From: Thermogemmatispora tikiterensis
GTDB lineage: Bacteria; Chloroflexota; Ktedonobacteria; Ktedonobacterales; Ktedonobacteraceae
Length of the DNA: 64,000 nucleotides
Reading direction: 5' to 3'
Assembly: GCF_003268475.1 (NCBI RefSeq)
Contig: NZ_MCIF01000002.1
Coordinates: 288,570 to 352,569, forward strand
In this document: piece after piece, positions 1-64,000 of the stretch
Position numbering within the stretch: the stretch's first letter is position 1
Layout of the letters: every line of letters begins with the position of its first letter
The notes under the pieces: generated by a model
The model's database searches: none
Told to the model about the DNA's origin: nothing
What the model saw: the letters and a program-made list of their open reading frames with translations, nothing else
Program-made: the position numbers and the translations under genes

Positions 1-1
1 C

Positions 2-265
2 ATCCAGATCGAGGCCGGGCCGGGCAAGCATGGCATCAGCCAGGCCTACTTTATGTATGTCTTCGAGCCGGGGGGCAATCGGGTGGAGCTGTTTGGGGAT
101 GCGGGCTACCTGATCTTTGACCCGGCCTGGAAGCCGATCACCTGGCATGAGAAGGATCTGGCCAAGGGGATCATCTGGTATGGCTCCCCGCTGCCCGCTG
201 AGTACTTCCTCTATGGCACTCCGTCGCCAGAAGTGGCAGCTGCCCTGAGCCAGGCCGCCAGCTAG
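2..265 (+). CDS. extradiol (catechol 2,3-) dioxygenase, C-terminal part
   Basis: Only the last 87 codons are in the window; the reading frame is open from base 2. The protein is the second VOC barrel of a type I extradiol dioxygenase, which cleaves catechols next to the diol (meta cleavage) with Fe(II). The visible text includes GPGKHGIS, a [13 protein letters not shown] strand carrying the Glu that is normally the third iron ligand (RVE), and a [11 protein letters not shown] tail. The same signatures recur in the second extradiol dioxygenase on the minus strand (GPGRHGIS, HRLEIF, YLIFDPDW), so the two are paralogues. It sits 128 nt upstream of tmoA and probably belongs to the same operon, cleaving the catechol made by the monooxygenase. 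The iron-binding histidines lie outside the window. Confidence 0.85.
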
Positions 266-393
266 AGCCTTATCTTGTTCGAATCCATAGCTCAGGGGGA
301 CCTATCCCTCTCCTCATCCCCCTGAGCTACCCCCAGACCTGGCACATTCGAGGCTGATCTTGCCCCATGAGGAGACCAAGGAGGTAAGGAACG

Positions 394-1896
394 ATGCCCA
401 AATTGAGTCGTCCAGACTACTATGACCTGACCAGAGATATGAACTGGCGTCTCACCTACGTCAGCGAGAAGGAGGCTTTTCCGCCAGAGCTGGCTGGGGA
501 CGACTACGGCATTCCGCCAGCTGAATGGTGGAAGTGGGATGAGCCATACAAGCTCACTTACCGCGAGTATATGCAGAACCAGGCAGAGAAGGACACGATG
601 TCCTACTCTGTCAAAAGCGCGATCGCTCGCTCGCATCTCTTTGACCAGGTAGATGCGGGCTGGAAGGCAGCCATCGCTGCTCACTATGGAGCCATTGCGA
701 TTCCCGAGTACCAGGCATCTTTCGGGGAAGCGCGCATGGCCCGCTTTGGCCGCGCAGCCGCCTGGAGAAACATGGCAACGTTTGGCACGCTGGACGAGAC
801 CCGCCACGGCCAGATCCAGCTCTTTTTCCCGCATGAGCTACTGGGGAAAAACCCCCAGTTTGACTGGGCACACAAGGCTTTCCACACCAACGAGTGGGGA
901 GCTATCGCCGCGCGTCATCTCTTCGACGATATGTTCACAGCCAATCACGCTCTCGGTACGGCGATCCAGCTCACCTTCACCTTCGAGACAGGGTTTACCA
1001 ATCTCCAATTTCTGGGCATGGCAGCCGACGCCATGCATGTCGGCGATGTGGAGTTCGGGGCCCTGATCTCCAGCATTCAGACCGATGAGGCTCGTCACGC
1101 GCAGCAAGGTGAGCCTACCCTCAAGATCCTGGTCAGGAACGGCAAGAAGGCCGAGGCCCAGCGCCTGGTCGACGTCATGTTCTGGCGCAGCTGGCGTATC
1201 TTCTGCCTGCTCACTGGCCTCTCCATGGATTACTACACGCCGTTGGAGCATCGCTCCATGTCCTTTAAGGAGTTCATGGAGGAGTGGATTATCAAGCAAT
1301 TCATGGACCAGTTCCGTGACCTGGGCATGGATACCCCCTGGTACTGGAATACTTTTATTGACGAGCTAGACTGGTACCATCATGGTCTCCACCTGGGAGT
1401 CTGGTTCTGGCGTCCGACGGTCTGGTGGAATCCTGATGCCGGTGTAGGGCCGGCTGAGCGCGACTGGCTGGAGGCCAAGTATCCTGGCTGGAACGACACC
1501 TGGGGCAAGCGGTGGGACGTGATTACCGAGAATGCCAGGAAGGGGGAAATCACCAAGACCCTGCCCCAGACCTTGCCGATCATCTGCAACCTCTGCCAGA
1601 TTCCTATTATTACCCCCGCTAATCCTGGAAGACAGCAGGAGCTGGATCCCTACGTCACTGAGTATGGCGGCAGACGCTATCTCTTCTGTTCCGAGCCGTG
1701 CAAATGGATCTTTGACCAGAACCCGGGCCGCTATGCCGGGCACAAGACGGTGGTAGATCGTTTTCTGGCAGGCGAGATTCAACCTCCCACCCTGGAAGGA
1801 GCGCTGGCCTACATGGGCGGGCCTCACCTCGTGGGAGGGCGAGACGCCGACGATTTCGCCTGGGCCCGCGATCCAGTGCTGGCAGGAACACGCTAG
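394..1896 (+). CDS. tmoA: toluene monooxygenase hydroxylase alpha subunit (TmoA family)
   Basis: Catalytic subunit of a soluble diiron aromatic monooxygenase, which inserts one O2 atom into toluene-like rings. At 500 residues it matches the length of Pseudomonas TmoA. The diiron ligands are all visible: E105 (PEYQ), E135 and H138 (LDETRH), E198 (FETGF), E232 and H235 (TDEARH). The active-site gate threonine is T202. The C-terminal third (GVWFWRPTVWWNP, YPGWNDTWGKRWDVITEN, VDRFLAGEIQPPTLEGALAYMG) also follows TmoA closely. A YHS-like segment with CNLC and FCSEPC lies at about residues 390-440; in T4MO the corresponding Cys residues are partly replaced. The start ATG follows GGAGGTAAGG. It is the first complete gene of the tmo operon. 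Confidence 0.96.
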   Translation: MPKLSRPDYYDLTRDMNWRLTYVSEKEAFPPELAGDDYGIPPAEWWKWDEPYKLTYREYMQNQAEKDTMSYSVKSAIARSHLFDQVDAGWKAAIAAHYGAIAIPEYQASFGEARMARFGRAAAWRNMATFGTLDETRHGQIQLFFPHELLGKNPQFDWAHKAFHTNEWGAIAARHLFDDMFTANHALGTAIQLTFTFETGFTNLQFLGMAADAMHVGDVEFGALISSIQTDEARHAQQGEPTLKILVRNGKKAEAQRLVDVMFWRSWRIFCLLTGLSMDYYTPLEHRSMSFKEFMEEWIIKQFMDQFRDLGMDTPWYWNTFIDELDWYHHGLHLGVWFWRPTVWWNPDAGVGPAERDWLEAKYPGWNDTWGKRWDVITENARKGEITKTLPQTLPIICNLCQIPIITPANPGRQQELDPYVTEYGGRRYLFCSEPCKWIFDQNPGRYAGHKTVVDRFLAGEIQPPTLEGALAYMGGPHLVGGRDADDFAWARDPVLAGTR

Positions 1897-2030
1897 TGTT
1901 CTCCTCCTGTCCTCCAAGGGGGAGGGTGGCATGGTATGGTCTCAGCCAGCCGCCCACCCTCTCCCCACCCCTTCATCAGATAGATCTACGTTCAGCTGGC
2001 TGGTAGTAGAGTAGAAAGGAGAGCGATACT

Positions 2031-2282
2031 GTGGCTCTGATTCCACTCACAGCAGCGTTTCGTGAAGATTTTGTGGTGCAGCTTGTGCCAGTTGAGGATA
2101 GCGATACCATCGCAACCGTGGCTCAGAAAGTGGCAGCGCACGCTGTAGGGCTGCGCGTGGCCCCACGCCAGTCCCCCATGCAGGTGATCTTTCAGGGCAA
2201 GGTCCTGGACCCGGAGAAGAAGGTGGCAGACGTCCCCCTCAGCCCAATGGATTTTGTGGAGGTACGCTATGCCGATGGATGA
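2031..2282 (+). CDS. tmoB: toluene monooxygenase hydroxylase gamma subunit (TmoB family)
   Basis: Small ubiquitin-like gamma subunit of the alpha2beta2gamma2 hydroxylase. The 83 residues begin with PLTAAFREDFVVQLVPVED and contain the internal RVAPRQSPMQV strand, matching the length and layout of TmoB (AAFEKDFLVQLV, RVAPREGVMRV). The start is GTG, preceded by AAAGGAGAG at a normal distance. A 134-nt gap separates it from tmoA. Its last codons overlap the start of the ferredoxin gene, which implies translational coupling. Confidence 0.93.
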   Translation: MALIPLTAAFREDFVVQLVPVEDSDTIATVAQKVAAHAVGLRVAPRQSPMQVIFQGKVLDPEKKVADVPLSPMDFVEVRYADG

Positions 2283-2649
2283 GGCGACGCTGACCTGGAT
2301 CGAGGTGGCAACCCTCGATGAGCTTTGGGAGGGAGAGATGCTAGAGGTAGAGGTAGATGGGCAGCCTGTTCTTCTGATGCATCTCTCTGGTGGCGAAATC
2401 GTAGCATTCCAGGGCGTCTGCCCCCATCAGGAATATCCGCTTGTCGAAGGGGAGCTGGATCTTGACACCGAGACGTTAACCTGCTCCGGTCACCATTGGC
2501 AGTTCCACGCTCGAAGTGGTTGCGGGATTAATCCCGAGGGATGTACCCTCTACCGCTACAGCGTCAGGTTGGACGGCTCAACGATTCTCATCGGCTATCC
2601 GACAGGCAGCGAGAGCAGGCAGCGTTACCATCGCTGCAGAGAGGAGTAA
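2269..2649 (+). CDS. tmoC: Rieske ferredoxin of toluene monooxygenase (TmoC family)
   Basis: [2Fe-2S] Rieske ferredoxin that passes electrons from a reductase to the diiron hydroxylase. The cluster ligands are C51 and H53 (CPHQ) and C72 and H75 (CSGHHW), followed by the GCGINPEGC segment typical of TmoC. Two in-frame ATGs (2269, 2275) follow the GGAGG inside the end of tmoB; 2269 has the better spacing (6 nt), and this choice makes a 14-nt overlap with tmoB. The protein has about 126 residues, slightly longer than T4moC because of a basic tail. No ferredoxin is encoded with the ring-hydroxylating dioxygenase elsewhere in the window, so this one might serve both enzymes (inference). Confidence 0.94.
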   Translation: MPMDEATLTWIEVATLDELWEGEMLEVEVDGQPVLLMHLSGGEIVAFQGVCPHQEYPLVEGELDLDTETLTCSGHHWQFHARSGCGINPEGCTLYRYSVRLDGSTILIGYPTGSESRQRYHRCREE

Positions 2650-2652
2650 AAA

Positions 2653-2955
2653 TTGGTGAGTCGCGAACACCTCGTAGGCCCAGTGCTCAACGACCGGGCT
2701 ATGTTCGAAACGGTCCTGGAAGCAGCAGAGATTGACAATCCTGGCGTAGCGCTCCAGACAGAGGACCGCGAGGGCTATTTTCGCATCGCTGCCCCTCAGC
2801 GACTCCGCCTGAGCCGAAAAAGCCTGGAGGAAGTACTGGGAAGACCGTTCAGACTGGCAGAGCTGGAGCCATACCTTTCTAGCTTTGGCGGGCGCATGCA
2901 AATAGTCGGAGAGGAAGAGTTGATTTTCTACCTTGAGCGAGGAGCTGAGCCATGA
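2653..2955 (+). CDS. tmoD: toluene monooxygenase coupling/effector protein (TmoD family)
   Basis: Cofactor-free effector protein that docks on the hydroxylase and tunes regioselectivity and coupling. Family signatures are VGPVLNDRAMFETVLEAAEIDNPG, the EDREGYFRIAAP strand and SLEEVLGRPF. A TTG at 2653 and a GTG at 2656 are both possible starts after GAGGAG; I kept the upstream one. The stop codon overlaps the ATG of tmoE (ATGA), so the two are translationally coupled. Confidence 0.93.
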   Translation: MVSREHLVGPVLNDRAMFETVLEAAEIDNPGVALQTEDREGYFRIAAPQRLRLSRKSLEEVLGRPFRLAELEPYLSSFGGRMQIVGEEELIFYLERGAEP

Positions 2956-3977
2956 CATCCTCATCGCCATCCACCAGACAGCAGAGACGTCAGAGGAGCT
3001 GGAGCCTCTACACCGAGCAGCGTAAGCCCAGCGAGTATGAAATCGTCACTCATCGTCTGAATTATCATTTTCGGCGCGCGCCAGCCCCGTTTGAGCTGGA
3101 CCCTGACATGCCCCTCAATCGCTGGTATCTTCGCTATCGAGAAGGCTCCCCGTTCCAGGTAGACGACTGGGAGGGCTTCAGAGACCCTGCGCGCCTGACT
3201 TATCGGGCCTACATCCAGCGACAGCGCGAGCGTGAACTGTACCTGGATAACCTTATCGATGAATTTGAGCGCAGAGATCACTTTGCTTTACTGAAGCCTG
3301 ATTGGGTGTGCTTTCTGGAACACCTGTATCTCCCCAGCCGTTTCGCTGGTCACGTGCTGCAGATGGTCTCTCTCTACGTCAGCCAGATGGCTCCTTCCTC
3401 CTATATTACAGTAGCCTTTCACTTCCAAGGGGCCGATGAGATGCGCCGTGTCCAGCGCTCGGCCTATGTCGCGAAAGCGCTCTCTCTGGCCCACTATCAG
3501 GAGCTCGCTGATAGCCAGAAAACCAGAGCAATTTGGGAAACGACCCCCGCCTGGCAGCCTGCACGCGAGCTACTCGAAAAGCTGCTGATCGCCTACGACT
3601 GGGGTGAGGCTTTCACCGCCCTGGCCCTGGTGACAAAGCCGGTCTATGATGCCTTCTTTAATGAGCAGCTTGGGACGCTGGCCCGTCTCAACGGCGATGA
3701 CCTGCTGGCCCTCATGGCTGATGATTTCGCGCTGGATCAGAAGCGTCACCAGGACACCGCGCGGGCCCTCGTACTCTACGCTCTTGAGCGGAAGCCAGAG
3801 CTGCGCACCACCCTCAATGGCTGGGTGGCAAAGTGGGCCCCTGCCGCTCACCGGGCCGTGGAAGGCCTCGCCACATTCTTCAGCTGGGCCCCGCACCCGC
3901 TGGAAAAGAAGGCAGTGGTACAGGCCGTTGGTCAGCGTCTCCAGGACTTCCTGAAGGAGTGTCAGCTCTCGCTGTAA
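2952..3977 (+). CDS. tmoE: toluene monooxygenase hydroxylase beta subunit (TmoE family)
   Basis: Beta subunit of the hydroxylase: a ferritin-like helical protein without the diiron ligands, which supports the alpha subunit. The 341 residues include WSLYTEQRKPSEYEIVTHRLNYHFRR near the N-terminus, LNRWYLRYREGSPFQV, and the DFALDQKRHQDTARAL helix, as in TmoE and the phenol-hydroxylase P1 family. It begins in a 4-nt overlap with tmoD. A long perfect inverted repeat follows 12 nt after the stop. Confidence 0.93.
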   Translation: MTSSSPSTRQQRRQRSWSLYTEQRKPSEYEIVTHRLNYHFRRAPAPFELDPDMPLNRWYLRYREGSPFQVDDWEGFRDPARLTYRAYIQRQRERELYLDNLIDEFERRDHFALLKPDWVCFLEHLYLPSRFAGHVLQMVSLYVSQMAPSSYITVAFHFQGADEMRRVQRSAYVAKALSLAHYQELADSQKTRAIWETTPAWQPARELLEKLLIAYDWGEAFTALALVTKPVYDAFFNEQLGTLARLNGDDLLALMADDFALDQKRHQDTARALVLYALERKPELRTTLNGWVAKWAPAAHRAVEGLATFFSWAPHPLEKKAVVQAVGQRLQDFLKECQLSL

Positions 3978-3989
3978 GCGCTGGGTCTT

Positions 3990-4044
3990 GGCAGTTCGCT
4001 CGCACTCTGCGCCAAAGGGGACCCGTGTATGCGAGCGAACTGCC
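3990..4044. repeat. perfect 15-bp inverted repeat downstream of tmoE
   Basis: The arm GGCAGTTCGCTCGCA (3990-4004) is exactly complementary to 4030-4044, with a 25-nt loop; one further T:A pair extends it. There is no U-tract. It lies between tmoE and the DUF5519 gene and would fold into a strong hairpin in the operon mRNA. It could be an mRNA stabiliser, a leaky terminator or an operator. Confidence 0.8.
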
Positions 4045-4079
4045 AGGTAACTCCCTCACAGGAGGACCAGAGCAGCCCG

Positions 4080-4616
4080 GTGGTGACGGACATGAAGAGC
4101 AGCTATGGCTATCTTCCCCCAAGCCTGCGTCGCCTCCCCGTCAGGCAGGGCGAAAGGCCATTGATTAATCCGCGCTATCCTTGCCTGCAGGATAATCATT
4201 GGGCCCCACCCAGGATACGGGAGCAGTTCTTGCGATGGCTGGCAAAGCTGGAAGGGGTCTCGTTAGAGTCATCGGACTTACCGCCAGCTGCCCAGGCCCT
4301 CGTACTGGCAGAACATCTGGCCAAAGGAAAGCCAGAGGCATTTATCCGCGGGAAAACATTCGCCATTGTTCGTGCGGATGGCAGTGTCCATCTTCTGCTG
4401 GAACCAGCGTGGGGCCAAAAAGTGCTGGACAAGGGCTGGGGAAGTGTTCACCCCCTGGCCCGGTATATGGCTGGAGCTATTCCGCCTCAGAGCCTGATCC
4501 TTTACGCTCCCCGTGATCAGCGCGATCTGGCAGTCCTGAGACGGATCATTCTGGCAGCGTACAGCTTCGCCTGCGGGCGCATTGGAACGCAGATCTTGCC
4601 AGATACGGCCTGGTAG
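4080..4616 (+). CDS. DUF5519 (luciferase-domain) family protein
   Basis: The C-terminal 90 residues carry the DUF5519 signature: an RADGSVHLLLEPAWG strand, GWGSVHPLARY, then LILYAPRDQRDLAVLRRII. The family is found beside many unrelated oxidoreductases and has no settled biochemical role. An in-frame ATG at 4029 exists but falls inside the inverted repeat arm. GTG at 4080 or 4083 after AGGAGG (4060-4065), or ATG at 4092, is therefore more likely; the exact start is uncertain. It lies in the tmo operon between tmoE and the alcohol dehydrogenase, so a role with aromatic or aldehyde intermediates is possible but unproven. Confidence 0.75.
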   Translation: MVTDMKSSYGYLPPSLRRLPVRQGERPLINPRYPCLQDNHWAPPRIREQFLRWLAKLEGVSLESSDLPPAAQALVLAEHLAKGKPEAFIRGKTFAIVRADGSVHLLLEPAWGQKVLDKGWGSVHPLARYMAGAIPPQSLILYAPRDQRDLAVLRRIILAAYSFACGRIGTQILPDTAW

Positions 4617-4654
4617 CCCTGGGCAACGCTACGAGTGACAAGGAGGGTTTGACA

Positions 4655-5728
4655 ATGTCAGCGACTATGAAGGCTGCTGTCTATTATGGTCCACAGGATG
4701 TTCGGATAGACGAGGTCCCTCGACCGGCCCTCACCGATCCTCACGCTATGGTGGTCCGTGTGCGCGCCACTTCCATATGCGGCTCTGACCTCCATATCTG
4801 GCGAGGAACACTTGACGGCATTATGAAGCGGGGCAGTTCCCGGCTCGGCCATGAACTCTCGGGAGAGGTCGTCGAGGTAGGCTCGGCTGTGGGGGCCTTC
4901 AAGCCGGGAGATCGGGTGACTATGGCTTACTCCGCTTCCTGTGGAGAGTGCTACATGTGTCGCGTAGGACAGACAGCGCACTGCCTGACAACGCAGAAAG
5001 CGGTCTATGGTTTCGGCACGGCCTTCGGCGATCTCAACGGCTGCCAGGCTGAATATCTACTGATTCCTTTTGCAGATGCCCACGCGATGAAGGTAGCCCC
5101 CGGGCTTTCCGACGAGCAGGCACTGACGCTCTCATGCAATCTCCCCTCGGCAGTCATAGCCAATCGGTTAGCGGATCTCCAACCCGGCGAAAGCCTGGCG
5201 GTGGTGGGCCTGGGTCCAACGGGCCTGATGAGCCTTGAGCTGGCTTTAAAACGTGGCCCCGGACTCGTCTTTGCCTTTGATCCTGTGCCCTACCGACGGG
5301 CCTACGCGCAGAAAACATATGGCGTCACTTCCCTGTCGCCCGACGAGCAAGGACTCCAACAGGTCAAGGAGGCCACCGACGGGAGAGGAGTAGACAAGGT
5401 GATTGAGGTGGTCGGCACGCCAGCAAGCCTGCAGCTCTCACTCGACCTGGCCCGCCCCGGCGGAACGATCGCCGCTATCGGCGTTTTCCCAGACAACCAG
5501 TTCAATTTGAATCTCGCCGATGTGTTCTTACGAGACCTCTCGCTCCACATGAATGGCTTTGCTAACGTGCAACCCTTTATGTGGGAAGCTCAGCGATTAA
5601 TCCTGACAGGAGTAATTGACCCCTCCAGACTGTTCTCTCATCGCTTCCGGCTGGATGAGGTCAGCGACGCTTTTAGAATTTTCAACAATAAAGAGCAGGA
5701 AGTACTTAAAGTACTCATCGCTCCTTGA
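4655..5728 (+). CDS. zinc-dependent medium-chain alcohol dehydrogenase
   Basis: Medium-chain NAD(P)-dependent dehydrogenase of 357 residues. Catalytic zinc ligands are C42 (SICGSD), H66 and E67 (LGHE). The structural zinc site is C96, C99, C102 and C110 in the CGECYMCRVG loop. The nucleotide-binding glycine motif is VVGLGPTG. The ATG at 4655 sits 7 nt after AAGGAGG, which is better than the TTG two codons upstream. Its position in a toluene-monooxygenase operon suggests oxidation of an aromatic or ring-cleavage-derived alcohol or aldehyde, for example from a methyl side chain; the substrate cannot be read from sequence. Confidence 0.88.
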   Translation: MSATMKAAVYYGPQDVRIDEVPRPALTDPHAMVVRVRATSICGSDLHIWRGTLDGIMKRGSSRLGHELSGEVVEVGSAVGAFKPGDRVTMAYSASCGECYMCRVGQTAHCLTTQKAVYGFGTAFGDLNGCQAEYLLIPFADAHAMKVAPGLSDEQALTLSCNLPSAVIANRLADLQPGESLAVVGLGPTGLMSLELALKRGPGLVFAFDPVPYRRAYAQKTYGVTSLSPDEQGLQQVKEATDGRGVDKVIEVVGTPASLQLSLDLARPGGTIAAIGVFPDNQFNLNLADVFLRDLSLHMNGFANVQPFMWEAQRLILTGVIDPSRLFSHRFRLDEVSDAFRIFNNKEQEVLKVLIAP

Positions 5729-5755
5729 GAGAGAGGAAGGGAGGGAGGAGAGACC

Positions 5756-5983
5756 ATGCCAATGCTTGAAGTGCTCTATGCGGGCCAAAAAGCTCTTTCG
5801 GCTGAGCAGAGGCGAGCCTTCGCAGATGCAGCCGAGACGATCTTTCAGCAGGTCCTGGGAACTCCTCGCGGTCGCCTGCGCCTCTTTTTCTTTGACCTCT
5901 CAGCAGAAGGTCTAAAGGAGGGTGCTTCAAGAGATGGACCTGTCCCCCGCAGTGAGCGCGCCCTGGGCTTATCTGACGGATAG
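5756..5983 (+). CDS. 4-oxalocrotonate tautomerase-like protein
   Basis: A 75-residue protein beginning Met-Pro, so removal of the initiator Met would expose the catalytic Pro1 of the tautomerase superfamily. The first 45 residues follow the 4-OT fold (a beta strand MLEVLYAG, the helix SAEQRRAFADAAETIFQQVLG, and a second strand RLRLFFFDLS). In the meta-cleavage pathway such enzymes isomerise 2-hydroxymuconate to the 2-oxo form. The tail overlaps the start of queG and is probably unstructured. It is 27 nt downstream of the dehydrogenase gene, within the operon. Confidence 0.75.
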   Translation: MPMLEVLYAGQKALSAEQRRAFADAAETIFQQVLGTPRGRLRLFFFDLSAEGLKEGASRDGPVPRSERALGLSDG

Positions 5984-7106
5984 GCGCGCTCTTGAGTTGC
6001 AGATGGCAGCAGAGGCCCGTGGCTTTCTCGTGGCCTGGGCTCCGATCGAGCTGCCGGGAGAGTGGAAGCAGAGCTACCAGCAGTGGGTGGCTGAAGGGCG
6101 CCACGCGGGCCTTGGGCAGCTTGCCCGGGCGCTGGAGGTGCGTCTAGACCCGCGTCTCCGCTTCGCCTGGGCCAGCAGCGTGATGATCCTGGCCGCCCCT
6201 CATACCTACCCCGATCCCGGCCCCCCCTCGGGGGGAGTACGGATCGGGCAGGTGGCACGCAAGTTCTGGGTGCGCGAGCCAGATCCTTTTCTGCTCAAGC
6301 GCCTGCTAGAGCCTCACATTGCAGCCCTGAAGGAAGTAGCCAGCCGGTTAGGGGTGCGTGTTCGCGACTATGTCGAGCAAGGACCTTTGCCCTTGAACCT
6401 CTATGCTGTTCTCTCTGGCCGCTTCTGGAGGGGATATAATGCGATGCCCAATAGTACAGACTTTGGGACGCGCGTGACGCTCACCTGCCTGCTTACCGAC
6501 ATTGCTCTGGATCGCTTCCCTCCTCCCTCGCACCCCGACCGGTGCGGAGAGTGCCGCAGGTGCCTCAGTTCGTGCCCGACTGGGGCTCTCCTGGGAGACC
6601 GGCGCGTTGACTTGCGGCTCTGTATCTCCTACTGGACAACAAGCTACCAGGGGGTCATCCCGCTGGCATTCCGGCCTGCTATCGGCAACTGGCTGCTTGG
6701 CTGCGACGTCTGTCAGGACGTTTGCCCGTGGAATTGGAAGACCGAGCGGCTCCCCCAATGGTGGAAGGGATTCAGCGTGGACCCAGAGCTGGCTCACCCA
6801 GACCTTTGTGATGCCCTGCTCCTTTCGACACGGGACTTTGCCCTCAAGTACAGGCAGAGCGCGTTTGAGCGCCTCGGGCGCGTGCAAATTGCCCGTAATG
6901 CTTTGATCGTCCTGGCCAACACTGGGGAGCAGGTCTATGCACCGCTGGTCAAACAGGCAGCAGCTGATCCGGCCCCTGTGATCCGTGCTACTGCATCCTG
7001 GGCCCTGCTCCGCCTCGGACAGAGAGGCGAGGCAGAAAAGTTGCTGCGTGATCCCTCGGACCTGGTCAGAGCAGAGACAAGAGAGGCACTGGAGCACTTT
7101 CAATAG
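5934..7106 (+). CDS. queG: epoxyqueuosine reductase QueG
   Basis: Cobalamin and [4Fe-4S] dependent enzyme that reduces epoxyqueuosine to queuosine in tRNA. The two ferredoxin-type cluster motifs are CGECRRCLSSCPTGAL and CDVCQDVCPWN, and a C-terminal HEAT-like stretch (VRAETREAL) completes the usual family layout at about 390 residues. The ATG at 5934 follows AAAGGAGG by 11-12 nt; a GTG at 5922 overlaps the ribosome site itself. The gene begins inside the tautomerase gene, so this tRNA-modification gene appears to be cotranscribed with aromatic catabolism. A perfect 14-bp hairpin lies just after it. Confidence 0.9.
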   Translation: MDLSPAVSAPWAYLTDRRALELQMAAEARGFLVAWAPIELPGEWKQSYQQWVAEGRHAGLGQLARALEVRLDPRLRFAWASSVMILAAPHTYPDPGPPSGGVRIGQVARKFWVREPDPFLLKRLLEPHIAALKEVASRLGVRVRDYVEQGPLPLNLYAVLSGRFWRGYNAMPNSTDFGTRVTLTCLLTDIALDRFPPPSHPDRCGECRRCLSSCPTGALLGDRRVDLRLCISYWTTSYQGVIPLAFRPAIGNWLLGCDVCQDVCPWNWKTERLPQWWKGFSVDPELAHPDLCDALLLSTRDFALKYRQSAFERLGRVQIARNALIVLANTGEQVYAPLVKQAAADPAPVIRATASWALLRLGQRGEAEKLLRDPSDLVRAETREALEHFQ

Positions 7107-7133
7107 TGAAAACCGACAGCCCTTATTGATCTC

Positions 7134-7171
7134 GTTGCAAGAGCTGCAGGATCATGCGCAGCTCTTGCAAC
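7134..7171 (+). terminator. perfect 14-bp hairpin after queG, no U-tract
   Basis: GTTGCAAGAGCTGC pairs fully with 7158-7171 across a 10-nt loop, 27 nt after the queG stop. There is no run of T after it. It is the probable end of the tmo transcript. Confidence 0.6.
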
Positions 7172-7428
7172 CCTGGAGAGAACCAGGAGAACCACACACG
7201 TCTGGTTCTGCTTGCCCTACGTACTTGTTCGTTCGTTCGCTAGCTCAAGCATCAGACAAGGAGCCCTCCAAGGAGCCTCTGCCACGAGACAGGCTCGATT
7301 GAGGGAAGGGCTTTGCCGCCAGCCTGTCCATCTGTCTGGGGAGACGAGGAAAGCAGAAAGGCGCTTTCTCTGAAAGACAAGTATGTGATAACCCCTTTGG
7401 AACAGAAGTTGGAAGGAGGCAATCGTCA

Positions 7429-8751
7429 ATGAAACAGCGATTTCTCATCATAGGAGCGGGCCAGGCAGGGGTCTCTGCAGCAGTGACTCTCAGACATGAG
7501 GGCTTCGATGGGGAGATCATGCTGATCGGGGCCGAATCTCATCTACCCTATGAACGACCACCTCTATCAAAAGATTATTTGCTCGGCCAAAAACCTATTG
7601 ATGATCTATTTATACACAATAGCAGGTTCTATGTTGAAAATCACATTCAAACACTGCTTGGGGTGAAAGCTGTACGAGTAAATCCCTACGAAAAGGTCGT
7701 GGAGCTGGCGCGAGCGAACTGCGTTCGACCCACGATTGCCTATGATAAATTGCTCATTGCCACCGGTGTGCGCAATCGGAAGCTGAGGGTCCCCGGGGCT
7801 ACACTTGAAGGGATCTACTACCTCCGCACCATAGAAGAGGCTGATGCTATCCGTCAAGCCTGCCGCAGCGGTCAGCGCGCAGTGCTGGTTGGTATGGGCT
7901 TCATTGGCTGCGAAGTAGCGGCATCGCTGCGCCAAAGCGGTATCGAGGTCGTAGCCATAGAAGCCTATAAGACCCCTTTGTACCGCGTCGTCGGTGAGAA
8001 AATAGGGAAAGTATTTGAAGAGATTCATCGCGAACATGGCGTGCGCTTTCTCTTTGAAGAGACAATTGTCGCTTTCGAGGCATCTCAGCGAGTGCAGTGT
8101 GTCGTCACCAGCAGTGGCCGGCGGATCGACTGTGACTTTGTCATTATCGGCGTGGGGGTTGAACCTGTCACAGAGCTGGTGGAAGGAAGCGAAGTACAGA
8201 TAGAAAACGGTATCGTTGTTAATCAATATTGCCAGACTCAGGTGCCAGACATCTACGCTGCCGGTGATGTCGCTAATCACTTCCACCCCGTGGTAGGTAA
8301 AAAGATGCGGGTGGAGCACTGGCAGAATGCCATCTCTCAGGGCAGAGCCGCTGCTCTAAACATGTTAGGCAGGCGGGAACCCTATCAGGAGGTCCACTGG
8401 TTCTGGTCTGACCAGTACAAGTATAATGTGCAGTACGCTGGCTTCCCCTGTGCCTGGGATCAGCTCGTGGTGCGAGGAAAGCTCAACGAGCACAAATTTA
8501 CTGCCTTCTATATGCAAGAAGGCAAGGTTATGGCAGTGATTAGTATCAACAGAGGAAAGGATATTTTGCGAACTATACCACTAATACGGGCGCAGATCCC
8601 CGTAGATCCGCTCAAGCTGCAAGACGAAGCCACAGATCTCCGCTCGCTGCAGCCGAGAGCTGTGCACTTGCGTCGCTCCCTTAATCACGGAGGCAGCTTC
8701 TCCGAGCTACCCTCGGCCTCTGAAACTGAGAAGGGACAGCTCCAGCCGTAG
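7429..8751 (+). CDS. FAD/NAD(P)H ferredoxin reductase (BphA4/rubredoxin-reductase type)
   Basis: Flavoprotein reductase of 440 residues that oxidises NAD(P)H and reduces a ferredoxin. The N-terminal FAD motif is IIGAGQAGVSAA, followed by LPYERPPLSKDYL, the conserved segment of the CamA/BphA4 family. The second nucleotide-binding site is LVGMGFIGCEVAASL, and the FAD-binding IYAAGDVA precedes a C-terminal reductase domain (VHWFWSDQYKYNVQYAG). Unlike Pseudomonas TmoF, it has no plant-type [2Fe-2S] domain. It is the only ferredoxin reductase in the window and so the likely donor for TmoC and perhaps also for the Rieske dioxygenase. It has its own 322-nt upstream gap and a GGAGG ribosome site. Confidence 0.9.
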   Translation: MKQRFLIIGAGQAGVSAAVTLRHEGFDGEIMLIGAESHLPYERPPLSKDYLLGQKPIDDLFIHNSRFYVENHIQTLLGVKAVRVNPYEKVVELARANCVRPTIAYDKLLIATGVRNRKLRVPGATLEGIYYLRTIEEADAIRQACRSGQRAVLVGMGFIGCEVAASLRQSGIEVVAIEAYKTPLYRVVGEKIGKVFEEIHREHGVRFLFEETIVAFEASQRVQCVVTSSGRRIDCDFVIIGVGVEPVTELVEGSEVQIENGIVVNQYCQTQVPDIYAAGDVANHFHPVVGKKMRVEHWQNAISQGRAAALNMLGRREPYQEVHWFWSDQYKYNVQYAGFPCAWDQLVVRGKLNEHKFTAFYMQEGKVMAVISINRGKDILRTIPLIRAQIPVDPLKLQDEATDLRSLQPRAVHLRRSLNHGGSFSELPSASETEKGQLQP

Positions 8752-8815
8752 GGCAGCAATTTCTAACACCTGATGTATGACGAGCACGGAGGATGCGAAG
8801 CGCAGTAACCAGGGA

Positions 8816-8851
8816 CGCCGCGGCTGCTCAGCCAGCTGAGCAGCCGCGGCG
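8816..8851 (+). terminator. 15-bp perfect GC-rich hairpin after the reductase gene
   Basis: CGCCGCGGCTGCTCA (8816-8830) pairs completely with 8837-8851 around the hexamer GCCAGC. It lies 65 nt after the reductase stop and has no U-tract. Confidence 0.65.
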
Positions 8852-9031
8852 TTGCAGAGCGGACCAGATCAGCTGGCTTGCTGAGCGCCCCGCTTGTAAG
8901 TAGCATGGAGCAGAGAGGGTGCCCCCCGAGATGCTTTCTTTCTGAGGAATCTCTCGCGATGAGAGGGGGCATAACGATCAGCGCTCCCCCCGAGCGATTC
9001 GCGGGCGAGAGGCGGGAACAAAGGGGACGCC

Positions 9032-9443
9032 GTGAGGTTCAGGGATTTCACTGTTCAGCTGTGCGATGGGCACCGCGTGGGCATTGCTGTGGTTGGGCGG
9101 GACGATGCCTTTCCCATCATATCTTGTCATGGCTCGGGCAGTTCACGCCTGGACGTGGGCCTGCTGGTCACCCAAGCGGAGCAGGCAGGGGTGAGACTGA
9201 TCGCCCTCGACCGACCTGGTGCGGTTGCTCCGACCCACAACCTGGCTATCGCCTGCTCGCCTGGCCTGATGATGTCATTGTAGTCGCTGATCACCAGAAC
9301 CTCAAGGGCTTGGCGGGGCAGGCTTCTCCGCTGGCAGCCCCTATGCCCTGGTCTGTGTCGCCAAAATCCCGCAGCGGCTTACTGTCTGCGGACTGATCAG
9401 CACGGTTGCCACCGGCGATGCAACGCGGGGTCAGTCTGGGTGA
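9032..9443 (+). pseudogene. decayed alpha/beta hydrolase
   Basis: Three reading frames each carry one consecutive piece of the same alpha/beta-hydrolase. First comes FTVQLCDGHRVGIAVVG with ISCHGSGSSRLDV and ALDRPG, from a GTG at 9032. Then, from about 9230 in another frame, CSDPQPGYRLLAWPDDVI and VADHQNL follow. From 9321 in the third frame, GFSAGSPYALVCVAKIPQR contains the nucleophile elbow GFSAG and ends at a TGA at 9441-9443. At least two frameshifts are needed to read through, and the catalytic acid and His are absent. The 3' end overlaps the end of the GntR gene. Confidence 0.85.
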
Positions 9444-10159
9444 CGAGTCTGTCTCGTGAGCTGCTGGGTGGCTGGTTTCGAGGAGGCTAGAGGCTCCGTG
9501 GGAGCGAAAAGCTCGGCAACACGCAGCACATGCTGCTCCATAAGTGTCCGTGCGCGGTGCGGATCATGAGCACAGAGCGCAGCAAAGATGGCCTTGTGTT
9601 CCCGCTGGGAGGCCTGGCGGCTTGTGAAGAGCTGTTTCGAGTAACCTGTATATTCGAGCGTATCCCAAAGCTGGTCGATCAAGTCTCTGATCACAGGCAG
9701 GCAGGCTGCCTGGTGGATGAGTCGGTGGAAATCGCGATTGAGTGCACCATAGGTGAGTGAGTCGGATGATTGTTCATCCATCTGCTCCAGGAGCGATTGA
9801 AGCTCGGCCAGCGTCCTCGGATCGATCTGTTGGGCCGCGCGAGCTGCGAGAACTCCCTCAAGGGCAGCTCTTGCAATCATACGCTGATATGTCTCTTCCG
9901 ATGGAGTGATTCGAACGAACACCCCAACCTGGGGGACGACAGAAAGGAAGCCTTCGCGCTCAAGGAGTGAGATCGCCTCCAGAACGGGAGTTCGGCTCAT
10001 TGCCAGTTCTGAGGCAATTGCGTTCACATCGAGGGCAACGCCGGGTTGAAGTTCACCTTCGAGGAGCAGCTGCTTAAGAAACTGATAGGCCCGATCGCGT
10101 TTCCGGCTACGGGAATTCACAGATTGTGGTTGTTCCTGTGGCTGGCGCATCCTCTGCAT
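9431..10159 (-). CDS. GntR-family transcriptional regulator, FCD (FadR-like) type
   Basis: The N-terminal winged helix (AYQFLKQLLLEGELQPG, LAMSRTPVLEAISLLEREGF) is the canonical GntR DNA-binding domain. The C-terminal helical FCD effector domain runs from about residue 95 to 225 (RAALEGVLAARAAQQ, NRDFHRLIHQAA, EHKAIFAALCAHDPHRARTLMEQH). The start chosen is the ATG 4 nt after GGAGG; a later ATG 9 nt downstream is an alternative. FCD regulators commonly control catabolic genes and bind palindromes centred on GTATAC-like cores. One such palindrome lies in front of the ring-hydroxylating dioxygenase, and an AT-rich related stretch lies just upstream of this gene. A role in controlling the aromatic genes is inferred. 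Confidence 0.9.
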   Translation of the reverse strand: MQRMRQPQEQPQSVNSRSRKRDRAYQFLKQLLLEGELQPGVALDVNAIASELAMSRTPVLEAISLLEREGFLSVVPQVGVFVRITPSEETYQRMIARAALEGVLAARAAQQIDPRTLAELQSLLEQMDEQSSDSLTYGALNRDFHRLIHQAACLPVIRDLIDQLWDTLEYTGYSKQLFTSRQASQREHKAIFAALCAHDPHRARTLMEQHVLRVAELFAPTEPLASSKPATQQLTRQTRHPD

Positions 10160-10177
10160 ACATCCTCCAGCTTTCGC

Positions 10178-10205
10178 GAGTATCATAAGCATTCTAGCAA
10201 ATGAG
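10178..10205 (-). promoter_or_regulatory. AT-rich candidate operator upstream of the GntR gene
   Basis: Read on the minus strand, this stretch contains TTGCTAGA, ATGCTTAT and GATACT in a row. These resemble the octamers ATGCTAGT and ATACTAAT found before the dioxygenase operon. It begins 19 nt upstream of the GntR start codon, a good position for autoregulation. The match is partial. Confidence 0.35.
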
Positions 10206-10307
10206 CAGAGCTGAGTTGTTGCCATCATAGGATGATTCGGGCAGGTGAGCAAAGACGGGCTGCAACCCGAACATTAGTATTTCTGCCAGGGCTAACCAAG
10301 AGCGACG

Positions 10308-10360
10308 AGGAACCCGCCCCGCCTCCGGGATAGAGGACCCGGGGTCAGCAGCGGGTTCCT
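10308..10360 (-). terminator. hairpin at the 3' end of the dioxygenase operon
   Basis: AGGAACCCGC (10308-10317) is complementary to 10351-10360, with further CCCCG/CGGGG pairing inside the 33-nt loop. It lies 114 nt past the stop of the meta-cleavage hydrolase gene and ahead of the GntR gene on the same strand. It has no U-tract. Confidence 0.5.
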
Positions 10361-10473
10361 GGTGTTGCCTCAGCTGCCGGAGACTGATGTGTTATTCCCC
10401 TCGAAGGGCCCAGCGCGCTGCACTCCTGAGCCGAGCGCTGGCGAACTATGAGCCAGTCTTGTGAGCGGTGCTA

Positions 10474-11355
10474 CTATGCCGGGCTGGCTTCTGTTCGTTC
10501 CGCCTCATGCCGGCGAGCTGCCGTCATGGGGTGTTGCAAGAAGGCCCGGATGTCAGCCTGCATAGCCTCCCAGCGTTCCAGCTGTATCCAATGTCCGCAA
10601 CGATCGTAAACCTTGAGTTCGGCAGCTTGCAGGTGCTGGAGGAGCCAGATACTGCTTTCGAGCGGCACGATGCGGTCAAAGCGTCCATGCAAAATCAGAA
10701 TCGGATGCCGGATTCGGCTGAGCAGGGCAGGAGGTAGTGGGGTTGGGCCGTCAACCATCATCGCCTCGTAGGCCTCCAGGGCCTCCGGCTGTGCTGCCAG
10801 AGCATAGCGGCGCTCCACGAGTTCATCCAGGTCAGGAATAGCCTCGTCCGAGTACAAGAAGGCCCGGAAGACCTGCTTGAGGCGTGCTGGCCGCAGATCC
10901 GTTGAGAAGGAGCGCATCAGGGCCAGTTCCGGCCCAGGTGTGAATGCCCCCCCAGCTGGGCCCATGAGCAGGGACGGGCCGAAGCGTTCTGGCACCTCGA
11001 TCAGCAGCTGCAGAGCCAAATACCCCCCCATCGAGTTACCGATGAGGTGCGCGTTATGAACCTGGAGAGCGTCGAGGAGTCCCAAGACCTGCTCAACACG
11101 CAGCCCCATCCAGGCTGTCCAACCGCGGGGCCAGGGGCGACGTGGAAGCGACGTTTCGCCGAACCCCACCAGGTCGGGCGCGATGACGTAAAAATCGCCG
11201 GCGAGATCGGGAAGAATACGCTCCCAATTGGCGGCAGCCGAGGCTCCCGGACCGGCCCCATGCAAGAGGACAAGGGCCGGGTTAGCCGGATCGCCCCCAA
11301 TCCAAGAGTGGGTTGTGATCGCGCCAGTCTGGATCCACTGCTCCTGAACCGGCAT
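10474..11355 (-). CDS. meta-cleavage product hydrolase (alpha/beta hydrolase, BphD/TodF/CumD type)
   Basis: C-C bond hydrolase that splits the 2-hydroxy-6-oxo-dienoate made by extradiol cleavage into 2-hydroxypenta-2,4-dienoate and an acid. The catalytic triad is visible: S108 in GNSMGGY, D227 in HGRFD, H255 in CGHW. The oxyanion-hole region LLHGAGPGASAAANW is the hallmark of the MCP-hydrolase family. At 293 residues it has the family length. It is the last gene of the minus-strand dioxygenase operon, 124 nt after the extradiol dioxygenase gene. Confidence 0.9.
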   Translation of the reverse strand: MPVQEQWIQTGAITTHSWIGGDPANPALVLLHGAGPGASAAANWERILPDLAGDFYVIAPDLVGFGETSLPRRPWPRGWTAWMGLRVEQVLGLLDALQVHNAHLIGNSMGGYLALQLLIEVPERFGPSLLMGPAGGAFTPGPELALMRSFSTDLRPARLKQVFRAFLYSDEAIPDLDELVERRYALAAQPEALEAYEAMMVDGPTPLPPALLSRIRHPILILHGRFDRIVPLESSIWLLQHLQAAELKVYDRCGHWIQLERWEAMQADIRAFLQHPMTAARRHEAERTEASPA

Positions 11356-11479
11356 ATTCTGGCTCTCCTTTCTTCCAGCTTCCAGCTGTATAGCGAATCA
11401 GATCAAAAGGCGGATGGTGAGCATCCCAACCGTGTTGTGTTTACTGCGCTCATCATCCCGGTCGTACACGCCGTTCCCC

Positions 11480-12466
11480 CTAAGCCGGAGTAGTGAGCGC
11501 CATAGACCCCATCTGATTGATCGGGCGCTGCTCACCCCACCAGATCAGTCCGTCGATGTAGTCCTCTTCGGTCCATTCAATAGACTGCCAGTCTGGATCG
11601 AAAATCAGATAGCTCCCGGAAAAGATTTCGAGTCGATGGCCACTGCCTGGATCGCGGACATAGGTAAAGAAAGCGCGAGAGATGCCGTGACGACCTGGAC
11701 CCAGGTCGATCTTAATATTGTGTTCCGCGAGGATATCATTCGCTCGCAGCACATCCTGCCAGCTATCGAGCCAGTAGGCAACATGGTGCAGGCGAGCGGG
11801 GACAGGATCAGCAGGAGGCTCGAAGACGACACCGAGGGCTACGTCATGAACCAGGGGTGTGACACTCATCCATGCATAGATGGTGCCCGGACCCTGGAGA
11901 CGGATATGTTCTCGCAGGCGGAAGCCGAGCATATCGAGATGGAACTGAATCCCCTGGCTGACGGTCTGATGGGTCGTCTGCAGGTTTACATGATCAATGC
12001 GAACGGGGGAGATCCCTTTCCGCCAGGCCTTGTGGGGCATGTTTTTCATAGTCGAGCGAGTCTCAGGTGGCGCCTGTGGCTTCTCTATGTCAAAGTAAAG
12101 CTCGTAGGTATGACCGGCATGCGGCACCTGGAAGCGCAGGGCACGTCCCTGGCCTAACTCATCACCTGGCCTGACAACCTGGCAGCTGATCCCCTGCTCT
12201 TCAAGAAGACGCTGATAGGCATCGACATCTTCAGATCGCTCGGTCCGCCAGGCGACATGATCGACACGCGCCTGTTCTCCTTTGCTCAGAACAAGGCTGT
12301 GGTGTTCCCACTCACCGTATGCTCTGAGGTAGACCTCGTTCTCGCTGCGAGCAATCTCCTCCAGTCCGACGATTTCGCTCCAGAACCAGAGCGACTTGTC
12401 AAGATCCGGCGTCACGAGATGGATGTGCCCCAGTTTCGCGATACCCTGGCGATGTGCGTAACTCAT
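11480..12466 (-). CDS. extradiol dioxygenase (catechol/3-substituted catechol 2,3-dioxygenase)
   Basis: Two-barrel type I extradiol dioxygenase of 328 residues. Likely Fe(II) ligands are H159 (RIDHVNL), H227 or H228 (LHHVAYWL) and E280 (HRLEIF), all in the C-terminal barrel as the family requires. The catalytic region GPGRHGISRAFFTYV is intact. It would cleave the catechol released by the cis-diol dehydrogenase encoded just upstream. It is paralogous to the truncated enzyme at the left edge of the window, so monooxygenase and dioxygenase routes may each have their own ring-cleavage enzyme. Confidence 0.92.
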   Translation of the reverse strand: MSYAHRQGIAKLGHIHLVTPDLDKSLWFWSEIVGLEEIARSENEVYLRAYGEWEHHSLVLSKGEQARVDHVAWRTERSEDVDAYQRLLEEQGISCQVVRPGDELGQGRALRFQVPHAGHTYELYFDIEKPQAPPETRSTMKNMPHKAWRKGISPVRIDHVNLQTTHQTVSQGIQFHLDMLGFRLREHIRLQGPGTIYAWMSVTPLVHDVALGVVFEPPADPVPARLHHVAYWLDSWQDVLRANDILAEHNIKIDLGPGRHGISRAFFTYVRDPGSGHRLEIFSGSYLIFDPDWQSIEWTEEDYIDGLIWWGEQRPINQMGSMALTTPA

Positions 12467-12515
12467 GCTTCCTCTCCTGGCTTATTAGCCTTTTTACACG
12501 TCAGCGGCCAGAAGG

Positions 12516-12534
12516 CCCCTGCTGGAGGCAGGGG
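12516..12534 (-). repeat. short GC hairpin inside the dioxygenase operon
   Basis: CCCCTGC and GCAGGGG pair around a 5-nt loop in the 133-nt gap between the diol dehydrogenase and the extradiol dioxygenase genes. It may act as an mRNA processing or stability element. The position argues against full termination. Confidence 0.4.
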
Positions 12535-12599
12535 AAGGAGACTTGACATGGCCCTGTCCGGTGGTGGCATGGGGCGGTGGTACAGTGAGGCTTCCCCGC

Positions 12600-13412
12600 T
12601 TACGTGAGGAGCCCCGCCAACCTGGCGATCCCCCGCACCCCAAGGCCTCCGTCCGAATTAATGACAGTTCCTGTCACCCCCCTTGACAGCTCCGGCGAGG
12701 CCAGATAGAGATAGGCCCCAGCATGATCTTCAGGATTGAGAACCAACTGCAGCGGGTTCCCCTGGCGCATCAAGTCCTCAATCCCGGGCGTCTCTCGGAG
12801 ACGTAGTCCTTCCTGGCCAAGCGAGCGGAGACCGCGTAAGTTGGTGAGCGTTCCCCCCGGCGCCACGCCATTTACTCGGACCCGCGGGGCCAGCTCGAAG
12901 GCCATTTCGATCACCAGCCCCCGCGTTGCCCACTTGGAGGCTATGTAGAGAGGGCCACCCCCGTTCGGGTAGAAGGACGAATTTGACAATGTGTAGATGA
13001 CGCTACCATTGCTCTCAACCAAAGCGTCCCAGGCTGCTTTGGTTGCAAGCATGTAGCTCTTCACATTGACATCCATGATCTCCTGAAAAGCTGCATCAAG
13101 CTGATCAGGTTCCAGTGTCTGGATTGATGCAAAATAATCCCATATGCCGACGCAGCAGACGAGGCAATCAAGCCGACCGTAGCGTTCGAGAGCCAGCGCT
13201 ACAGCGCTCTGATTTGCGCTCCAGGTGGTGGCGTCGCCGACCACCCCTGCCACCTGATCGCCGTGCGCCTGTTCCAGGTCAGAAATGCGTTCTGCCACCA
13301 CATCGAGAACGACGGCCCGGGCTCCCTCGTGGACAAAAGCATCGACGACGGCCCGTCCGATACCCGAGCCACCACCTGTAACGAGGGTGGTTCTTCCCTC
13401 AAGAAGGCCCAT
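12600..13412 (-). CDS. cis-2,3-dihydrodiol dehydrogenase (BphB/TodD-type SDR)
   Basis: Short-chain dehydrogenase that oxidises the cis-dihydrodiol from the Rieske dioxygenase to a catechol with NAD+. The cofactor motif is TGGGSGIGRA, and the catalytic set is S143, Y156 and K160 (YIASK). The segment FELAPRVRVNGVAPGGT is diagnostic of the BphB/TodD branch. Length is 270 residues from the ATG at 13412, which follows GGAGG at 6 nt; an in-frame upstream extension has no ribosome site. Its first 14 nt overlap the end of the preceding small gene. Confidence 0.93.
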   Translation of the reverse strand: MGLLEGRTTLVTGGGSGIGRAVVDAFVHEGARAVVLDVVAERISDLEQAHGDQVAGVVGDATTWSANQSAVALALERYGRLDCLVCCVGIWDYFASIQTLEPDQLDAAFQEIMDVNVKSYMLATKAAWDALVESNGSVIYTLSNSSFYPNGGGPLYIASKWATRGLVIEMAFELAPRVRVNGVAPGGTLTNLRGLRSLGQEGLRLRETPGIEDLMRQGNPLQLVLNPEDHAGAYLYLASPELSRGVTGTVINSDGGLGVRGIARLAGLLT

Positions 13413-13728
13413 GAGTATCCTCCAATCCATTACCCGCATGGCCCGTAGCTTGTGGGGCGCCCGGAGGGCCATAGGGGTGTTCGAGAAGCCGTGCGAACGT
13501 TTCAGGTGTTTGCCATGTCAGACTTTCCAGTTCTAGCGGATCCAGCCGAATTTCGAACCCGAGACGTGGGGAAATGATTTGGAGCCGGACCCCATTGCGG
13601 GTATAGACGCGGCGCACCAGGACAGACGCAAATTCGTTTCCGATCTCCGTTGGCGGGTCAGCGGTGAGAATATCGCGGTCCCCCCAGTCTGGAACGGGAG
13701 TAACTGCAGTAGGGCGATGGGCTGGCAT
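13399..13728 (-). CDS. small conserved protein of ring-hydroxylating dioxygenase operons
   Basis: A 109-residue protein with a compact beta-rich core (EFASVLVRRVYTRNGVRL, IRLDPLELESLTWQTPETFA) and a poorly conserved tail. I recall similar proteins beside aromatic dioxygenases in actinobacteria, sometimes labelled dihydrodiol dehydrogenase. It has no nucleotide-binding or catalytic SDR motif, so that label should not be transferred. The gene is tightly packed: 9 nt after the beta subunit and overlapping the dehydrogenase by 14 nt. It may be an accessory or assembly factor of the dioxygenase (inference). Confidence 0.75.
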   Translation of the reverse strand: MPAHRPTAVTPVPDWGDRDILTADPPTEIGNEFASVLVRRVYTRNGVRLQIISPRLGFEIRLDPLELESLTWQTPETFARLLEHPYGPPGAPQATGHAGNGLEDTHGPS

Positions 13729-13737
13729 GAGGACACC

Positions 13738-14247
13738 TCACAGGAAAATCGCCAGGTTGCGTGTCAGCACAATGGAATGGTCGAGGAGAACCCGCCGCCT
13801 GGCAAGGCGCAGAGAGCCTTCAACCCTGCGGAGCACGTCGTAGCGCTCGGCGCTGAGAATATCGTAGGTCGGGTCATCGCCACGTGTGCGATAGACGAGC
13901 ACATTGGAGCGTACGAGAAATTCATCCTGCTGCTCTCCAGGGGAGACGCGGATATTCGTGACGAAATGGCGCGTCCGCGAAGGAGGGTCTTCAGCCCAGG
14001 CGTACTCGGTCGCGAGGCGTTCGATGCGCTTGCGGAGCGACCACTGGTTCTCCAAGAAGTGGCCAGTTCCGTCAAGGATCCCCTCCCCCTGGGAGCGTTC
14101 ACGTGTTACCCGTTGCGGCAGTTCATACTGCACATCCTCGGAGAGCAGCGCGAGCCAATCGTGGTACTGCCTCGCGTCCAGGAGTTCAGCTTCACGGTAG
14201 AGAAACGCCTCGATCTCACGGTGGATAGGCTCCGTCACGGCAGTCAT
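13738..14247 (-). CDS. aromatic ring-hydroxylating dioxygenase beta subunit
   Basis: NTF2/SnoaL-fold beta subunit of a Rieske non-heme iron oxygenase, forming the alpha3beta3 hexamer. Family features are IEAFLYREAELLDARQYHDWLALLSEDVQYELP near the N-terminus, SRTRHFVTNIRV, and the closing RRVLLDHSIVLTRNLAIFL. The ATG at 14247 follows AAGGAGAG; an in-frame ATG 21 nt upstream is less well placed. It is separated by 62 nt from the alpha-subunit gene. Confidence 0.92.
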   Translation of the reverse strand: MTAVTEPIHREIEAFLYREAELLDARQYHDWLALLSEDVQYELPQRVTRERSQGEGILDGTGHFLENQWSLRKRIERLATEYAWAEDPPSRTRHFVTNIRVSPGEQQDEFLVRSNVLVYRTRGDDPTYDILSAERYDVLRRVEGSLRLARRRVLLDHSIVLTRNLAIFL

Positions 14248-14309
14248 AATGCTCTCCTTATCGCTCATTCTTCCGCGCTGCAGAGGGGAGTTCACTAGTG
14301 TACCGCTAC

Positions 14310-15629
14310 TTAGCGACTATTGGAACACATCCACTCGAAGTAGGTCGTCCAGAAGTGCCGCTGGGCATACTCCGTATAGTCTACCGGATAGGCCTGCCCG
14401 GGTCCTGGCCAATCGGTGAGCGGTTGCAGATGGTCCAGGCCCATGCGGTAATTTAGAGGGATCGTCCGGGCTAGTTGTCCTTTGGCCACCTTCGTGATAC
14501 TCGACCAGTTCTCGGTGTCATCCTGCTCGAGGGTACCAGAGGTTCCGAACTGGAGCACATAAGCCCGGTACGAGGCTTCTTTCCACTCCTCTGGGGCATC
14601 CCGCTCCACAAGGTACCAGCTCCAGATTTCCATCCGGTCTGGCCCCAGAGGTCGCCATACCCGGATAGTGAAGTAGGCTACTGGTGGTGTACCCGGCATA
14701 ATGCCCGGCGCGTTCAGGAAACTCAAATTAGGAAAGAGCGTAGAGTGACTTTGCCAAAGGTCGTGATCCATAATGGCATGGTGGGCAGGCGTGAGATTGG
14801 CGCGCATTGCTCCGATCAGATGCGGATAAAGTGCCGCATATGGCAGGTTGGGAACGTAGCCGCCAGCCCAGGGACCGACGATCGCCTGAGGGCCATCCTT
14901 GTGGAAATTGGCGTCGGGGACTGGCAAGATACCAACCTCGACCGTGCTCCGGTGAGTGAAGGCCGTGTGGTAGGCGTCGCCGATGAAGTTATCTGCTCCG
15001 AGTTTCCAGTTAGCGGGGAAAATCCAGCGATCGGGTGCACCGCGCACCTCTAAGCCAGCGGTGCTCTTCTTGAGGTAGAAGTCCAGATAGAAGGTCGCTT
15101 CTCCTAGATACTCTCGCAGCGGAACTGCTTCGGGGTCAAGGTTGACGAAGAGGAGCCCCTCATAGCTCTCCAGCCGCACGCTGATCAGCGGCCACTCCCC
15201 CCGCTGGAGTCCCTCGGTCCCATACACTTCCCGGTGGAAGGGTACTCCGATCAGCTCGCCCGTGTTCTTGTAGGTCCAGCCATGATACGGACAGCGGAAG
15301 AAAGCGGCGTTGCCCGCTTCTGCCCGACAGACCTGCATGCCTCGGTGGCGACACATGTTGTAGAGAGCCCGAATTTCACCGCTCTCCGTCCGTACGATGA
15401 TCAGTGGATCATCGGCCACGTAGCGCACGACGTAGTCACCCGGCCTGGGAATCTCCGACTCATGCGCGACAAAATGCCAGGCTCGGGCATAGATGCGCTC
15501 CTTTTCCAGTCGGAAGATCTCTGGATCGCTGAAGAGACCGGCAAGCAAATAGGCACGCTGCAGGAACTTCTCCTGGGCAGCTGCCAGATACTCTTCTGGT
15601 CCTTGCACTCGCTGCGCGGTTACTGTCAT
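14310..15629 (-). CDS. aromatic ring-hydroxylating dioxygenase alpha subunit (Rieske)
   Basis: Catalytic subunit of a toluene/biphenyl-type dioxygenase that adds both O2 atoms to the ring to give a cis-dihydrodiol. The Rieske cluster ligands are C93, H95, C113 and H116 in a CxH-x17-CxxH arrangement. The mononuclear iron site is in DNFIGDAYHTAFTH: the bridging Asp is D218 and the His ligands are H221 and H226. At 439 residues from the ATG at 15629 (after GGAGGTG) it has normal length. It is the first gene of the operon. No dedicated ferredoxin or reductase follows, so TmoC and the BphA4-like reductase may supply electrons. Confidence 0.94.
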   Translation of the reverse strand: MTVTAQRVQGPEEYLAAAQEKFLQRAYLLAGLFSDPEIFRLEKERIYARAWHFVAHESEIPRPGDYVVRYVADDPLIIVRTESGEIRALYNMCRHRGMQVCRAEAGNAAFFRCPYHGWTYKNTGELIGVPFHREVYGTEGLQRGEWPLISVRLESYEGLLFVNLDPEAVPLREYLGEATFYLDFYLKKSTAGLEVRGAPDRWIFPANWKLGADNFIGDAYHTAFTHRSTVEVGILPVPDANFHKDGPQAIVGPWAGGYVPNLPYAALYPHLIGAMRANLTPAHHAIMDHDLWQSHSTLFPNLSFLNAPGIMPGTPPVAYFTIRVWRPLGPDRMEIWSWYLVERDAPEEWKEASYRAYVLQFGTSGTLEQDDTENWSSITKVAKGQLARTIPLNYRMGLDHLQPLTDWPGPGQAYPVDYTEYAQRHFWTTYFEWMCSNSR

Positions 15630-15802
15630 GGCAGCACCTCCGGTTCCGAGCTTCATTGGAAGCCCTTAGCACTAAGGCGTTCCGTCTGCCGAGCGGCTGA
15701 CTCCAGCATCAGCGGCAAAGCTGGCGACAACGATCAGCAGCCGGCAGCTGGTGGGTCAGTCCCCATTCGCTCCCTTGGGGCCACAGGGCCACCTCTCTCA
15801 CA

Positions 15803-15835
15803 TACTAGCATATTAGTATACTAACATTTTAGCAT
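15803..15835 (-). promoter_or_regulatory. AT-rich operator: four 8-bp repeats around a 12-bp palindrome
   Basis: Read on the minus strand, four octamers follow each other without gaps: ATGCTAAA, ATGTTAGT, ATACTAAT, ATGCTAGT. The junction of the second and third forms the perfect palindrome TTAGTATACTAA (15813-15824). It lies 174 nt upstream of the dioxygenase alpha start in an otherwise GC-rich setting. It is a good candidate binding site for the FCD-GntR regulator at the other end of the operon. Confidence 0.55.
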
Positions 15836-16587
15836 TCGCCTGTCAAGGCCTCAAGCGAGGGCTTCGCCATAGTCTGGTCTGATCCGTATAATCCCTTTGG
15901 CCAGATTCTGCTTGTGCCAGGTAGGGGTTTAGTTCAGGCGTCGGGGACTCGGCTGGCCGACCGGGATCTGATCTTGGGAGCAAGGAAGCTGGTCAGGGCA
16001 AGAGCACAGCGCCAGGGGCCAGCTTCCCGAGGATCACCCATGTCAACCAGAGGCAGGTGCCCACCCGGCTTCTTCCTTCCTGCTGCAACCGCTAGCTGCT
16101 ACATGCTACAACGGAAGCAACACGATGCACAGGGTCCCAGGAGACCCTGTGCGCGCCTGAGAGACGGGCAGCCACGCGAGGAGCAGGCTGGCGACGCTGT
16201 GCGCGGAGGCAGGCGCTCTTAACGCGCTTTGGGAGACAAGCAATGCCAGGCTGACCTACCTGGAGTTCACCCCCCCGCGCCAGGCAGTACCTGGCAGATC
16301 CGGGCAGATCCGGGAACTGGCCAGCGAACAGATCAGCACAGCCGCTCAGCAGACACCATGCAGGTTGTAGCAAAAGAGGAGCTAGAGAGAGGAGAGCCAG
16401 GAGAAGATGAAGGGCGGACAAGCAGATAGGTGCTCGCTATCGAGATCGAGAGCATAACCGGCGAGCGCCGCCGCACCATCGAGGACCTTCTTGCGTCCAC
16501 AGCCGACTGCCTCAGCAGCGGCCTGGCTTGCCTATATCACCCAGCACAGCGGTGAACCTCCGCCCCGGAAACACCTTCGCGAGGAAC
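15836..16587. other. long non-coding stretch with one short hairpin
   Basis: I find no gene here with a ribosome site or family signature. A 10-bp perfect hairpin lies at 16127-16152 (GCACAGGGTC and its complement, 6-nt loop). A short readable stretch near 16430-16600 (ERRRTIEDLL, AAAWLAYITQHSGEP in two frames) may be a decayed gene end, but I cannot name it. Confidence 0.4.
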
Positions 16588-16620
16588 ACAAAGGGCCTTC
16601 TTGAGGAAGAAGGCCTTTGT
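16588..16620 (-). terminator. bulged hairpin after the ABC permease gene
   Basis: ACAAAGGCCTTCTT, a CCTC loop and AAGAAGGCCCTTTGT on the minus strand pair over 14 bp with one bulged base. It lies 90 nt beyond the permease stop and is the likely end of the ABC transporter transcript. Confidence 0.65.
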
Positions 16621-16709
16621 CCTTCAAGCGGAGCTACTTCTACAGACGTCCTCATCAGGCAACGAGCACAGTCGTTATTCTGAAGCGTAGAACACACCAG
16701 CCGGGCAGC

Positions 16710-17465
16710 CTATGGCACGCGCTTGTTGTAGACCCTCAGCGCAAAGAAGTAGGCCACCAACAGAAGAGCGACACACCAGACCAGCGCAAGCCAGATCTCA
16801 CGAGGGACAGGTGTCCCAGCCAGCAAGGCGCGGATCGTATTGACGATCGCCGTCCCTGGCTGATTCTCAGCGAAAGCGCGCACGACCGGTGGCATCGAGC
16901 GGGTGGGCACAAGCGCCGAACTGATAAACGGCAGGCAGATCAGCGGATAAGCAAAGGCGGCGGCCCCATCGATCGAGCGAGCCGTCAATCCCGGAATCAC
17001 CGCCAGCCAGGTTAACGCCAGCGTCACCAGGGCCAGGATGGCGACGACAGCCAGCCTGGACAGCAGGCCTACCGACGAGCGGAAGCCCATCAGGAGCGCA
17101 ACGAGAATGATCACCAGCAGTGACATCGCATTGAAGACCAGCGAGGCCAGCACATGACCCCACAACAGCGTGGAGGAGGCAATCGGCATGGAGCGAAAGC
17201 GCTCCATGATCCCCCGCTGCACATCGGTGAACAAACGCAAAGAGGTATAGGAGGTCCCGCTCGCAATCGCTACCAGGAAGATCCGTGGCAATACGTAGTT
17301 GACATAATTGGCCGTCCCGCTTTGAATCGTGCCCCCAAACACGTAGACGAATAGTAACAAGGGTCCGATGGGCGTAACCGTTGCCGTGATGATCGTGTCC
17401 ATACTGCGGAAGATATACCACAGGGAACGACCGAGCATCACGCTTAAATCACTAAAAAGTAGCAC
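16710..17465 (-). CDS. ABC-2 type transporter permease (DrrB-like)
   Basis: A 251-residue membrane protein with about six hydrophobic segments (PIGPLLLFVYVFGGTI, MSLLVIILVALLMGF, LAVVAILALVTLALTWLAVI, LALVWCVALLLVAYFFAL). It carries the ABC-2 motifs RGIMERFRSMPIASSTLLWGH and AFAYPLICLPFISSALVPT, as in daunorubicin-resistance DrrB exporters. It is 32 nt downstream of its ATPase partner. It probably exports a drug or lipid; the substrate is unknown. The divergent MarR regulator and its operators suggest inducer-responsive control. Confidence 0.85.
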   Translation of the reverse strand: MLLFSDLSVMLGRSLWYIFRSMDTIITATVTPIGPLLLFVYVFGGTIQSGTANYVNYVLPRIFLVAIASGTSYTSLRLFTDVQRGIMERFRSMPIASSTLLWGHVLASLVFNAMSLLVIILVALLMGFRSSVGLLSRLAVVAILALVTLALTWLAVIPGLTARSIDGAAAFAYPLICLPFISSALVPTRSMPPVVRAFAENQPGTAIVNTIRALLAGTPVPREIWLALVWCVALLLVAYFFALRVYNKRVP

Positions 17466-17497
17466 TGCGAGACATTCTGCTTGTATACCATTTCCAT

Positions 17498-18199
17498 CTA
17501 ATAGGCCTCCTTTTTGCCAATGATGGTGAGAAAGATCTCTTCCAGCGTTGGTTGTTTCTCCACATACTCCACCTTTGCCGGGGGAAAGAGCTGCTTCAGC
17601 TCCATGAGCGTCCCGCAGGCGATGATCTTGCCCTGGTGGAGAATGGCGATCTGGTCGGCCAGCTGTTCCGCCTCATCCAGGTACTGCGTCGTCAAGAAGA
17701 TGGTTCTTCCGCCATCAGCCAGCTCTTTGACCACTTTCCATACTTCCAGGCGCCCCTCGGGATCAAGCCCGGTGGTTGGCTCGTCAAGGAACATGATCGG
17801 AGGGGTGCCCACCAGGCTTATGGCCAGGTCCAGTCGGAGGCGCATTCCTCCTGCACAGGTCGCCACCTGGCAGTTAGCCGCTTCGCTGAGGTCGAAGCGT
17901 GCCAGCAACTCGTCGGCCACCTGGCGCGGCTGCTGGAGATGCCGAAGCCGGGCGATCATGATCAGGTTTTCTCGCCCGGTCAACAGCTCATCGACAGCGG
18001 CAAACTGCCCGGTCAGACTGATGGATTGCCGCACCTGGGCTGGTTGGGAAACCACATCAAAGCCGCAGACAATGGTTGTGCCCCTGTCGGGTCTCAGGAG
18101 CGTGCTGAGGATCGTGATGAGCGTCGTCTTGCCCGCCCCATTGGAGTCAAGCAGAGCGAAAATGCGCCCCGGCTCGACGGCTGACTCTACGCCTCGCAA
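17498..18199 (-). CDS. ABC transporter ATPase (DrrA-like), 5'-truncated and degenerate
   Basis: Recognisable as a DrrA-type ATPase by ISLTGQFAAVDELLTGRENL, the Walker B FLDEPTTGLDPEGR and the H-loop-region variant TTQYLDEAE. Several features are unusual. Walker A reads LLDSNGAGKTT instead of GPNGAGKTT, so the first Gly is Asp. The signature reads CAGGM rather than (L/Y)SGGM. The usual first 20 residues (strand plus aromatic A-loop) are missing, because an in-frame stop lies 12 codons before the TTG taken as start. It may be a dying copy or depend on a non-standard start. The C-terminal DUF4162-like tail (PTLEEIFLTIIGK) is intact. Confidence 0.7.
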   Translation of the reverse strand: MRGVESAVEPGRIFALLDSNGAGKTTLITILSTLLRPDRGTTIVCGFDVVSQPAQVRQSISLTGQFAAVDELLTGRENLIMIARLRHLQQPRQVADELLARFDLSEAANCQVATCAGGMRLRLDLAISLVGTPPIMFLDEPTTGLDPEGRLEVWKVVKELADGGRTIFLTTQYLDEAEQLADQIAILHQGKIIACGTLMELKQLFPPAKVEYVEKQPTLEEIFLTIIGKKEAY

Positions 18200-18281
18200 G
18201 ACTGCGAGCTGCCGCCGTAAGTTGACCCACTATGGCGTTTGCACCGTCCGCATGACAGGGAAGACCGGCCTATGGTATGCT

Positions 18282-18360
18282 TGACCACTGACCAAATCAG
18301 TGGTCATTCGCATCATTTTCAAGAATGAGTCACTCAGTCTCAAATAATTTAAGTGACTTA
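18282..18360. promoter_or_regulatory. three palindromes between the ABC genes and the MarR gene
   Basis: TGACCACTGA (18282-18291) is followed 5 nt later by its exact complement (18297-18306). Two further odd palindromes, TGAGTCACTCA (18326-18336) and TAAGTGACTTA (18350-18360), are centred 24 bp apart on the same DNA face or near it. MarR dimers bind such sites; the array lies just before the MarR start and would also face the divergent ABC operon. Confidence 0.65.
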
Positions 18361-18396
18361 GTCATCTCAATAGCAGGTACCACGGAGGAACCGACC

Positions 18397-19494
18397 GTGT
18401 CAAGTGGCTCTCAGGGAAAGCGTGCGGAGATGTTCGCGGCCCTCAAGCGCGAATTGAGGAAGAGCAGCAGTTTGGGCGCCTCTTTCTTCCGGGTGGCTGC
18501 CACACAGACGGGTATGGCGGCTGACACAGACATCCAGGTCCTGGACCTGCTCGACCTGACCGGCGAGGCTTCTGCCGGTCAGCTGGCCGAGCTGATGGGC
18601 ATGACCAGTGGGGCCATCGCTAAGGTTCTCAACCGTCTGGAGGCGTCCGGGCTGGTGCAACGGGAACGTGACAAGAGCGATGGGCGCAGAGTCATTGTCC
18701 GGCTTGCCCAAGGTCAGGAGGCACTGGACAAGGTTCGCGCGATCCTGGCCTCACTTGAGGAGATGTGGGATGAGGCCGTCTCGAGTTATGACGAGGAAGA
18801 GCTTGCCCTCCTCTTAGCGTTTCTCCAGCGCAGCAACACCCTGGCTCGTCAGAAACTGGCCGAGTTGCAAGCAGTGGCACCAGACAAGGGCAACATCTTC
18901 TCTGCTCCCCTGGCTGATCTCTCACGTGGCCGACTGGTTGTTGTCTCCGCCGGTCTCCGGCTGGTCTTACGGACAGAGGAAGGCTTGACCGACCTCTATC
19001 AGGCCCGTTTTGAGGGAGCGGTGCCCAACGTGACGGTTCAAGACGGCGTGGTCACGATCCGCTATCCGCGACGCTTTCTGATGCTGACTGGGGAGCAGCG
19101 CCAGGCGGTGATCACGCTGAACCGCACCATTCCCTGGCATATCACGGTCCAAAGCGGGGGTTCAGACATCATTGCCGAACTGGGTGACCTTGAACTGGCC
19201 TCCTGTGAGATCGGGGGAGTCGGCAGCAGAATCCACGTGGAGCTTCCTGTGCCCTCGGGGATGATTCCCGTCCGGCTGGGTGGAGGAGGGGCAGAGATTG
19301 TGGTGCGGCGGCCTGCTGGCGTTGCCGTCCAGGCGCATCTCAAAGGTTGGGGATCTGCCTGCGCCTTTGACGGCCAGACCCATTTCGGCAATAACCTGTG
19401 GCTGCAAAGCGCCGGCTTTGAGCCGACAGCTCCCTGCTATTACAGCATCGAAGTGGTCAGCTCTGGAAGCCAGGTCACGATCACCTCTCATTGA
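18397..19494 (+). CDS. MarR-family regulator fused to a C-terminal beta-rich domain
   Basis: Residues about 30-140 form a MarR winged helix (ASAGQLAELMGMTSGAIAKVLNRLEASGLVQRE and the wing RDKSDGRRVIVRL). From about residue 165 to the end there is a glycine- and valine-rich beta domain (GVVTIRYPRRF, WHITVQSGGSDIIAELGDLELASCEIGG, GGGGAEIVVRRPAGVAVQAHLKG), resembling DUF4097-type adhesin/toastrack domains. I chose the GTG 8 nt after GGAGG. An ATG 24 codons upstream is in frame but lies within the operator cluster. The protein probably represses the divergent ABC exporter and itself; the C-terminal domain may sense a ligand. Confidence 0.8.
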   Translation: MSSGSQGKRAEMFAALKRELRKSSSLGASFFRVAATQTGMAADTDIQVLDLLDLTGEASAGQLAELMGMTSGAIAKVLNRLEASGLVQRERDKSDGRRVIVRLAQGQEALDKVRAILASLEEMWDEAVSSYDEEELALLLAFLQRSNTLARQKLAELQAVAPDKGNIFSAPLADLSRGRLVVVSAGLRLVLRTEEGLTDLYQARFEGAVPNVTVQDGVVTIRYPRRFLMLTGEQRQAVITLNRTIPWHITVQSGGSDIIAELGDLELASCEIGGVGSRIHVELPVPSGMIPVRLGGGGAEIVVRRPAGVAVQAHLKGWGSACAFDGQTHFGNNLWLQSAGFEPTAPCYYSIEVVSSGSQVTITSH

Positions 19495-19524
19495 GGCTTT
19501 TTTCCTGCTCGTTCTGCTCATCTA

Positions 19525-19570
19525 AGAGCACCCACCAGAGCGGTCGGGTGCTCTCTTTGCTCTTCTTTCT
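19525..19570 (+). terminator. 9-bp hairpin with pyrimidine tail between convergent genes
   Basis: AGAGCACCC and its complement at 19546-19554 enclose a 12-nt loop. They are followed by a T- and C-rich run (CTCTTTGCTCTTCTTTCTTC). It lies between the MarR stop and the FAD monooxygenase stop and can serve the plus strand. Confidence 0.65.
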
Positions 19571-19622
19571 TCTCTGAGCAATTCATGTCGCCGGCGGATC
19601 TCCATCGGGAAGGGGCTCACCC

Positions 19623-20837
19623 CTAGAAGGTCTCGGATCGGGCCGCCGCTCCCATAATCTGCCCCAGGTTTTCCGGCGCGAAGAACTCCGGGACGGGCAC
19701 GGTTCCTGCGAGGGTACCGAGGAAGCGGTTGGTTTGCTCCTGATTGTGACGCAGGGCGGCAAAGAGCTGCTGCATCGCTGGTGATGGTGGCTCAAGCTGG
19801 GCGAGCTGACAGGTGAACTCGTAGAGCGGCATAGCGGCCTCATTGCGGCGCTGCTCATAGCTGGCTAGCGCTTCCTCCAGCGGCTGCGAGCCGGTGAGGC
19901 CAGCATCCACCGCCTCAGCCACCAACTCTGCATCGCGGAAGGCATCGCTGATGCCTTGTGCCGTGATCGGGTCCTTGTGATAGCCAGCGTCCCCGACCAG
20001 TGCCCAGCCGGGGCCATAGGGTCTGCGGAAGAAGTTGTACAGCTCGGCGGTGCCACTGAAGCGCTCCTCCCGCCTCCCCTGGCGTACGCGCTCCGCCAAC
20101 GCAGGGGCAAGATCAAGCGTTTTGAGGAAGTTCCCTTCGACATCGGCGCGGTAGGTATGAAACTCCTCGTGTGGCCAGCCAACGACAATACAGGTGAGTC
20201 CTTGATGGGTAGGCAGGACCCCGAAGCCGCGACGCTCGCGGGGGTAGAACTCAGTGCCGGAAAGCTCGACGCCGCTCCAGTAACTGTAGTAGGCACATTG
20301 GAAAGCTGGCCTGGCGTTGTAGACAGGCGCCTGGACCTGCCGGGCTACGAGCGAGTGAACCCCGTCGGCCCCAATCACGATCCGGGCCTGCTCCCGAATG
20401 GGCGTACCGGCAGCGGATCGAGCGGCAATGCCGCTGACACGCTCGCCATCCCACAGGAGGTCTTGAAGCGAGCAATGTTCACGCAGCTCGGCACCTGCCT
20501 CGACAGCCGCATCAACCAGCAGCTTGTCGAGCACCGTCCGTCGGGGACAGTAGCCCTCCGCGATGGCCCCAGCCGACGGCAGGGTACCCCGAAGGGCGAA
20601 AGGTCCCAGGTCCACGGTCATTGAAGTAATCGGGGGGCAGCCGGTGGCAGCCAGGCGCTCCCGTAGCCCCCAGCGGGCAAGGCAGGCCACTCCGGGCTGG
20701 TGAATCCAGTGAGTGGAAAGATGGTCACTGGGAAAGCTGGCTTTGTCCACGAGCAAGACTCGATAGCCCTTGCGAGCCAGAAGCATCGCCGTCGGCGACC
20801 CGGCACAGCGTGCGCCGATCACAATCACATCGTACAT
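19623..20837 (-). CDS. FAD-dependent monooxygenase/geranylgeranyl-reductase-like oxidoreductase
   Basis: PHBH-fold flavoprotein of 404 residues. The dinucleotide-binding motif is VIGARCAGSPTAMLLARKG, a variant common in this branch. A DG motif (IVIGADGVHSLVARQ) and the FAD ribityl motif (ALVGDAGYHKDPITAQGISDAFRDAE) follow. It is probably soluble, since I see no membrane segment. Likely chemistry is hydroxylation or reduction of a small hydrophobic molecule, with substrate unknown. It is a single-gene unit convergent with the MarR gene. Confidence 0.8.
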   Translation of the reverse strand: MYDVIVIGARCAGSPTAMLLARKGYRVLLVDKASFPSDHLSTHWIHQPGVACLARWGLRERLAATGCPPITSMTVDLGPFALRGTLPSAGAIAEGYCPRRTVLDKLLVDAAVEAGAELREHCSLQDLLWDGERVSGIAARSAAGTPIREQARIVIGADGVHSLVARQVQAPVYNARPAFQCAYYSYWSGVELSGTEFYPRERRGFGVLPTHQGLTCIVVGWPHEEFHTYRADVEGNFLKTLDLAPALAERVRQGRREERFSGTAELYNFFRRPYGPGWALVGDAGYHKDPITAQGISDAFRDAELVAEAVDAGLTGSQPLEEALASYEQRRNEAAMPLYEFTCQLAQLEPPSPAMQQLFAALRHNQEQTNRFLGTLAGTVPVPEFFAPENLGQIMGAAARSETF

Positions 20838-20890
20838 CGTTGGCTCCTTTCATCATCGTTCACGTGTGATCACCTTTCAGGCTGCAGCCA

Positions 20891-21255
20891 TCACACAGCG
20901 GAAACAGTTGCGCGGGCGGTAACCGTCCGCAGGCGTCCGAAATGGGGCCAGAGCACTGACGATTGCTTACCGGGCCACAAGGAGCAGCCTACCTCGAAGC
21001 TTTCCAGCAGGGCCAGCCTTGCCTGCTCCAGCAGTGTCTCGACACGCCCAGGTGCAGAGAGGACGAAAGGGTCGGGCATTCCAGGAGGCGACAGCGGCAG
21101 GAACGTGCCCAGGGTGGCCACAATGGTGACAGACTCGCAGTCCTCCTGGCGTTCCCAGATTGCCATTATCATCTCCCTGGTCTGGCCAGCCGCCGGGCAT
21201 TCAGCGAGGAAGCTGCGTATTGGAAGGCATTGAAGCCAGCCTCCACATCGAAGGT
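20891..21255 (-). pseudogene. remnant of a class I SAM-dependent methyltransferase
   Basis: On the minus strand the text DVEAGFNAFQYAASSLNA with RRLARPGR runs into a stop, and the next frame continues MAIWERQEDCESVTIVATLG, PPGMPDPFVLSAPGRVE and LLEQARLALLES. Together they match the C-terminal half of UbiE/SmtA-type methyltransferases (FQFA..P..AL.EARRVLRPGG ... WG..EDCE ... PFALSAPGRLEALLE). One frameshift is needed, and the SAM-binding half is missing. The remaining upstream DNA to 21455 shows nothing else. Confidence 0.7.
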
Positions 21256-21455
21256 ATGATCAGACCAGGACAGTTCCTCTCGTGGTATCCCTTTGACTCT
21301 GCTGATGAGCGGGCCACCCACTCCCCTCTATGCTGCACCACAACAAAAGGAGTATAGTCGGAAGGCCCGGCGCTGCTAACGGGGAAAGTACCTGGATGAT
21401 CAAATGAGGAGTACCTGGATTCGGTAAGAGGTGTTCGCTTAAGGTACGTAGCAGT

Positions 21456-24400
21456 TTAGCGGTTCGTCAGCCTCCGCTCGACGGCCCATACTGCAATTTG
21501 GACTCGTGAGGTAAAGCCTAACTTCCTCAAAATAGCGTTTACGTGTCCTTCGGCGGTGCGCTCGCTGATCACCAGCAGATCAGCAATTTCTCGGTTCGTG
21601 GCGCCCTGGGCAATGAGGGCTGCAACTTCCCGTTCACGTTCAGTCAGGCCGCCAAAGCTGGCGGCTGCAACCCGTCTGAGCGCACTCGGCCTGGCTCGTG
21701 GCAGGGAGGCCAGTGCCCTTTGCGAAAACTGCTCACGCAGCTCAGCATCATCAATTGTCTGTGCCAGCAACTCCACCCCTTCCCGCGCGGCCATCAGCGC
21801 CTCACTCGCCTCCTGCTCGCGCTTGAGCAAGCGATAGACTCGCCCAAGCGCGCCGTGAATGCGCCAGAGCAGCGGGGTCTCGTAGCGTAAGAGCGCACCA
21901 CGTTTTGCCTCCTCCAGGGCCTCGACTGCCTCTTCCAGGCGTCTCAAGGCGGCCAGCGCCTCCCCCTTGAGCTTCCAGAGCCGAGGAATCGGCTGGGCAG
22001 TCAGATTCCCCGGGGCGGAGGCGATCAGGTGCTCTGCGATCTGCAGGGCGCCCTGGGCTTCACCCTGTGCCAGGACCAGCTCTCCCCAGGCCCAACGAAC
22101 GCGCCGCTGTGACAGAGTGCATGGCTCCTGCTCTCGTGCCAGTGCAAGTTGGAGCGCCGCCTCGGCTTGCTTCAGCTGCCCAAGCTGCAGGAAGGCCAGG
22201 GCCTGGGAGGAGAGGATCGCGTCCATCCACCACGCCGAGCCGAGGGTCTTGGCCAGTCTCAACCCGGACTCCAGATAGTGCAGGGCCAGCGCAGGGTCGA
22301 GCAGGAGCAGGGAGATCTGTCCAAAGTGGCTATAGGCCGCGACGATCCACTGCTGGTGTTCGATCTCCTGAGCTATATGGAATCCTTTGCGCACATGTGC
22401 AAGCGCTTTCCCTAATTGCCCGAAGCTGGCAAGCAGTATCCCGGCGGTGAGTTCTGCGTAGGCTTCCCCTGCCGGCCAGTCGATCTGGCGCGCCAGCTCC
22501 GCCGCCTCTGCCGTATCGCGTTCGCACTCCTCGGGTGAACGCACGAGTACGAACGCCGTTTCAGCCGTGGCAGGAGCAATGCCGAGACTGGCGTTTGACA
22601 GGATTGAGCTGAGGCCCTTCTTGTCGCCAAGGAGCCGGAAGAGGGCAATCGCTTGTTCCTGTTGCTGCCTCCCCTCCACAAAATTGCCTGTCCAGACCAG
22701 CGCCATCCCCAGCAGGTCGAGGGTCTGGGCCATGCCCGCTCGATCCTGCTGCCTACGGAATACCTCCAAAGCCTGTTGATGGGCCGCCAGCCCCTCGACA
22801 GTCTGACCGGTGTTAACCAACCAGTTGCCCAGGCGATTGAGGCTGTGTGCGTACAAGGTCGGCTGAGAGAGCGCCGCAGCTCGCTGCACTGCCTCTCGAA
22901 AGAACGAGCCTGCCCGTTCGTAATCACGCCCCGCCCACAGAAAGCCCAGGTCTATGACCGCCTGCCATTCCACCTCTCCTTGACCAGCGTCATGCGCGGT
23001 CGTGAGGGCACGCTCGTAGTCAGCCCTGGCATGCTCGAATTCACCAAGGGTCTCGTAAGCCTGCCCGCGTAAGCGATAGAGAGGAGCAGAGGACGTGGCT
23101 TCCATGTAATGGGTCGCTTTCAAGGCCCGGGTGAATTGTTCAATGGCGACGCGCGGCGCGTACAGGATCAGCGCTCTTTCCCCGGCTAACTTCGCATACG
23201 CGAAGGCTTTCTCCCAGACTCTGGCTTCATAAAAGTGATACGCGACCTCGGTGAGGTGGGCCTCCAGCGTCTCTGCAAAGAGGTGCTCCTCTGTTTCCGC
23301 AAGCGTACGATGCAAGGCCTCGCGTTCACGGAGCAACAACTGTCTATAAATGGCCTGACGCGTGAGCGCGTGACGGAAAGCAAACTGCTCCTCAGATTCC
23401 TCTACAACCAACTGAGCTGCGATCAGCTCTTTCATCAGCGAAAGCAGCTCCGACTCAGCAAGGCGGGTAATCTGTTGAAGGACGGCGAAATCGAAGCGTC
23501 TCCCAGCCACGGCTGCCAGAGTCACCACATGCCGTGCAGCGTCGCTGAGTTGCCCAAGCCGAAGCGCGACTGTTTCCTGGACACTACGAGGGACAGGCAG
23601 TTTCTGGAGAGGCTGATTCTCCCACCGTGGGGAATCACTGGCATCGACCAGGATGAGCGATTTCAGAATCTCTTCAATGAAGAAAGGATTGCCCTCGGTC
23701 AGTCCATAGATCGCTTCGATGGCTGAAGCAGGCATCACCTGTTGCTGGTCAAAGATGGCTCGCAGCATTGCCTCAACCTCGACTTTCGAAAGAGGTGGCA
23801 AGAGGCATTCCTGCGCCAGGCGCTCGCGGTCCAGCTGCGCCAGCCAGCGGTTCAAGCCTGGATGCATCTCGTCATTCCTGTACGTCACCACAAGTAGCAG
23901 TGGATGCGCCACTGAGCTTCGCGCCAGATAGTGCAGGAATTCCAGGCTGGTTTCATCGCTCCAGTGTACATCCTCGATGGTGAGCAGCACTGGTCGGGTG
24001 GAGGCCTCGCCCATGAAGAATTGGCTGAGCGCTATGAAGAGGCGACGTTTTTCCCGTTCTGGCTCGATGGTCGGTGCAGGCGAAGGGGGGAAGCCCGCTG
24101 TGTGCTCCAGGAATCCCGGGAAAAGACGGGCCAGCTCATGGGTCAGTAGGCCCGCATGAGGAGCGGAGAGCGAGAGTCGTTTCTGAATGTGGGAAGAGGA
24201 AAGCAGATCGAGCAGTGGGGCATAGGGAGAGGTGCGGTCAGGAGGAAAGCAGGCACCCTGGAGCACAAGAAACCCCTGCTCGTCAGCCTGTCTTTTCCCT
24301 TCAGCAAGCAGGCGTGACTTGCCAATGCCTGCCTCGCCACTGAGAAGAAGCGTCTGGCCATGCCTCTGCTTTACCCGCTCGATGAGCGCCCCTAAGAGGG

Positions 24401-24467
24401 CGCTTTCTCTCTCCCGGCCAATCAGGACGGGAGAGCGGATCGGCTGGTTGGATCTGAGCGGCCTCAT
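21456..24467 (-). CDS. LuxR-family regulator with AAA/STAND ATPase and TPR array (MalT/LAL type)
   Basis: A very large regulator of about 1003 residues. The N-terminal ATPase domain begins [18 protein letters not shown] and has Walker [12 protein letters not shown] and a Walker B-like [11 protein letters not shown]. The middle (about residues 420-900) is a helical TPR-like repeat region. The last 65 residues are a LuxR/NarL helix-turn-helix ([35 protein letters not shown]). Such STAND regulators bind an inducer, oligomerise with ATP and activate nearby or distant promoters. The ATG was chosen where the homology starts. No neighbour clearly belongs with it. Confidence 0.88.
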
Positions 24468-24956
24468 GAATAGTCGCCTTTCCCTACATAGATGAAAGCT
24501 CAGGCAGCGGGCACGCGCGAAAGACACCGCTGCCCTCTGACAGGTACTTGCATACCGTATCCATCTCCACCCCAGGCAGCGTGTTGCTGGTTGTCTGGGT
24601 GATCAGCGCATGCCCTTTCGCTGAAAGGCGCCGACTCGACTTTGCTTCCACCAGCCAGGCTATCTTCGTCTTATCAGCTCACGCCGGCCCGCCCGGTAGA
24701 CTGCTTTGACACCATATCCAGAGGATACCACACGCTGGCCAGAGATAGCACCAGTTGCAGTGACGAATTCCTCTCCAGGTACGAGTCCAGCCAGGAAGAT
24801 GTTTCGTCTATCAAGCAGGCGGCATCAGCCAGGCGGCTGCCCTCCCTCGGCAGGCAAGGGGAGACAGCCGGCCACAGACCTGGTCAATGCCTCCTTTCTC
24901 ACTCATAAGACATGGGCGGGTCTGGGTCCTGCCCCGCCATCGCCGCGGCTGACGGC
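24468..24956. other. intergenic stretch with no recognisable gene
   Basis: The region between the LuxR regulator start and the end of the alcohol dehydrogenase gene holds no gene signature, strong hairpin or half-site array that I could see. The promoter of the LuxR gene should lie here. Confidence 0.5.
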
Positions 24957-26009
24957 TCAGGTGAAGACAATGAGCGGTTTGATGATGCCATCTCGCTTCT
25001 GGTCCATCATCTCAAAGGCTCGCTCCATCTCTTCGAACGGAAAGGTGTGGGTGGTCAGCAGTGTTGGGTCAACGCGCTTCTGCTGGAGCAGACGGAGCAG
25101 ACGCTCCAGGCGCAGGCGCCCACCTGGGCAGAGTCCCGTAGTGATCGTCTTTTCTGCCATGCCCACCCCCCAGTCCAGACGTGGGATATGGACAAACTCG
25201 CCGTGTCCGTGGTAGCCGATGTTCGAGATGGTGCCACCCGCTTTGGTCACCTTCACGGCGTTCTGGAAGGTGACATCGCTGCCCAGCGCTTCGATGGCCG
25301 TATCCACCCCCTGCCCAGCGGTCAGTTCCAGGATACGCCTGACCACATCCTCGCGGGAGAAGTCGACGATGACATCCGCCCCGTAGAGGCGAGCCAGCTC
25401 CTGCCGCCGGGGCACCGCCTCCACGGCGATGATCAGGCCCGCTCCCAGCAATCTGGCCCCAGCCGTGGCCATCAGCCCGACGGGTCCCTGCCCAAAGACA
25501 GCCACTGTCCCACCGAGCGGGATACGCCCCTGTTCCGCTCCCATGAACCCGGTCGAGAGCATATCTGCGCAGTAGACCGCCATCTCGTCAGAGACATCCG
25601 GGGGAATCAGCGCCATGTTGGCATCGGCCTCATTCACGTGAAAGTACTCCGCGAAGACGCCGTCCTTGGTATTGGAGAATTTCCATCCTCCCAATGGTCC
25701 ACCTGACTGAGAAGGATGGCCAGCCTGGGAGGCGAGATCACCCCAATCTGGGGTAATAGCTCCAACGACCACCCGGTCGCCTGGACGGAACTGGCGCACC
25801 TGGCTGCCCACAGTGTGCACGATGCCCACCGCCTCATGGCCGAGCGTCAGATTGGTGCGCGGGCCGATGGCTCCCCGCACAGTATGCGAGTCCGAGGTAC
25901 AGATGAGCGCCCGCGTCGTGCGCACAACGGCATCGTTCGGGCCTGGCTCAGGCACAGGCTTCTCCATGAAACCCACTTGACCAATGGCCTTCATCACAAA
26001 GGCTTTCAT
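24957..26009 (-). CDS. NADP-dependent secondary alcohol (isopropanol) dehydrogenase, TBADH type
   Basis: Closely follows the thermophilic TBADH pattern over its whole 350 residues: MKAFVMKAIGQVGFMEKP, ICTSD, LTLGHEAVG, PGDRVVVGAITPDW, GGWKFSNTKDGVFAEYFHVN and LCPGGRLRLERLL. Catalytic zinc ligands are the Cys of CTSD, His-Glu of GHEA and the Asp of CADM. The four-Cys structural zinc loop is absent, as in TBADH. Cofactor motif: VFGQGPVGLMA. It would interconvert ketones and secondary alcohols, a way to balance reductant. The ATG follows AGGAG at 8 nt. Its promoter carries the four-half-site array described separately. Confidence 0.9.
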   Translation of the reverse strand: MKAFVMKAIGQVGFMEKPVPEPGPNDAVVRTTRALICTSDSHTVRGAIGPRTNLTLGHEAVGIVHTVGSQVRQFRPGDRVVVGAITPDWGDLASQAGHPSQSGGPLGGWKFSNTKDGVFAEYFHVNEADANMALIPPDVSDEMAVYCADMLSTGFMGAEQGRIPLGGTVAVFGQGPVGLMATAGARLLGAGLIIAVEAVPRRQELARLYGADVIVDFSREDVVRRILELTAGQGVDTAIEALGSDVTFQNAVKVTKAGGTISNIGYHGHGEFVHIPRLDWGVGMAEKTITTGLCPGGRLRLERLLRLLQQKRVDPTLLTTHTFPFEEMERAFEMMDQKRDGIIKPLIVFT

Positions 26010-26144
26010 GATCGTCACTCCTGTCTTTACTAGACTCGCTCGCTAGCGAGTACACTGGCAGAGCAACACTCATTCGCGTCGTAGAGAGCACTGCGGTTTA
26101 GCTCCTGCGCTGGCAGATCGCTGCGCTGCTGCTCTCCTTCGAGG

Positions 26145-26210
26145 AGGATAGGCTATTCCTGTCACAGGTCCTTCACGGCGGTCCCCTGTCTTATCACGGT
26201 TCACTCCCGA
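26145..26210 (-). promoter_or_regulatory. four-box promoter of the alcohol dehydrogenase gene
   Basis: Plus-strand half-sites TCACAG (26162), TCACGG (26173), TCACGG (26194) and TCCCGA (26205) stand at spacings 11, 21 and 11. Reading toward the gene, exactly 10 nt after the nearest box comes the -10 hexamer TATCCT (26145-26150). The ATG is about 125 nt downstream of the expected start of transcription. Confidence 0.7.
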
Positions 26211-26359
26211 GGAAAGGAGCCCGGCTCCGCTCCGCTCAGCGTTCCCCAGATGCGGCGCTGGCCCTGCAGGAAAAGGAAAGACCGTGCCAGGCATGGGCCT
26301 GGCTTTTCCTTTGATCTTGATTTCTCTCAGGAGAGCGACCAGTGACCAGAGCGGTGCCG

Positions 26360-26424
26360 CGAGAACATCCTGTGATGCGCGAGCCTGTTCTTGTGCAGGC
26401 CCTGTGAGGCGCCGGGGGTATATA
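26360..26424 (+). promoter_or_regulatory. four-box promoter of the PhoU-like gene
   Basis: Half-sites CGAGAA (26360), TGTGAT (26371), TGTGCA (26392) and TGTGAG (26403) stand at spacings 11, 21 and 11. The -10 hexamer TATATA begins at 26419, 10 nt after the last box. It is divergent from the array serving the alcohol dehydrogenase, with about 150 bp between them. Confidence 0.7.
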
Positions 26425-26530
26425 TTCCCCATGAGTAAGGAAATTGGGGGAATGATCGTATGCTCCACCGCTGGTAAGCAGGGGCCGGGGCCTCCGAGCC
26501 AGTCGGGAAACGGAAAGAAGGAGAGCAGTC

Positions 26531-27319
26531 ATGTGCAAACGAGCGGCTGAAGACTCTCGCTCTCTGCGGGAGCTTCAGGACAAACTGGTACGCCTGGGCA
26601 TTCTGACCGGCGAGCGACTGACGCGCGCGCTGAAGGCCGTAGAGCTGTTCGATCCAGCGCTGGCACAGACGGTCTTGCCGGCTGACCCGACGATTGCCAG
26701 CCTGCAGGCCACGATCGAGGACGAAGTGCGCGTCTTCTTGCTCGAAGCGGAGGAGATGGGAGACAGCGCGCTGCGTTTCCTGGTGTCATTGCCTGTGCTG
26801 GGCAGCGAGCTGCGCCTGCTGAGCGAGGAGGCGCAAGAGCTGGCCAGGCTGGTCGTCTGGCTCGGCTCCTCCGCCGCGCAGGCTGGTCAAGCAAATGGGG
26901 AGGCGAGACAATGGCCTCCTACCCTGGCCGGGCTGGGGGAGCAACTCATGTCCTTCGGGCGTCAGGTCAGCGCCTCGGCGATGGCGGTGGCTCTGGCGCT
27001 GGCAGAACAGGATACCCAGGGAGCGCAGCGCCTGTGGCGTCAACAACGCCGTCTTCAGCATGAGCTGGCCAGGCTGCAACGCAGCTTGCTCCTGACCATG
27101 CCAGCCGGCGCGCTCTCTTCCACGGGGACCAATGCCCCGGCACAGCCCTGGATCGCCTATCTGTCCGCCCTGGCCCTGCTCTTGAAACGCATCAGTTCCC
27201 AGGTCGCCACGCTCTGCGAACGGCTCATCTTTATGGTTGAAGGAGTCCGCAGCATGCGGATGCTGCAACGTCTGGAGGCTCGCCTGCTGGTCGACCGCTG
27301 CCATGAACCAGCTCAGTGA
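26531..27319 (+). CDS. PhoU-domain-like protein
   Basis: All-helical protein of 262 residues. The N-terminal half resembles one PhoU repeat: LRELQDKLVRLGILTGERLTRALKAVELFD, then the DPTIASLQATIEDEVRVFLL helix that in PhoU carries the metal-binding E/D face. The second half is a second three-helix unit ending KRISSQVATLCERLIFMVEG, which is also PhoU-like. It lacks phosphate-transport genes as neighbours and is controlled by the stress-island promoter type. A role in phosphate signalling is therefore uncertain; it may be a general regulator. The ribosome site is GAAGGAGAG. Confidence 0.7.
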   Translation: MCKRAAEDSRSLRELQDKLVRLGILTGERLTRALKAVELFDPALAQTVLPADPTIASLQATIEDEVRVFLLEAEEMGDSALRFLVSLPVLGSELRLLSEEAQELARLVVWLGSSAAQAGQANGEARQWPPTLAGLGEQLMSFGRQVSASAMAVALALAEQDTQGAQRLWRQQRRLQHELARLQRSLLLTMPAGALSSTGTNAPAQPWIAYLSALALLLKRISSQVATLCERLIFMVEGVRSMRMLQRLEARLLVDRCHEPAQ

Positions 27320-27511
27320 GGGAGCGCAATGGGAGGGGAGGAGTCTCTGAGTCTGCCATTCTGTGCCTGGGCCTTTCCTCTCCTCACGCGCTCTCTCAGC
27401 CTCAGCTGATTTCGCCGGGTGGGCGATACCGCCCTCCTCTGCCTTTCACAGGGAAGGCGATGATCCGCTAAACCAGCCAGTCAATCAACCCAGCACCGGC
27501 CCTGACCCGGC

Positions 27512-28675
27512 TCAGTAGCGGAAGATGGCCGCCAGCGGGCCTGGGGTGGGCATATGCTCCGTGGCGACCACGGAAACCAGGCCGTCGTGGAGGATCGTCT
27601 GGGCCGCCAGCTGATCGACCAGGTCTTCATCGCCGGGCTGTGCTTCGGCGTGGACGTCGATGGTCTGTGTCACGGAATCCAACCGGCCCCAGATGGTGGC
27701 CTCCTCGGCGATGAAGAGGAGCTGGATGCGCCCACTGCAGGCCGCCCGAGCGATCTCGTCCAGGTCAGCAGACGCTTGTCCGGTGCCCTCACGCTCGCGA
27801 AAGCGGGCCAGGGTCTCCTGTTGCGCCTGCCGCAAGGAAGAGACGACCAGCGGCCAGGCTCGCTGACGGAGCAGGGTGGCGCTCACCTCATCAAAATTCC
27901 CCTCCAGGCCCTCTTTGAGAAGGAACGGATAGGTGTTGACATGGCGATAGAGCGCCTGGAGTGAGGAAACGGCGGCCAGCACCAGTGGAGCTTGCTGGCT
28001 GCGCAGGAGGGCATGCACCGCATGGTCGATCTGCCGGATATACCGTAACTCATCCGCCTGCTCCTCCTGTTCTCCTGCACCCTGGCCGTGATACATCACG
28101 GCCCCACGCCTTCCGTGGTGAGTCACTGGGCTACCGCTATGGTATTGAAGCGCATGGACTCGTGACCAACGCTCCCGCCAGGAGCCTGGGGGACTGGCGA
28201 GGCTCTCGGGCAAAGGTATCTCCTGCTGACCGAAGGGGTGACAGACCAGCAGCCGCACCTGCTTGCGGCTCAGCACGAGGAGATAGAAGTGTTCATTGTG
28301 GCTCAATAGTGGTAACAGCGGCTTGATGAAAAAGTGCGCTCCAACCACTACCTGGGGACGAGGGGCATACGAGAGATGATAGATCCGATAGAGGGTCGCT
28401 GAACGGAAGACCGCCAGCCCGGGCGAGACTGTGTTCCACAGTGAAGCCTCAGTGGGCAGGGCCTCGATGGGCGCGAGGAGACTCCGCTGCCCGGCCACAC
28501 TGAGCTGCGTTTGCGCCAGGCGCGCACGCGCCTCGTGGAGCAAGCGTTTCAGCAGCCGTGGGCCAAGGTAATAGCCCTGACCTTTGCTGGGCGTGGGCAG
28601 ATAGAGCGAGAGGCATGGAGTATCTTCGCTCGATAGCACCGTCTTGATTTCCTGATAGTATCGGTTCTGCTGCAT
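27512..28675 (-). CDS. baeRF family protein (bacterial eRF1-like)
   Basis: About 387 residues in the layout of bacterial archaeo-eukaryotic release-factor homologues. The N-terminal domain has PCLSLYLPT, PGLAVFRS and the HFYLLVLSRKQVRLLVC strand. The middle domain has PLVLAAVSSLQALYRHVN. The C-terminal domain has ARAACSGRIQLLFIAEEATIWG, resembling the L7Ae-like fold. These proteins are thought to act on stalled or hibernating ribosomes; mycobacterial Rv2629 of the dormancy regulon is a distant analogue. The ATG follows GGGAG at 8 nt. Its own four-box promoter lies upstream, divergent from a UspA gene. Confidence 0.8.
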   Translation of the reverse strand: MQQNRYYQEIKTVLSSEDTPCLSLYLPTPSKGQGYYLGPRLLKRLLHEARARLAQTQLSVAGQRSLLAPIEALPTEASLWNTVSPGLAVFRSATLYRIYHLSYAPRPQVVVGAHFFIKPLLPLLSHNEHFYLLVLSRKQVRLLVCHPFGQQEIPLPESLASPPGSWRERWSRVHALQYHSGSPVTHHGRRGAVMYHGQGAGEQEEQADELRYIRQIDHAVHALLRSQQAPLVLAAVSSLQALYRHVNTYPFLLKEGLEGNFDEVSATLLRQRAWPLVVSSLRQAQQETLARFREREGTGQASADLDEIARAACSGRIQLLFIAEEATIWGRLDSVTQTIDVHAEAQPGDEDLVDQLAAQTILHDGLVSVVATEHMPTPGPLAAIFRY

Positions 28676-28721
28676 AGGGCATCTCCCTGACAACCGACAG
28701 TGGCTTTCTCTTCTTGATAAA

Positions 28722-28787
28722 AGCCTAGAACGGACCGCTCACGAGCCGCTCTCAGGAGGCTCTGTCGTCTTCACAGCCTAGTTACAG
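28722..28787 (-). promoter_or_regulatory. four-box promoter of the baeRF gene
   Basis: Half-sites TCACGA (28739), TCTCAG (28750), TCACAG (28771) and TTACAG (28782) stand at spacings 11, 21 and 11 on the plus strand. Read toward the gene, the -10 TAGGCT occupies 28722-28727, 10 nt from the nearest box. Confidence 0.7.
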
Positions 28788-28854
28788 GATGCAGGCGCGA
28801 CAGCGCTCGCTTCATCGGGGGGCATGGCTGCTCCCTTCTGTCCTCTTGCTCTCA

Positions 28855-28919
28855 AGAGAGCTGTTTGTGATCGAGGGACGCACTCTTGTAACGCTCTCGT
28901 GAGATGGATCAGGTATGCT
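28855..28919 (+). promoter_or_regulatory. four-box promoter of the UspA gene at 29103
   Basis: Half-sites AGAGAG (28855), TGTGAT (28866), TGTAAC (28887) and CGTGAG (28898) stand at spacings 11, 21 and 11. The -10 TATGCT starts at 28914, 10 nt after the last box. The leader to the ATG would be about 175 nt. Confidence 0.7.
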
Positions 28920-29102
28920 CGGAAACAAGGAGGAGACAGGCAGACGGTATGGCCACAGCCAGACAAGGCGATGATGGCCTGTGGCATCCAGCCAGTTCGC
29001 CTGGTGCGCTACGAGGTGAGGCCAGGGCGGTGCCGTTGGGCTAAGCGAGCAGAAGGCCTATGAGCCCCTCTGGCTTCAGAGAGCAGAAAGGAGCAGCCTA
29101 CC

Positions 29103-30173
29103 ATGTTTCGCCGCATGCTTGTGCCCCTGGATGGCACCCCTGCCGCTGAGCGAGCCTTGCTGATCGCTGCCCATTTGGCTCGCGCGGCCCAGGGATCGGT
29201 GACGGTGTTGCGCGTGATCGAATGGCCTCCCCCGGGGATGCTCGCCGATAGCAGCACGCTCTTCGACCCTTCCAGCAGCCTGGCAGAGCACGAGATTGCC
29301 AGGGCCACGCACTACCTCAACGAGACTGTCCAGAACTACGCGCAGGCCCTTGAGCATCTGCCAGTCGAGCAGGAGGTGGCCTTTGGCCCTCCGGCCTCGA
29401 CGGTGTTTTCGGCAGCGCGCCTGGAGCAAACGGATCTCATCATCCTGTGTACCCACGCCGCCAGTCGGCTCAAACGGTGGCTTGTTGGCAGTATGGCGCA
29501 GCAGGCTGTCAGACGCAGCCCGGCCCCCCTGCTGGTCTTCCATGAGCAGGGGCCGCTGCTGCCGTTCCCACGGCCAGGGCGCCCGCTGCGGTTGCTGCTG
29601 CCGCTGGATGGCTCGCTGACCGCGGAGGCCGCCCTCAAACCGGCCTTCCAGCTCCTGGCGCTGCTTGCTCCACCTGCGCTGAGCCTGGTGCAGTTGTTGA
29701 GTATCATCGATGTTCCTGGCTATGGGTCGCTAGGGGGACTGCGTATCCCAGACCCGGGCCTGCGTGAGCAGCTCCAGGAGGAAGCCAGGAGCTACCTGGA
29801 GGGAGTGATGCAGCGCATACGCCAGGAGCAGCTGGCCGACCCTGCTGTGACGATCACGTCCACGGTGATCGCCAGCAGCAATGTCCCGGGGGCCATTCTC
29901 AAGCATGCCGCGGCTGAGGATGCGCAGGACCCGGCCCAGCCCTTCGATCTGATCGCGCTGGCCACCCACGGACGCAGTGGCCTGGCCCGTCTCCTGCTCG
30001 GCAGCGTCACTGAGCAATTGCTGACCAGCAGTAAGCTCCCCCTGTTCATTGTTCGTCCTGGGATGTTGCATGAGGGCGATGGCGCGCAAGAAGAGCCAGC
30101 CGGCCAGGCTGAGGAGCACAAGCCGCCAGCAGCTGACGACTCAGGGGCCGCCAGCTGGACGGGCCTCCTCTGA
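29103..30173 (+). CDS. tandem universal stress protein (two UspA domains)
   Basis: 356 residues forming two Usp folds. Domain 1 opens MFRRMLVPLDGTPAAERAL and ends with the GS-motif region LKRWLVGSMAQQAV. Domain 2 opens RLLLPLDGSLTAEAAL and ends ATHGRSGLARLLLGSVTEQLL, containing the ATP-binding G-x2-G-x9-GS signature. Such tandem proteins bind ATP and support survival under energy or oxygen limitation. The tail (about 35 residues, acidic and Ala/Gln rich) looks disordered. A perfect 12-bp hairpin follows the stop. Confidence 0.92.
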   Translation: MFRRMLVPLDGTPAAERALLIAAHLARAAQGSVTVLRVIEWPPPGMLADSSTLFDPSSSLAEHEIARATHYLNETVQNYAQALEHLPVEQEVAFGPPASTVFSAARLEQTDLIILCTHAASRLKRWLVGSMAQQAVRRSPAPLLVFHEQGPLLPFPRPGRPLRLLLPLDGSLTAEAALKPAFQLLALLAPPALSLVQLLSIIDVPGYGSLGGLRIPDPGLREQLQEEARSYLEGVMQRIRQEQLADPAVTITSTVIASSNVPGAILKHAAAEDAQDPAQPFDLIALATHGRSGLARLLLGSVTEQLLTSSKLPLFIVRPGMLHEGDGAQEEPAGQAEEHKPPAADDSGAASWTGLL

Positions 30174-30217
30174 TCTGACCTCGACCGGCTGGGGCTGGCG
30201 CGTCCAGCTTTGACGCT

Positions 30218-30250
30218 GAGAGGCGTGCCATCTTTCCGGGCACGCCTCTC
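30218..30250. terminator. perfect 12-bp hairpin between convergent usp and sqr-like genes
   Basis: GAGAGGCGTGCC (30218-30229) pairs with 30239-30250 over a 9-nt loop. It sits 45 nt past the UspA stop and 64 nt past the oxidoreductase stop on the other strand. It could therefore terminate both; neither side has a U-tract. Confidence 0.65.
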
Positions 30251-30313
30251 TCGTTGATTACCGGTAGACCTGACCAGCTCGCTCCCCGGCTGGTCCTTTG
30301 CACCAGCTTCAGC

Positions 30314-31507
30314 CTAAATGAGACCCTGGGGGATCAGGTGCCAGTAGGCATGGTTCAGCAACTGCTTCTCCAGGTGGTAGAAGAGACTTGGGCGCGGAGG
30401 CTCGGGCGGGTGCTCGTAGTTAAACACCAGCTGCGTGGCCTGGCGGTTCCCTGTCTCCAGGAAACACATCACCTCTCCATCGTAGAGACCCTCATCCCCC
30501 TCAAGTGCCTCTCCACGGATCGCTGCCACCAGGCGCCTGGCCAGGACGCGGGCTTCAAAGTGAGCGGTGGAACCACTTTTAGGCACGGGCAGATCGGTGG
30601 CATCCCCGAGAGCGTACACATGCTCCTGTCCTTTGACCTGCAGGGTGTGGCGATCGGTCGGAATCCATCCCTGGCTATCTCCCAAACCGGATGCCTCGAT
30701 GACCTGCGCCCCACGATGCGGAGGGACCAGGATCAGCAGGTCGAAGGGGACCTCTTCGCCTTCCAGCGAGCGAATCACCCGGCGCTGCTGGTCGATAGCC
30801 TCCGGCGTAAAGAAGACCCGTGTGGCGATCTCACGCTCTTCCAGCAAAGGAGCCACCATTTCCGCCACCCGCTCGATGGTAAAGACGCGCGGGAGCGGAT
30901 AGAGGTACTCGATGACGGTGTGCTCCCGGAGGCAATGCTGGCGAAGCCAGTCGTCGAGCAGAAAGGTGAATTCCAGGGGGGCAGGAGGACAGCGGTAGGG
31001 GATACCGGCTACTGCAATCACGATGCGCCCGCCGGGAAAAGTGCTCAGGGCCTGACGAAGCCGCAGCGCTCCCTCGGTATCGTAGAAATGATGCCATACC
31101 CCCGGCCCCTCTTCCAATCCTGGCAGATCGGCGAAGGCGAGCCGCGCCCCTGTGGCCAGCACCAGATCGTCGTAGACAAGGACGCTCTCCCTCTTTCCGC
31201 TGGCTGGTTCGAGGGCGCTGCTCTGGGAGACGTGCACCTGATGATTGGCCACATCGATCTGTTCCACCTGCCCGATCAGCAGGTGAACGCGCTGGTGCAA
31301 CAATGTCCGCTCATCACGGACCAGCAATTGGCTCTGCGGATCGCTGTCGTTGAAGGGCATATAGAGCCAGAAAGGCATGTAGACATGCCTTCCCGTGCTA
31401 TCAATGAGGGTGATCTCGGCTTCATGCGGGCGTAACTGCCGCGCCAGCATATTGGCCGTGATCGTCCCTCCGACTCCTCCACCGATGATGATAATCTGTC
31501 GAGGCAT
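30314..31507 (-). CDS. sulfide:quinone oxidoreductase-like FAD protein
   Basis: Flavoprotein of 397 residues of the SQR/flavocytochrome c sulfide dehydrogenase group. FAD motif: IIIGGGVGGTITANML. Second motif: LVLATGARLAFADLPG. The FAD-tail region is VYALGDATDLPVPKSGSTAHFEARVLA. A conserved redox-type Cys sits in AGIPYRCPPAPLEF, as in SQR; the N-terminal third lacks the other SQR cysteines, so it may be an SQR-like protein of the type II/III groups. It is 34 nt after tusA in an operon of sulfur-handling genes, which supports oxidation of sulfide or persulfide. Membrane contact is expected through the C-terminal helices. Confidence 0.82.
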   Translation of the reverse strand: MPRQIIIIGGGVGGTITANMLARQLRPHEAEITLIDSTGRHVYMPFWLYMPFNDSDPQSQLLVRDERTLLHQRVHLLIGQVEQIDVANHQVHVSQSSALEPASGKRESVLVYDDLVLATGARLAFADLPGLEEGPGVWHHFYDTEGALRLRQALSTFPGGRIVIAVAGIPYRCPPAPLEFTFLLDDWLRQHCLREHTVIEYLYPLPRVFTIERVAEMVAPLLEEREIATRVFFTPEAIDQQRRVIRSLEGEEVPFDLLILVPPHRGAQVIEASGLGDSQGWIPTDRHTLQVKGQEHVYALGDATDLPVPKSGSTAHFEARVLARRLVAAIRGEALEGDEGLYDGEVMCFLETGNRQATQLVFNYEHPPEPPRPSLFYHLEKQLLNHAYWHLIPQGLI

Positions 31508-31541
31508 AGGTAGGCCCTCCTCTCTCTCGGTCTGCCTGGCG

Positions 31542-31793
31542 TTAGCGTTTTCTGCGGACAACGAAACGGGTATATCCCTGCTCCGGGAAAGCCCCCAGCA
31601 ATTCGTGGCCGGCCTTCTGTACCCAGGCCGGAACATCGCGGGCCGAGCCTGGATCGCTGGAGAGGAGCGCCAGTGTTCCTCCGACCGGGATGGCTCTGAT
31701 CCCCCGTATCAGCTCCATGAGGGGGCCGGGGCAGAAGCTGCCCCGCGCATCGATTTCTTTATCAACCTGGATTTCTCCCGGCTTCTCTAGCAT
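31542..31793 (-). CDS. tusA: TusA-family sulfur carrier
   Basis: 83-residue TusA-fold protein with the active-site motif CPGP in DARGSFCPGPLMELIRGIRAI. The Cys carries a persulfide. The remainder (LALLSSDPGSARDVPAWVQKAGHELLG) matches the family's second half. The ATG at 31793 follows AAAGGAGG. It lies between dsrE-like and sqr-like genes, so it would relay sulfane sulfur between them. Confidence 0.9.
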   Translation of the reverse strand: MLEKPGEIQVDKEIDARGSFCPGPLMELIRGIRAIPVGGTLALLSSDPGSARDVPAWVQKAGHELLGAFPEQGYTRFVVRRKR

Positions 31794-31891
31794 GGTATCC
31801 TCCTTTCTGGCTCTCATCTGCTGCTATTCTGCCCGCTGCCTCCGCTCAGGCAGGGTAAAGGAAGTGGGGCAGGCAGACAGACAGGCAGGCC

Positions 31892-32308
31892 TCAGATGAA
31901 CAGGGTGATGCGGCTCTCGCTGGCACGTTCGATGAAGCTCGCTACACCGACAACCTCTTCGACTATCGGCTCGAGATCTTCCAGCTTCATGTCGAGCAGC
32001 TCCAGGGTCATAGCGCAGGCATAGACATGCACCTGACCCAACTCGCGCGCCTGCTGTAGTGTCTCTAGCCAGCCAGGAACCTGCTTTTTACGCATCTGCT
32101 CCAGCAGGACAGGCCCGAGATCGCCGGCGTCTTTGCTAACGCTCACAGTGGCCTGGGCTGCTCCCTTACGGAAGGCCTGCAATCCCCACGTCGTGAGGAA
32201 CAGCTCGACCTCCAGCCCCATCGCGACAGCTCCACTGGTCAATGTGGCAACGGCCATGAGCTTGTCCGCTGTTCCAGAGAAGACGATCAGCGACATGCGA
32301 TTTTCCAT
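31892..32308 (-). CDS. DsrE/DsrF-like sulfur-relay protein
   Basis: 138 residues with the DsrE fold: MSLIVFSGTADKLMAVATLTSGAVAMGLEVELFLTTWGLQAF at the N-terminus and the conserved Cys in VHVYACAMTLELLDM, positioned as in DsrE2/TusD-type sulfurtransferases. The C-terminal segment VVGVASFIERA is typical. It is the second gene of the osmC-led operon. Confidence 0.87.
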   Translation of the reverse strand: MENRMSLIVFSGTADKLMAVATLTSGAVAMGLEVELFLTTWGLQAFRKGAAQATVSVSKDAGDLGPVLLEQMRKKQVPGWLETLQQARELGQVHVYACAMTLELLDMKLEDLEPIVEEVVGVASFIERASESRITLFI

Positions 32309-32401
32309 GATGCCTGTGACTCCTTCCTTCTTACTTATCTCGCTTGTCCCGACCAGGGACGAGCATTCAGGTCAGCCAGGTGGGCCGCGTGGGCTGCATA
32401 C

Positions 32402-32887
32402 TCACTGTGCCGTGGTATTCTTGTTAGCGGCTGCCTCCGCGACGACCTCTCGTCCCGTGTCCACGTCAAGCAGCCGAAAGGTATGGGTAATGCGCGCGAC
32501 TTTGTTCAGCATGGCCTCGGCGCTGCAATAGCGCTGTATTGAAAGATCGAGTGCTCGGGCCACTGCCTCGGCCTGGAGCTGCCTTCCCGTGAGGAGATGC
32601 TCCACTCTGATCTCTCTAAAGACTTTCGGATGGGTGGCTGAGCGAATCCCCTCGACGACGATCTCGTAGGAGATCACTTGCTGACGTTGCTTGCGCAAGA
32701 TGGAGAGCACGTCCATCCCGCTGCAGCCGGCCAATCCGATGAGCAGCAGCTCCATCGGACGAAAGCCTGCATCGTGGCCACCGTGCTCCGGCGCAGTATC
32801 TAGCCTGAGATGGTGGCCGGAGCCAGCTTCGGCTTCAAAGCTCAGGCCCTCGACGAGTTTGATCTGGGCCGTCATTCGTTCTGCCAT
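32402..32887 (-). CDS. OsmC/Ohr-family protein
   Basis: 161 residues. The two redox-active cysteines of the family are present: AGCSGMDV in the central helix and RYCSAEAML near the C-terminus. OsmC-like enzymes reduce organic hydroperoxides, and recent work places some of them in persulfide detoxification; the downstream dsrE-tusA-sqr genes fit the latter. It is the first gene of the operon and is preceded by a four-box promoter about 50 nt upstream of the ATG. Confidence 0.88.
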   Translation of the reverse strand: MAERMTAQIKLVEGLSFEAEAGSGHHLRLDTAPEHGGHDAGFRPMELLLIGLAGCSGMDVLSILRKQRQQVISYEIVVEGIRSATHPKVFREIRVEHLLTGRQLQAEAVARALDLSIQRYCSAEAMLNKVARITHTFRLLDVDTGREVVAEAAANKNTTAQ

Positions 32888-32936
32888 TGGTCTTCTTCCT
32901 CCCTTGAGAGAGGTCTTAGCCTTCTCTCGCTAGAGC

Positions 32937-33002
32937 AGTATAGGCGCCGTAGCTCACCAGGCCATCACGAGGGTCTGGCCAGCCTTCTCAAGGCGGTCAC
33001 AA
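32937..33002 (-). promoter_or_regulatory. four-box promoter of the osmC-dsrE-tusA-sqr operon
   Basis: Half-sites TCACCA (32954), TCACGA (32965), TCTCAA (32986) and TCACAA (32997) stand at spacings 11, 21 and 11. Toward the gene, 10 nt after the nearest box, comes a near-consensus -10, TATACT (32937-32942). Confidence 0.75.
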
Positions 33003-33094
33003 CGGCCAGCAGAGGAGCCACTGGTATCTTTGCCCGCGCTGGCTCCCTTCCTTTCCAGCCAGGCAAGGGGAAGGGTCCTGGAGTGGTCCAGGAG

Positions 33095-33160
33095 TGAGCG
33101 CTGTCTGTGAGGAGCAGAGGGAGGAGTTGAGAGAGTCCTGAGAAGGGGAGCAGTCATGCT
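33095..33160 (+). promoter_or_regulatory. variant four-box promoter of the UspA gene at 33252
   Basis: Half-sites TGAGCG (33095), TGTGAG (33106), TGAGAG (33128) and TGAGAA (33139) stand at spacings 11, 22 and 11, one base longer in the centre than the others. A weak -10, CATGCT (33155-33160), begins 10 nt after the last box. This is the weakest member of the set. Confidence 0.45.
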
Positions 33161-33251
33161 ATGAGGGAAAGGGAAGAAAGGTCGAATCGAACCCCTGTGG
33201 CTTCCTTCACGACATGGGGAAGGCCGCTAGCAGGGGTGGAAGGAAGAGAGC

Positions 33252-34157
33252 ATGTTTCAGCGCATTTTCGTTCCTCTCGATGGCTCGCGGCGCGCTGAGC
33301 AAGCCATAGGCATCGCAGCGCATCTGGCGGCTGCGGCTCACGGAAGCGTTCTGCTGTTTCAGGCAGTTGATCTGCAGCCTGAGCGATGGCCTGTGTTTTT
33401 CCGTAGTCACCAGGTGCTGGAGGCTGCCACGTTCACCGCCGTTGCTCAAGCGCAAGCGTACCTTGAGCAGCAGGCTCGCGACCCTGCACTCACAGGCCTG
33501 CCTGTGGAGACACGGGCCAGGGCCGGGAAAGCGGCTTCTACCATCCTGCGTGAAGCTGAAGCGACGCAGGCCGACTTGCTGGTGTTGGCCTGTCATGGTC
33601 CCAATCCCTGGGCAGTGGGTAGTGTCACAGCCCAGCTGATACGCCACGCTCCCGTTCCTCTCCTGATATGGCGCGAAGATAGCCCGTGCCTCGGTCAGGC
33701 TGATATGCAGACCAGACGTCGCTGGCGGCTTTTGGCTCCCCTCGATGGGTCACTCTGGGCAGGGGCTGCTCTGGTACCGGCGATCGCCTTGATGCGAGCG
33801 CTGGCCACCCGGGCCGAAATCTCGGTGCATCTGTTGCGTGTCGTCGTGCCTGTCCCTGTCCAGGGTGAACAGGAAGGAGCGCGCTGGCTGCAGCAGCAGC
33901 GTCTTCGCCAGGCTGAGGAGGCTTTGTCGCAGGCAGGCAAGGAGCTGGAACGGCTCTGGAGACGCAGCGCGGCCACAGTGCAGCCTCCGGCGCTCACCTG
34001 GTCCGTCGCTGTTGATCCTGACGTGGTGCATGCTATTGGACAAGCGGTCCATCCCGATGAGCCGTTTCCTGGCCAGGATAGCACGGGCACACCCGACTTG
34101 CTGCTCTTAAGAGCCTATCCGAATAACCCCGCAACGCGAAAAGCGGCTAAACTATGA
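33252..34157 (+). CDS. tandem universal stress protein (two UspA domains, second one divergent)
   Basis: Domain 1 is standard: MFQRIFVPLDGSRRAEQAI and ADLLVLACHGPNPWAVGSVTAQLIRHAPVPLLI. Domain 2 begins RLLAPLDGSLWAGAALVPA but ends at DLLLLRAYPNNPATRKAAKL. It thus lacks the usual HGRxGxxRxxxGSVxE ATP-binding end, so the second fold may not bind nucleotide or the gene may be 3'-truncated. At 301 residues it is shorter than its paralogues (about 340-356). It is divergent from the persulfide operon. Confidence 0.88.
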   Translation: MFQRIFVPLDGSRRAEQAIGIAAHLAAAAHGSVLLFQAVDLQPERWPVFFRSHQVLEAATFTAVAQAQAYLEQQARDPALTGLPVETRARAGKAASTILREAEATQADLLVLACHGPNPWAVGSVTAQLIRHAPVPLLIWREDSPCLGQADMQTRRRWRLLAPLDGSLWAGAALVPAIALMRALATRAEISVHLLRVVVPVPVQGEQEGARWLQQQRLRQAEEALSQAGKELERLWRRSAATVQPPALTWSVAVDPDVVHAIGQAVHPDEPFPGQDSTGTPDLLLLRAYPNNPATRKAAKL

Positions 34158-34269
34158 GCAAGATGGAATGCATTCCGAATTCGATGTACCCACTTGCACA
34201 GCCGACGACGCAAACCCACAGAATGAGGCGCAGAAGATCAAGCCGTCGCCACTCTCCCGGCCTGACAGG

Positions 34270-35394
34270 CTAGGTGAACCAACCATCCGCACCCAGGTCG
34301 CGGCTCGACAGGATCCGTGGCTGGTACTGCTGGGCAAAGAGTTGCCCGACCAGCTCTCTCCGGCTGCGCACGCCGACTTTCTCGAAGATCGCCTTGAGGT
34401 GGTCCTGCACCGTATCGGACGAGATGTGGAAGGCGTTGGCGATCTCTGCCGTTGACCACCCGCGCAACACACTCTGCATGATCTCCCCCTCGCGCCGGGA
34501 GAGATCATACGCCTGCGCGATCAGCGGTGCAATTTCCACTGGTCGTGCCACCTCAAAGATCACGGCGATCGGTCCTGGCATGCTCGGCCCCGACAACCGC
34601 GACGCATGGAGCACCAGCCAGTGGCCAGAAACGGTGCGCAGGCGCACCCTGGGCATCAAAGTCCCCTCGGCATCCATCCCCTGCTCAATCGCTTGCAAGC
34701 GAGCCACCACGGCAGAGACAGCAGAGGGGAGGGCCTGCTTGCGTGGCCAATCCACCTCGGCGACCTCCACGAGCCACCGCTCGGCAGCCGGGGTGATTGC
34801 CACCACCGACAGGTCCTCGGCCAGCAAGAGCAAACCCGGCTCGTCCGGGACGTGTGATCGTGCTGTACTCTTGAGCAAGAGGGCCGTGCGCAGTCCCTCA
34901 GCCATGTGGGGTGTGAGCCGTCCGAGGAAAGCCGCCTCGGCGGTGGTGAAATGGGGACTCGACCGATCGCGATGCAAACACATGAAGCCCCAGCAGGTAC
35001 CCCCTGTGATCAAGGCCGCGCGCAATTCGTCGCCTAAGGCCAGGGGAGCCAGGATATCCCGGTAGCGTGGACTCTGCTCCAATTCGCTTCGAGTAGCCTG
35101 GATCAGCCCACCAATCGGCGTGGCGCTTCTGGCCAGCCAGGAGAATTTGTTGACATCGTCCTGCAGGAATTCGTTCTGGAGGAATTGGGGCGTGGCGCGC
35201 TCCAGAATCTCGTCCACCACCGCCCCCGTGAAGAGCAGCGTTGCCGGATCAGCGGTCGTGAAGAAGAACACGTCGATGGGGATCACCTTGCGCAGTTGCT
35301 TGATCAGTTCGAGCCGCAGCGTGCGGGAATCAAGCCCGGCATGACATAACCGGATGATCTCACGCCTGACCCGCTCTGCGCTTTGCCTCTGCAT
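34270..35394 (-). CDS. LuxR-type regulator with N-terminal GAF-like domain
   Basis: 374 residues. The first 170 resemble a GAF sensor (PIDVFFFTTADPATLLFTG, GDELRAALITGGTCWGFMCLHRD, FTTAEAAFLGRLTPHMAEGL). A PAS-like middle follows. A C-terminal LuxR helix-turn-helix spans LSRREGEIMQSVLRGWSTAEIANAFHISSDTVQDHLKAIFEKVGVRSRRELVGQL. No receiver domain is present, so it would respond to a ligand rather than phosphorylation. The ATG follows GGAGGG at 9 nt. It is transcribed away from the SnoaL-like gene, which it may control. Confidence 0.87.
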   Translation of the reverse strand: MQRQSAERVRREIIRLCHAGLDSRTLRLELIKQLRKVIPIDVFFFTTADPATLLFTGAVVDEILERATPQFLQNEFLQDDVNKFSWLARSATPIGGLIQATRSELEQSPRYRDILAPLALGDELRAALITGGTCWGFMCLHRDRSSPHFTTAEAAFLGRLTPHMAEGLRTALLLKSTARSHVPDEPGLLLLAEDLSVVAITPAAERWLVEVAEVDWPRKQALPSAVSAVVARLQAIEQGMDAEGTLMPRVRLRTVSGHWLVLHASRLSGPSMPGPIAVIFEVARPVEIAPLIAQAYDLSRREGEIMQSVLRGWSTAEIANAFHISSDTVQDHLKAIFEKVGVRSRRELVGQLFAQQYQPRILSSRDLGADGWFT

Positions 35395-35580
35395 TGTCCT
35401 GCTCCCTCCGCTCGCCTGTTCCTGCTCGCGATTCCTTTTCACACCCCATTATACACGCTGCGCATGCGCAACATCATCCCAGTTTTCTGGGATTGCCCCA
35501 CGACACGGCTTCCAGTATGCTTCGTGCAGTGGAGCTGGTTCCACAAATGAAGAGAAAAGCAAAGCAAAGGAGAACCTCCC

Positions 35581-36012
35581 ATGACACAGGATGAGAACAA
35601 GGCGGTCGTGAGCCGTTTTGTCGAGGAGTTTTGGAGCCAGGGGAACATAGCTGCGGCAGATGAACTCATGACTGCCGATGCGACGATCGTTCTTCCTGGA
35701 AGAGGACAAGTGAGCAAGGAGAGCTTCAAAGCGTTCGCTGTGACCTTGCGCAGCGCATTCCCCGACTGGTATTCCACCCAGGAAGAGCTGATCGCCGAAG
35801 ATGATCGGGTCGGCGAGCGCTGGACAGGACGGGGCACCCACCGAGGCGAGTTCCTGGGGGTCCCACCGACCGGCAGGCAGGTCACGGTGCCCGGTTTCGT
35901 CTTTTACCGCCTCACTTCTGGCAAGATCGTGGAGTTCCGCGGGCTGTTCGATGGGTTGAGCATGCTTCACCAGCTTGGTGCCATACCGCCACCTGAACAA
36001 GCTGAAGCCTGA
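35581..36012 (+). CDS. SnoaL-like (NTF2-fold) ester cyclase family protein
   Basis: 143 residues with the SnoaL pattern: NKAVVSRFVEEFWSQGNIAAADELMTADATI, then GRGQVSKESFKAFAVTLRSAFPDW, and GTHRGEFLGVPPTGRQVTVPGFVFYRLTSGKIVE. Members include polyketide cyclases and many small-molecule isomerases or hydrolases; the exact reaction is unknown. The ATG follows AAAGGAGAACCTCCC. The gene is divergent from the GAF-LuxR regulator. Confidence 0.85.
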   Translation: MTQDENKAVVSRFVEEFWSQGNIAAADELMTADATIVLPGRGQVSKESFKAFAVTLRSAFPDWYSTQEELIAEDDRVGERWTGRGTHRGEFLGVPPTGRQVTVPGFVFYRLTSGKIVEFRGLFDGLSMLHQLGAIPPPEQAEA

Positions 36013-36297
36013 TCGATCCATCGTTGCTGGTATCCACAGGTTTGTCGAGGTTCTCTAAATAGAGCGGCGTAATTACTGCGGATAATTCTGGCACTTTTGA
36101 GTACGCTAACTGCACTAATTTCCCGCAGTTGTTTCGCCGGTTTATTTAGTGCGCCTCCCCATCTTGCTTGTTCCCCCCGAGCCTTAAGACAGATCCTCGA
36201 CGGCGCCGCTCAGGCACCGCCGCAGATGGGCCAGTGATCAACGAGTAAGCAGCGAGCCGGGCCGTCCCCAATCAGAGAGATGCCACCTGCCGCCTGA

Positions 36298-36345
36298 CAG
36301 AATCGCAGCCGTTGGCACGAGAAGAGACCAACGGCTGCGATTCTG
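36298..36345. terminator. perfect 18-bp hairpin between convergent snoaL-like and kinase genes
   Basis: CAGAATCGCAGCCGTTGG (36298-36315) is fully complementary to 36328-36345 around a 12-nt loop, 19 nt past the stop of the minus-strand kinase gene. It is the strongest hairpin in the window and has no U-tract on either strand. The rest of the 36013-36297 gap holds nothing I can name. Confidence 0.7.
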
Positions 36346-36363
36346 CGAGCACGCGCCATGTGC

Positions 36364-38151
36364 CTAGGGTTGCACGAGTCGACAGGCCAGGCGTGGCTGC
36401 CCCAGGATGTCGAGCAACTGAGCAAGCAGCACTGGCAGCGGGCGGTCGGTACGGAATGGCACCCCTGTGATCTTTTCCGTCGCCGGAAGGCATGGCTGCC
36501 AGTGAGCACACTGGGCATCGTAGAGGTCTGGCCGCCCATCAGAGGCCTCGACGGTGCTCGATTGCAGCGATGCCTCGCCGCTGCTGCTGCTTGAGCCTGA
36601 GGTGGCGACTCGCTGGCGCTGGCCCCAGCGATGGCGGAGCCGTGCTAAAGCTTCTTCCTTTGGACAAAAGCACTCGATGAAGAAAGTGGGAATGCCCTGA
36701 GTGGCAGCGGCCTGGGCCATGATCTGCCGATCTTCGCGGCGCAGAAAGGAGGCATCCAGAATCACCGAGCGCCCTTCTTGCAAGGCCAGGATGGCCAGGG
36801 CATGGAGCGCCTGATAGGTACGTGTTCCCCAGGCCGGGGCATAGATTCCCTCCCCAAAAGCCTCAGCTCGTGTCTCACCGGGAGCGAGGCCCGCCAGGCG
36901 CTTGCGGATCACATCGGACGAGAAGAGCGCCGCCCCAGTCGTTTGGTGGAGGGCTCGCGCCAGCGTGCTTTTGCCCGTACCCATCAAGCCGCCGATCATG
37001 ACCAGCGTTGCCCCGGCAGGTCGGCTGGCATAATGAGCGGCCAGAGCCAATAAGGCGCTCGCCTGCTGCTGAGCCTGATCGCGCTCCTCTAGAGGGACCT
37101 CGGGTTCATCCAGCAGCAGCGAGGCCACTTTGCCACGCACGCAGGCGCGATAGCACAGATAGAAGGGCAGCACCTCACGTAAGCTCTCATCTTCTGTGGC
37201 CCTGACATAGGCATCGACAAAAGCATCCGCCAGGTCCACTCGTGCGCTGTACTCCAGCTCCATTGCCAGGAAAGCTACCTCGGCGGCGACGTCAGCATAA
37301 CGAAAGCGGGTATTGAACTCGATCCGGTCCAGAAAAAGAAGCTGTGGCTCCTGCTGCCCGGCCTCGGGGGGAGACTCCAGCCAGTAGACGTGCTGGAGGC
37401 GGAGGTCTCCGTGCCCATCGCGGATGCGCCCCTGGGCAATGCGCCCTAGCAACAGCGCCCGGCGCTGCGCAAGAAACTGCTCGACGTAGCGTTGAATCTG
37501 CTCGTAGGTTGAGCGATCCAGGGTGCGACCAAGGTAGGGCTGAAGCTGGGTCAGAGTCTCCTGCCAGTTGAAAGCTAACAGCTCCGGCTGGCCATAGCGG
37601 CGTACTTCGTCATCTGCGCGGGCCTCGGCGTGGAAGGCGGCCAGACGTCGAGCGACCGCTTCGAGCATCGCCGCCGAGAGGCGACCGCTCTGGAGCCAGC
37701 CGGCCAGGGTTGCTGTCTCGGGGAGATGGCGCATCACTACCGCATAGTCAACAACCGTGCCGCCTTCGAGGGAAGAGGCAGGCTCTGGTACGCTCTCCGG
37801 CGAGAAGATCGGGCCGATATGCATCTCCTCTCGCCGGGTACGCACGATGGGGGCTACGCCCAGATAGACGCCGGGCGCCAGCGGGGCATTCACAAGGACT
37901 TCCTCCCGACACCACTGGCGGCGCAGCATCGGCGTCGAGTAATCGAGAAAGCCCAGATTCACCGGCTTCTTCAGTTTATAGACCAGATCAGGAAGGAGCA
38001 CAACTATGGAAGCGTGAGTCTGCACTAGCTGAGGAGCTGAAGCGGCGGGCATCGACTGGGGCTGGGCGCCTGCGGCAGGCGCTGGCACCTTCCCGGCCAG
38101 AATAGTGGTGATCATGGCCTCTGCTGCCTGCATGACCGATGGCGCTGGCAT
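36364..38151 (-). CDS. bifunctional APH-like/AAA kinase (Rv2004c type)
   Basis: About 595 residues in two parts. The first 340 resemble an aminoglycoside phosphotransferase-like kinase, with the catalytic loop RDGHGDLRLQHVYW followed by LLFLDRIEF (metal-binding Asp). From about residue 395 a P-loop NTPase begins VMIGGLMGTGKSTLARALHQ and continues as in gluconate- or polynucleotide-kinase-like enzymes (FSSDVIRKRLAG, SVILDASFLRREDRQ). The same architecture occurs in the mycobacterial dormancy protein Rv2004c. Substrate unknown. The ATG lies after GAGGAG. A Ser-rich insertion (SGSSSSSG) sits near the C-terminus. Confidence 0.82.
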   Translation of the reverse strand: MPAPSVMQAAEAMITTILAGKVPAPAAGAQPQSMPAASAPQLVQTHASIVVLLPDLVYKLKKPVNLGFLDYSTPMLRRQWCREEVLVNAPLAPGVYLGVAPIVRTRREEMHIGPIFSPESVPEPASSLEGGTVVDYAVVMRHLPETATLAGWLQSGRLSAAMLEAVARRLAAFHAEARADDEVRRYGQPELLAFNWQETLTQLQPYLGRTLDRSTYEQIQRYVEQFLAQRRALLLGRIAQGRIRDGHGDLRLQHVYWLESPPEAGQQEPQLLFLDRIEFNTRFRYADVAAEVAFLAMELEYSARVDLADAFVDAYVRATEDESLREVLPFYLCYRACVRGKVASLLLDEPEVPLEERDQAQQQASALLALAAHYASRPAGATLVMIGGLMGTGKSTLARALHQTTGAALFSSDVIRKRLAGLAPGETRAEAFGEGIYAPAWGTRTYQALHALAILALQEGRSVILDASFLRREDRQIMAQAAATQGIPTFFIECFCPKEEALARLRHRWGQRQRVATSGSSSSSGEASLQSSTVEASDGRPDLYDAQCAHWQPCLPATEKITGVPFRTDRPLPVLLAQLLDILGQPRLACRLVQP

Positions 38152-38371
38152 GGTGCTTCTCCTCAGATGGCTCAGCAACACGATGTCCTCAAGACGGCAA
38201 CCTGACTGACAGGAGGCAGGAAGGTCGCTGCCAGACTATCCCTCCTACCTGGTCGCTACGGCTCCATCGTCGCACCGGTCCTGAGCCACTCCGCCGGTAG
38301 AAGCCAGCTGGCAGCGCCTTCCAACCCGAGACAAGAGGAGCAAGGCCATTCGTTCTGCTCCTGCCAATAGA

Positions 38372-38437
38372 ACCATAGCACCTGCACTGCACGGCTACCT
38401 CTCCAGGCTTCGGCAAATGCTCACAGGGCGCTCACAG
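38372..38437 (-). promoter_or_regulatory. four-box promoter of the APH/AAA kinase gene
   Basis: Half-sites GCACGG (38389), TCTCCA (38400), TCACAG (38421) and TCACAG (38432) stand at spacings 11, 21 and 11. The -10 TATGGT occupies 38372-38377, 10 nt from the nearest box. The farthest half-site overlaps the stop codon of the P-type ATPase gene behind it. Confidence 0.7.
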
Positions 38438-40504
38438 TACCCGCCTGTCCTGCCCGGTTTCTAGCGGGATGCGGCTCACGCGCAAGGCATTGAAAATGAC
38501 CAGAACATCAATGCCCTCTTGCAGAATGGCGCCTACAGCCGGCGGTATCCAGCCAAAGGCCGCCAGCAGCATCGCTGTCGCACTCAATCCCATGCCCACC
38601 CAGATTCCCTGGCGGGCGATGCCCATGACACCGCGCCCAAGCCGTACAGCGGTGGCAATGCGCCGTACATCCTCGGAGAGGAGCACGGCATCCGCGACGC
38701 TGGCCGCTGCGGTCAGCCCCTGCTGTCCCATGGCAATCCCCACGGTGGCGGTGGCCAGCGCGGGCGCATCGTTGACCCCATCGCCGACCATCAATACTTT
38801 GCGCCCTTTGTTGAGGTAATCGCGGATGACCTGGACTTTCTCTTCCGGTAAGCAGTGCGCTACCACGCGGTCCATGCCGGCGAGCGCTCTGATCCGCTGG
38901 GCCACCTCCTCGCCGTCGCCGGTCAGAAGCACTGTTTCCTCGATACCTGCTTGCTTGAGATCAGCCATGAGTTGGGCAAGATCAGCCCGGGGTCGATCCT
39001 CCAGAACGATCAGCGCCAGGCAGTAACCATTAACGGCCAGAAAGCTGGCGATCTGGCCGGCTGCCGTCCACTGCTCGCGGGCCTGCAAGAGGACCGGCGG
39101 GAGCGGGATTCCGCGCTGACGCAGAAAGGTACGGTTGCCCACTGTGACCTCATAGACCGGCTCCTCCGGCGCCGCAGTCAGATGGACGTGCCCCGCGACA
39201 CCTTTGCCAAAGACCTCCTGGAACTGCTCAGTTAGTCCAGGAACCAGCCCTTGCGCGCGGGCGGATTCGACAATGGCCCGCGCCAGAATATGCGAGGAAA
39301 GCTGTTCCACTGAGGCCGCCAGGCGCAGCAAGGTCGCCTCATCGAGGATGGGAGCCTCAGCAGGCACTTCCGACGCCGGTGCTCGCCAGAGCCTGGAGAC
39401 GGAAGGCATCCCCAGGGTCAAGGTCCCGGTCTTATCAAACACGGCCACCTGTACCTCACCGAGAGCTTCCACAGTCGCGCCGCTTTTGACAATGAGGCCA
39501 GCCCGGGCCGCTCGGTCGATGCCGGACATGATGGCAATCGGCGTGGCCAGAATCAGAGGGCAGGGCGTGGCTACCACGAGCACAGCCAGGGCCGTGATAC
39601 CGCTCCCGGTAAGCAGCCAGGTCAGTGCAGCGAGCGACAGGCTTACAGCGGTAAAGAGGACGCTGTAGCGATCAGCCAGGCGGTGAAGAGGAGCTTTCTG
39701 CTCTTGAGCCGCGGCGACCAGGCGCACAATCTGAGCGTATTTGCTCTCAATGCTGCGTCGGGTAGCACGCACTTCGAGCGGGCGATCGAGATTGAGGCTG
39801 CCGGAGAGCACGGTCGCCCCCACGGCCTTCGGTTGCGGCAGTGGCTCGCCCGTTAGATCGGCCTCACTCACGTACGAAGAACCAGCTACTACCTCGCCAT
39901 CTACAGGAATCAGCTCGCCGGGCTTGACCACTACCACCATGCCCACTTCAATGTCCTCAGCGGGTAGATCGACCAGCTCCTGCCCACGCCAGATATGGCT
40001 GATGCGCGGCGCGCGCTCGGCCAGGGCTGATAGAGAGCGACGAGCCTGCCGGAGCGCATACGCCTCCAGGGCTTCGCCCCCAGAGAGCATCAGCACGACA
40101 AAAGCTCCAGCCAGATATTCCCCCGCCAGGAGCGCCCCGATGATGGCGAGAATCGCGATGAGGTCGACGCTCAGTTCCCGACGGCTGAGCTGTCGCAGCA
40201 TCTGCCAGCTCAGGGGAATGCCTCCCATCACCGTGATCACCAGGAGCACCCAGCGCGCAAGGTCGGCGCGTCCGCTCAGCCAGCAGAGGAGTGCGACGAG
40301 GAGCAGCAAGAGCGCTGCGGAAGGCAGAGGATAATGACGCGACAACTCCCCCAGGGCTTTGAAGCTGAAGCGCGGCGGCGGTTGAACCGATGCCGCCTGG
40401 GCAAGGAGTGGCTGCACGGGAGTCGTCGCTCTCTTCCCGCGCTCTGGGTCTGGGACAGGCTGAGACTGCTGAAGGGCAGGCTGACGCCGATGGACTACTG
40501 GCAT
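38432..40504 (-). CDS. P1B-type heavy-metal-transporting ATPase
   Basis: About 690 residues. The transport motif in the sixth helix is VVATPCPLILATPIA (TPC rather than CPC or SPC). The actuator has DLTGEPLPQ, the phosphorylation site is FDKTGTLTLG, and the hinge is MVGDGVNDAPALATATVGIAMG. No N-terminal CxxC metal-binding domain is present, only a low-complexity basic and Pro/Gln-rich leader. It is likely a zinc/cadmium/cobalt-type exporter, but the TPC motif leaves the ion open. The ATG at 40504 is inferred; an earlier in-frame ATG exists 15 codons upstream. Confidence 0.87.
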   Translation of the reverse strand: MPVVHRRQPALQQSQPVPDPERGKRATTPVQPLLAQAASVQPPPRFSFKALGELSRHYPLPSAALLLLLVALLCWLSGRADLARWVLLVITVMGGIPLSWQMLRQLSRRELSVDLIAILAIIGALLAGEYLAGAFVVLMLSGGEALEAYALRQARRSLSALAERAPRISHIWRGQELVDLPAEDIEVGMVVVVKPGELIPVDGEVVAGSSYVSEADLTGEPLPQPKAVGATVLSGSLNLDRPLEVRATRRSIESKYAQIVRLVAAAQEQKAPLHRLADRYSVLFTAVSLSLAALTWLLTGSGITALAVLVVATPCPLILATPIAIMSGIDRAARAGLIVKSGATVEALGEVQVAVFDKTGTLTLGMPSVSRLWRAPASEVPAEAPILDEATLLRLAASVEQLSSHILARAIVESARAQGLVPGLTEQFQEVFGKGVAGHVHLTAAPEEPVYEVTVGNRTFLRQRGIPLPPVLLQAREQWTAAGQIASFLAVNGYCLALIVLEDRPRADLAQLMADLKQAGIEETVLLTGDGEEVAQRIRALAGMDRVVAHCLPEEKVQVIRDYLNKGRKVLMVGDGVNDAPALATATVGIAMGQQGLTAAASVADAVLLSEDVRRIATAVRLGRGVMGIARQGIWVGMGLSATAMLLAAFGWIPPAVGAILQEGIDVLVIFNALRVSRIPLETGQDRRVL

Positions 40505-40575
40505 AGTTGGATATCCTTTTTCTCCTGTAGTGGAGGGGCAATGTTCCACTCCGATGGACGTTGCTTCTCACCACC

Positions 40576-40641
40576 AGGATACATGCCAGTGGTCACACGT
40601 CCATCACAGCCTGCCAGTCCTATCTCACGGAGCGCTTTCCA
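40576..40641 (-). promoter_or_regulatory. four-box promoter of the P1B ATPase gene
   Basis: Half-sites TCACAC (40593), TCACAG (40604), TCACGG (40625) and a poor fourth, TTTCCA (40636), stand at spacings 11, 21 and 11. The -10 TATCCT (40576-40581) is identical to that of the alcohol dehydrogenase and again lies 10 nt from the nearest box. Confidence 0.65.
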
Positions 40642-40683
40642 CCCTGTCTGGCCCGGCTTCGCTGACCCGCCTCAGAGGGGCAT

Positions 40684-40748
40684 TGTGATAGCGCTGTAAC
40701 CATCCTTGAGATGGCCGTGAGCCAACCGTGATGACGGCCTGCTAGATT
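40684..40748 (+). promoter_or_regulatory. four-box promoter of the MgtA-like ATPase gene
   Basis: Half-sites TGTGAT (40684), TGTAAC (40695), CGTGAG (40716) and CGTGAT (40727) stand at spacings 11, 21 and 11. The -10 TAGATT begins at 40743, 10 nt after the last box. All four boxes are close to the consensus. Confidence 0.72.
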
Positions 40749-40802
40749 CGAGGTGATTCTGTTACTACCAGACTATCAAGGGAAGAAGAAGGAGAAACGT
40801 TT

Positions 40803-43406
40803 ATGCCCGGTCTACCGCCCTCCTCCCAGAGGGAGCCGATCACGACCACAATAGCTGCCGTTAGTCCACGCTACAGCCAATCGCTCAGCCAGCTGCTGGC
40901 CGAAGTGCGCTCCTCAGAGCAAGGACTGGCCGAGGAAGAAGCGCGTCGCCGCTTGCGCCAATTCGGTCCCAACGAGGTCGCGGCTGAGCGGACCAGCTCG
41001 GGGGTGGTCCAGCTCGTACGGCTCTTCCTCAACCCGTTAGTCGCCGTTTTGCTGCTGGCGAGCCTGGTCTCCGCCTTGCTCGGCGAGCTGACCAACGCTC
41101 TCATCATTGCGATTATCGTCCTCCTGAGCCTGGTGCTGAACTTCTTGCAGAGCTATCGCTCTCAGCGGGCCGTCGAGCGCCTGCGTTCGTCTGTCGCCCC
41201 TGTGGCTCACGTCTTGCGCGATGGCCGCTGGCAAGATCTCCCCCGCCGGCTGCTGGTTCCCGGCGATGTCATTCGCCTGGCCGCCGGTGACCTGGTGCCA
41301 GCAGATGCTCGTCTGATAGAGGCCCTGGATCTCCATGTACAACAGGCCGCGCTCACAGGTGAATCGCTGCCGGTCGCTAAATGGGCCGAGGAGACAGCAA
41401 TCACGCCGGCCCATCCCGCCGAAGCCCCCAGCTGGGTCTTCCTCGGCACCTCCGTGGTGAGTGGCAGCGCCCTTGCCCTCGTGGTAGCCACAGGTCCACG
41501 GACAGCCTTCGGGGATGTGGCCATTCGTCTGGCTCAGCGTCCGCCTGAAACCGAGTTTGAGCGCGGCCTCCGCCGCTTCAGCTTCCTCATTCTGGAAACA
41601 GTCTTCTTTCTAACGCTCTTTGTGTTTCTCACCGGTGTCCTTCTGCGTCACCCGCTTTTCGAGTCCGTACTCTTCGCTCTGGCTCTGGCAGTTGGGCTAA
41701 CGCCTGAGTTCCTGCCGATGATCGTCACCATTACCCTGGGACAGGGAGCCGTGCGCATGGCCAGGCGCAAGGTCATTGTCAAGCATTTGGAGGCGATCCA
41801 GAACTTTGGCAGCATTGATATCCTGTGCACGGATAAAACCGGTACTCTGACCAGGGGAGAGATGACGCTACAAGAGGCCTGTGATCTAGGGGGGCAGGCC
41901 TCCGAGCGTACCCTCTTCTTCGCTTACCTCAACAGTGCCCTCCAGACCGGTTTCAACAGCCCGCTTGATCAAGCGATCCAACGCAGCGGCGCTTTCTCGC
42001 TGGCCGCCTATCGCAAGTGTGGCGAGATCCCCTTTGATTTTGAGCGGCGCCGCCTCTCCATCATCGTCGAGCGGACCAACACCGCCAGACGGCTCCTCAT
42101 TATCAAGGGGGCCCCCGAGCATATTCTTCCGCTCTGCACTAGCTGCGAGCTGGATGGCGTAGCCCAGCCGCTGACAGCTGCCCTGCGAGGTGAGGCTGAA
42201 GCTCTCCATCAGCGCTTCAGTCAGGAAGGGCTGCGCGTGCTCGCCGTGGCCTATCGGGAACTGCCTCAGCAGGAGCGCTATAGCCAGGCGGACGAGCAGG
42301 GCCTGACCTTGTTGGGGTTGCTGACCTTTGTCGATCCACCCCAGGCCGGTGTCGCTGAGGCCATTGACGCCCTGGCCCAGGACGGCGTTCAGGTCAAGAT
42401 CGTCACAGGCGATAACGAGCTGGTAGCTCGTCATATCTGTCGCCAGGTAGGGCTAGATCCAGCGCGCGTGCTGGTAGGCAGCCAGCTAGAACGCATGAGC
42501 GATGCCGCCTTACTTGGCGCAGTGGAACATGTCACGCTCTTCGCTCGTGTCTCACCTGCACAGAAAAGTCGCATTTTGCTGGCCCTCAAACGCCGTGGTC
42601 ATGTCGTGGGCTTCCTGGGCGATGGCATCAATGACGCGCCCTCGCTGCACGCGGCAGATGTAGGGATCTCGGTCGCCGGTGCCGTCGACATCGCCAGGGA
42701 GGCCGCCAGCATTCTCCTCCTGGAGCAGAGCCTGCAGGTGCTCCACGCAGGCATTCTGGAGGGGCGCAGGGCCTTCGGCAACGTGATGAAATACCTTCTG
42801 ATGGGTACCAGCTCCAACTTTGGGAACGTCTTCAGCATGGCCGGAGCCTTTCTCCTCTTGCCTTTTCTGCCGATGCTGCCGGCCCAGATTCTGCTCAATA
42901 ATTTTCTCTACGACCTGGCGCAGGTCACCATTCCCACCGACCACGTCGATGCCAGCCTGATGCTCAAGCCGCAGCGCTGGAACATCGGCCTGATCCGCAA
43001 CTTCATGCTGCTGGTCGGACCCATCAGTTCGCTCTACGATTTCTTGACCTTTTTTGTCATGCTTGCGGTCTTTCATGCCTCCGAGGCCCTCTTTCACACC
43101 GGCTGGTTCATCGAGTCCCTGGCGACGCAGACCCTGGTGATCTTCGTGATCCGTACCGCTGGTCATCCACTGCGCAGTCGTCCCAGCCTGCCGTTGACGC
43201 TCACCACCCTGGCAGTGGTCGGCTGCGGGCTGCTGCTGCCCTGGACGCCGCTGGCCGCTCCACTGGGCTTTGTGCCGTTGCCTGCCGGCTACTTCCTCTT
43301 CCTGGCAGTGGCCACCCTGACCTACCTGGCACTGGTCGAGCTGGTAAAGGGGCGCCTGTTGCCAACCGGCCAGCAAACTGGCCTACCGGGTCAGGCGCAA
43401 CCCTGA
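40803..43406 (+). CDS. mgtA: magnesium-transporting P-type ATPase (MgtA/MgtB type)
   Basis: 867 residues with the P3B layout. The N-terminal cation-ATPase domain has LAEEEARRRLRQFGPNEVA. The actuator has AALTGESLPVAKW. The MgtA-specific stretch is VGLTPEFLPMIVTITLGQGAVRMARRKVIVKHLEAIQNFG, running into LCTDKTGTLTRGEMTL. The hinge GFLGDGINDAPSLHAADVGISV and the C-terminal helices (GTSSNFGNVFSMAGAFLLLPFLPMLPAQILLNN) also fit. In enterobacteria the enzyme imports Mg2+. Its placement in a stress regulon parallels mycobacterial CtpF. The ribosome site is GAAGGAG. Confidence 0.93.
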   Translation: MPGLPPSSQREPITTTIAAVSPRYSQSLSQLLAEVRSSEQGLAEEEARRRLRQFGPNEVAAERTSSGVVQLVRLFLNPLVAVLLLASLVSALLGELTNALIIAIIVLLSLVLNFLQSYRSQRAVERLRSSVAPVAHVLRDGRWQDLPRRLLVPGDVIRLAAGDLVPADARLIEALDLHVQQAALTGESLPVAKWAEETAITPAHPAEAPSWVFLGTSVVSGSALALVVATGPRTAFGDVAIRLAQRPPETEFERGLRRFSFLILETVFFLTLFVFLTGVLLRHPLFESVLFALALAVGLTPEFLPMIVTITLGQGAVRMARRKVIVKHLEAIQNFGSIDILCTDKTGTLTRGEMTLQEACDLGGQASERTLFFAYLNSALQTGFNSPLDQAIQRSGAFSLAAYRKCGEIPFDFERRRLSIIVERTNTARRLLIIKGAPEHILPLCTSCELDGVAQPLTAALRGEAEALHQRFSQEGLRVLAVAYRELPQQERYSQADEQGLTLLGLLTFVDPPQAGVAEAIDALAQDGVQVKIVTGDNELVARHICRQVGLDPARVLVGSQLERMSDAALLGAVEHVTLFARVSPAQKSRILLALKRRGHVVGFLGDGINDAPSLHAADVGISVAGAVDIAREAASILLLEQSLQVLHAGILEGRRAFGNVMKYLLMGTSSNFGNVFSMAGAFLLLPFLPMLPAQILLNNFLYDLAQVTIPTDHVDASLMLKPQRWNIGLIRNFMLLVGPISSLYDFLTFFVMLAVFHASEALFHTGWFIESLATQTLVIFVIRTAGHPLRSRPSLPLTLTTLAVVGCGLLLPWTPLAAPLGFVPLPAGYFLFLAVATLTYLALVELVKGRLLPTGQQTGLPGQAQP

Positions 43407-43437
43407 GCGGCGCCAGCGGCTCCTGACCAGAATCAAA

Positions 43438-43489
43438 CGCCGTCAGCTCTGCAGAGGCAGCGATGGAATCTTCTGCAAAGCTGACGGCG
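43438..43489. terminator. 17-bp hairpin (one mismatch) between convergent genes
   Basis: CGCCGTCAGCT pairs with 43479-43489. After one mismatch, TGCAGA pairs with TCTGCA; the loop is 16 nt. It lies 31 nt after the MgtA stop and 94 nt from the SHOCT-gene stop on the other strand. There is no U-tract. Confidence 0.6.
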
Positions 43490-43582
43490 GCGCACGGGCG
43501 GACCAGCTATCTGCAGTGTCCAAGACAAGATGCCTGCCCGATAAACGTCTGTGCTTCGCCGTTGCTGGTTCTTCCTCCGGGA

Positions 43583-43855
43583 TCATTGCCGGCTCTCCTC
43601 AGAAGAGCGCAGACGGGCTAGCATTTCGTCAAAGGTCGCGGCGTCGATTTCTCCGCGCGCGTAGCGCTCCTGCAGAATCTGCAAGGGAGAGCGATTCGGC
43701 CCCGAGGGATACAGGCGAGACGGTCCTCCTGAGAACCAGCCTTTCCCTCTGGCCAGACGGAACAGGGTCCAGGCCAGGGCCGCCAGCAAGATCAGCCAGA
43801 GAACGGCCCCGAGCCACATCCAAAGCATGCCTCCGCAGCCAAAGCCCCACATCAT
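43583..43855 (-). CDS. small membrane protein with C-terminal SHOCT domain
   Basis: 90 residues: a Gly/Trp/Met-rich start, one membrane helix (LGAVLWLILLAALAWTLFRLA), a linker, and a SHOCT motif (PLQILQERYARGEIDAATFDEMLARL). SHOCT ends occur on many small stress-related membrane proteins and may mediate oligomerisation. The ATG at 43855 follows GAGGTG by 6 nt. Confidence 0.85.
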   Translation of the reverse strand: MMWGFGCGGMLWMWLGAVLWLILLAALAWTLFRLARGKGWFSGGPSRLYPSGPNRSPLQILQERYARGEIDAATFDEMLARLRSSEESRQ

Positions 43856-43930
43856 CAGGATCACCTCATTTCTTGAGCGTTTCCTCTCCTTGAACAAGCC
43901 AGGCGCACTCGTTGCCTTGCTTCAGATACT

Positions 43931-43996
43931 ATAATCCGCTCCCACGCTCTCAACCTGTTCACTGCGCCGCCCAATTGACTCACAATGCCCTCACAG
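43931..43996 (-). promoter_or_regulatory. four-box promoter of the SHOCT gene
   Basis: Half-sites TCTCAA (43948), TCACTG (43959), TCACAA (43980) and TCACAG (43991) stand at spacings 11, 21 and 11. The -10 position holds GATTAT (43931-43936), weak at its first base but at the expected distance of 10 nt. Confidence 0.65.
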
Positions 43997-44057
43997 GATG
44001 CCGGTGAGTTGAGGAGAAGCATGCGGCGCGCTGTCTCTTGCCCCTCTGGCGGCCCGT

Positions 44058-44122
44058 CGTGATAGAACTGAGAGGAAGGCGGCCAGGGAAGAGAGCGGAT
44101 CGTGAGCTGGACGCGCTAGGCT
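44058..44122 (+). promoter_or_regulatory. four-box promoter of the acyl-CoA synthetase/GNAT gene
   Basis: Half-sites CGTGAT (44058), TGAGAG (44069), AGAGAG (44090) and CGTGAG (44101) stand at spacings 11, 21 and 11. The -10 TAGGCT starts at 44117, 10 nt after the last box, and is identical to the baeRF -10. Confidence 0.7.
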
Positions 44123-44183
44123 GGTGGTCGAGACCAACAGGATACAAGTACGCTCTCACATGCTGAGGAAAGGAGCAACCGCC

Positions 44184-46979
44184 ATGCCCCAGCCCCGACC
44201 CCTGCCGGGGGGGTCAGCAGCGTCGAAGGGGCAGCCGACCACACTCTTTGACCTGCCCTTTTCGCACCCCCTGCGTGTCTTCTTTGCGCCTCGCAGTATC
44301 GCCGTCGTTGGAGCCACTGAGCGCCCAGGCAGCGTCGGGCGAGCCGTGCTCGCGAATCTGACCACTGCTCCTTTTGGCGGCTCCGTCTTTCCGGTCAATC
44401 TCCATCGCTCCAGTGTGCTCGGCAGGCGCGCCTACCCGCGCGTCACGGATCTTCCAGCGCCGGTGGATCTGGTCGTGATTGCTACGCCGGCGGAGACCGT
44501 CCCTTCGGTGATTGCCGACTGCGTGGCCGCCGGGGTCGAAGGGGCGATCATTCTCACTGCTGGTTTTCGCGAGCGAGGTCCAGCTGGCCAGGCCCTGGAG
44601 CGCCAGGTCCTCGAAGAGGCGCGACGCGGCGGACTGCGGCTTCTGGGACCCAACTGTCTGGGCCTGATGAACCCGCGCCTGGGGCTGAATGCGACCTTCG
44701 CCAGCGGGATGGCCCTGCCGGGACAGATCGCCTTCCTGAGCCAGAGCGGGGCCTTATGCAGCGCCATTCTCGATTGGAGCCTGCAGGAGCACATCGGCTT
44801 CAGCGCCTTTGTCTCGGTCGGTTCGATGCTCGACCTCGGCTGGGGGGAGTTGCTCGACTACCTGGGGGATGATCCGCATACCGGCTGCATTCTCCTCTAT
44901 CTGGAGACCGTGGGCGACGCTCGGGCCTTCCTCTCCGCGGCCCGGGCCGTGGCACGGCGCAAACCCGTGATCCTCTTGAAAGGGGGTCAAACTCCCGAGG
45001 CTTTGCAAGCTGCCATCTCCCACACGGGGGCCATCGCCGTGCGCCAGGAGATCTTCGAGGCAGCCTGTAGTCGCTGCGGCCTGCTGCAGGTGGAGAGCAT
45101 CGACGAGCTGTTCGCGATGGCAGAGGTGTTGGCGCGGCAGCCCCGCCCCCAGGGGCCACACTTCACCATCGTGACCAACGCGGGCGGTGCCGGTGTGCTG
45201 GCTGCCGATGCGCTGGCGAAAGCCGGGGGGACGCTGACCCCGCTCTCCTCGGAGACACGGGCCGCCCTCGATGCGCTGCTCCCCCCCTACTGGAGTCGCC
45301 AGAACCCGGTAGACATCCTGGGGGATGCCGATCCCGAACGCTATGCCCGGGCCATCGCCATCCTCTCTCGTGAGCCGGCCAGCGATGGCTTGCTGGTCAT
45401 TCTGACCCCCCAGGCCATGAGCGACCCCACCCGTACCGCCGAGCGCGTAGTTAAGGCCGTGGCAGGTAGCACCCGGCCCGTGCTGGCAAGCTGGATGGGA
45501 GGCAGCAGCGTGGCAGCGGGCCACGAGATTCTGACGCGCGCCGGCATTCCGACATTTGCTTCCCCGGATACGGCGGCCCGCGCTTTCTGCGCCATGTGGC
45601 GCGCCAGCAAGCATCTACAGGGCCTCTACGAGACGCCCAGTGTGGTGGACGATCCCGAGGAGAGCGCCGGTCGGCGCGCGCAGGTCGCCGGCTGGCTAAC
45701 GGCGGCCCGCCAGGCCGGGCACACGCTGCTCAGCGAGCCGGAGGCGAAAGCGGTCCTTCAGGCATACGGCATACCGACCGTCGAGACCCGCATCGCGCTC
45801 ACCGAAGACGAGGTGGTCCAGCAGGCGGAGCAGCTCGGCTACCCGGTGGTCCTGAAGCTACTCTCCCCTACGATCACCCACAAGAGCCGTATGGGGGGCG
45901 TCCGCCTCGCCCTACGCACGGCTGAGGAGGTACGGCAGGCCTACCGGGCCATCGCCGAGGCTGCAGAGCGCCAGGCGGGAGCCGGGCAGATGCAGGGGGT
46001 TACGGTGCAGCCGATGGTCACGCTGGAGGGCTACGAGCTGATCGTGGGCAGCTTCTGCGACCCCCAGTTTGGGCCGGTCCTGCTCTTTGGCAGCGGCGGA
46101 CGCCTGGTCGAGGTGCAACGCGATACCGCTCTGGCGCTGCCGCCGCTGACCACGACGCTGGCGCGACGCCTGCTGGAGCGCACGCGCATCTTTGCCGCCC
46201 TCCAACATGGGGCTGCTGGCCTGCCAGCGGTGGATCTGACGGCACTCGAACGCCTGCTCGTGCGTTTCAGCCTGCTCCTGGTCGAGCAGCCGCTGATCAG
46301 GGAGTGCGACATCAACCCCGTGCTGGCGGCAGGCGATCATCTGCTTGCGCTCGATGCCCGGATCGTGCTGCATTCGATTGATGTGCCCGAAATAGCACTG
46401 CCGCGCCCGGCGATTCGTCCCTACCCAAGCCACTACATCGGGAGCTGGCAGCTCCCTGATGGCACACCGGTGACGATCCGCCCGATTCGCCCGGAAGACG
46501 AGCCGCTGATGGTGCGCTTCCACGAACGGCTCTCGGAGCGCAGTGTCTATCTGCGCTGGCTGCATGTCCTTGGTCTGAGTCAACGCATCGCCCATGAGCG
46601 GCTGGTAGATCGCTGCTTCATCGACTACGATCGAGAGCTGGCCCTGGTAGCCGTGGCTCGGGAGGAGCCGTCGGGCGCTGGCACAGGGACGGCAGAGACT
46701 CTGCTGGGGGTCGGGCGTCTGATCAAGCTGCCCGGGGGAGAGGAGGCCGAGTTTGCGCTGCTGATTGCCGATCAGGTGCAGGGGCAGGGACTGGGAACCG
46801 AGCTGCTGCGGCGCTTGCTGGAGATCGCCCGGCAGGAGGGCTTGCGACGCTTGCAGGGCCGCATACTGCCAGAGAACCAGGCCATGCTGCGGATCTGTCG
46901 CAAGCTTGGCTTCCAGCTGACCTACAATCGCGAGGAGCAGCTGATGCAGGCAACCTCCCTATTGCCAGAAGGGAGCTGA
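44184..46979 (+). CDS. ADP-forming acyl-CoA synthetase-like protein fused to GNAT acetyltransferase (Pat type)
   Basis: 931 residues. Domain 1 is a CoA-binding Rossmann fold (FFAPRSIAVVGATERPGSVGRAVLANL). Next come the succinyl-CoA-ligase-like domains with ISHTGAIAVRQEIFE, which holds the His that is phosphorylated in ADP-forming acetyl-CoA synthetases. An ATP-grasp half follows (YPVVLKLLSPTITHKSRMGGVRLAL). The last 175 residues are a GNAT domain (VTIRPIRPEDEPLMVRFHERLSERSVYLRWL; acetyl-CoA loop VQGQGLGTELLRRLLEIA). The overall order is that of Salmonella Pat/E. coli PatZ lysine acetyltransferases. The retained His leaves real synthetase activity possible. The ATG at 44184 is 8 nt after AAAGGAG. 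Confidence 0.9.
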   Translation: MPQPRPLPGGSAASKGQPTTLFDLPFSHPLRVFFAPRSIAVVGATERPGSVGRAVLANLTTAPFGGSVFPVNLHRSSVLGRRAYPRVTDLPAPVDLVVIATPAETVPSVIADCVAAGVEGAIILTAGFRERGPAGQALERQVLEEARRGGLRLLGPNCLGLMNPRLGLNATFASGMALPGQIAFLSQSGALCSAILDWSLQEHIGFSAFVSVGSMLDLGWGELLDYLGDDPHTGCILLYLETVGDARAFLSAARAVARRKPVILLKGGQTPEALQAAISHTGAIAVRQEIFEAACSRCGLLQVESIDELFAMAEVLARQPRPQGPHFTIVTNAGGAGVLAADALAKAGGTLTPLSSETRAALDALLPPYWSRQNPVDILGDADPERYARAIAILSREPASDGLLVILTPQAMSDPTRTAERVVKAVAGSTRPVLASWMGGSSVAAGHEILTRAGIPTFASPDTAARAFCAMWRASKHLQGLYETPSVVDDPEESAGRRAQVAGWLTAARQAGHTLLSEPEAKAVLQAYGIPTVETRIALTEDEVVQQAEQLGYPVVLKLLSPTITHKSRMGGVRLALRTAEEVRQAYRAIAEAAERQAGAGQMQGVTVQPMVTLEGYELIVGSFCDPQFGPVLLFGSGGRLVEVQRDTALALPPLTTTLARRLLERTRIFAALQHGAAGLPAVDLTALERLLVRFSLLLVEQPLIRECDINPVLAAGDHLLALDARIVLHSIDVPEIALPRPAIRPYPSHYIGSWQLPDGTPVTIRPIRPEDEPLMVRFHERLSERSVYLRWLHVLGLSQRIAHERLVDRCFIDYDRELALVAVAREEPSGAGTGTAETLLGVGRLIKLPGGEEAEFALLIADQVQGQGLGTELLRRLLEIARQEGLRRLQGRILPENQAMLRICRKLGFQLTYNREEQLMQATSLLPEGS

Positions 46980-47022
46980 TCAGGGCAGAGAACGCTTCCC
47001 GTGAGGAAGGGAAGAAAGCGCG

Positions 47023-47100
47023 CGCAAGGGAGCTGGCAGCGGATCGGCCTCGCAAAGTCTGTACTGGCCCACCGGGGCCAGGGGCTGGAGCTCCCTTGCG
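47023..47100. terminator. nested inverted repeats between convergent genes
   Basis: CGCAAGGGAGCT (47023-47034) pairs perfectly with 47089-47100. A second hairpin, CTGGCCC with its complement, sits in the 54-nt loop. The structure lies 44 nt after the GNAT-fusion stop and 28 nt from the UspA stop on the other strand. Confidence 0.5.
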
Positions 47101-47127
47101 TCAGTTGTCGCTGCAGCTGGCGACCGC

Positions 47128-48156
47128 TCAGTCAAGGTCGTCCTGCAGCGTGCCCCAGGGTGTGCGCGGCGCCTCTTCGATTCCCTGGGGACGAACGATC
47201 AGCAGCGGCAGGCGGGTCCGGGCCAGCACCCGCTCGGTCACGCTCCCCAGGAGCCAGCGCTGCAGACCCTCTCTGCCGTGGGTGGACATGGCCAGCAGAT
47301 CACAGCCCCGGGACAGAGGCGTGTCTGCCAGGTCCTGGCCCTGCTCAGCCACATCAAGGATGGTTTGCGCTACATCAGAGCCGGTATGCACCGACCAGGT
47401 GAGCTCAAGCTGCAGGCCAGCGACCTGGGGGGCGACAAGCCCGGCGCGGATCTGTTCCACGGTGGTCGCCAGATAGCGTCGGGCCCGGGCCAGGCGCCGT
47501 TCGCGCTCGTGTTGGGCCGCCTCATCAGCAGGCTCTTCCTCATCGGCCTCCACAACCGCTAGCAGATGCAGAGCGGCAGGGGCCGGAGCAGCCAGCGCAT
47601 GGATCAGAGCCGCAGCTGGCTCCAGGGCAGCCTTGGCCCGAACGGAACCATCAAGCGGTACCACGGCCCGAAAGGGGCGCTCGTATCCCGGTTGCGGACC
47701 GGCCAGCATCTCACCGTGAGCACGGAGCACCAGGACAGGGATAAGTGCGTGACGAATCAGCCTGAGCGCCACGCTACCCAGGGCCCAGCGCTGCAGACCT
47801 CGATAGCCATGACTGCAAAGCACCAGGAGGTCGGCGCCTACCTCTGGCCCAAGACGCAGCAGCTGATCGGCGGGGAGCCCCGAACGCACGATCTTTTCTG
47901 TGGGCACGTCATGGAGAATCGGCAGGGCGGCAACGTGCTGCAAATAGGCCTCTGCCGCTTCCGTGGCGCTCTCCAGCCATGAGTGCATTGTCACTGGATC
48001 AAGCGCGGTCGGGGCCCAGAGCAGCGCAGTACCAGTCTGCACAATGCGGGCCAGAATCAGGCTGCCTCCACTGGCACGTGCCAGCCGGGCCGCCACCGGG
48101 AGGGCCTGCTCTGCGCGCTGCGAGCCATCCAGCGGGACAAGAATACGGTGAAACAT
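47128..48156 (-). CDS. tandem universal stress protein (two UspA domains)
   Basis: 342 residues. Domain 1 runs from MFHRILVPLDGSQRAEQAL to LVLCSHGYRGLQRWALGSVALRLIRHALIPVLVL. Domain 2 runs from AVVPLDGSVRAKAALEPA to MSTHGREGLQRWLLGSVTERVLARTRLPLLIV. Both carry the G-x2-(L)-x-RW-x-(L)GSV ATP-binding end. The ATG follows AGGAGG by 6 nt; upstream in-frame codons have no ribosome site. It has its own four-box promoter and is divergent from the molybdoenzyme cluster. Confidence 0.92.
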   Translation of the reverse strand: MFHRILVPLDGSQRAEQALPVAARLARASGGSLILARIVQTGTALLWAPTALDPVTMHSWLESATEAAEAYLQHVAALPILHDVPTEKIVRSGLPADQLLRLGPEVGADLLVLCSHGYRGLQRWALGSVALRLIRHALIPVLVLRAHGEMLAGPQPGYERPFRAVVPLDGSVRAKAALEPAAALIHALAAPAPAALHLLAVVEADEEEPADEAAQHERERRLARARRYLATTVEQIRAGLVAPQVAGLQLELTWSVHTGSDVAQTILDVAEQGQDLADTPLSRGCDLLAMSTHGREGLQRWLLGSVTERVLARTRLPLLIVRPQGIEEAPRTPWGTLQDDLD

Positions 48157-48230
48157 CCATGACCTCCTGTTTCTCACAGGGCGCTGGCCCTTGCTCAGCC
48201 AGCTCGCCCAGCCTATTGTCTCTTGCCTGC

Positions 48231-48296
48231 AGTATCGCAGAACGAGCACACAAAGCGGTCTCAACCGTGACGGTGGGGCTCACAGCAGGATCACAG
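48231..48296 (-). promoter_or_regulatory. four-box promoter of the UspA gene at 48156
   Basis: Half-sites ACACAA (48248), TCTCAA (48259), TCACAG (48280) and TCACAG (48291) stand at spacings 11, 21 and 11. The -10 GATACT (48231-48236) is at the standard 10-nt distance. Confidence 0.68.
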
Positions 48297-48398
48297 CCCT
48301 CGCTCCCTCTGGCCACTGCCGATCTTACTCTCTCCGAAGGATGAGGCCAGAGGGAGAAGAGCGGCGCATCCACCGCCCATCCACTGGCAGGATGCAAG

Positions 48399-48415
48399 TG
48401 TGACGGAAGCGTGAC
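48399..48415 (+). promoter_or_regulatory. half-site dimer upstream of the molybdoenzyme cluster
   Basis: TGTGAC (48399) and CGTGAC (48410) are spaced by 11, pointing toward the gene at 48602. Unlike the other sites, no second dimer at +21 and no -10 at +10 could be found. A possible -10, TATAGT, lies at 48449. It may be a diverged or differently arranged member. Confidence 0.4.
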
Positions 48416-48601
48416 GTTCTCCCCGCGTCTCAGACCCGAACGGCGTGTTATAGTTGTCTTACAAAGACAAGAGAGAAAGACGCCCGGTCCGGTCGCTCGT
48501 GGCTGAGCCGTATCACAGGAAGCAGCTCTTTCATCCGTTGTCGTCCTCGCGCTGGCTCGAGTCTCTCTGGAGCAGGCAACGCAATAAGAAAGGAGAAGAT
48601 C

Positions 48602-49750
48602 GTGAGTCAGGCCGCTCCTCTGCAGCAGCATCCTCCGGAGCCTGGCCCTTCCCATCCGCAGACCACGGTGGTCCGCTCTCGTTTTCAGCCGGGATTGCGC
48701 ACCCGCTGCATCCTGTACGGGGTGCTGGCCGCTGCCGCCTTGACTGGCCTGATCGCCCTTGGATCGCGCGGCTTTCACTGGTTTGACGCGGCTCTCATCG
48801 GCTACGTGGTGGCCACCATCTTCGCCACTGCTGCCGTGACTTATAAGTACAGCTTCTGGCTGGCTCGTCCCCCGACTGGACGCTACTGGCGACGCAGCTG
48901 GCGGCTCTTCTTCTCCTACGAGAACTTCCGACGCTACACGACGCTGATACCGCTATCAATCCTTGATCTCTTCTCCCAGCAATTTATCCGCCGTCGCAGC
49001 ATCTATCGCTGGATCATGCATCAGTGCATCTTCTGGGGAGTGCTGCTGTCCTGCTGCATCACCTTCCCACTCACCTTTGGCTGGATTCGTATGACGCTGA
49101 CGCCGACGGGCGAGCACCTCCTCTGGTTCTTTGGCTTTCCCCTCTTTTCGTTTCGCCCGGAGTCGGTCCTCGGATTCCTTATTTATCATGCGCTCGATAT
49201 CACAGCCTTGCTGCTGCTGGTTGGGCTGGTTCTGGCTCTTCACCGTCGCTTTCACGACCTGGCTCTGATCAGTATCCAACGCTTTGGCTTTGACATCGTC
49301 CCTCTGGCGTTGTTGCTGGCCATTGTGGTCAGCGGGCTGGCGCTCACCGCCGATAGTGCCTGGCTAGGAGGAGCCTACTACTGGTATCTTTCGCTGAGCC
49401 ATGAGGTCGTGGTGGTGCTCTGGCTCATCTCTCTGCCGTTTGGCAAATTCTTCCATCTGATCGAGCGTCCGGCCACGGTGGGGATCGAGCTGTACTGGAA
49501 AACTGGTGAAGGGACAGCGTGGCAGCGCTGTGCACGCTGTGGAGAGGCTTTTGCCCCGGCTCGCTTCATCGAGGATCTTAAGAAAACGCTGCTGGAGGTA
49601 GGCGAGGACTATAGGCTGCATCGCGATAGCTCTGCCTCGAGGCCGGAGCAGGCGCTCTGGTGGCAGGATCTTTGCCCCGCGTGCAAGCGTATCGCGCGTG
49701 GGCAGGCAACGCTAGCCGCCATTGATCCCGAGGGCAATCGCTTTCTGTAA
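48602..49750 (+). CDS. NarI-like integral membrane protein with C-terminal double CxxC
   Basis: 382 residues with about six membrane helices (CILYGVLAAAALTGLIALG, IFWGVLLSCCITFPLTFGWI, GFLIYHALDITALLLLVGLVLAL, IVPLALLLAIVVSGLALTA, LSHEVVVVLWLISLPFGKFFHL). Histidines within or near helices (MHQCIF, IYHAL, LSHEV, KFFHL) fit a di-heme b cytochrome such as NarI/DsrM. The HEVVV...PFGKFFH stretch is typical. The soluble tail has CARCGEAF and CPACKR, possibly a metal site facing the cytoplasm. It starts with GTG after AAAGGAG and heads the molybdoenzyme operon, so it probably links the quinone pool to it. Confidence 0.75.
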   Translation: MSQAAPLQQHPPEPGPSHPQTTVVRSRFQPGLRTRCILYGVLAAAALTGLIALGSRGFHWFDAALIGYVVATIFATAAVTYKYSFWLARPPTGRYWRRSWRLFFSYENFRRYTTLIPLSILDLFSQQFIRRRSIYRWIMHQCIFWGVLLSCCITFPLTFGWIRMTLTPTGEHLLWFFGFPLFSFRPESVLGFLIYHALDITALLLLVGLVLALHRRFHDLALISIQRFGFDIVPLALLLAIVVSGLALTADSAWLGGAYYWYLSLSHEVVVVLWLISLPFGKFFHLIERPATVGIELYWKTGEGTAWQRCARCGEAFAPARFIEDLKKTLLEVGEDYRLHRDSSASRPEQALWWQDLCPACKRIARGQATLAAIDPEGNRFL

Positions 49751-49814
49751 GTTGTCAGGCCAGGCCAAATGGAGCAAGATTGGCTCCACTGCGTTGTTGA
49801 AAGAGGGGTTCGCT

Positions 49815-52103
49815 ATGTCTGTCGATAAGAGCATCTTTCGGCGACGGCAGCGCCAGAAAGAGACCTTCGATTTCCATGCTGCGACCAGTGTCCCAACGGC
49901 CTGGGAAACCAGCCTCGACGTCGAACGCTATGTTCCCACGCACTGCTGTTTCTGCGGGGTACAGTGCGGGATGTATCTGAAGGTGGCGAATGGCAAAGTG
50001 GTCGGGGTCGAGCCACGGGAGGATTTTCCCCTCAATCATGGCATGCTCTGCCCCAAGGGGACCAATGCCTATCAGCTCGTACACCATCCCGATCGGCTGA
50101 GGCAGCCGCTGATGCGCAAGGGGGGAAAAAAGAGTTCGCTGGAGCCTGTAAGCTGGGAAGAGGCGCTTGATACTATCGTCCAGCGTTTCCAGGAGGTGCA
50201 GCGGGCCTATGGCAGGGACGCTGTAGCTGTCTTCAGCGGCTCGACGATGACCAATGAGAAATGCTATCTAATGGGGAAATTCGCGCGTGTCGCCTTGGGG
50301 ACTCGCCATATCGATTACAACGGGCGACTGTGCATGTCTTCTGCCACCGGCGCCAACGAGCGCGCGCTGGGTATAGATCGGGCAGCCAACCCGATCAGCG
50401 ACATGCTCCACGCTGATTGTATCTTCGTCATCGGGGCCAACGTGGGCGAATGTTTCCCTATCATCACGAGCTATCTCTGGCAGGCGCGTGATCGTGGTTG
50501 CAAGCTTATTGTGGCCGACCCGCGCCAGACGCCAATTGCCCGCACCGCCGATATGTTCCTGCCGCTGCGTCCTGGAACGGACCTGGCTTTGCTCACTGGC
50601 ATGCTGCATGTCCTCATCAAAGAAGGGCTGAGCAACGAGGCGTTCATCCGCGAGCGCACGGTCGGCTGGGAAGAAACGCGGGCGCTCGCTGAGCTATATC
50701 CCCCAGAGCGAGTGGCGCGCGTCTGCGGCCTGCGAGCGGATGCCATCGTCGAGGCGGCGCGTCTCTACGGGCGAGCGCGAGCAGCCCTGATTTATACGGC
50801 GCGCGGGCTGGAGCACCAGAGCAAAGGAGTCGATAACGGGCTGGCGGCAATCAATCTGGCCCTGGCCACCGGCAACTTTGGCCGGCCAGGTGCCGGATAC
50901 TGCACGCTGACGGGCCAGGGCAATGGCCAGGGAGGAAGGGAAGTCGGTCAGAAGGCCACGCAACTGCCAGGGTGCCGTGAGATTGAAGATCCCGAGGATC
51001 GGGCCTATATCTGCTCGGTCTGGGGCATTCGCGAGGATGAGCTGCCTCATGCTGGCTATCCTGCCACCCTGATGATCCCGGCGATGCTGCGGGGAGAGAT
51101 CCGCGCCTGTTTGCTGATCTGCTCGAATCCGCTCGTCTCGTTACCCGACCTGCATACCGCCGAGCGAGCTTTCCGCAGCCTGGATTTCTTTGTCGTTATC
51201 GATCCCTTTCTCTCAGAGACTGCTGAGCTGGCCGATGTGGTGCTGCCGGGCAACCTGTGGGCCGAAGAAGAGGGCACCACAACCTCGCTCGAAGGACGCG
51301 TCATCAAGTACAATCAGGCGGTCGATCCACCTGGGGGATGGCAGGACTGGCAAACGATCTGCGAGCTGGCGAGGCGCCTGGGCAAGGGCCAGTATTTTGC
51401 CTATCGCTCGCCGCGCGACATTTTTGATGAGCTGCGCCTCTGCACGCGCGGGGCCAAGTCCGACTACTGGGGAATCAGCTACGAGAAGATCGAGGAACAG
51501 GGAGGCGTCTTTTGGCCCTGTCCGGATGAGGAGCATCCGGGGACGCCGCGCCTCTACGAGGAGCGCTTTGGCTTCCCTGATGGGCGAGCGCGCTTCCATG
51601 CGGTGCCCTACATTCCGCCAGCGGAAGAGCCGGACGAGACCTATCCCTTTGTCCTGACCACGGGGCGGGTGATCTACCACTATCTCTCGGGGAACCAGAC
51701 ACGGCGCATTCCCTTCCTGCGTGAAATGGCGCCCTATCCCTGGGTTGAGCTGCACGAGCAGACGGCTCAGCGTCTGGGAGTCGCCGACGGGGACTGGGTG
51801 ACGGTGCGCACACGCCGTGGCGAGATGACGGCCCCGGCCCTGGTCGTGCGCACGATCCGCCCCGACACGCTCTTTATCCCCTACCATTATGGACAGAGCC
51901 AGGCGGTCAACCAGCTCACGAACCCGGTGCTAGAGCCAATGATGAAGATCCCGGAGTTCAAGGTCTGCGCAGCGGCTATCGAGAAGGCCCCGGGACCACC
52001 GGAGTGGGCCCAGGCGCTCAATCAAGAAGACCTCGCCCGGGCACAAGAACGGCGACGTGAGCTACCTGCCGCGGCCCGCCGGGCCACGCCGCAACCGCGC
52101 TAG
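49815..52103 (+). CDS. molybdopterin oxidoreductase, cytoplasmic, nitrate-reductase-like
   Basis: Mo-bisPGD enzyme of 762 residues. The N-terminal [4Fe-4S] site is C44-x2-C47-x3-C51-x27-C79 (HCCFCGVQCG ... MLCPKG). The molybdenum ligand is Cys, C173 in YNGRLCMSSATGANE, as in NapA/NarB/Nas enzymes; formate dehydrogenases have Sec or Cys followed by H. The last domain (FVLTTGRVIYHYLSGNQTR) is the molybdopterin-dinucleotide-binding fold. The N-terminus has arginines but no hydrophobic Tat helix, so it acts in the cytoplasm. A nitrate-type substrate is the best guess, not proven. The downstream genes supply a ferredoxin chain. The start at 49815 follows GAGGGG. Confidence 0.82.
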   Translation: MSVDKSIFRRRQRQKETFDFHAATSVPTAWETSLDVERYVPTHCCFCGVQCGMYLKVANGKVVGVEPREDFPLNHGMLCPKGTNAYQLVHHPDRLRQPLMRKGGKKSSLEPVSWEEALDTIVQRFQEVQRAYGRDAVAVFSGSTMTNEKCYLMGKFARVALGTRHIDYNGRLCMSSATGANERALGIDRAANPISDMLHADCIFVIGANVGECFPIITSYLWQARDRGCKLIVADPRQTPIARTADMFLPLRPGTDLALLTGMLHVLIKEGLSNEAFIRERTVGWEETRALAELYPPERVARVCGLRADAIVEAARLYGRARAALIYTARGLEHQSKGVDNGLAAINLALATGNFGRPGAGYCTLTGQGNGQGGREVGQKATQLPGCREIEDPEDRAYICSVWGIREDELPHAGYPATLMIPAMLRGEIRACLLICSNPLVSLPDLHTAERAFRSLDFFVVIDPFLSETAELADVVLPGNLWAEEEGTTTSLEGRVIKYNQAVDPPGGWQDWQTICELARRLGKGQYFAYRSPRDIFDELRLCTRGAKSDYWGISYEKIEEQGGVFWPCPDEEHPGTPRLYEERFGFPDGRARFHAVPYIPPAEEPDETYPFVLTTGRVIYHYLSGNQTRRIPFLREMAPYPWVELHEQTAQRLGVADGDWVTVRTRRGEMTAPALVVRTIRPDTLFIPYHYGQSQAVNQLTNPVLEPMMKIPEFKVCAAAIEKAPGPPEWAQALNQEDLARAQERRRELPAAARRATPQPR

Positions 52104-52144
52104 GAGCGAGCAAGCGAAGAAGAGAAGGAAGGAGGAGAAAGAGC

Positions 52145-52927
52145 GTGCCTGAAACGGTGACCATCAAGCAAATGTTCCTCGATCCTTCGCGCTGCATCGG
52201 CTGCCGCTCCTGTGTAGCCGCCTGCCGTGAGTGTGATACCCATCGGGGCGAGAGCATGATCTACATCGATTACATCGAGCGCGCTAACACGGTGGCCTCC
52301 TCGCCGACCGTCTGTATGCATTGCGAGGACCCGCTGGCGCCCTGCGCCCAGGTCTGCCCGGCCCAAGCTATTCTTGTAAGTCCCGATGGGGTGGTGCATC
52401 AGGCTGATGAAACGCGCTGCATCTATTGCCGAAACTGTGGCTACGCCTGCCCCTTCGGGGTACCCAAGTTTGATATTCAAGGGCACTATATGCGCAAATG
52501 CAACCTCTGCTACGACCGAACCAGCCAGGGCAAAGGTCCTATGTGTGCCACGGTCTGTCCGACCCAGGCCATTTTCTATGGCACCTATGAGGAGTGGCTG
52601 GCGGCAGGCCGGGGACAACAGGGGGCGAAACCTGTCAATGTCTTCTATTTTGGTCGCCAGCGTGTGCGAACCCGCAACTACGTGGTGCTCACCGAGGATG
52701 ACGAGGCTCTCGATCTGCTCGCACTCCTGGACAAGGCCTCGCTGGGTCTCGGACAGGAGGCCCCCGCAGCAACAGCGAGCCGCAACGCTGCTGACTGGGT
52801 GGATGCTCGAACGGCTGGCCTCCCTGAGCGGGCTGCGCCTGCTCAGCCCTGGACGCCACGTGAGCCGGCCCCTGCTCCGGTACCAGCCAGTCCGGCAGGG
52901 CCTGCCGGAAGGGATGCAGCCAGATAA
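52145..52927 (+). CDS. 4Fe-4S dicluster ferredoxin subunit (NrfC/PhsB-like)
   Basis: 260 residues with four cysteine clusters for four [4Fe-4S] centres: CIGCRSCVAACREC, CMHCEDPLAPCAQVCP, CIYCRNCGYACPFG and CNLCYDRTSQGKGPMCATVCP. The first 200 residues match the electron-transfer subunit of DMSO-reductase-family complexes. The Ala/Pro-rich tail from about residue 205 (QPWTPREPAPAPVPASPAGP) is probably flexible. There is no signal peptide. It starts with GTG after GGAGGAG, 42 nt from the catalytic gene. Confidence 0.9.
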   Translation: MPETVTIKQMFLDPSRCIGCRSCVAACRECDTHRGESMIYIDYIERANTVASSPTVCMHCEDPLAPCAQVCPAQAILVSPDGVVHQADETRCIYCRNCGYACPFGVPKFDIQGHYMRKCNLCYDRTSQGKGPMCATVCPTQAIFYGTYEEWLAAGRGQQGAKPVNVFYFGRQRVRTRNYVVLTEDDEALDLLALLDKASLGLGQEAPAATASRNAADWVDARTAGLPERAAPAQPWTPREPAPAPVPASPAGPAGRDAAR

Positions 52928-52975
52928 CCTGCCTGTCGACCATGCCAGTAACGCAGACGGAAGGAGATTCTGCCT

Positions 52976-53530
52976 ATGGAATCAGCAACACATCGCTTTC
53001 GGGTCCGGCGCCAGGGTCAGCCCGGGTCGGCGCCTCACCCTCCTGAACCTGCCGTCGAATGGCGCCAGGAGTTCCCATATGTCTGGAGCGAAGATGAGGT
53101 AGTCACGCGGCGCGATACCCTCTTCTTCCTGCTGGCAGGCTCTGGCGCCCTTTGTCTGGCAACGGGCACCCTGGCGCTCGTGGGAGCAGTTTCGGAGGGA
53201 AGTCCCGCAAAGGTTGTCCCCATTGCCCGTGTAGACGAGCTGGTAGAGAATGGCTGGAAAGTGTTTGCTTACCCGGACGAATACGCGCAAGGCATTCTGA
53301 TCAATCTGCCGGGTAAGGGACTGGTGGCTTACAGCGATGTCTGCACACATCTCTCCTGTGCGGTGACCTACCAGCCGGAGAGCCGTCGACTGTATTGTCC
53401 CTGCCATGAGGGTCTCTTTGATGCCGCCACGGGTGATGTGCTGGCCGGGCCTCCTACGCGCCCACTGCCTATCATCGAGTTGGAGGAGCGGCAGGGAACC
53501 ATCTACGCTGTGAGGATGGTGCTGCGATGA
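52976..53530 (+). CDS. membrane-anchored Rieske [2Fe-2S] protein
   Basis: 184 residues. A single N-terminal membrane segment (LFFLLAGSGALCLATGTLALVGAVS) follows an Arg-Arg pair (TRRDT), resembling the Tat-dependent anchor of cytochrome bc1/b6f Rieske proteins. The cluster site is CTHLSC and CPCHEGLFD, with the extra disulfide cysteines of bc-type Rieske proteins. The cluster would sit on the outer face. A quinol-oxidase-type Rieske in a molybdoenzyme operon is unusual. The next gene starts within its last codons (ATGA overlap). Confidence 0.88.
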   Translation: MESATHRFRVRRQGQPGSAPHPPEPAVEWRQEFPYVWSEDEVVTRRDTLFFLLAGSGALCLATGTLALVGAVSEGSPAKVVPIARVDELVENGWKVFAYPDEYAQGILINLPGKGLVAYSDVCTHLSCAVTYQPESRRLYCPCHEGLFDAATGDVLAGPPTRPLPIIELEERQGTIYAVRMVLR

Positions 53531-53886
53531 GTCAGACAGCGAACGAATGGGGAGAGCCGACAGGACTTCCGCTGGATCGTTCATTCAGACCGGCCCGCGC
53601 CAATCCAGATGACCCACCAGTTCAGCCCCCTCCGCGCGGGCGGCATGGCCTGCTGCCTGGTCCACGCTATCTGAGTATTCCGGGGCGGGCGGCCATCGTC
53701 CAGGCACAGGTCTTGCTCGTCGCGCTCATTGTCATGGTACAGCTCTGGCTGGTGACCGATGCTCTCTACGAGCTGCTCTCGGGGCGGACACGGCTGCTGC
53801 TCTGGCTGGCCATCGCGAGCCTGCTGGCCTTCCTTCTGGCACTCGTGATCACGCTCTGGCCGAGCCGTCAGCTGGCTGAGAAATGA
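53527..53886 (+). CDS. small two-helix membrane protein of the molybdoenzyme operon
   Basis: 119 residues. A Pro/Arg-rich cytoplasmic stretch of about 50 residues is followed by two membrane helices (AIVQAQVLLVALIVMVQLWLVTDALYELL and LLLWLAIASLLAFLLALVITLW). I do not recognise a named function. The 4-nt overlap with the Rieske gene strongly suggests a small subunit or anchor of the same complex. Confidence 0.75.
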   Translation: MSQTANEWGEPTGLPLDRSFRPARANPDDPPVQPPPRGRHGLLPGPRYLSIPGRAAIVQAQVLLVALIVMVQLWLVTDALYELLSGRTRLLLWLAIASLLAFLLALVITLWPSRQLAEK

Positions 53887-53980
53887 CGGTGAAGCAGTCA
53901 GGAGCGCCTTTCATCTCAGCAGGCGGGATGCTGATCACCTGGTAAGGCAACCAGTGCATCTGTGCAGAGGAGAACAGGAC

Positions 53981-55075
53981 GTGCAACGGCGTTCTTTCAC
54001 TGTCTATCGAGCGCAGTGGTGGAGCTGGGTCAAACAGCTCTACCCCGGCTATTTTGCCTGCGTGATGGCCACAGGCATCGTCTCGGTCGCTTTGTTCCTC
54101 GGCCAGGTCTTCCTCCTCTCAGCAGTGCTGGGCTGGCTTGGCGGTGGCCTCTTTCTCTTCTTGCTCGTTGTCTATGGGTTGCGGCTGATACGCTATCCCA
54201 GAGCTGTTTTCCAGGATGCGACCGATCCCGGGAAGCTTTTTGGCTATTTCACAGCAGTTGCGGCTCCGGGGGTGCTGGCCACGCGCGCTGCTCTCAGCCA
54301 CTGGGTAGCGCTTCCTGTGATATTGACAGGGTGGGCGGCTGGGATCTGGTTCTTCCTGACCTATTGGGCCTTTGCCGTCCTGCTCTTTCGCAACGACCGA
54401 CCGCTGGAGCAGTCGGTCAACGGTGGCTGGCTCATTACCATTGTCGGGACCGAATCGCTGGCAATCAACTGGATCGTGCTGAGTGCTTTCTGGCCCGATC
54501 AGGCGCCGCTGCTCCAGTTGACCGCGTATGCCTTCTGGACCCTGGGGGTCTTGCTCTATCTGATCTTCATCACCTTCATCGTCTATCGGTTCTGCTTCGC
54601 GAAGATCCAGCCTGCCGATCTGACGCCTCCCTATTGGATCAACATGGGAGCAATGGCGATCACGACCGTAGCCGGTGTCCGTTTGTTGCAGGCGCCGCAT
54701 CCGGTTCCGCTCCTGGTGAGTGTCCAGCCCTACATCACCGGGTTCACGCTGATGATGTGGGCCTGGGGTACGTGGTGGCTGCCGCTGCTAGTGCTCATTG
54801 GCATCTGGAAATACGGGGTGAGGCGCCAGCCCGTGCGCTATGAGCCAGCGCTCTGGAGCATGGTATTTCCGCTGGGGATGTATGCGACGGCGCTGCACCT
54901 GCTGGGGCAGTTGCCCGGGCTGGCCTTCTTGCGTGCGCTGGCCACCCCTTGTACCTGGATCGCCTTGAGCGCCTGGCTGCTGGTGATGGGAGGCTGGGTG
55001 TTCTCCGTTGGTCGGGCGGTACGTCGAAGGCAGGCGGGCCAGGAGCAGCCAGCGCAGCCAGCAGCTGTTTCCTGA
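53981..55075 (+). CDS. TDT-family transporter (TehA/SSU1-like)
   Basis: 364 residues with about ten membrane helices. The first carries the family signature LYPGYFACVMATGIVSVALFLGQ, and FFLTYWAFAVLLFRN and SLAINWIVLSAFW follow. Members export or import small anions (tellurite resistance, C4-dicarboxylate, sulfite). GTG at 53981 has GAGGAG 7 nt upstream; an earlier in-frame GTG lacks one. Its position after the molybdoenzyme cluster suggests transport of the substrate or product anion, such as nitrite or sulfite (inference). Confidence 0.82.
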   Translation: MQRRSFTVYRAQWWSWVKQLYPGYFACVMATGIVSVALFLGQVFLLSAVLGWLGGGLFLFLLVVYGLRLIRYPRAVFQDATDPGKLFGYFTAVAAPGVLATRAALSHWVALPVILTGWAAGIWFFLTYWAFAVLLFRNDRPLEQSVNGGWLITIVGTESLAINWIVLSAFWPDQAPLLQLTAYAFWTLGVLLYLIFITFIVYRFCFAKIQPADLTPPYWINMGAMAITTVAGVRLLQAPHPVPLLVSVQPYITGFTLMMWAWGTWWLPLLVLIGIWKYGVRRQPVRYEPALWSMVFPLGMYATALHLLGQLPGLAFLRALATPCTWIALSAWLLVMGGWVFSVGRAVRRRQAGQEQPAQPAAVS

Positions 55076-56507
55076 CAGGGACATGGGGCGAGAGCAGCGT
55101 TTGCGCCAGGCTGGAGAGGGCCGCTGGCCCTGCCAGGGGTGGTTCAGGGCGGCGCTCGTCTCTCCTGGTGACACTCATCGTCTGCCTGAATCTGGGGCAA
55201 CCCGATCATCCTATCAGTCTGGCAGGTTATCTGGTCTGTATGCTGGTCTAGCTGGCTTGCGCGGGCGTGGTGCCACTGCTTATTGTTGCTGGGCTGGGCG
55301 CAGCCTGCTGCTCGTCGTGACTCCCTGGATCGTGGAGCTCCTTTCATGGTTGTGTTCTCGTGGAGACAGGCCGTGCTTCTCGCGGAGCCTGCTGCAAGGG
55401 AACGAGATCGTGTCTGGCCCTGCCTGTTGCTCCTCCTATAGAGCGCGTGGACGTGGCCAAGGCTCTGCTCTTGCTCGCGTTTGAGGAGCCAGGCCGTGCC
55501 CAGGCCCTGGTACTTCCCGGCATTGATTTCTGTTGCTGCAACGACCAGAGGCAGGATAGGCTGGTCCCTGGCGGGAGGAGGAGGCAGGGCATCCGGCTGG
55601 GCTTGGTGTTGCGACTGGCCTGTGTCCGCCCGTTCTCTGGCAGGGGCCATCTGGCTTCGCCAGGCTGCTCCCAGGCACCTGTTGCGCCAGCCCTGGCGTC
55701 CAGTGCCAGGGAGCATGGGATGCGAGCGATAGAGCAGGCCGGCTGGAAGGATGGCCGGATTGGCGGGACGCATTGCCCTGCGCTGATCTATCTGCTTCAG
55801 CCAGGTCAGTTGCTCAAGGAGCAGCCTGGGGGATGCAGAGAATGGGAACGTCAACTGGGAGGGTCTCGCCGACTCCACCTGGATCGGAGCAGAGGCTTCT
55901 GTGAGCAGTTGGCCAGTGCGGTGCGGTCGGTCGTCTGGCGACCCATGAACCTGGCCATATGGCTGATCTGGAGCACTCCAGCGGGTGTGTGGTCAAGATG
56001 GGAGAGGAGACACCTAGATGCGTTGGGTTACCTGTAGTGTCGATACCCTACGCACTGATGACATGAACGGCGTCAGTGTGATTGATGTTCTGATGAACCA
56101 TCGGCGAGGAGGGAGGGTTGGAGACACGAGCTATATTTCTTCCCTTGAAGGGCGAGAACTGACTCCGTGGGTGGGGTCTGATCTGCAGCTGCTGCTCTAC
56201 CTGCTCGTGGTGTTGAGCACCTGTAGCGCTGGTGACGTGTAGATGTAGCAGATGAGCTACCTTGATGCAAGCTAGCCTGGCCTCTATCATGATGTCAGCA
56301 AGACGTGCTTCAATGCCCAGGTCCAGCAAGCTTGATCGCGTGCCTGCATAAGCAGACGGGAGGCCAGCGGCTTCGGGCCTGGAGCAAGGTACGCCGTGGC
56401 CCGAGTCGCTGGAGTCGCGTATCATATACTCTATGTTACCCGAAGGAGTGGCTCGCTGCGTCTTCACGAAGAAGGAACCCCGTCATATCCGAGAGGAGAA
56501 GAGAGCG
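55076..56507. other. long stretch without a supportable gene
   Basis: Long open frames exist on both strands, but none has a ribosome site, a domain or a plausible hydrophobic pattern. A short membrane-like text near 55150-55320 (LLVTLIVCLNLGQP, then a stop, then AGVVPLLIVAGLGAA) may be a decayed membrane protein that I cannot name. No half-site arrays of the stress type were seen. Confidence 0.4.
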
Positions 56508-57005
56508 ATGGATCAACAGCGTGATCGGAGCTCTGCTCCGGGACAGGAATCGGTCTGGGACTATCCGCGACCGCCACGCCTGGAGGAATGTGACGATCTC
56601 GTTCAGGTCGTCTTCAATGGAGTGACGATTGCTGAGAGTCGGCGTACGAGGCGCGTCCTCGAGACCAGTCATCCGCCCGTCTACTATATTCCGCCAGAGG
56701 ATATTCGTATGGAGTATCTCCAGCCGAGCGACCGCCATACCTTCTGCGAGTTCAAGGGGAGAGCCAACTACTATACCCTGACGGTGAATGGCAGGAGCGC
56801 GCCAGACTGTGCGTGGTATTATCCTGACCCAGCCCCAGGCTACGAGGAGCTGGCCGGCTATGTTGCCTTTTACCCGCGCAAAATGGATGCCTGCTACGTT
56901 AACGGTGAGAAGGTGCAGGCCCAGCCCGGCGATTTTTACGGCGGCTGGATCACCAGCCGGATAATTGGACCATTCAAGGGGGGAGCAGGAACGGCTGGGT
57001 GGTAA
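56508..57005 (+). CDS. DUF427 domain protein
   Basis: 165 residues that follow the DUF427 pattern throughout: WDYPRPPRLEECDDLVQVVF, TRRVLETSHPPVYYIPPEDIRMEYL, CEFKGRANYY, AWYYPDP, and GYVAFYPRKMDACYVNGEKV with PGDFYGGWITSRIIGPFKGG near the end. The fold is a small beta barrel; the function is unknown. The ATG follows GAGGAGAAGAGCG. The upstream region has a possible -10 TATACT near 56428. Confidence 0.9.
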   Translation: MDQQRDRSSAPGQESVWDYPRPPRLEECDDLVQVVFNGVTIAESRRTRRVLETSHPPVYYIPPEDIRMEYLQPSDRHTFCEFKGRANYYTLTVNGRSAPDCAWYYPDPAPGYEELAGYVAFYPRKMDACYVNGEKVQAQPGDFYGGWITSRIIGPFKGGAGTAGW

Positions 57006-57104
57006 GCTGAGCCGTTCATGGCTCCGGAGAGCTGCCCCCGGTGGGCGGGACCTACTCTATTGTGACTCAGCTCTGAAAGGGGACAATACCCAACGTATCA
57101 TCAC

Positions 57105-57560
57105 CTAACAGCCTGAAACTGCATGGTAGGAAGCTGATCGTCTCCGACTTGGTAAGTCAGATCGCCAACGCGTCAGAGAAGAGATCATCGTCACTGGGAT
57201 GAACATGAAGGGAGGCATGCGCACACGCGTCACCGCAGCTCCGTTGAGTAGGCCAACCAGCGATCCCGCGAGCATGGCACTGATGCCTAGAGGTAGGGAG
57301 AGCGCAGCTCCAGTCATAGATCTCCCGTGGGGCCTCAGAAATCTTCTCCAGAAGAGGTTGAAGCTGAAGAGATTCGAATCAAGACAGGCCGTCATTAGCA
57401 TGCCGCTCATCACACTTGACAGGCTGATCATCGCTCGCGGGGAGAAATTGATGCCTGCTACCAGCAGGCCAAAGGTCTCCCCGATGGCGATGCAGAGCAG
57501 GGGACCAATGTTCACGAGGATCTTGCCAGGTTATAGAGCAAGATGATGTCTCGAATCACT
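57105..57560 (-). pseudogene. fragment of a sugar ABC transporter permease (RbsC/XylH-like)
   Basis: The minus strand reads NIGPLLCIAIGETFGLLVAGINFSPRAMISLSSVMSGMLM and later LPLGISAMLAGSLVGLLNGAAVTRVRMPPFM. These match the LAIGETFVILTGGIDLSVGA and GLINGLLVTRLRLPPFI blocks of BPD_transp_2 permeases. The preceding helix text (LLYNLARS) is in another frame, and the order after PPFM degenerates. Both ends are missing, so it is a decayed gene. Confidence 0.72.
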
Positions 57561-57857
57561 GGTCAAAGCAAAAAACGGTCAAATAGATTAAAAATTATGA
57601 TAGTAGAAAGTGGTGCTAGATGGGCACTGATGTCAGCGGCAGGACAGGACGCAGCGAAGCCTGCCCTTTCCTCCTCCTGGAGGAGGGCGGGCAATCCCGC
57701 CCTCCCTGTTGCTGTCCATCTTTTTCATACAAAGACATTTGTTTCATCGTCGGGGCGTCTTCTGGCTGCGGCCCCTCTACAGAGCAAGGTAGGAACCTGT
57801 CTTGTCTAACTAACCGGCTCAGGGGTGGGCAGCAGGGAGGAGACGCTCGCATGGCGC

Positions 57858-59327
57858 TCAGCTCAAAGGCTGCCCAGGGGCGGCGAACCCGCGGCCTTTC
57901 TGATCAAGCACCAGCACCCAGTCGGGGCCATCGCCGGGCGTGGTGAACTGTTGCGGGCCGCCGGTACTAACGTCGCCAATAGAGCTGGCGTTACCGCTGC
58001 GGGGATCATACCACCAGGCAGTGGCTGTGTCGCCAGCGATTTTGCTGGTGTCGATTGCGACGGTACGTACTGGGTCGGGAATATAGATAAAGGCATAACT
58101 ACCGTCCGAGGCGCGTGTCGCCTGCGCATGAAATGGACCGTCGCCCTCACCCGAAAGGATCAGGCTCTGATCCGGGATGCGTACGAAGTAGGGTCTAGAG
58201 AGCATCAAGTCGCGTAGATAGCGCATCTGAAGAGCGGCGGGATGGTCCAGGACACGATACCAGTAGAAGATGGCATAGGCGATTGGGCCATAGCCGGGCT
58301 GGAAGCACTGCCAGATCGAGTGGTTACCGTACGTATAGCCACAGCCTCCAGCGAAGACCGAGCGGTAGGCTTGACGTCGCACCTCGTACTCGGTGAAGTA
58401 GCCATTGCTCGGATCCCAGTTCACTGGGTGATCCTCATAGTTGCTCTCGCCATCGAGGACTGGCTTAGCAGGGGTCAGGCTATAGTCATGAGCGATTACT
58501 CCCCAGGTCGGCAGATCACGAGCGCTGTGGCCTGACTGCAGCATATTCATTGTCAACCAGGAGTCATTGTGGAACCATTGAGAGGAGGACTGGCCCCCGT
58601 TCGGGTGATAGGTCATGAAGGTCGGGCCTCCTACTCCGTCCCTGATGCCCGCTGCCATATTACGCCAGATGGTCTCATAGCCATCGGCGGGACGATCGCC
58701 CCCCAAAATCCAAAGGATATTACTGGCATTGCGATAGCGCTGACCGAGAAAGGTGCCATAGGGATAGGCGTTATCCTGGGTAAAGACAGCCGGCCCGATA
58801 CCGCGCTGCTGATTGACTTTATCACCCCAAGTGGGCAGTAGCCCGAGGTAGAGCCCATAATCCTGGGCCTTCTGCACCACATAATCGGCGAACTGGAAGT
58901 ATGCCTCATTGGGCCGAGTGGGATCGTCGCCGATCAGGGGCAGCTGCCCCTCGCGATTCGGCTGATGGAGGCCATCGTTTTCGGCTAGAATGACCGTCTG
59001 GATCACGTTAAAACCCTGCTGGCTACGGATGCGCAGATAGGTGTCCACATCGTCACGCGTCAAGCGATGCACGAGTTCCCAGGCTGTATCAGCCAACCAG
59101 AAAAAGGGCTGCCCATCTGCGGTGACCAGAAAGCGACCATTGTCGCTCACACCGACGTGTGGGAGGGAGACGCCTGTCTGTCTGGCATGGGAGGCGTTCG
59201 CCCGCGCAGCCTGGTGCCAGGCTCTGGTGTTCCAAGACTGAGCGGCGAGGCTAAGGCCAGCCGCGGTAGCTCCCTTTATGAAAGTACGACGCTTGAAGAC
59301 AGAGAAAAGAGACCGTTCTTGCTCCAT
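57858..59327 (-). CDS. Tat-exported glycoside hydrolase (DUF4038, apiosidase-like)
   Basis: About 489 residues. A twin-arginine signal (FKRRTFIKGATAAGLSLAAQSW) directs export. The catalytic TIM barrel of the DUF4038/DUF5060 apiosidase-like family follows: FFWLADTAWELVHRLTRDDVDTYLRIRSQQGFNVIQTVIL, NILWILGGDRP, and PVLDGESNYEDHP, where the Glu of DGE is a likely catalytic acid. A C-terminal beta domain (DGSYAFIYIPDPVRTVAIDTSKIAG) is family-typical. Fragments of a sugar ABC transporter lie on both sides, suggesting a former plant-glycan uptake locus. The ATG 4 nt after GGAGG (59327) was chosen over the one 1 nt after it. Confidence 0.88.
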   Translation of the reverse strand: MEQERSLFSVFKRRTFIKGATAAGLSLAAQSWNTRAWHQAARANASHARQTGVSLPHVGVSDNGRFLVTADGQPFFWLADTAWELVHRLTRDDVDTYLRIRSQQGFNVIQTVILAENDGLHQPNREGQLPLIGDDPTRPNEAYFQFADYVVQKAQDYGLYLGLLPTWGDKVNQQRGIGPAVFTQDNAYPYGTFLGQRYRNASNILWILGGDRPADGYETIWRNMAAGIRDGVGGPTFMTYHPNGGQSSSQWFHNDSWLTMNMLQSGHSARDLPTWGVIAHDYSLTPAKPVLDGESNYEDHPVNWDPSNGYFTEYEVRRQAYRSVFAGGCGYTYGNHSIWQCFQPGYGPIAYAIFYWYRVLDHPAALQMRYLRDLMLSRPYFVRIPDQSLILSGEGDGPFHAQATRASDGSYAFIYIPDPVRTVAIDTSKIAGDTATAWWYDPRSGNASSIGDVSTGGPQQFTTPGDGPDWVLVLDQKGRGFAAPGQPLS

Positions 59328-59540
59328 CATACCTCCTGCTTGGCGGCTTTTGCTGCGCTCAGAGAGAGCCCTGTATGAATCGGGCCAGGTAGGGGAGAGC
59401 GAGAGGAAGCCTCGACTGCCCACCACCCTCTACCCGGCCATATTAGAGGCATATCGCTGTGCTGCTCTCCATTCCTCTCTGGAGCTCGGGAGATGGGCGG
59501 AGCGCAGCAGGGGGGCGGTATGCTCGTCGAGAAGAGAAGC

Positions 59541-60000
59541 CTAGACGCCCGACTTCGGGGGCGGCAGCACGCAGCCCCACATATCCTTGGCTCGTGTACT
59601 CATGTTGGCCTGAGTCAGGGCAAAGCCCTTATCAATCAGCACCTCATTGGGCTTGCTTGCATGTTGATCGATGGCCTTCAAAAGAGCCGCTAACAACGTA
59701 TTCGCCTCATAGAAGAGGTCTTGCACACCGGTTGCATCGACATATTGAGAGCGCATCAGACGACAGGCTCGGGAGTCCCCATCGATGCCCCCCATGATCA
59801 CATGATTCGGATCGCCGATCGGCTTCCATTTGCCCAGAGGCTTGAGCACCGACTCGATCTGCGGATAGAGGAAGTCGGAGGAGGTGAAGAGGAAATTGAC
59901 ATCGGGGTTGGCCTGCATGGCATCCTGGAGTCCCGCCAGCGCAGTGGGGGCATCCCACTTTGTGGCCACCTCGACCGGCTTATAGAAGAGCCCTGCCAGA
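59541..60000 (-). pseudogene. C-terminal half of a sugar-binding lipoprotein of an ABC transporter
   Basis: The minus strand reads LAGLFYKPVEVATKWDAPTALAGLQDAMQANPDVNFLFTSSD, then HVIMGGIDGDSRACRLM, and DATGVQDLFYEANTLLAALLKAID. This is the second lobe of a periplasmic-binding-protein-like (Peripla_BP_4) receptor. No first lobe, signal peptide or lipobox precedes it; instead the frame runs into a DNA-methylase fragment. Confidence 0.75.
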
Positions 60001-60007
60001 CCAGCCG

Positions 60008-60300
60008 CTAGTGGAGCGGCCAGCCCCCGTGCGCTTCGATCACGTCGTCAATCTGCTCCATCAACTGGATGGTTTCCGCCAGCGCTGCCACGATCTGCTG
60101 ATACTGCACGATGTCCTGGAAGGTGAGCACTCGCCCTTTGCGGTCTTTGAGCCACTGAGCGCAGACCTGATCGCCACCCACTTCGAAGGTCCAGACCTCC
60201 TCTGGGACCCCAGCGAAAGATTGGGTGGCGTTGATCCAGGCTCGCCCTTGCTCCGAGGAGGGGTCTGTGACGAAGGCTACCCGCTCGACCCGGTTGGAGC
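60008..60300 (-). pseudogene. C-terminal fragment of a type ISP restriction-modification methylase
   Basis: About 90 residues end with INATQSFAGVPEEVWTFEVGG, QWLKDRKGRVLTFQDI and YQQIVAALAETIQLMEQID. These match the C-terminal end of type ISP/N6-adenine methylases (INKTQYFEGVPEEVWNFHIGGYQV, WLKDRKGR, IVxALxETxxLMxEID). The helicase and methylase parts are absent. The upstream minus-strand frame to 60517 stays open but shows no family text. Confidence 0.65.
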
Positions 60301-60517
60301 CGGCCATCGCCGGCCTCCATCTTGCCAGTGGGAACGAGCTGAACGGGAAGGGCTGGATACGGGCGAGGCACGAACGGGGGGCGCGATTTATCGCGCCCGT
60401 GCGAAGGGGGCAAAGCCATCCGATCACGAGGACCGGCGCCGTACTGCGAGGGAGCCGGGCAGTAGGGGTGCGATCGCCCTGGCACATTGATCCGGCTGCC
60501 GGAGCTGCGCGCATCAT

Positions 60518-61003
60518 CGTACTGAAGGGCGTAGCAGGCAGCGTCTGCTGATCCCTGCGTGGACAGACGACCTGGCATGTGTTACGATTAGAAATAGATG
60601 AACACGGTCATTCTTTTCAGAGCGCTGCTGTAGAGGCGGCAATCGGCTCCAGCGAATACAGGTTGCTTCTGGTTTCTCTCTGAGGTAGATGCTCGAGCAA
60701 CCAGAGGAAACAGGGAACATGATGTGAATGGAATGAGTATCTGTTGTTACCAGTTTCTGCACTTCATTTCATCTATACTCTTATATGAGGGGTAGATGCG
60801 GGCCTGATAGCTCTGGCCGTGGCATCTGCTGGGAGAGGAGCAGGCCACTGCTTCCGTTGATGTGCGCTTTGCTGCTCTTCACCACTCGCTCGCTGTCGGG
60901 GCGATGGGAGCGGGTCCTCGTTCGATGACAGAGCAAGAAGAAGGAAGAAGTAGGCCAGGACGTCACGGACTGCAGAGCTGAAGTTGTAAGGAGAAAGGAC
61001 ACG
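60518..61003. other. intergenic region before the XRE-TPR gene
   Basis: I found no gene signature here. AT content rises at 60560-60800. The promoter of the downstream regulator should be within this stretch, but no clear -35/-10 pair could be chosen. Confidence 0.4.
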
Positions 61004-62533
61004 ATGGAACAGACACAGGGGTCCTCGGCCGCGGGCCAGCCGCGCCTTCCCTTGATCAGAGCGCGCCAGCGCATGTTAACGCTGGACGAGGTGGCGGAAG
61101 CGGTGGGAGTGAGCAAAGCCACAGTCTGCCGCTGGGAGAAGGCGGGCGATGTGCCGCAGCCGCTCCACCTGCGCAAGCTCTGCGAGTTGTTCCAGCGCTC
61201 GCCGCTCGAGTTGGGCTTTACGGAGCAAGACCTGGGCATACCGGAGGTGCCGGCGCAGGCGAGCGTCAGGGAGGAGCTGGACGGACAGGCGCATCCTGAG
61301 CCGTCACCGCCGCCACCGGAGTCTGAGGCGCTGGAGGCCTTCCGGCAAGAGTGTCTGCCGTTGCGGCTGCTGGGCCTGGTGTGGCGCTGGCCTGCTGGTG
61401 ATACCCGCTATCAACAGCTGCAGCTGCTCTTGAGAACGGAGCTGGAGAAGGACGCTATGAAGCAGAACGAGCTAACCCGGCGCGAGACGTTGCGTTTGCT
61501 GGCCCTGGCGCCGATCGAGTTGTTGGGCCTGTCGCAGCTGGGCCCGGTCCTGAAGGGGCCTGCCCTGACAGAGGATATCTTGAAGCAATGTGCAGCAAGT
61601 CTGGCAGCCTGCTGGGAGTTGCGACGGCAGGGCGAGCTGGCCCTGGCAGATCAGGCGGTAGCGGCCTATTTGCCCACCCTGCAGGCTCTCACCAGGACGG
61701 CGCCGCCCAGGCAGCGCCAGGCCGCCGCCGAGCTGACGGCCCAGGGCTTCCTGCTGCGCTCGCGGCTGGCCCACCATCTGAGCACGCCGGCCCAGGGAGT
61801 CGCCTATGCCCAGCAAGCGGAGGCCTTCAGTACGCTGGCCGACCACCTTCCCCTGAGAATCATCGCGCTTGGCTGCCAATCCATAGAGTATTTTTATGGC
61901 TGCCGTCATAAGCAGGCATTACAGGCGGTGCAGCAGGCGCGGCAGCTGTTAGAGGAGCGGGATCGGCGCGATCGCCAGAAGGAGGCCTCCGTCGCTCAGC
62001 CCGCCAGCGCGCCCGTGTCTCCCATCATCTATAGCCGCTGCTACTCGAGGCTGGCTGCCGATCTCGCCGCGGCGACGGGGCAGCAGGCGGAGGTGCAGCG
62101 CACCCTCAAACAGGCGCAGGAGGCGTTCTTTGCTCAGATGGAGCCGGCTCCCCTCTGGGTGAACTTTGGGCTAAGCGACCTGTTGCTCAATGAAGCCTAC
62201 GCTTACAGAGATCTGGGCCTATCGAGGGCTGCACTGGAGGCTTGCGAGCAGATCGAGCAGCAGTACCAGCAGAGTGGCAGTGGCGGAACGCTGGTCAGCC
62301 TGGACGATGTCCCCGAGGCCCAGTTGTTAGCGGTGCTGATTGAGGCCAGTCGCGCTGACCAGCCGCGTCGCCTCGACTGGTGCCTGGAGAAGTGGCAGGC
62401 TGGCGTTGCCCGCGCCCAGCAGCTGCAGAGTCAGCAGCGACTGGCCGAGGCACAGCAGGCCTACGTCGCCCTCTGCGCCGCCTTCCCCGGTGAGCCGCGC
62501 CTGCGCGAGCTGCGCGACCTGCTCATCCTCTAG
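61004..62533 (+). CDS. XRE-family regulator with C-terminal TPR-like region
   Basis: 509 residues. The N-terminal helix-turn-helix spans LTLDEVAEAVGVSKATVCRWEKAGDVPQPLHLRKLCELFQRSPLELGF. A Pro/Glu linker follows. The remaining 380 residues form helical repeats (LALADQAVAAYLPTLQALTRTAPPRQRQAAAELTAQG, HKQALQAVQQARQLLEERDRRDRQ), resembling tetratricopeptide sensors. Ktedonobacteria encode many proteins of this layout, which supports the taxonomic guess. The ATG is preceded by AAGGAGAAAGGACACG. The target is unknown. Confidence 0.85.
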   Translation: MEQTQGSSAAGQPRLPLIRARQRMLTLDEVAEAVGVSKATVCRWEKAGDVPQPLHLRKLCELFQRSPLELGFTEQDLGIPEVPAQASVREELDGQAHPEPSPPPPESEALEAFRQECLPLRLLGLVWRWPAGDTRYQQLQLLLRTELEKDAMKQNELTRRETLRLLALAPIELLGLSQLGPVLKGPALTEDILKQCAASLAACWELRRQGELALADQAVAAYLPTLQALTRTAPPRQRQAAAELTAQGFLLRSRLAHHLSTPAQGVAYAQQAEAFSTLADHLPLRIIALGCQSIEYFYGCRHKQALQAVQQARQLLEERDRRDRQKEASVAQPASAPVSPIIYSRCYSRLAADLAAATGQQAEVQRTLKQAQEAFFAQMEPAPLWVNFGLSDLLLNEAYAYRDLGLSRAALEACEQIEQQYQQSGSGGTLVSLDDVPEAQLLAVLIEASRADQPRRLDWCLEKWQAGVARAQQLQSQQRLAEAQQAYVALCAAFPGEPRLRELRDLLIL

Positions 62534-62708
62534 GCGGACCGCCTGGCCAATCAATCGGGCAGAGCTCTCTGCAATGCGTCGCGCGCCAGGCCTTTGTGAA
62601 ATAGCAGGTGGCCACCTCGCAGAGGGTGGTTTGCATGGCCAGAGCGTTCCACTGCTCAATCGCTCATAGCACTTGCCGATTCTCCAGCAGGTCGTGCTGA
62701 CCATCACA

Positions 62709-63131
62709 TCAAGTCAGCGCTTTGAGAAGCTTAAGAGCATCCAGTATCTCTTCAACACGCTGTGGCCGCTTTTCTGGCTGAGGGGCAACCATGCGCTTCA
62801 GCAGATCGCGCATCTCGCTGGGGAGGGCCAGACGATCGATCTGAACCACATCGGTATATGGATCAAAATGCATATGTGGATCATATTCGGGAAGAAGTGA
62901 CAAAAGATACCAGAGGATTCCCAGAGCATAGATATCGCTCGCAGCCGAAGCTGTTGATGCATCGCGAAGCACCTCAGGAGCAGGAAAAATCGTTTCGATA
63001 TTCAGATTTTCTGCAGTCGTCTGGTGGAGTATATGAATCGCAAGCGCTATCCGCTCGTGACCCAGGCCGATGTCGAGCAGGTGAAAAACGAGCTGATCCT
63101 GGGGGCCAATGCCCTGGATGAGAGCAGCCTA
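62709..63131 (-). pseudogene. C-terminal fragment of a serine/threonine protein kinase
   Basis: A coherent minus-strand frame reads GIGPQDQLVFHLLDIGLGHERIALAIHILHQ, then IFPAPEVLRDASTASAASDIYALGILWYLLSLLPEYDP, and MRDLLKRMVAPQPEKRPQRVEEILDALK. This is the APE (here APEV) region, the DIYALG subdomain IX and the RP (subdomain XI) of a Hanks-type kinase. A stop lies just upstream and there is no ATP-binding lobe or catalytic loop, so only the end of a kinase remains. Confidence 0.75.
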
Positions 63132-63235
63132 GGGAGAAGAGCGGAAGGAAGGGCATCTAAGCGTTCAGCCGTCCCGGCTTATCGTGCCTGCTTTCCTCTT
63201 CTCTTCCTCTCAATTCAGAGGAAAGTCGCTTACAC

Positions 63236-63333
63236 TTGACAGAGAGCTATTCTTGTTATACTCTTAGCCAGCAGGAACCTTTTAAGGGAGAGTGATCATA
63301 ACAGGAGGCATGGACGCAGCGCTGCACCTGTAG
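63236..63333 (+). promoter_or_regulatory. sigma70-like promoter followed by a 7-codon leader ORF
   Basis: TTGACA (63236-63241) and TATACT (63257-63262) are separated by 15 nt, a little short. A perfect AGGAGG (63303-63308) is followed immediately by ATG and six codons (MDAALHL) before TAG at 63331-63333. It could be a leader peptide or a chance ORF; the next possible gene begins at 63522. Confidence 0.35.
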
Positions 63334-63521
63334 TAGCTTTCTCCATGCGAACTCCGTTGAGGCTGTCGGTGTCAGACAGGACGACGTTGTTTGCAAAGGT
63401 CCTTTATTCCCCTAGTACTTGGATATCAATCATTCCTGAAGCCTGACCCCCACCTTGGTCATTCCCCTTCTCAGATGCTACAGCTCTTGTCGCTTGCTGC
63501 TGTCGAGAAAGGCTAACAAGA

Positions 63522-63773
63522 ATGGCAAGACCATTAACCGGATCGATGTTGGTTATGGATGCAATTGGCCAAATCATGAAAGGAAAGCCTGTGACATTCA
63601 CTCAATATGTTGCACCAGCTGTTGGGGCTCTCGTGGGAATAGCTGGGGCTATAGCGGGTGCTCCAGATCTCATAGTGGATGCTGCCAGGCTAGGAGATGA
63701 CTTTTCTCACGTATATCTTCCCTATGCGCAAAGCCGTGATCCATCGGCTGGGTGGAATACGAACAGGTGGTGA
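63522..63773 (+). CDS. hypothetical small protein with one hydrophobic segment
   Basis: 83 residues with one Ala/Gly/Val-rich hydrophobic segment (QYVAPAVGALVGIAGAIAGAPDLIVDAA). I recognise no family. A weak ribosome site (GAGAAAGG) lies about 10 nt upstream of the ATG. Base composition is more AT-rich than the catabolic genes. It may be a genuine small gene driven by the promoter near 63240; the evidence is thin. Confidence 0.35.
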   Translation: MARPLTGSMLVMDAIGQIMKGKPVTFTQYVAPAVGALVGIAGAIAGAPDLIVDAARLGDDFSHVYLPYAQSRDPSAGWNTNRW

Positions 63774-64000
63774 AGGCCCCTCTTAGGGAAGAACACAAAG
63801 TGATGCTTTTCTCCCCAAAATAAAAAAGGAACATTTAGGAATCTAAGATGACTTTTCAAGTAGGAAGTGGAAAGAAATAGTCGTATCTGCAACACCAGGT
63901 TGCTTTCTCGGGTTGCATGCTTCCTTGCCAGGCACATAGCCGGTCCTGGAGGATCCAGTTGACAGAGAACCCAGTGCCAAGCAAGCAAGATTGGGAAGCG
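63774..64000. other. right end of the window, no gene identified
   Basis: The last 227 nt are AT-richer than average and hold no recognisable coding or RNA signature. Confidence 0.4.

What the first reader, a model, noticed from the sequence alone, without database searches (positions are those of the whole stretch)
48602..55075. Unusual cytoplasmic molybdoenzyme complex with bc-type Rieske and NarI-like subunits
The order NarI-like cytochrome - Cys-ligated MoCo enzyme - four-cluster ferredoxin - anchored Rieske - two-helix protein - TDT transporter does not match the classical Nar, Nap, Nas, Psr or Phs operons. The catalytic subunit has no Tat signal, so it works inside, while the Rieske cluster should lie outside. 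Overlapping genes imply one complex. Substrate could be nitrate or a sulfur oxyanion.
Basis: partly seen in the sequence, partly recalled or inferred. Interest (0 to 1): 0.6.

Follow-up and report, generated by a model that had tools for sequence, protein, structure and literature searches.

The report
Membrane nitrate reductase with Rieske subunit
This is a five-gene membrane complex, found in at least four bacterial phyla, that very probably reduces nitrate to nitrite inside the cell and carries an extra iron-sulphur (Rieske) subunit on the outer face of the membrane; its catalytic subunit is easily mistaken for the ordinary assimilatory enzyme, so this way of using nitrate may have been overlooked.

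Summary
The window (a Thermogemmatispora relative, Ktedonobacteria) carries cytochrome b, Cys-ligated Mo enzyme, four-cluster ferredoxin, bc-type Rieske protein, two-helix (DUF6755-like) protein, then a TDT/SLAC1 transporter.

The first five genes are a conserved unit. The four core genes keep the same order and strand in 53 of 55 loci read from Chloroflexota, Actinomycetota, Myxococcota and Deinococcus; the two exceptions run off contigs. A two-helix ORF follows the Rieske gene in 53 of 54. The next gene is usually an anion carrier: HPP (18 loci), NarK-type MFS (15) or TDT/SLAC1 (7), 40 of 55 in all. HPP is a demonstrated nitrite-transporter family; NarK carries nitrate/nitrite.

The catalytic subunits form one clade beside assimilatory NasC. 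All carry the nitrate-type Cys-Met motif, not formate-type Cys-His. The window genome has a separate NasC-NirB-NirD operon; 41 of 42 cassette genomes lack NarG.

Best reading: an undescribed class of cytoplasm-facing, membrane-bound nitrate reductase. A predicted di-heme cytochrome b links the quinol/Rieske side to the iron-sulphur/Mo side. The Rieske's role is inferred, not shown. No description was found in the open-access library searched.

The parts
48602..49750 (+). Predicted di-heme cytochrome b, 6 TM helices, QmoC/NarI-like, with cytoplasmic Cx2C...Cx2C tail
   Evidence: H140, H267, H285 and C310, C313, C358, C361 in 54 of 54 homologues; H196 in 52 of 54. Weak matches of homologues to QmoC (best 7.4e-12) and PF02665. 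Positive-inside rule puts N and C termini in the cytoplasm, H196/H267 at the outer face and H140/H285 at the inner face.
49815..52103 (+). Catalytic molybdopterin subunit, 762 aa, one [4Fe-4S], Cys173 Mo ligand in NGRLCMSS, no signal peptide
   Evidence: NasC model 802 bits (cut-off 1100), Fdh-alpha 660.6 (cut-off 666.25); Cys-Met motif in 53 of 53 readable cassette homologues against Cys/Sec-His in formate dehydrogenases; one clade with other cassette enzymes.
52145..52927 (+). DmsB/FdnH/NrfC-like four-cluster ferredoxin subunit
   Evidence: Fer4_11 66.9 bits; 16 cluster cysteines conserved in at least 52 of 54 homologues; PDB relatives FdnH and PsrB-type.
52976..53530 (+). Membrane-anchored bc-type Rieske protein, Tat-type RR before single TM helix
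   Evidence: PF00355; CTHLSC...CPCHEG with both disulphide Cys, pattern found in all 54 homologues; RR invariant in the 21 aligned; nearest solved relatives 3fou/1nyk, Rieske of quinol-cytochrome c reductase.
53527..53886 (+). Two-TM-helix subunit (DUF6755-like), overlapping the Rieske gene by 4 nt
   Evidence: DUF6755 24.8 bits in window, 43.6 in Deinococcus; two-TM ORF directly after Rieske in 53 of 54 loci, 4-nt overlap in 42.
53954..55075 (+). TDT/SLAC1-family anion transporter; slot held elsewhere by HPP or NarK-type carriers
   Evidence: PF03595 152 bits; TDT in the same slot in G160 and four Myxococcota-phylum loci, HPP in 18 loci, NarK-type in 15.

Best explanation
A membrane-bound, cytoplasm-facing nitrate reductase of a class not described in the literature searched: five subunits (di-heme cytochrome b, Cys-ligated Mo subunit, four-cluster ferredoxin, outward-facing bc-type Rieske, two-helix DUF6755 protein) plus a nitrate/nitrite carrier. 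Proposed electron path: menaquinol is oxidised at the outer face; electrons pass heme b (H196/H267), heme b (H140/H285), four [4Fe-4S] clusters, the [4Fe-4S] of the catalytic subunit and Mo, and reduce nitrate to nitrite inside. Protons are released outside and consumed inside, so the reaction conserves energy. Nitrite leaves, or exchanges for nitrate, through the HPP, NarK or TDT carrier. The outer Rieske most likely shares the quinol site or heme b and acts as a second, outward electron port, as proposed for the periplasmic cytochrome c NarC of Thermus nitrate reductase. Shown by sequence: gene set, order, motifs, phylogeny, carriers. Inferred: heme binding, nitrate as substrate, quinol as donor, topology. 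Least certain: the Rieske's role.
For: Synteny in 53 of 55 loci. Loci fetched by the catalytic subunit alone also carry the other genes wherever the locus reaches them, so the link is not an artefact of searching with the cytochrome. Carrier in the next slot in 40 of 55: HPP 18, NarK-type 15, TDT 7; HPP is a shown nitrite-transport family (PMC4137279). Two Deinococcus plasmid loci have carriers annotated as nitrate transporters, one on both sides of the set. Cys-Met motif 53 of 53; Cys/Sec-His in five of six FDH-type references. One clade, sister to NasC (95/93; 99). 41 of 42 cassette genomes lack NarG; window genome has no NarG or NapA and has a separate NasC-NirB-NirD operon. Only 12 of 42 have full NirB, so the set is not tied to that assimilatory route. 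Conserved His and Cys and positive-inside topology.
Against: No activity, heme content or complex has been measured. The nitrate assignment rests on motif, clade and neighbours. 15 of 55 loci show no recognised carrier in the slot. No NarJ or NapD-type chaperone gene was noticed in the set. The cytochrome is too diverged for a confident family call: hhalign against E. coli NarI gave 2% probability, no PDB match, and the AlphaFold model was poor (pLDDT 45). A Rieske is not needed for simple quinol-nitrate chemistry. The set is broken in T. carboxidivorans PM5 and partly lost in another relative, so it is dispensable.
Confidence: 0.72

Rival explanations
1. An assimilatory nitrate reductase that has been tethered to the membrane to draw electrons from quinol instead of ferredoxin or NADH; the product nitrite is used for biosynthesis.
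For: Catalytic subunit is sister to NasC; HPP carriers can import nitrite for assimilation; the mechanism could be the same as in the best explanation with a different physiological role.
Against: The window genome and several others already have a NasC-type enzyme, in the window genome next to NirB and NirD; 30 of 42 cassette genomes lack full-length NirB; none of the sets read contains NirB within the stretch searched. NirA-type reductases were not counted.
Confidence: 0.15
2. The same complex running in reverse as a nitrite oxidase: nitrite is oxidised inside, electrons run out through cytochrome b to the Rieske and on to an oxidase.
For: An outward high-potential outlet and a nitrite carrier would suit this; Nitrobacter-type NXR uses a related arrangement with an outer cytochrome c (PMC7694296).
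Against: Known NXRs have a NarG-like alpha subunit (general knowledge); this catalytic subunit is NasC-like. Carriers include NarK. The hosts known by name (Thermogemmatispora, Ktedonobacter, Deinococcus) are not known nitrifiers (general knowledge).
Confidence: 0.05
3. A formate dehydrogenase with a quinone-reducing cytochrome b.
For: Fdh-alpha model 660.6 bits, just under its cut-off of 666.25; best solved relatives by sequence are formate dehydrogenases; FdnH-like ferredoxin subunit.
Against: The Cys/Sec-His pair is Cys-Met in all 53 readable homologues; FDHs fall in another clade; neighbours are nitrate/nitrite carriers.
Confidence: 0.03
4. A sulphur-oxyanion, polysulphide or similar reductase.
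For: The ferredoxin subunit resembles PsrB/PhsB-type subunits; the cytochrome's nearest models include QmoC and HmcE of sulphate reducers.
Against: No NrfD-type membrane subunit; PhsA is very distant in the tree; carriers are nitrate/nitrite-type in 33 loci.
Confidence: 0.03

Closest known systems
Assimilatory nitrate reductase NasC/NasA (Streptomyces and Ktedonobacteria NasC beside NirB)
   Same: Cytoplasmic, Cys-ligated, single [4Fe-4S] catalytic subunit of 700-760 aa; about 50% identical; sister clade.
   Different: NasC loci carry none of the cytochrome b, ferredoxin, Rieske or two-helix genes (0 of 18 distinct loci).
NarGHI respiratory nitrate reductase
   Same: N-side Mo subunit, four-cluster ferredoxin, predicted di-heme cytochrome b; same expected electron path and proton balance.
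   Different: NarG is about 1240 aa; here TIGR01580 scores only 24 bits. No NarJ gene noticed; the ferredoxin is DmsB-size, not NarH; extra Rieske and two-helix subunits.
Haloarchaeal pNarGH with NarC and Rieske NarB
   Same: Nitrate reductase operon with a cytochrome b and an outward Rieske (PMC7754194).
   Different: There NarGH is exported and outside, and NarC is a nine-helix protein that is not a NarI homologue; in H. mediterranei NarB did not co-purify. Here the enzyme is inside and NasC-type, and the cytochrome has six helices.
Thermus NarCGHI
   Same: A periplasmic redox subunit (NarC) added to a nitrate reductase, proposed to branch electrons outward (PMC7694296).
   Different: NarC is a di-heme cytochrome c, not a Rieske; the catalytic part is NarG.
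QmoC / TcuB / HmcE cytochromes
   Same: Weak sequence match over the heme-binding part of the cytochrome.
   Different: Far below cut-offs; partners are not NasC-type enzymes.

Membership tests
NarGHI | NarG catalytic subunit above the TIGR01580 cut-off | tested here: not met
   24 bits against 1084
NarGHI | NarI-family di-heme cytochrome (PF02665) | tested here: inconclusive
   No hit for the window protein; 22.2 bits against 22.9 for the Deinococcus homologue; hhalign with NarI 2%
NarGHI | Two b hemes spanning the membrane | not testable with these tools
   Four His conserved and placed as expected; heme content needs spectroscopy
Assimilatory Nas/NarB | Cytoplasmic Cys-ligated catalytic subunit with nitrate-type Cys-Met motif | tested here: met
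   NGRLCMSS; no signal
Assimilatory Nas/NarB | Above the NasC equivalog cut-off (NF047855) | tested here: not met
   802 against 1100 bits; the NirB-linked paralogue also falls short at 838, so this does not separate the two
Assimilatory Nas/NarB | Soluble, no membrane subunits in the operon | tested here: not met
   Conserved membrane subunits in 53 of 55 loci
NapA | Tat export and the NapA model | tested here: not met
   No N-terminal hydrophobic segment; NAPA 282 bits against 930
Formate dehydrogenase | Cys/Sec followed by His | tested here: not met
   Met in all readable homologues
Psr/Phs | NrfD-type membrane anchor and PsrA/PhsA-type catalytic subunit | tested here: not met
   PhsA model 213.8 bits against 694; no NrfD family hit
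Rieske/cytochrome b (bc) complex | bc-type Rieske with disulphide | tested here: met
   CTHLSC...CPCHEG
Rieske/cytochrome b (bc) complex | bc-type cytochrome b | tested here: not met
   No Cytochrom_B match in the cassette; the genome's one match to PF13631 lies elsewhere at C2:1940768, with its own Rieske near by

The most novel reading that the evidence does not exclude
A new class of respiratory nitrate reductase, spread over at least four phyla, in which a NasC-type enzyme was recruited into a cytochrome b / Rieske quinol-oxidising unit that can send electrons both inward to nitrate and outward to a periplasmic acceptor, acting as a nitrate reductase and a stand-in for complex III in one complex.
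Probability: 0.3. Interest if true: 0.85.

Novelty: new variant of a known kind. Interest (0 to 1): 0.68.

Why it matters
Nitrate reduction is normally sorted into Nar, Nap and Nas. Here a catalytic subunit that annotation would call assimilatory sits in a conserved membrane complex with a quinol-type cytochrome and an outer Rieske. If it respires nitrate, genome and metagenome surveys that count such genes as assimilatory miss a respiratory capacity in Ktedonobacteria, other Chloroflexota, Actinomycetota, Myxococcota and Deinococcus. It also gives DUF6755 a home, suggests that the HPP and TDT carriers act on nitrate or nitrite in these bacteria, and offers a direct way to test what a Rieske protein does when attached to an inward-facing reductase.

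Tried and rejected
Profile search of the PDB with the cytochrome: no match. hhalign with E. coli NarI: not significant. Formate dehydrogenase considered because of the near-cut-off Fdh-alpha score and rejected on the Cys-Met motif and tree. Sulphur-oxyanion reductase rejected on tree, absence of NrfD, and carriers. 'Rieske accidentally adjacent' rejected on synteny. Literature searches for DUF6755, Deinococcus or Chloroflexi nitrate reductase with Rieske, and HPP with molybdopterin oxidoreductase found no description of this set; only open-access papers are held, so absence is not proof. B. subtilis NasC and cyanobacterial NarB sequences could not be fetched by name, so the tree lacks them.

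Full report
Setting. The window lies in a 6.0-Mb genome whose closest records are Thermogemmatispora (Ktedonobacteria, Chloroflexota): the Mo subunit is 96% identical to a Thermogemmatispora MAG and 94% to T. aurantia. Only the Rieske and two-helix genes overlap, by 4 nt; the other genes are 41-67 nt apart on one strand.

Catalytic subunit. It is 762 aa with the three expected Pfam domains. The best curated model is assimilatory NasC at 802 bits (cut-off 1100), then Fdh-alpha at 660.6 (cut-off 666.25). The Mo ligand lies in DYNGRLCMSS. Of six FDH-type references, five (E. coli FdhF and FdnG among them) have Cys/Sec followed by His and one (Pantoea) has Gln, while Paracoccus NapA and the NasA/NasC references have Met. 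All 53 readable cassette homologues have Cys-Met. There is no N-terminal hydrophobic segment in any full-length homologue.

Phylogeny. In a careful ML tree of 40 proteins the cassette enzymes form one group (95/93), joined with NasC-type enzymes of Streptomyces and of Ktedonobacteria (91/88) and apart from FDHs, NapA and proteobacterial NasA. With 61 rows, including Actinomycetota and Myxococcota, the cassette is again one group (99, quick method) and the join with NasC is 100. Some reference rows are long branches, and B. subtilis NasC and cyanobacterial NarB are missing.

Conserved gene set. Loci fetched with the catalytic subunit at 58% identity or more carry the cytochrome, ferredoxin and Rieske wherever the stretch reaches them, apart from broken copies; 18 distinct NasC-clade loci carry none. 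Searching with the cytochrome profile found it in 41 of 301 Chloroflexota genomes, 9 of 237 from the phylum of the Myxococcota MAG, 22 of 396 from the phylum of Streptomyces, and a single-sequence search found it on four Deinococcus plasmids. Of 55 loci read, 53 have cytochrome b, Mo, FeS and Rieske in that order on one strand; the other two are cut by contig ends. A two-TM ORF follows the Rieske in 53 of 54, with a 4-nt overlap in 42. Some of these loci are close relatives, so the counts are not independent events, but the set spans several phyla.

Next gene. Within about 1.1 kb downstream, 18 loci have an HPP protein (PF04982), 15 a NarK-type MFS protein and 7 a TDT/SLAC1 protein. The NarK-type proteins of other genomes that were tested match TIGR00886 best but below its cut-off. 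HPP proteins have shown nitrite transport (Maeda et al. 2014, as reported in PMC4137279). Two Deinococcus loci have carriers annotated as nitrate transporters, one of them on both sides of the set. TDT in this slot is not peculiar to Thermogemmatispora: it recurs in G160 and four Myxococcota-phylum loci. Three unrelated carrier families in one slot, two of them nitrate/nitrite carriers, is the strongest pointer to nitrate and nitrite.

Cytochrome b. Alignment A1 has invariant H140, H196, H267 and H285 and a Cx2C...Cx2C tail. Over 54 sequences H140, H267, H285 and the four Cys are invariant and H196 is in 52. The charge pattern puts the N terminus, loops 2 and 4 and the Cys tail inside, so H196/H267 lie at the outer face and H140/H285 at the inner face: the layout of a two-heme wire. 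Family matches are weak: QmoC in 10 of 16 members, best 7.4e-12; NarI just under cut-off in Deinococcus.

Rieske. It has RR before the only TM helix and CTHLSC...CPCHEG with both disulphide cysteines, so it is a bc-type, outward-facing Rieske. The genome's single match to the bc cytochrome b family PF13631 lies elsewhere with a Rieske near by, so this is an additional one.

Physiology from genomes. The window genome lacks NarG and NapA and has a separate NasC-NirB-NirD operon. 41 of 42 cassette genomes lack NarG. Full-length NirB is in 12 of 42 and Cu nitrite reductase above cut-off in 2 of 42. The set is therefore not tied to NirB assimilation or to NirK denitrification; nitrite export fits best. 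Other nitrite reductases (NirA, NrfA, NirS) were not counted.

Mechanism. Shown: gene set, motifs, relationships, neighbours. Inferred from known chemistry of Nar-type enzymes: quinol oxidation outside, electron transfer through two hemes and five Fe-S clusters to Mo inside, nitrate to nitrite. The Rieske is the open point. Analogues are Thermus NarC, a periplasmic cytochrome c that interacts with NarI and is proposed to branch electrons outward (PMC7694296), haloarchaeal NarB beside exported NarGH (PMC7754194), and Streptomyces Nar1, which depends on the Rieske-containing bcc-aa3 supercomplex (PMC7931247). None combines a NasC-type inward enzyme with its own Rieske.

Verdict. A real, conserved, multi-phylum complex; very probably a membrane nitrate reductase of new architecture; no prior description found in the open-access library searched.

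Noticed in passing
L045 8341-12188 and L078 7629-11816 (T. carboxidivorans PM5): The cassette is decayed: no cytochrome b, catalytic gene split over two frames, ferredoxin partial, while Rieske, two-helix and TDT genes stay intact. In another Thermogemmatispora (G002, L131) only part of the cytochrome was found at the matching place.
   Followed up: partly
L076 7920-10304 (G024): A second, broken copy: the first 238 residues of the Mo subunit run in frame into a lantibiotic dehydratase (Lant_dehydr_N/C).
   Followed up: partly
L077 6156-8934 (G026): A deletion joins the start of the Mo gene to the end of the two-helix gene; cytochrome b and HPP remain.
   Followed up: no
L079 16434-17033; L133 20758-21375; L135 9556-10146; L124 4879-5424: FmdE-family genes (with a DksA-type zinc finger in the two scanned) sit near the set in Deinococcus and one Chloroflexota genome; since no NarJ-like chaperone was noticed, a role in Mo cofactor insertion is a lead.
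   Followed up: partly
L079 7705-8817, L133-L135 11854-12966: The cytochrome b of the set is annotated 'MFS transporter' in Deinococcus records, a likely misannotation.
   Followed up: yes
L083 4893-8367 (Curtobacterium plasmid): A different nitrate reductase also lies near an HPP gene; its Mo motif is Cys-Thr.
   Followed up: no
window 2293-2523 (+), 15228-15479 (-), 7444-8391 (+): Two other Rieske domains and a FAD reductase-like stretch, possibly a ring-hydroxylating oxygenase cluster.
   Followed up: no
window 47128-48264 (-) and 44124-46979 (+): Divergent tandem universal stress protein next to the set, and an acyl-CoA synthetase / GNAT fusion upstream. Universal stress genes also lie near the set in L122 and L124.
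   Followed up: partly
window 57858-59426 (-): Apiosidase-like glycoside hydrolase with a C-terminal binding domain.
   Followed up: partly
FeS subunit, Cys30 by extracted numbering: A seventeenth cysteine is conserved in 53 of 54 ferredoxin subunits beyond the sixteen cluster ligands.
   Followed up: no
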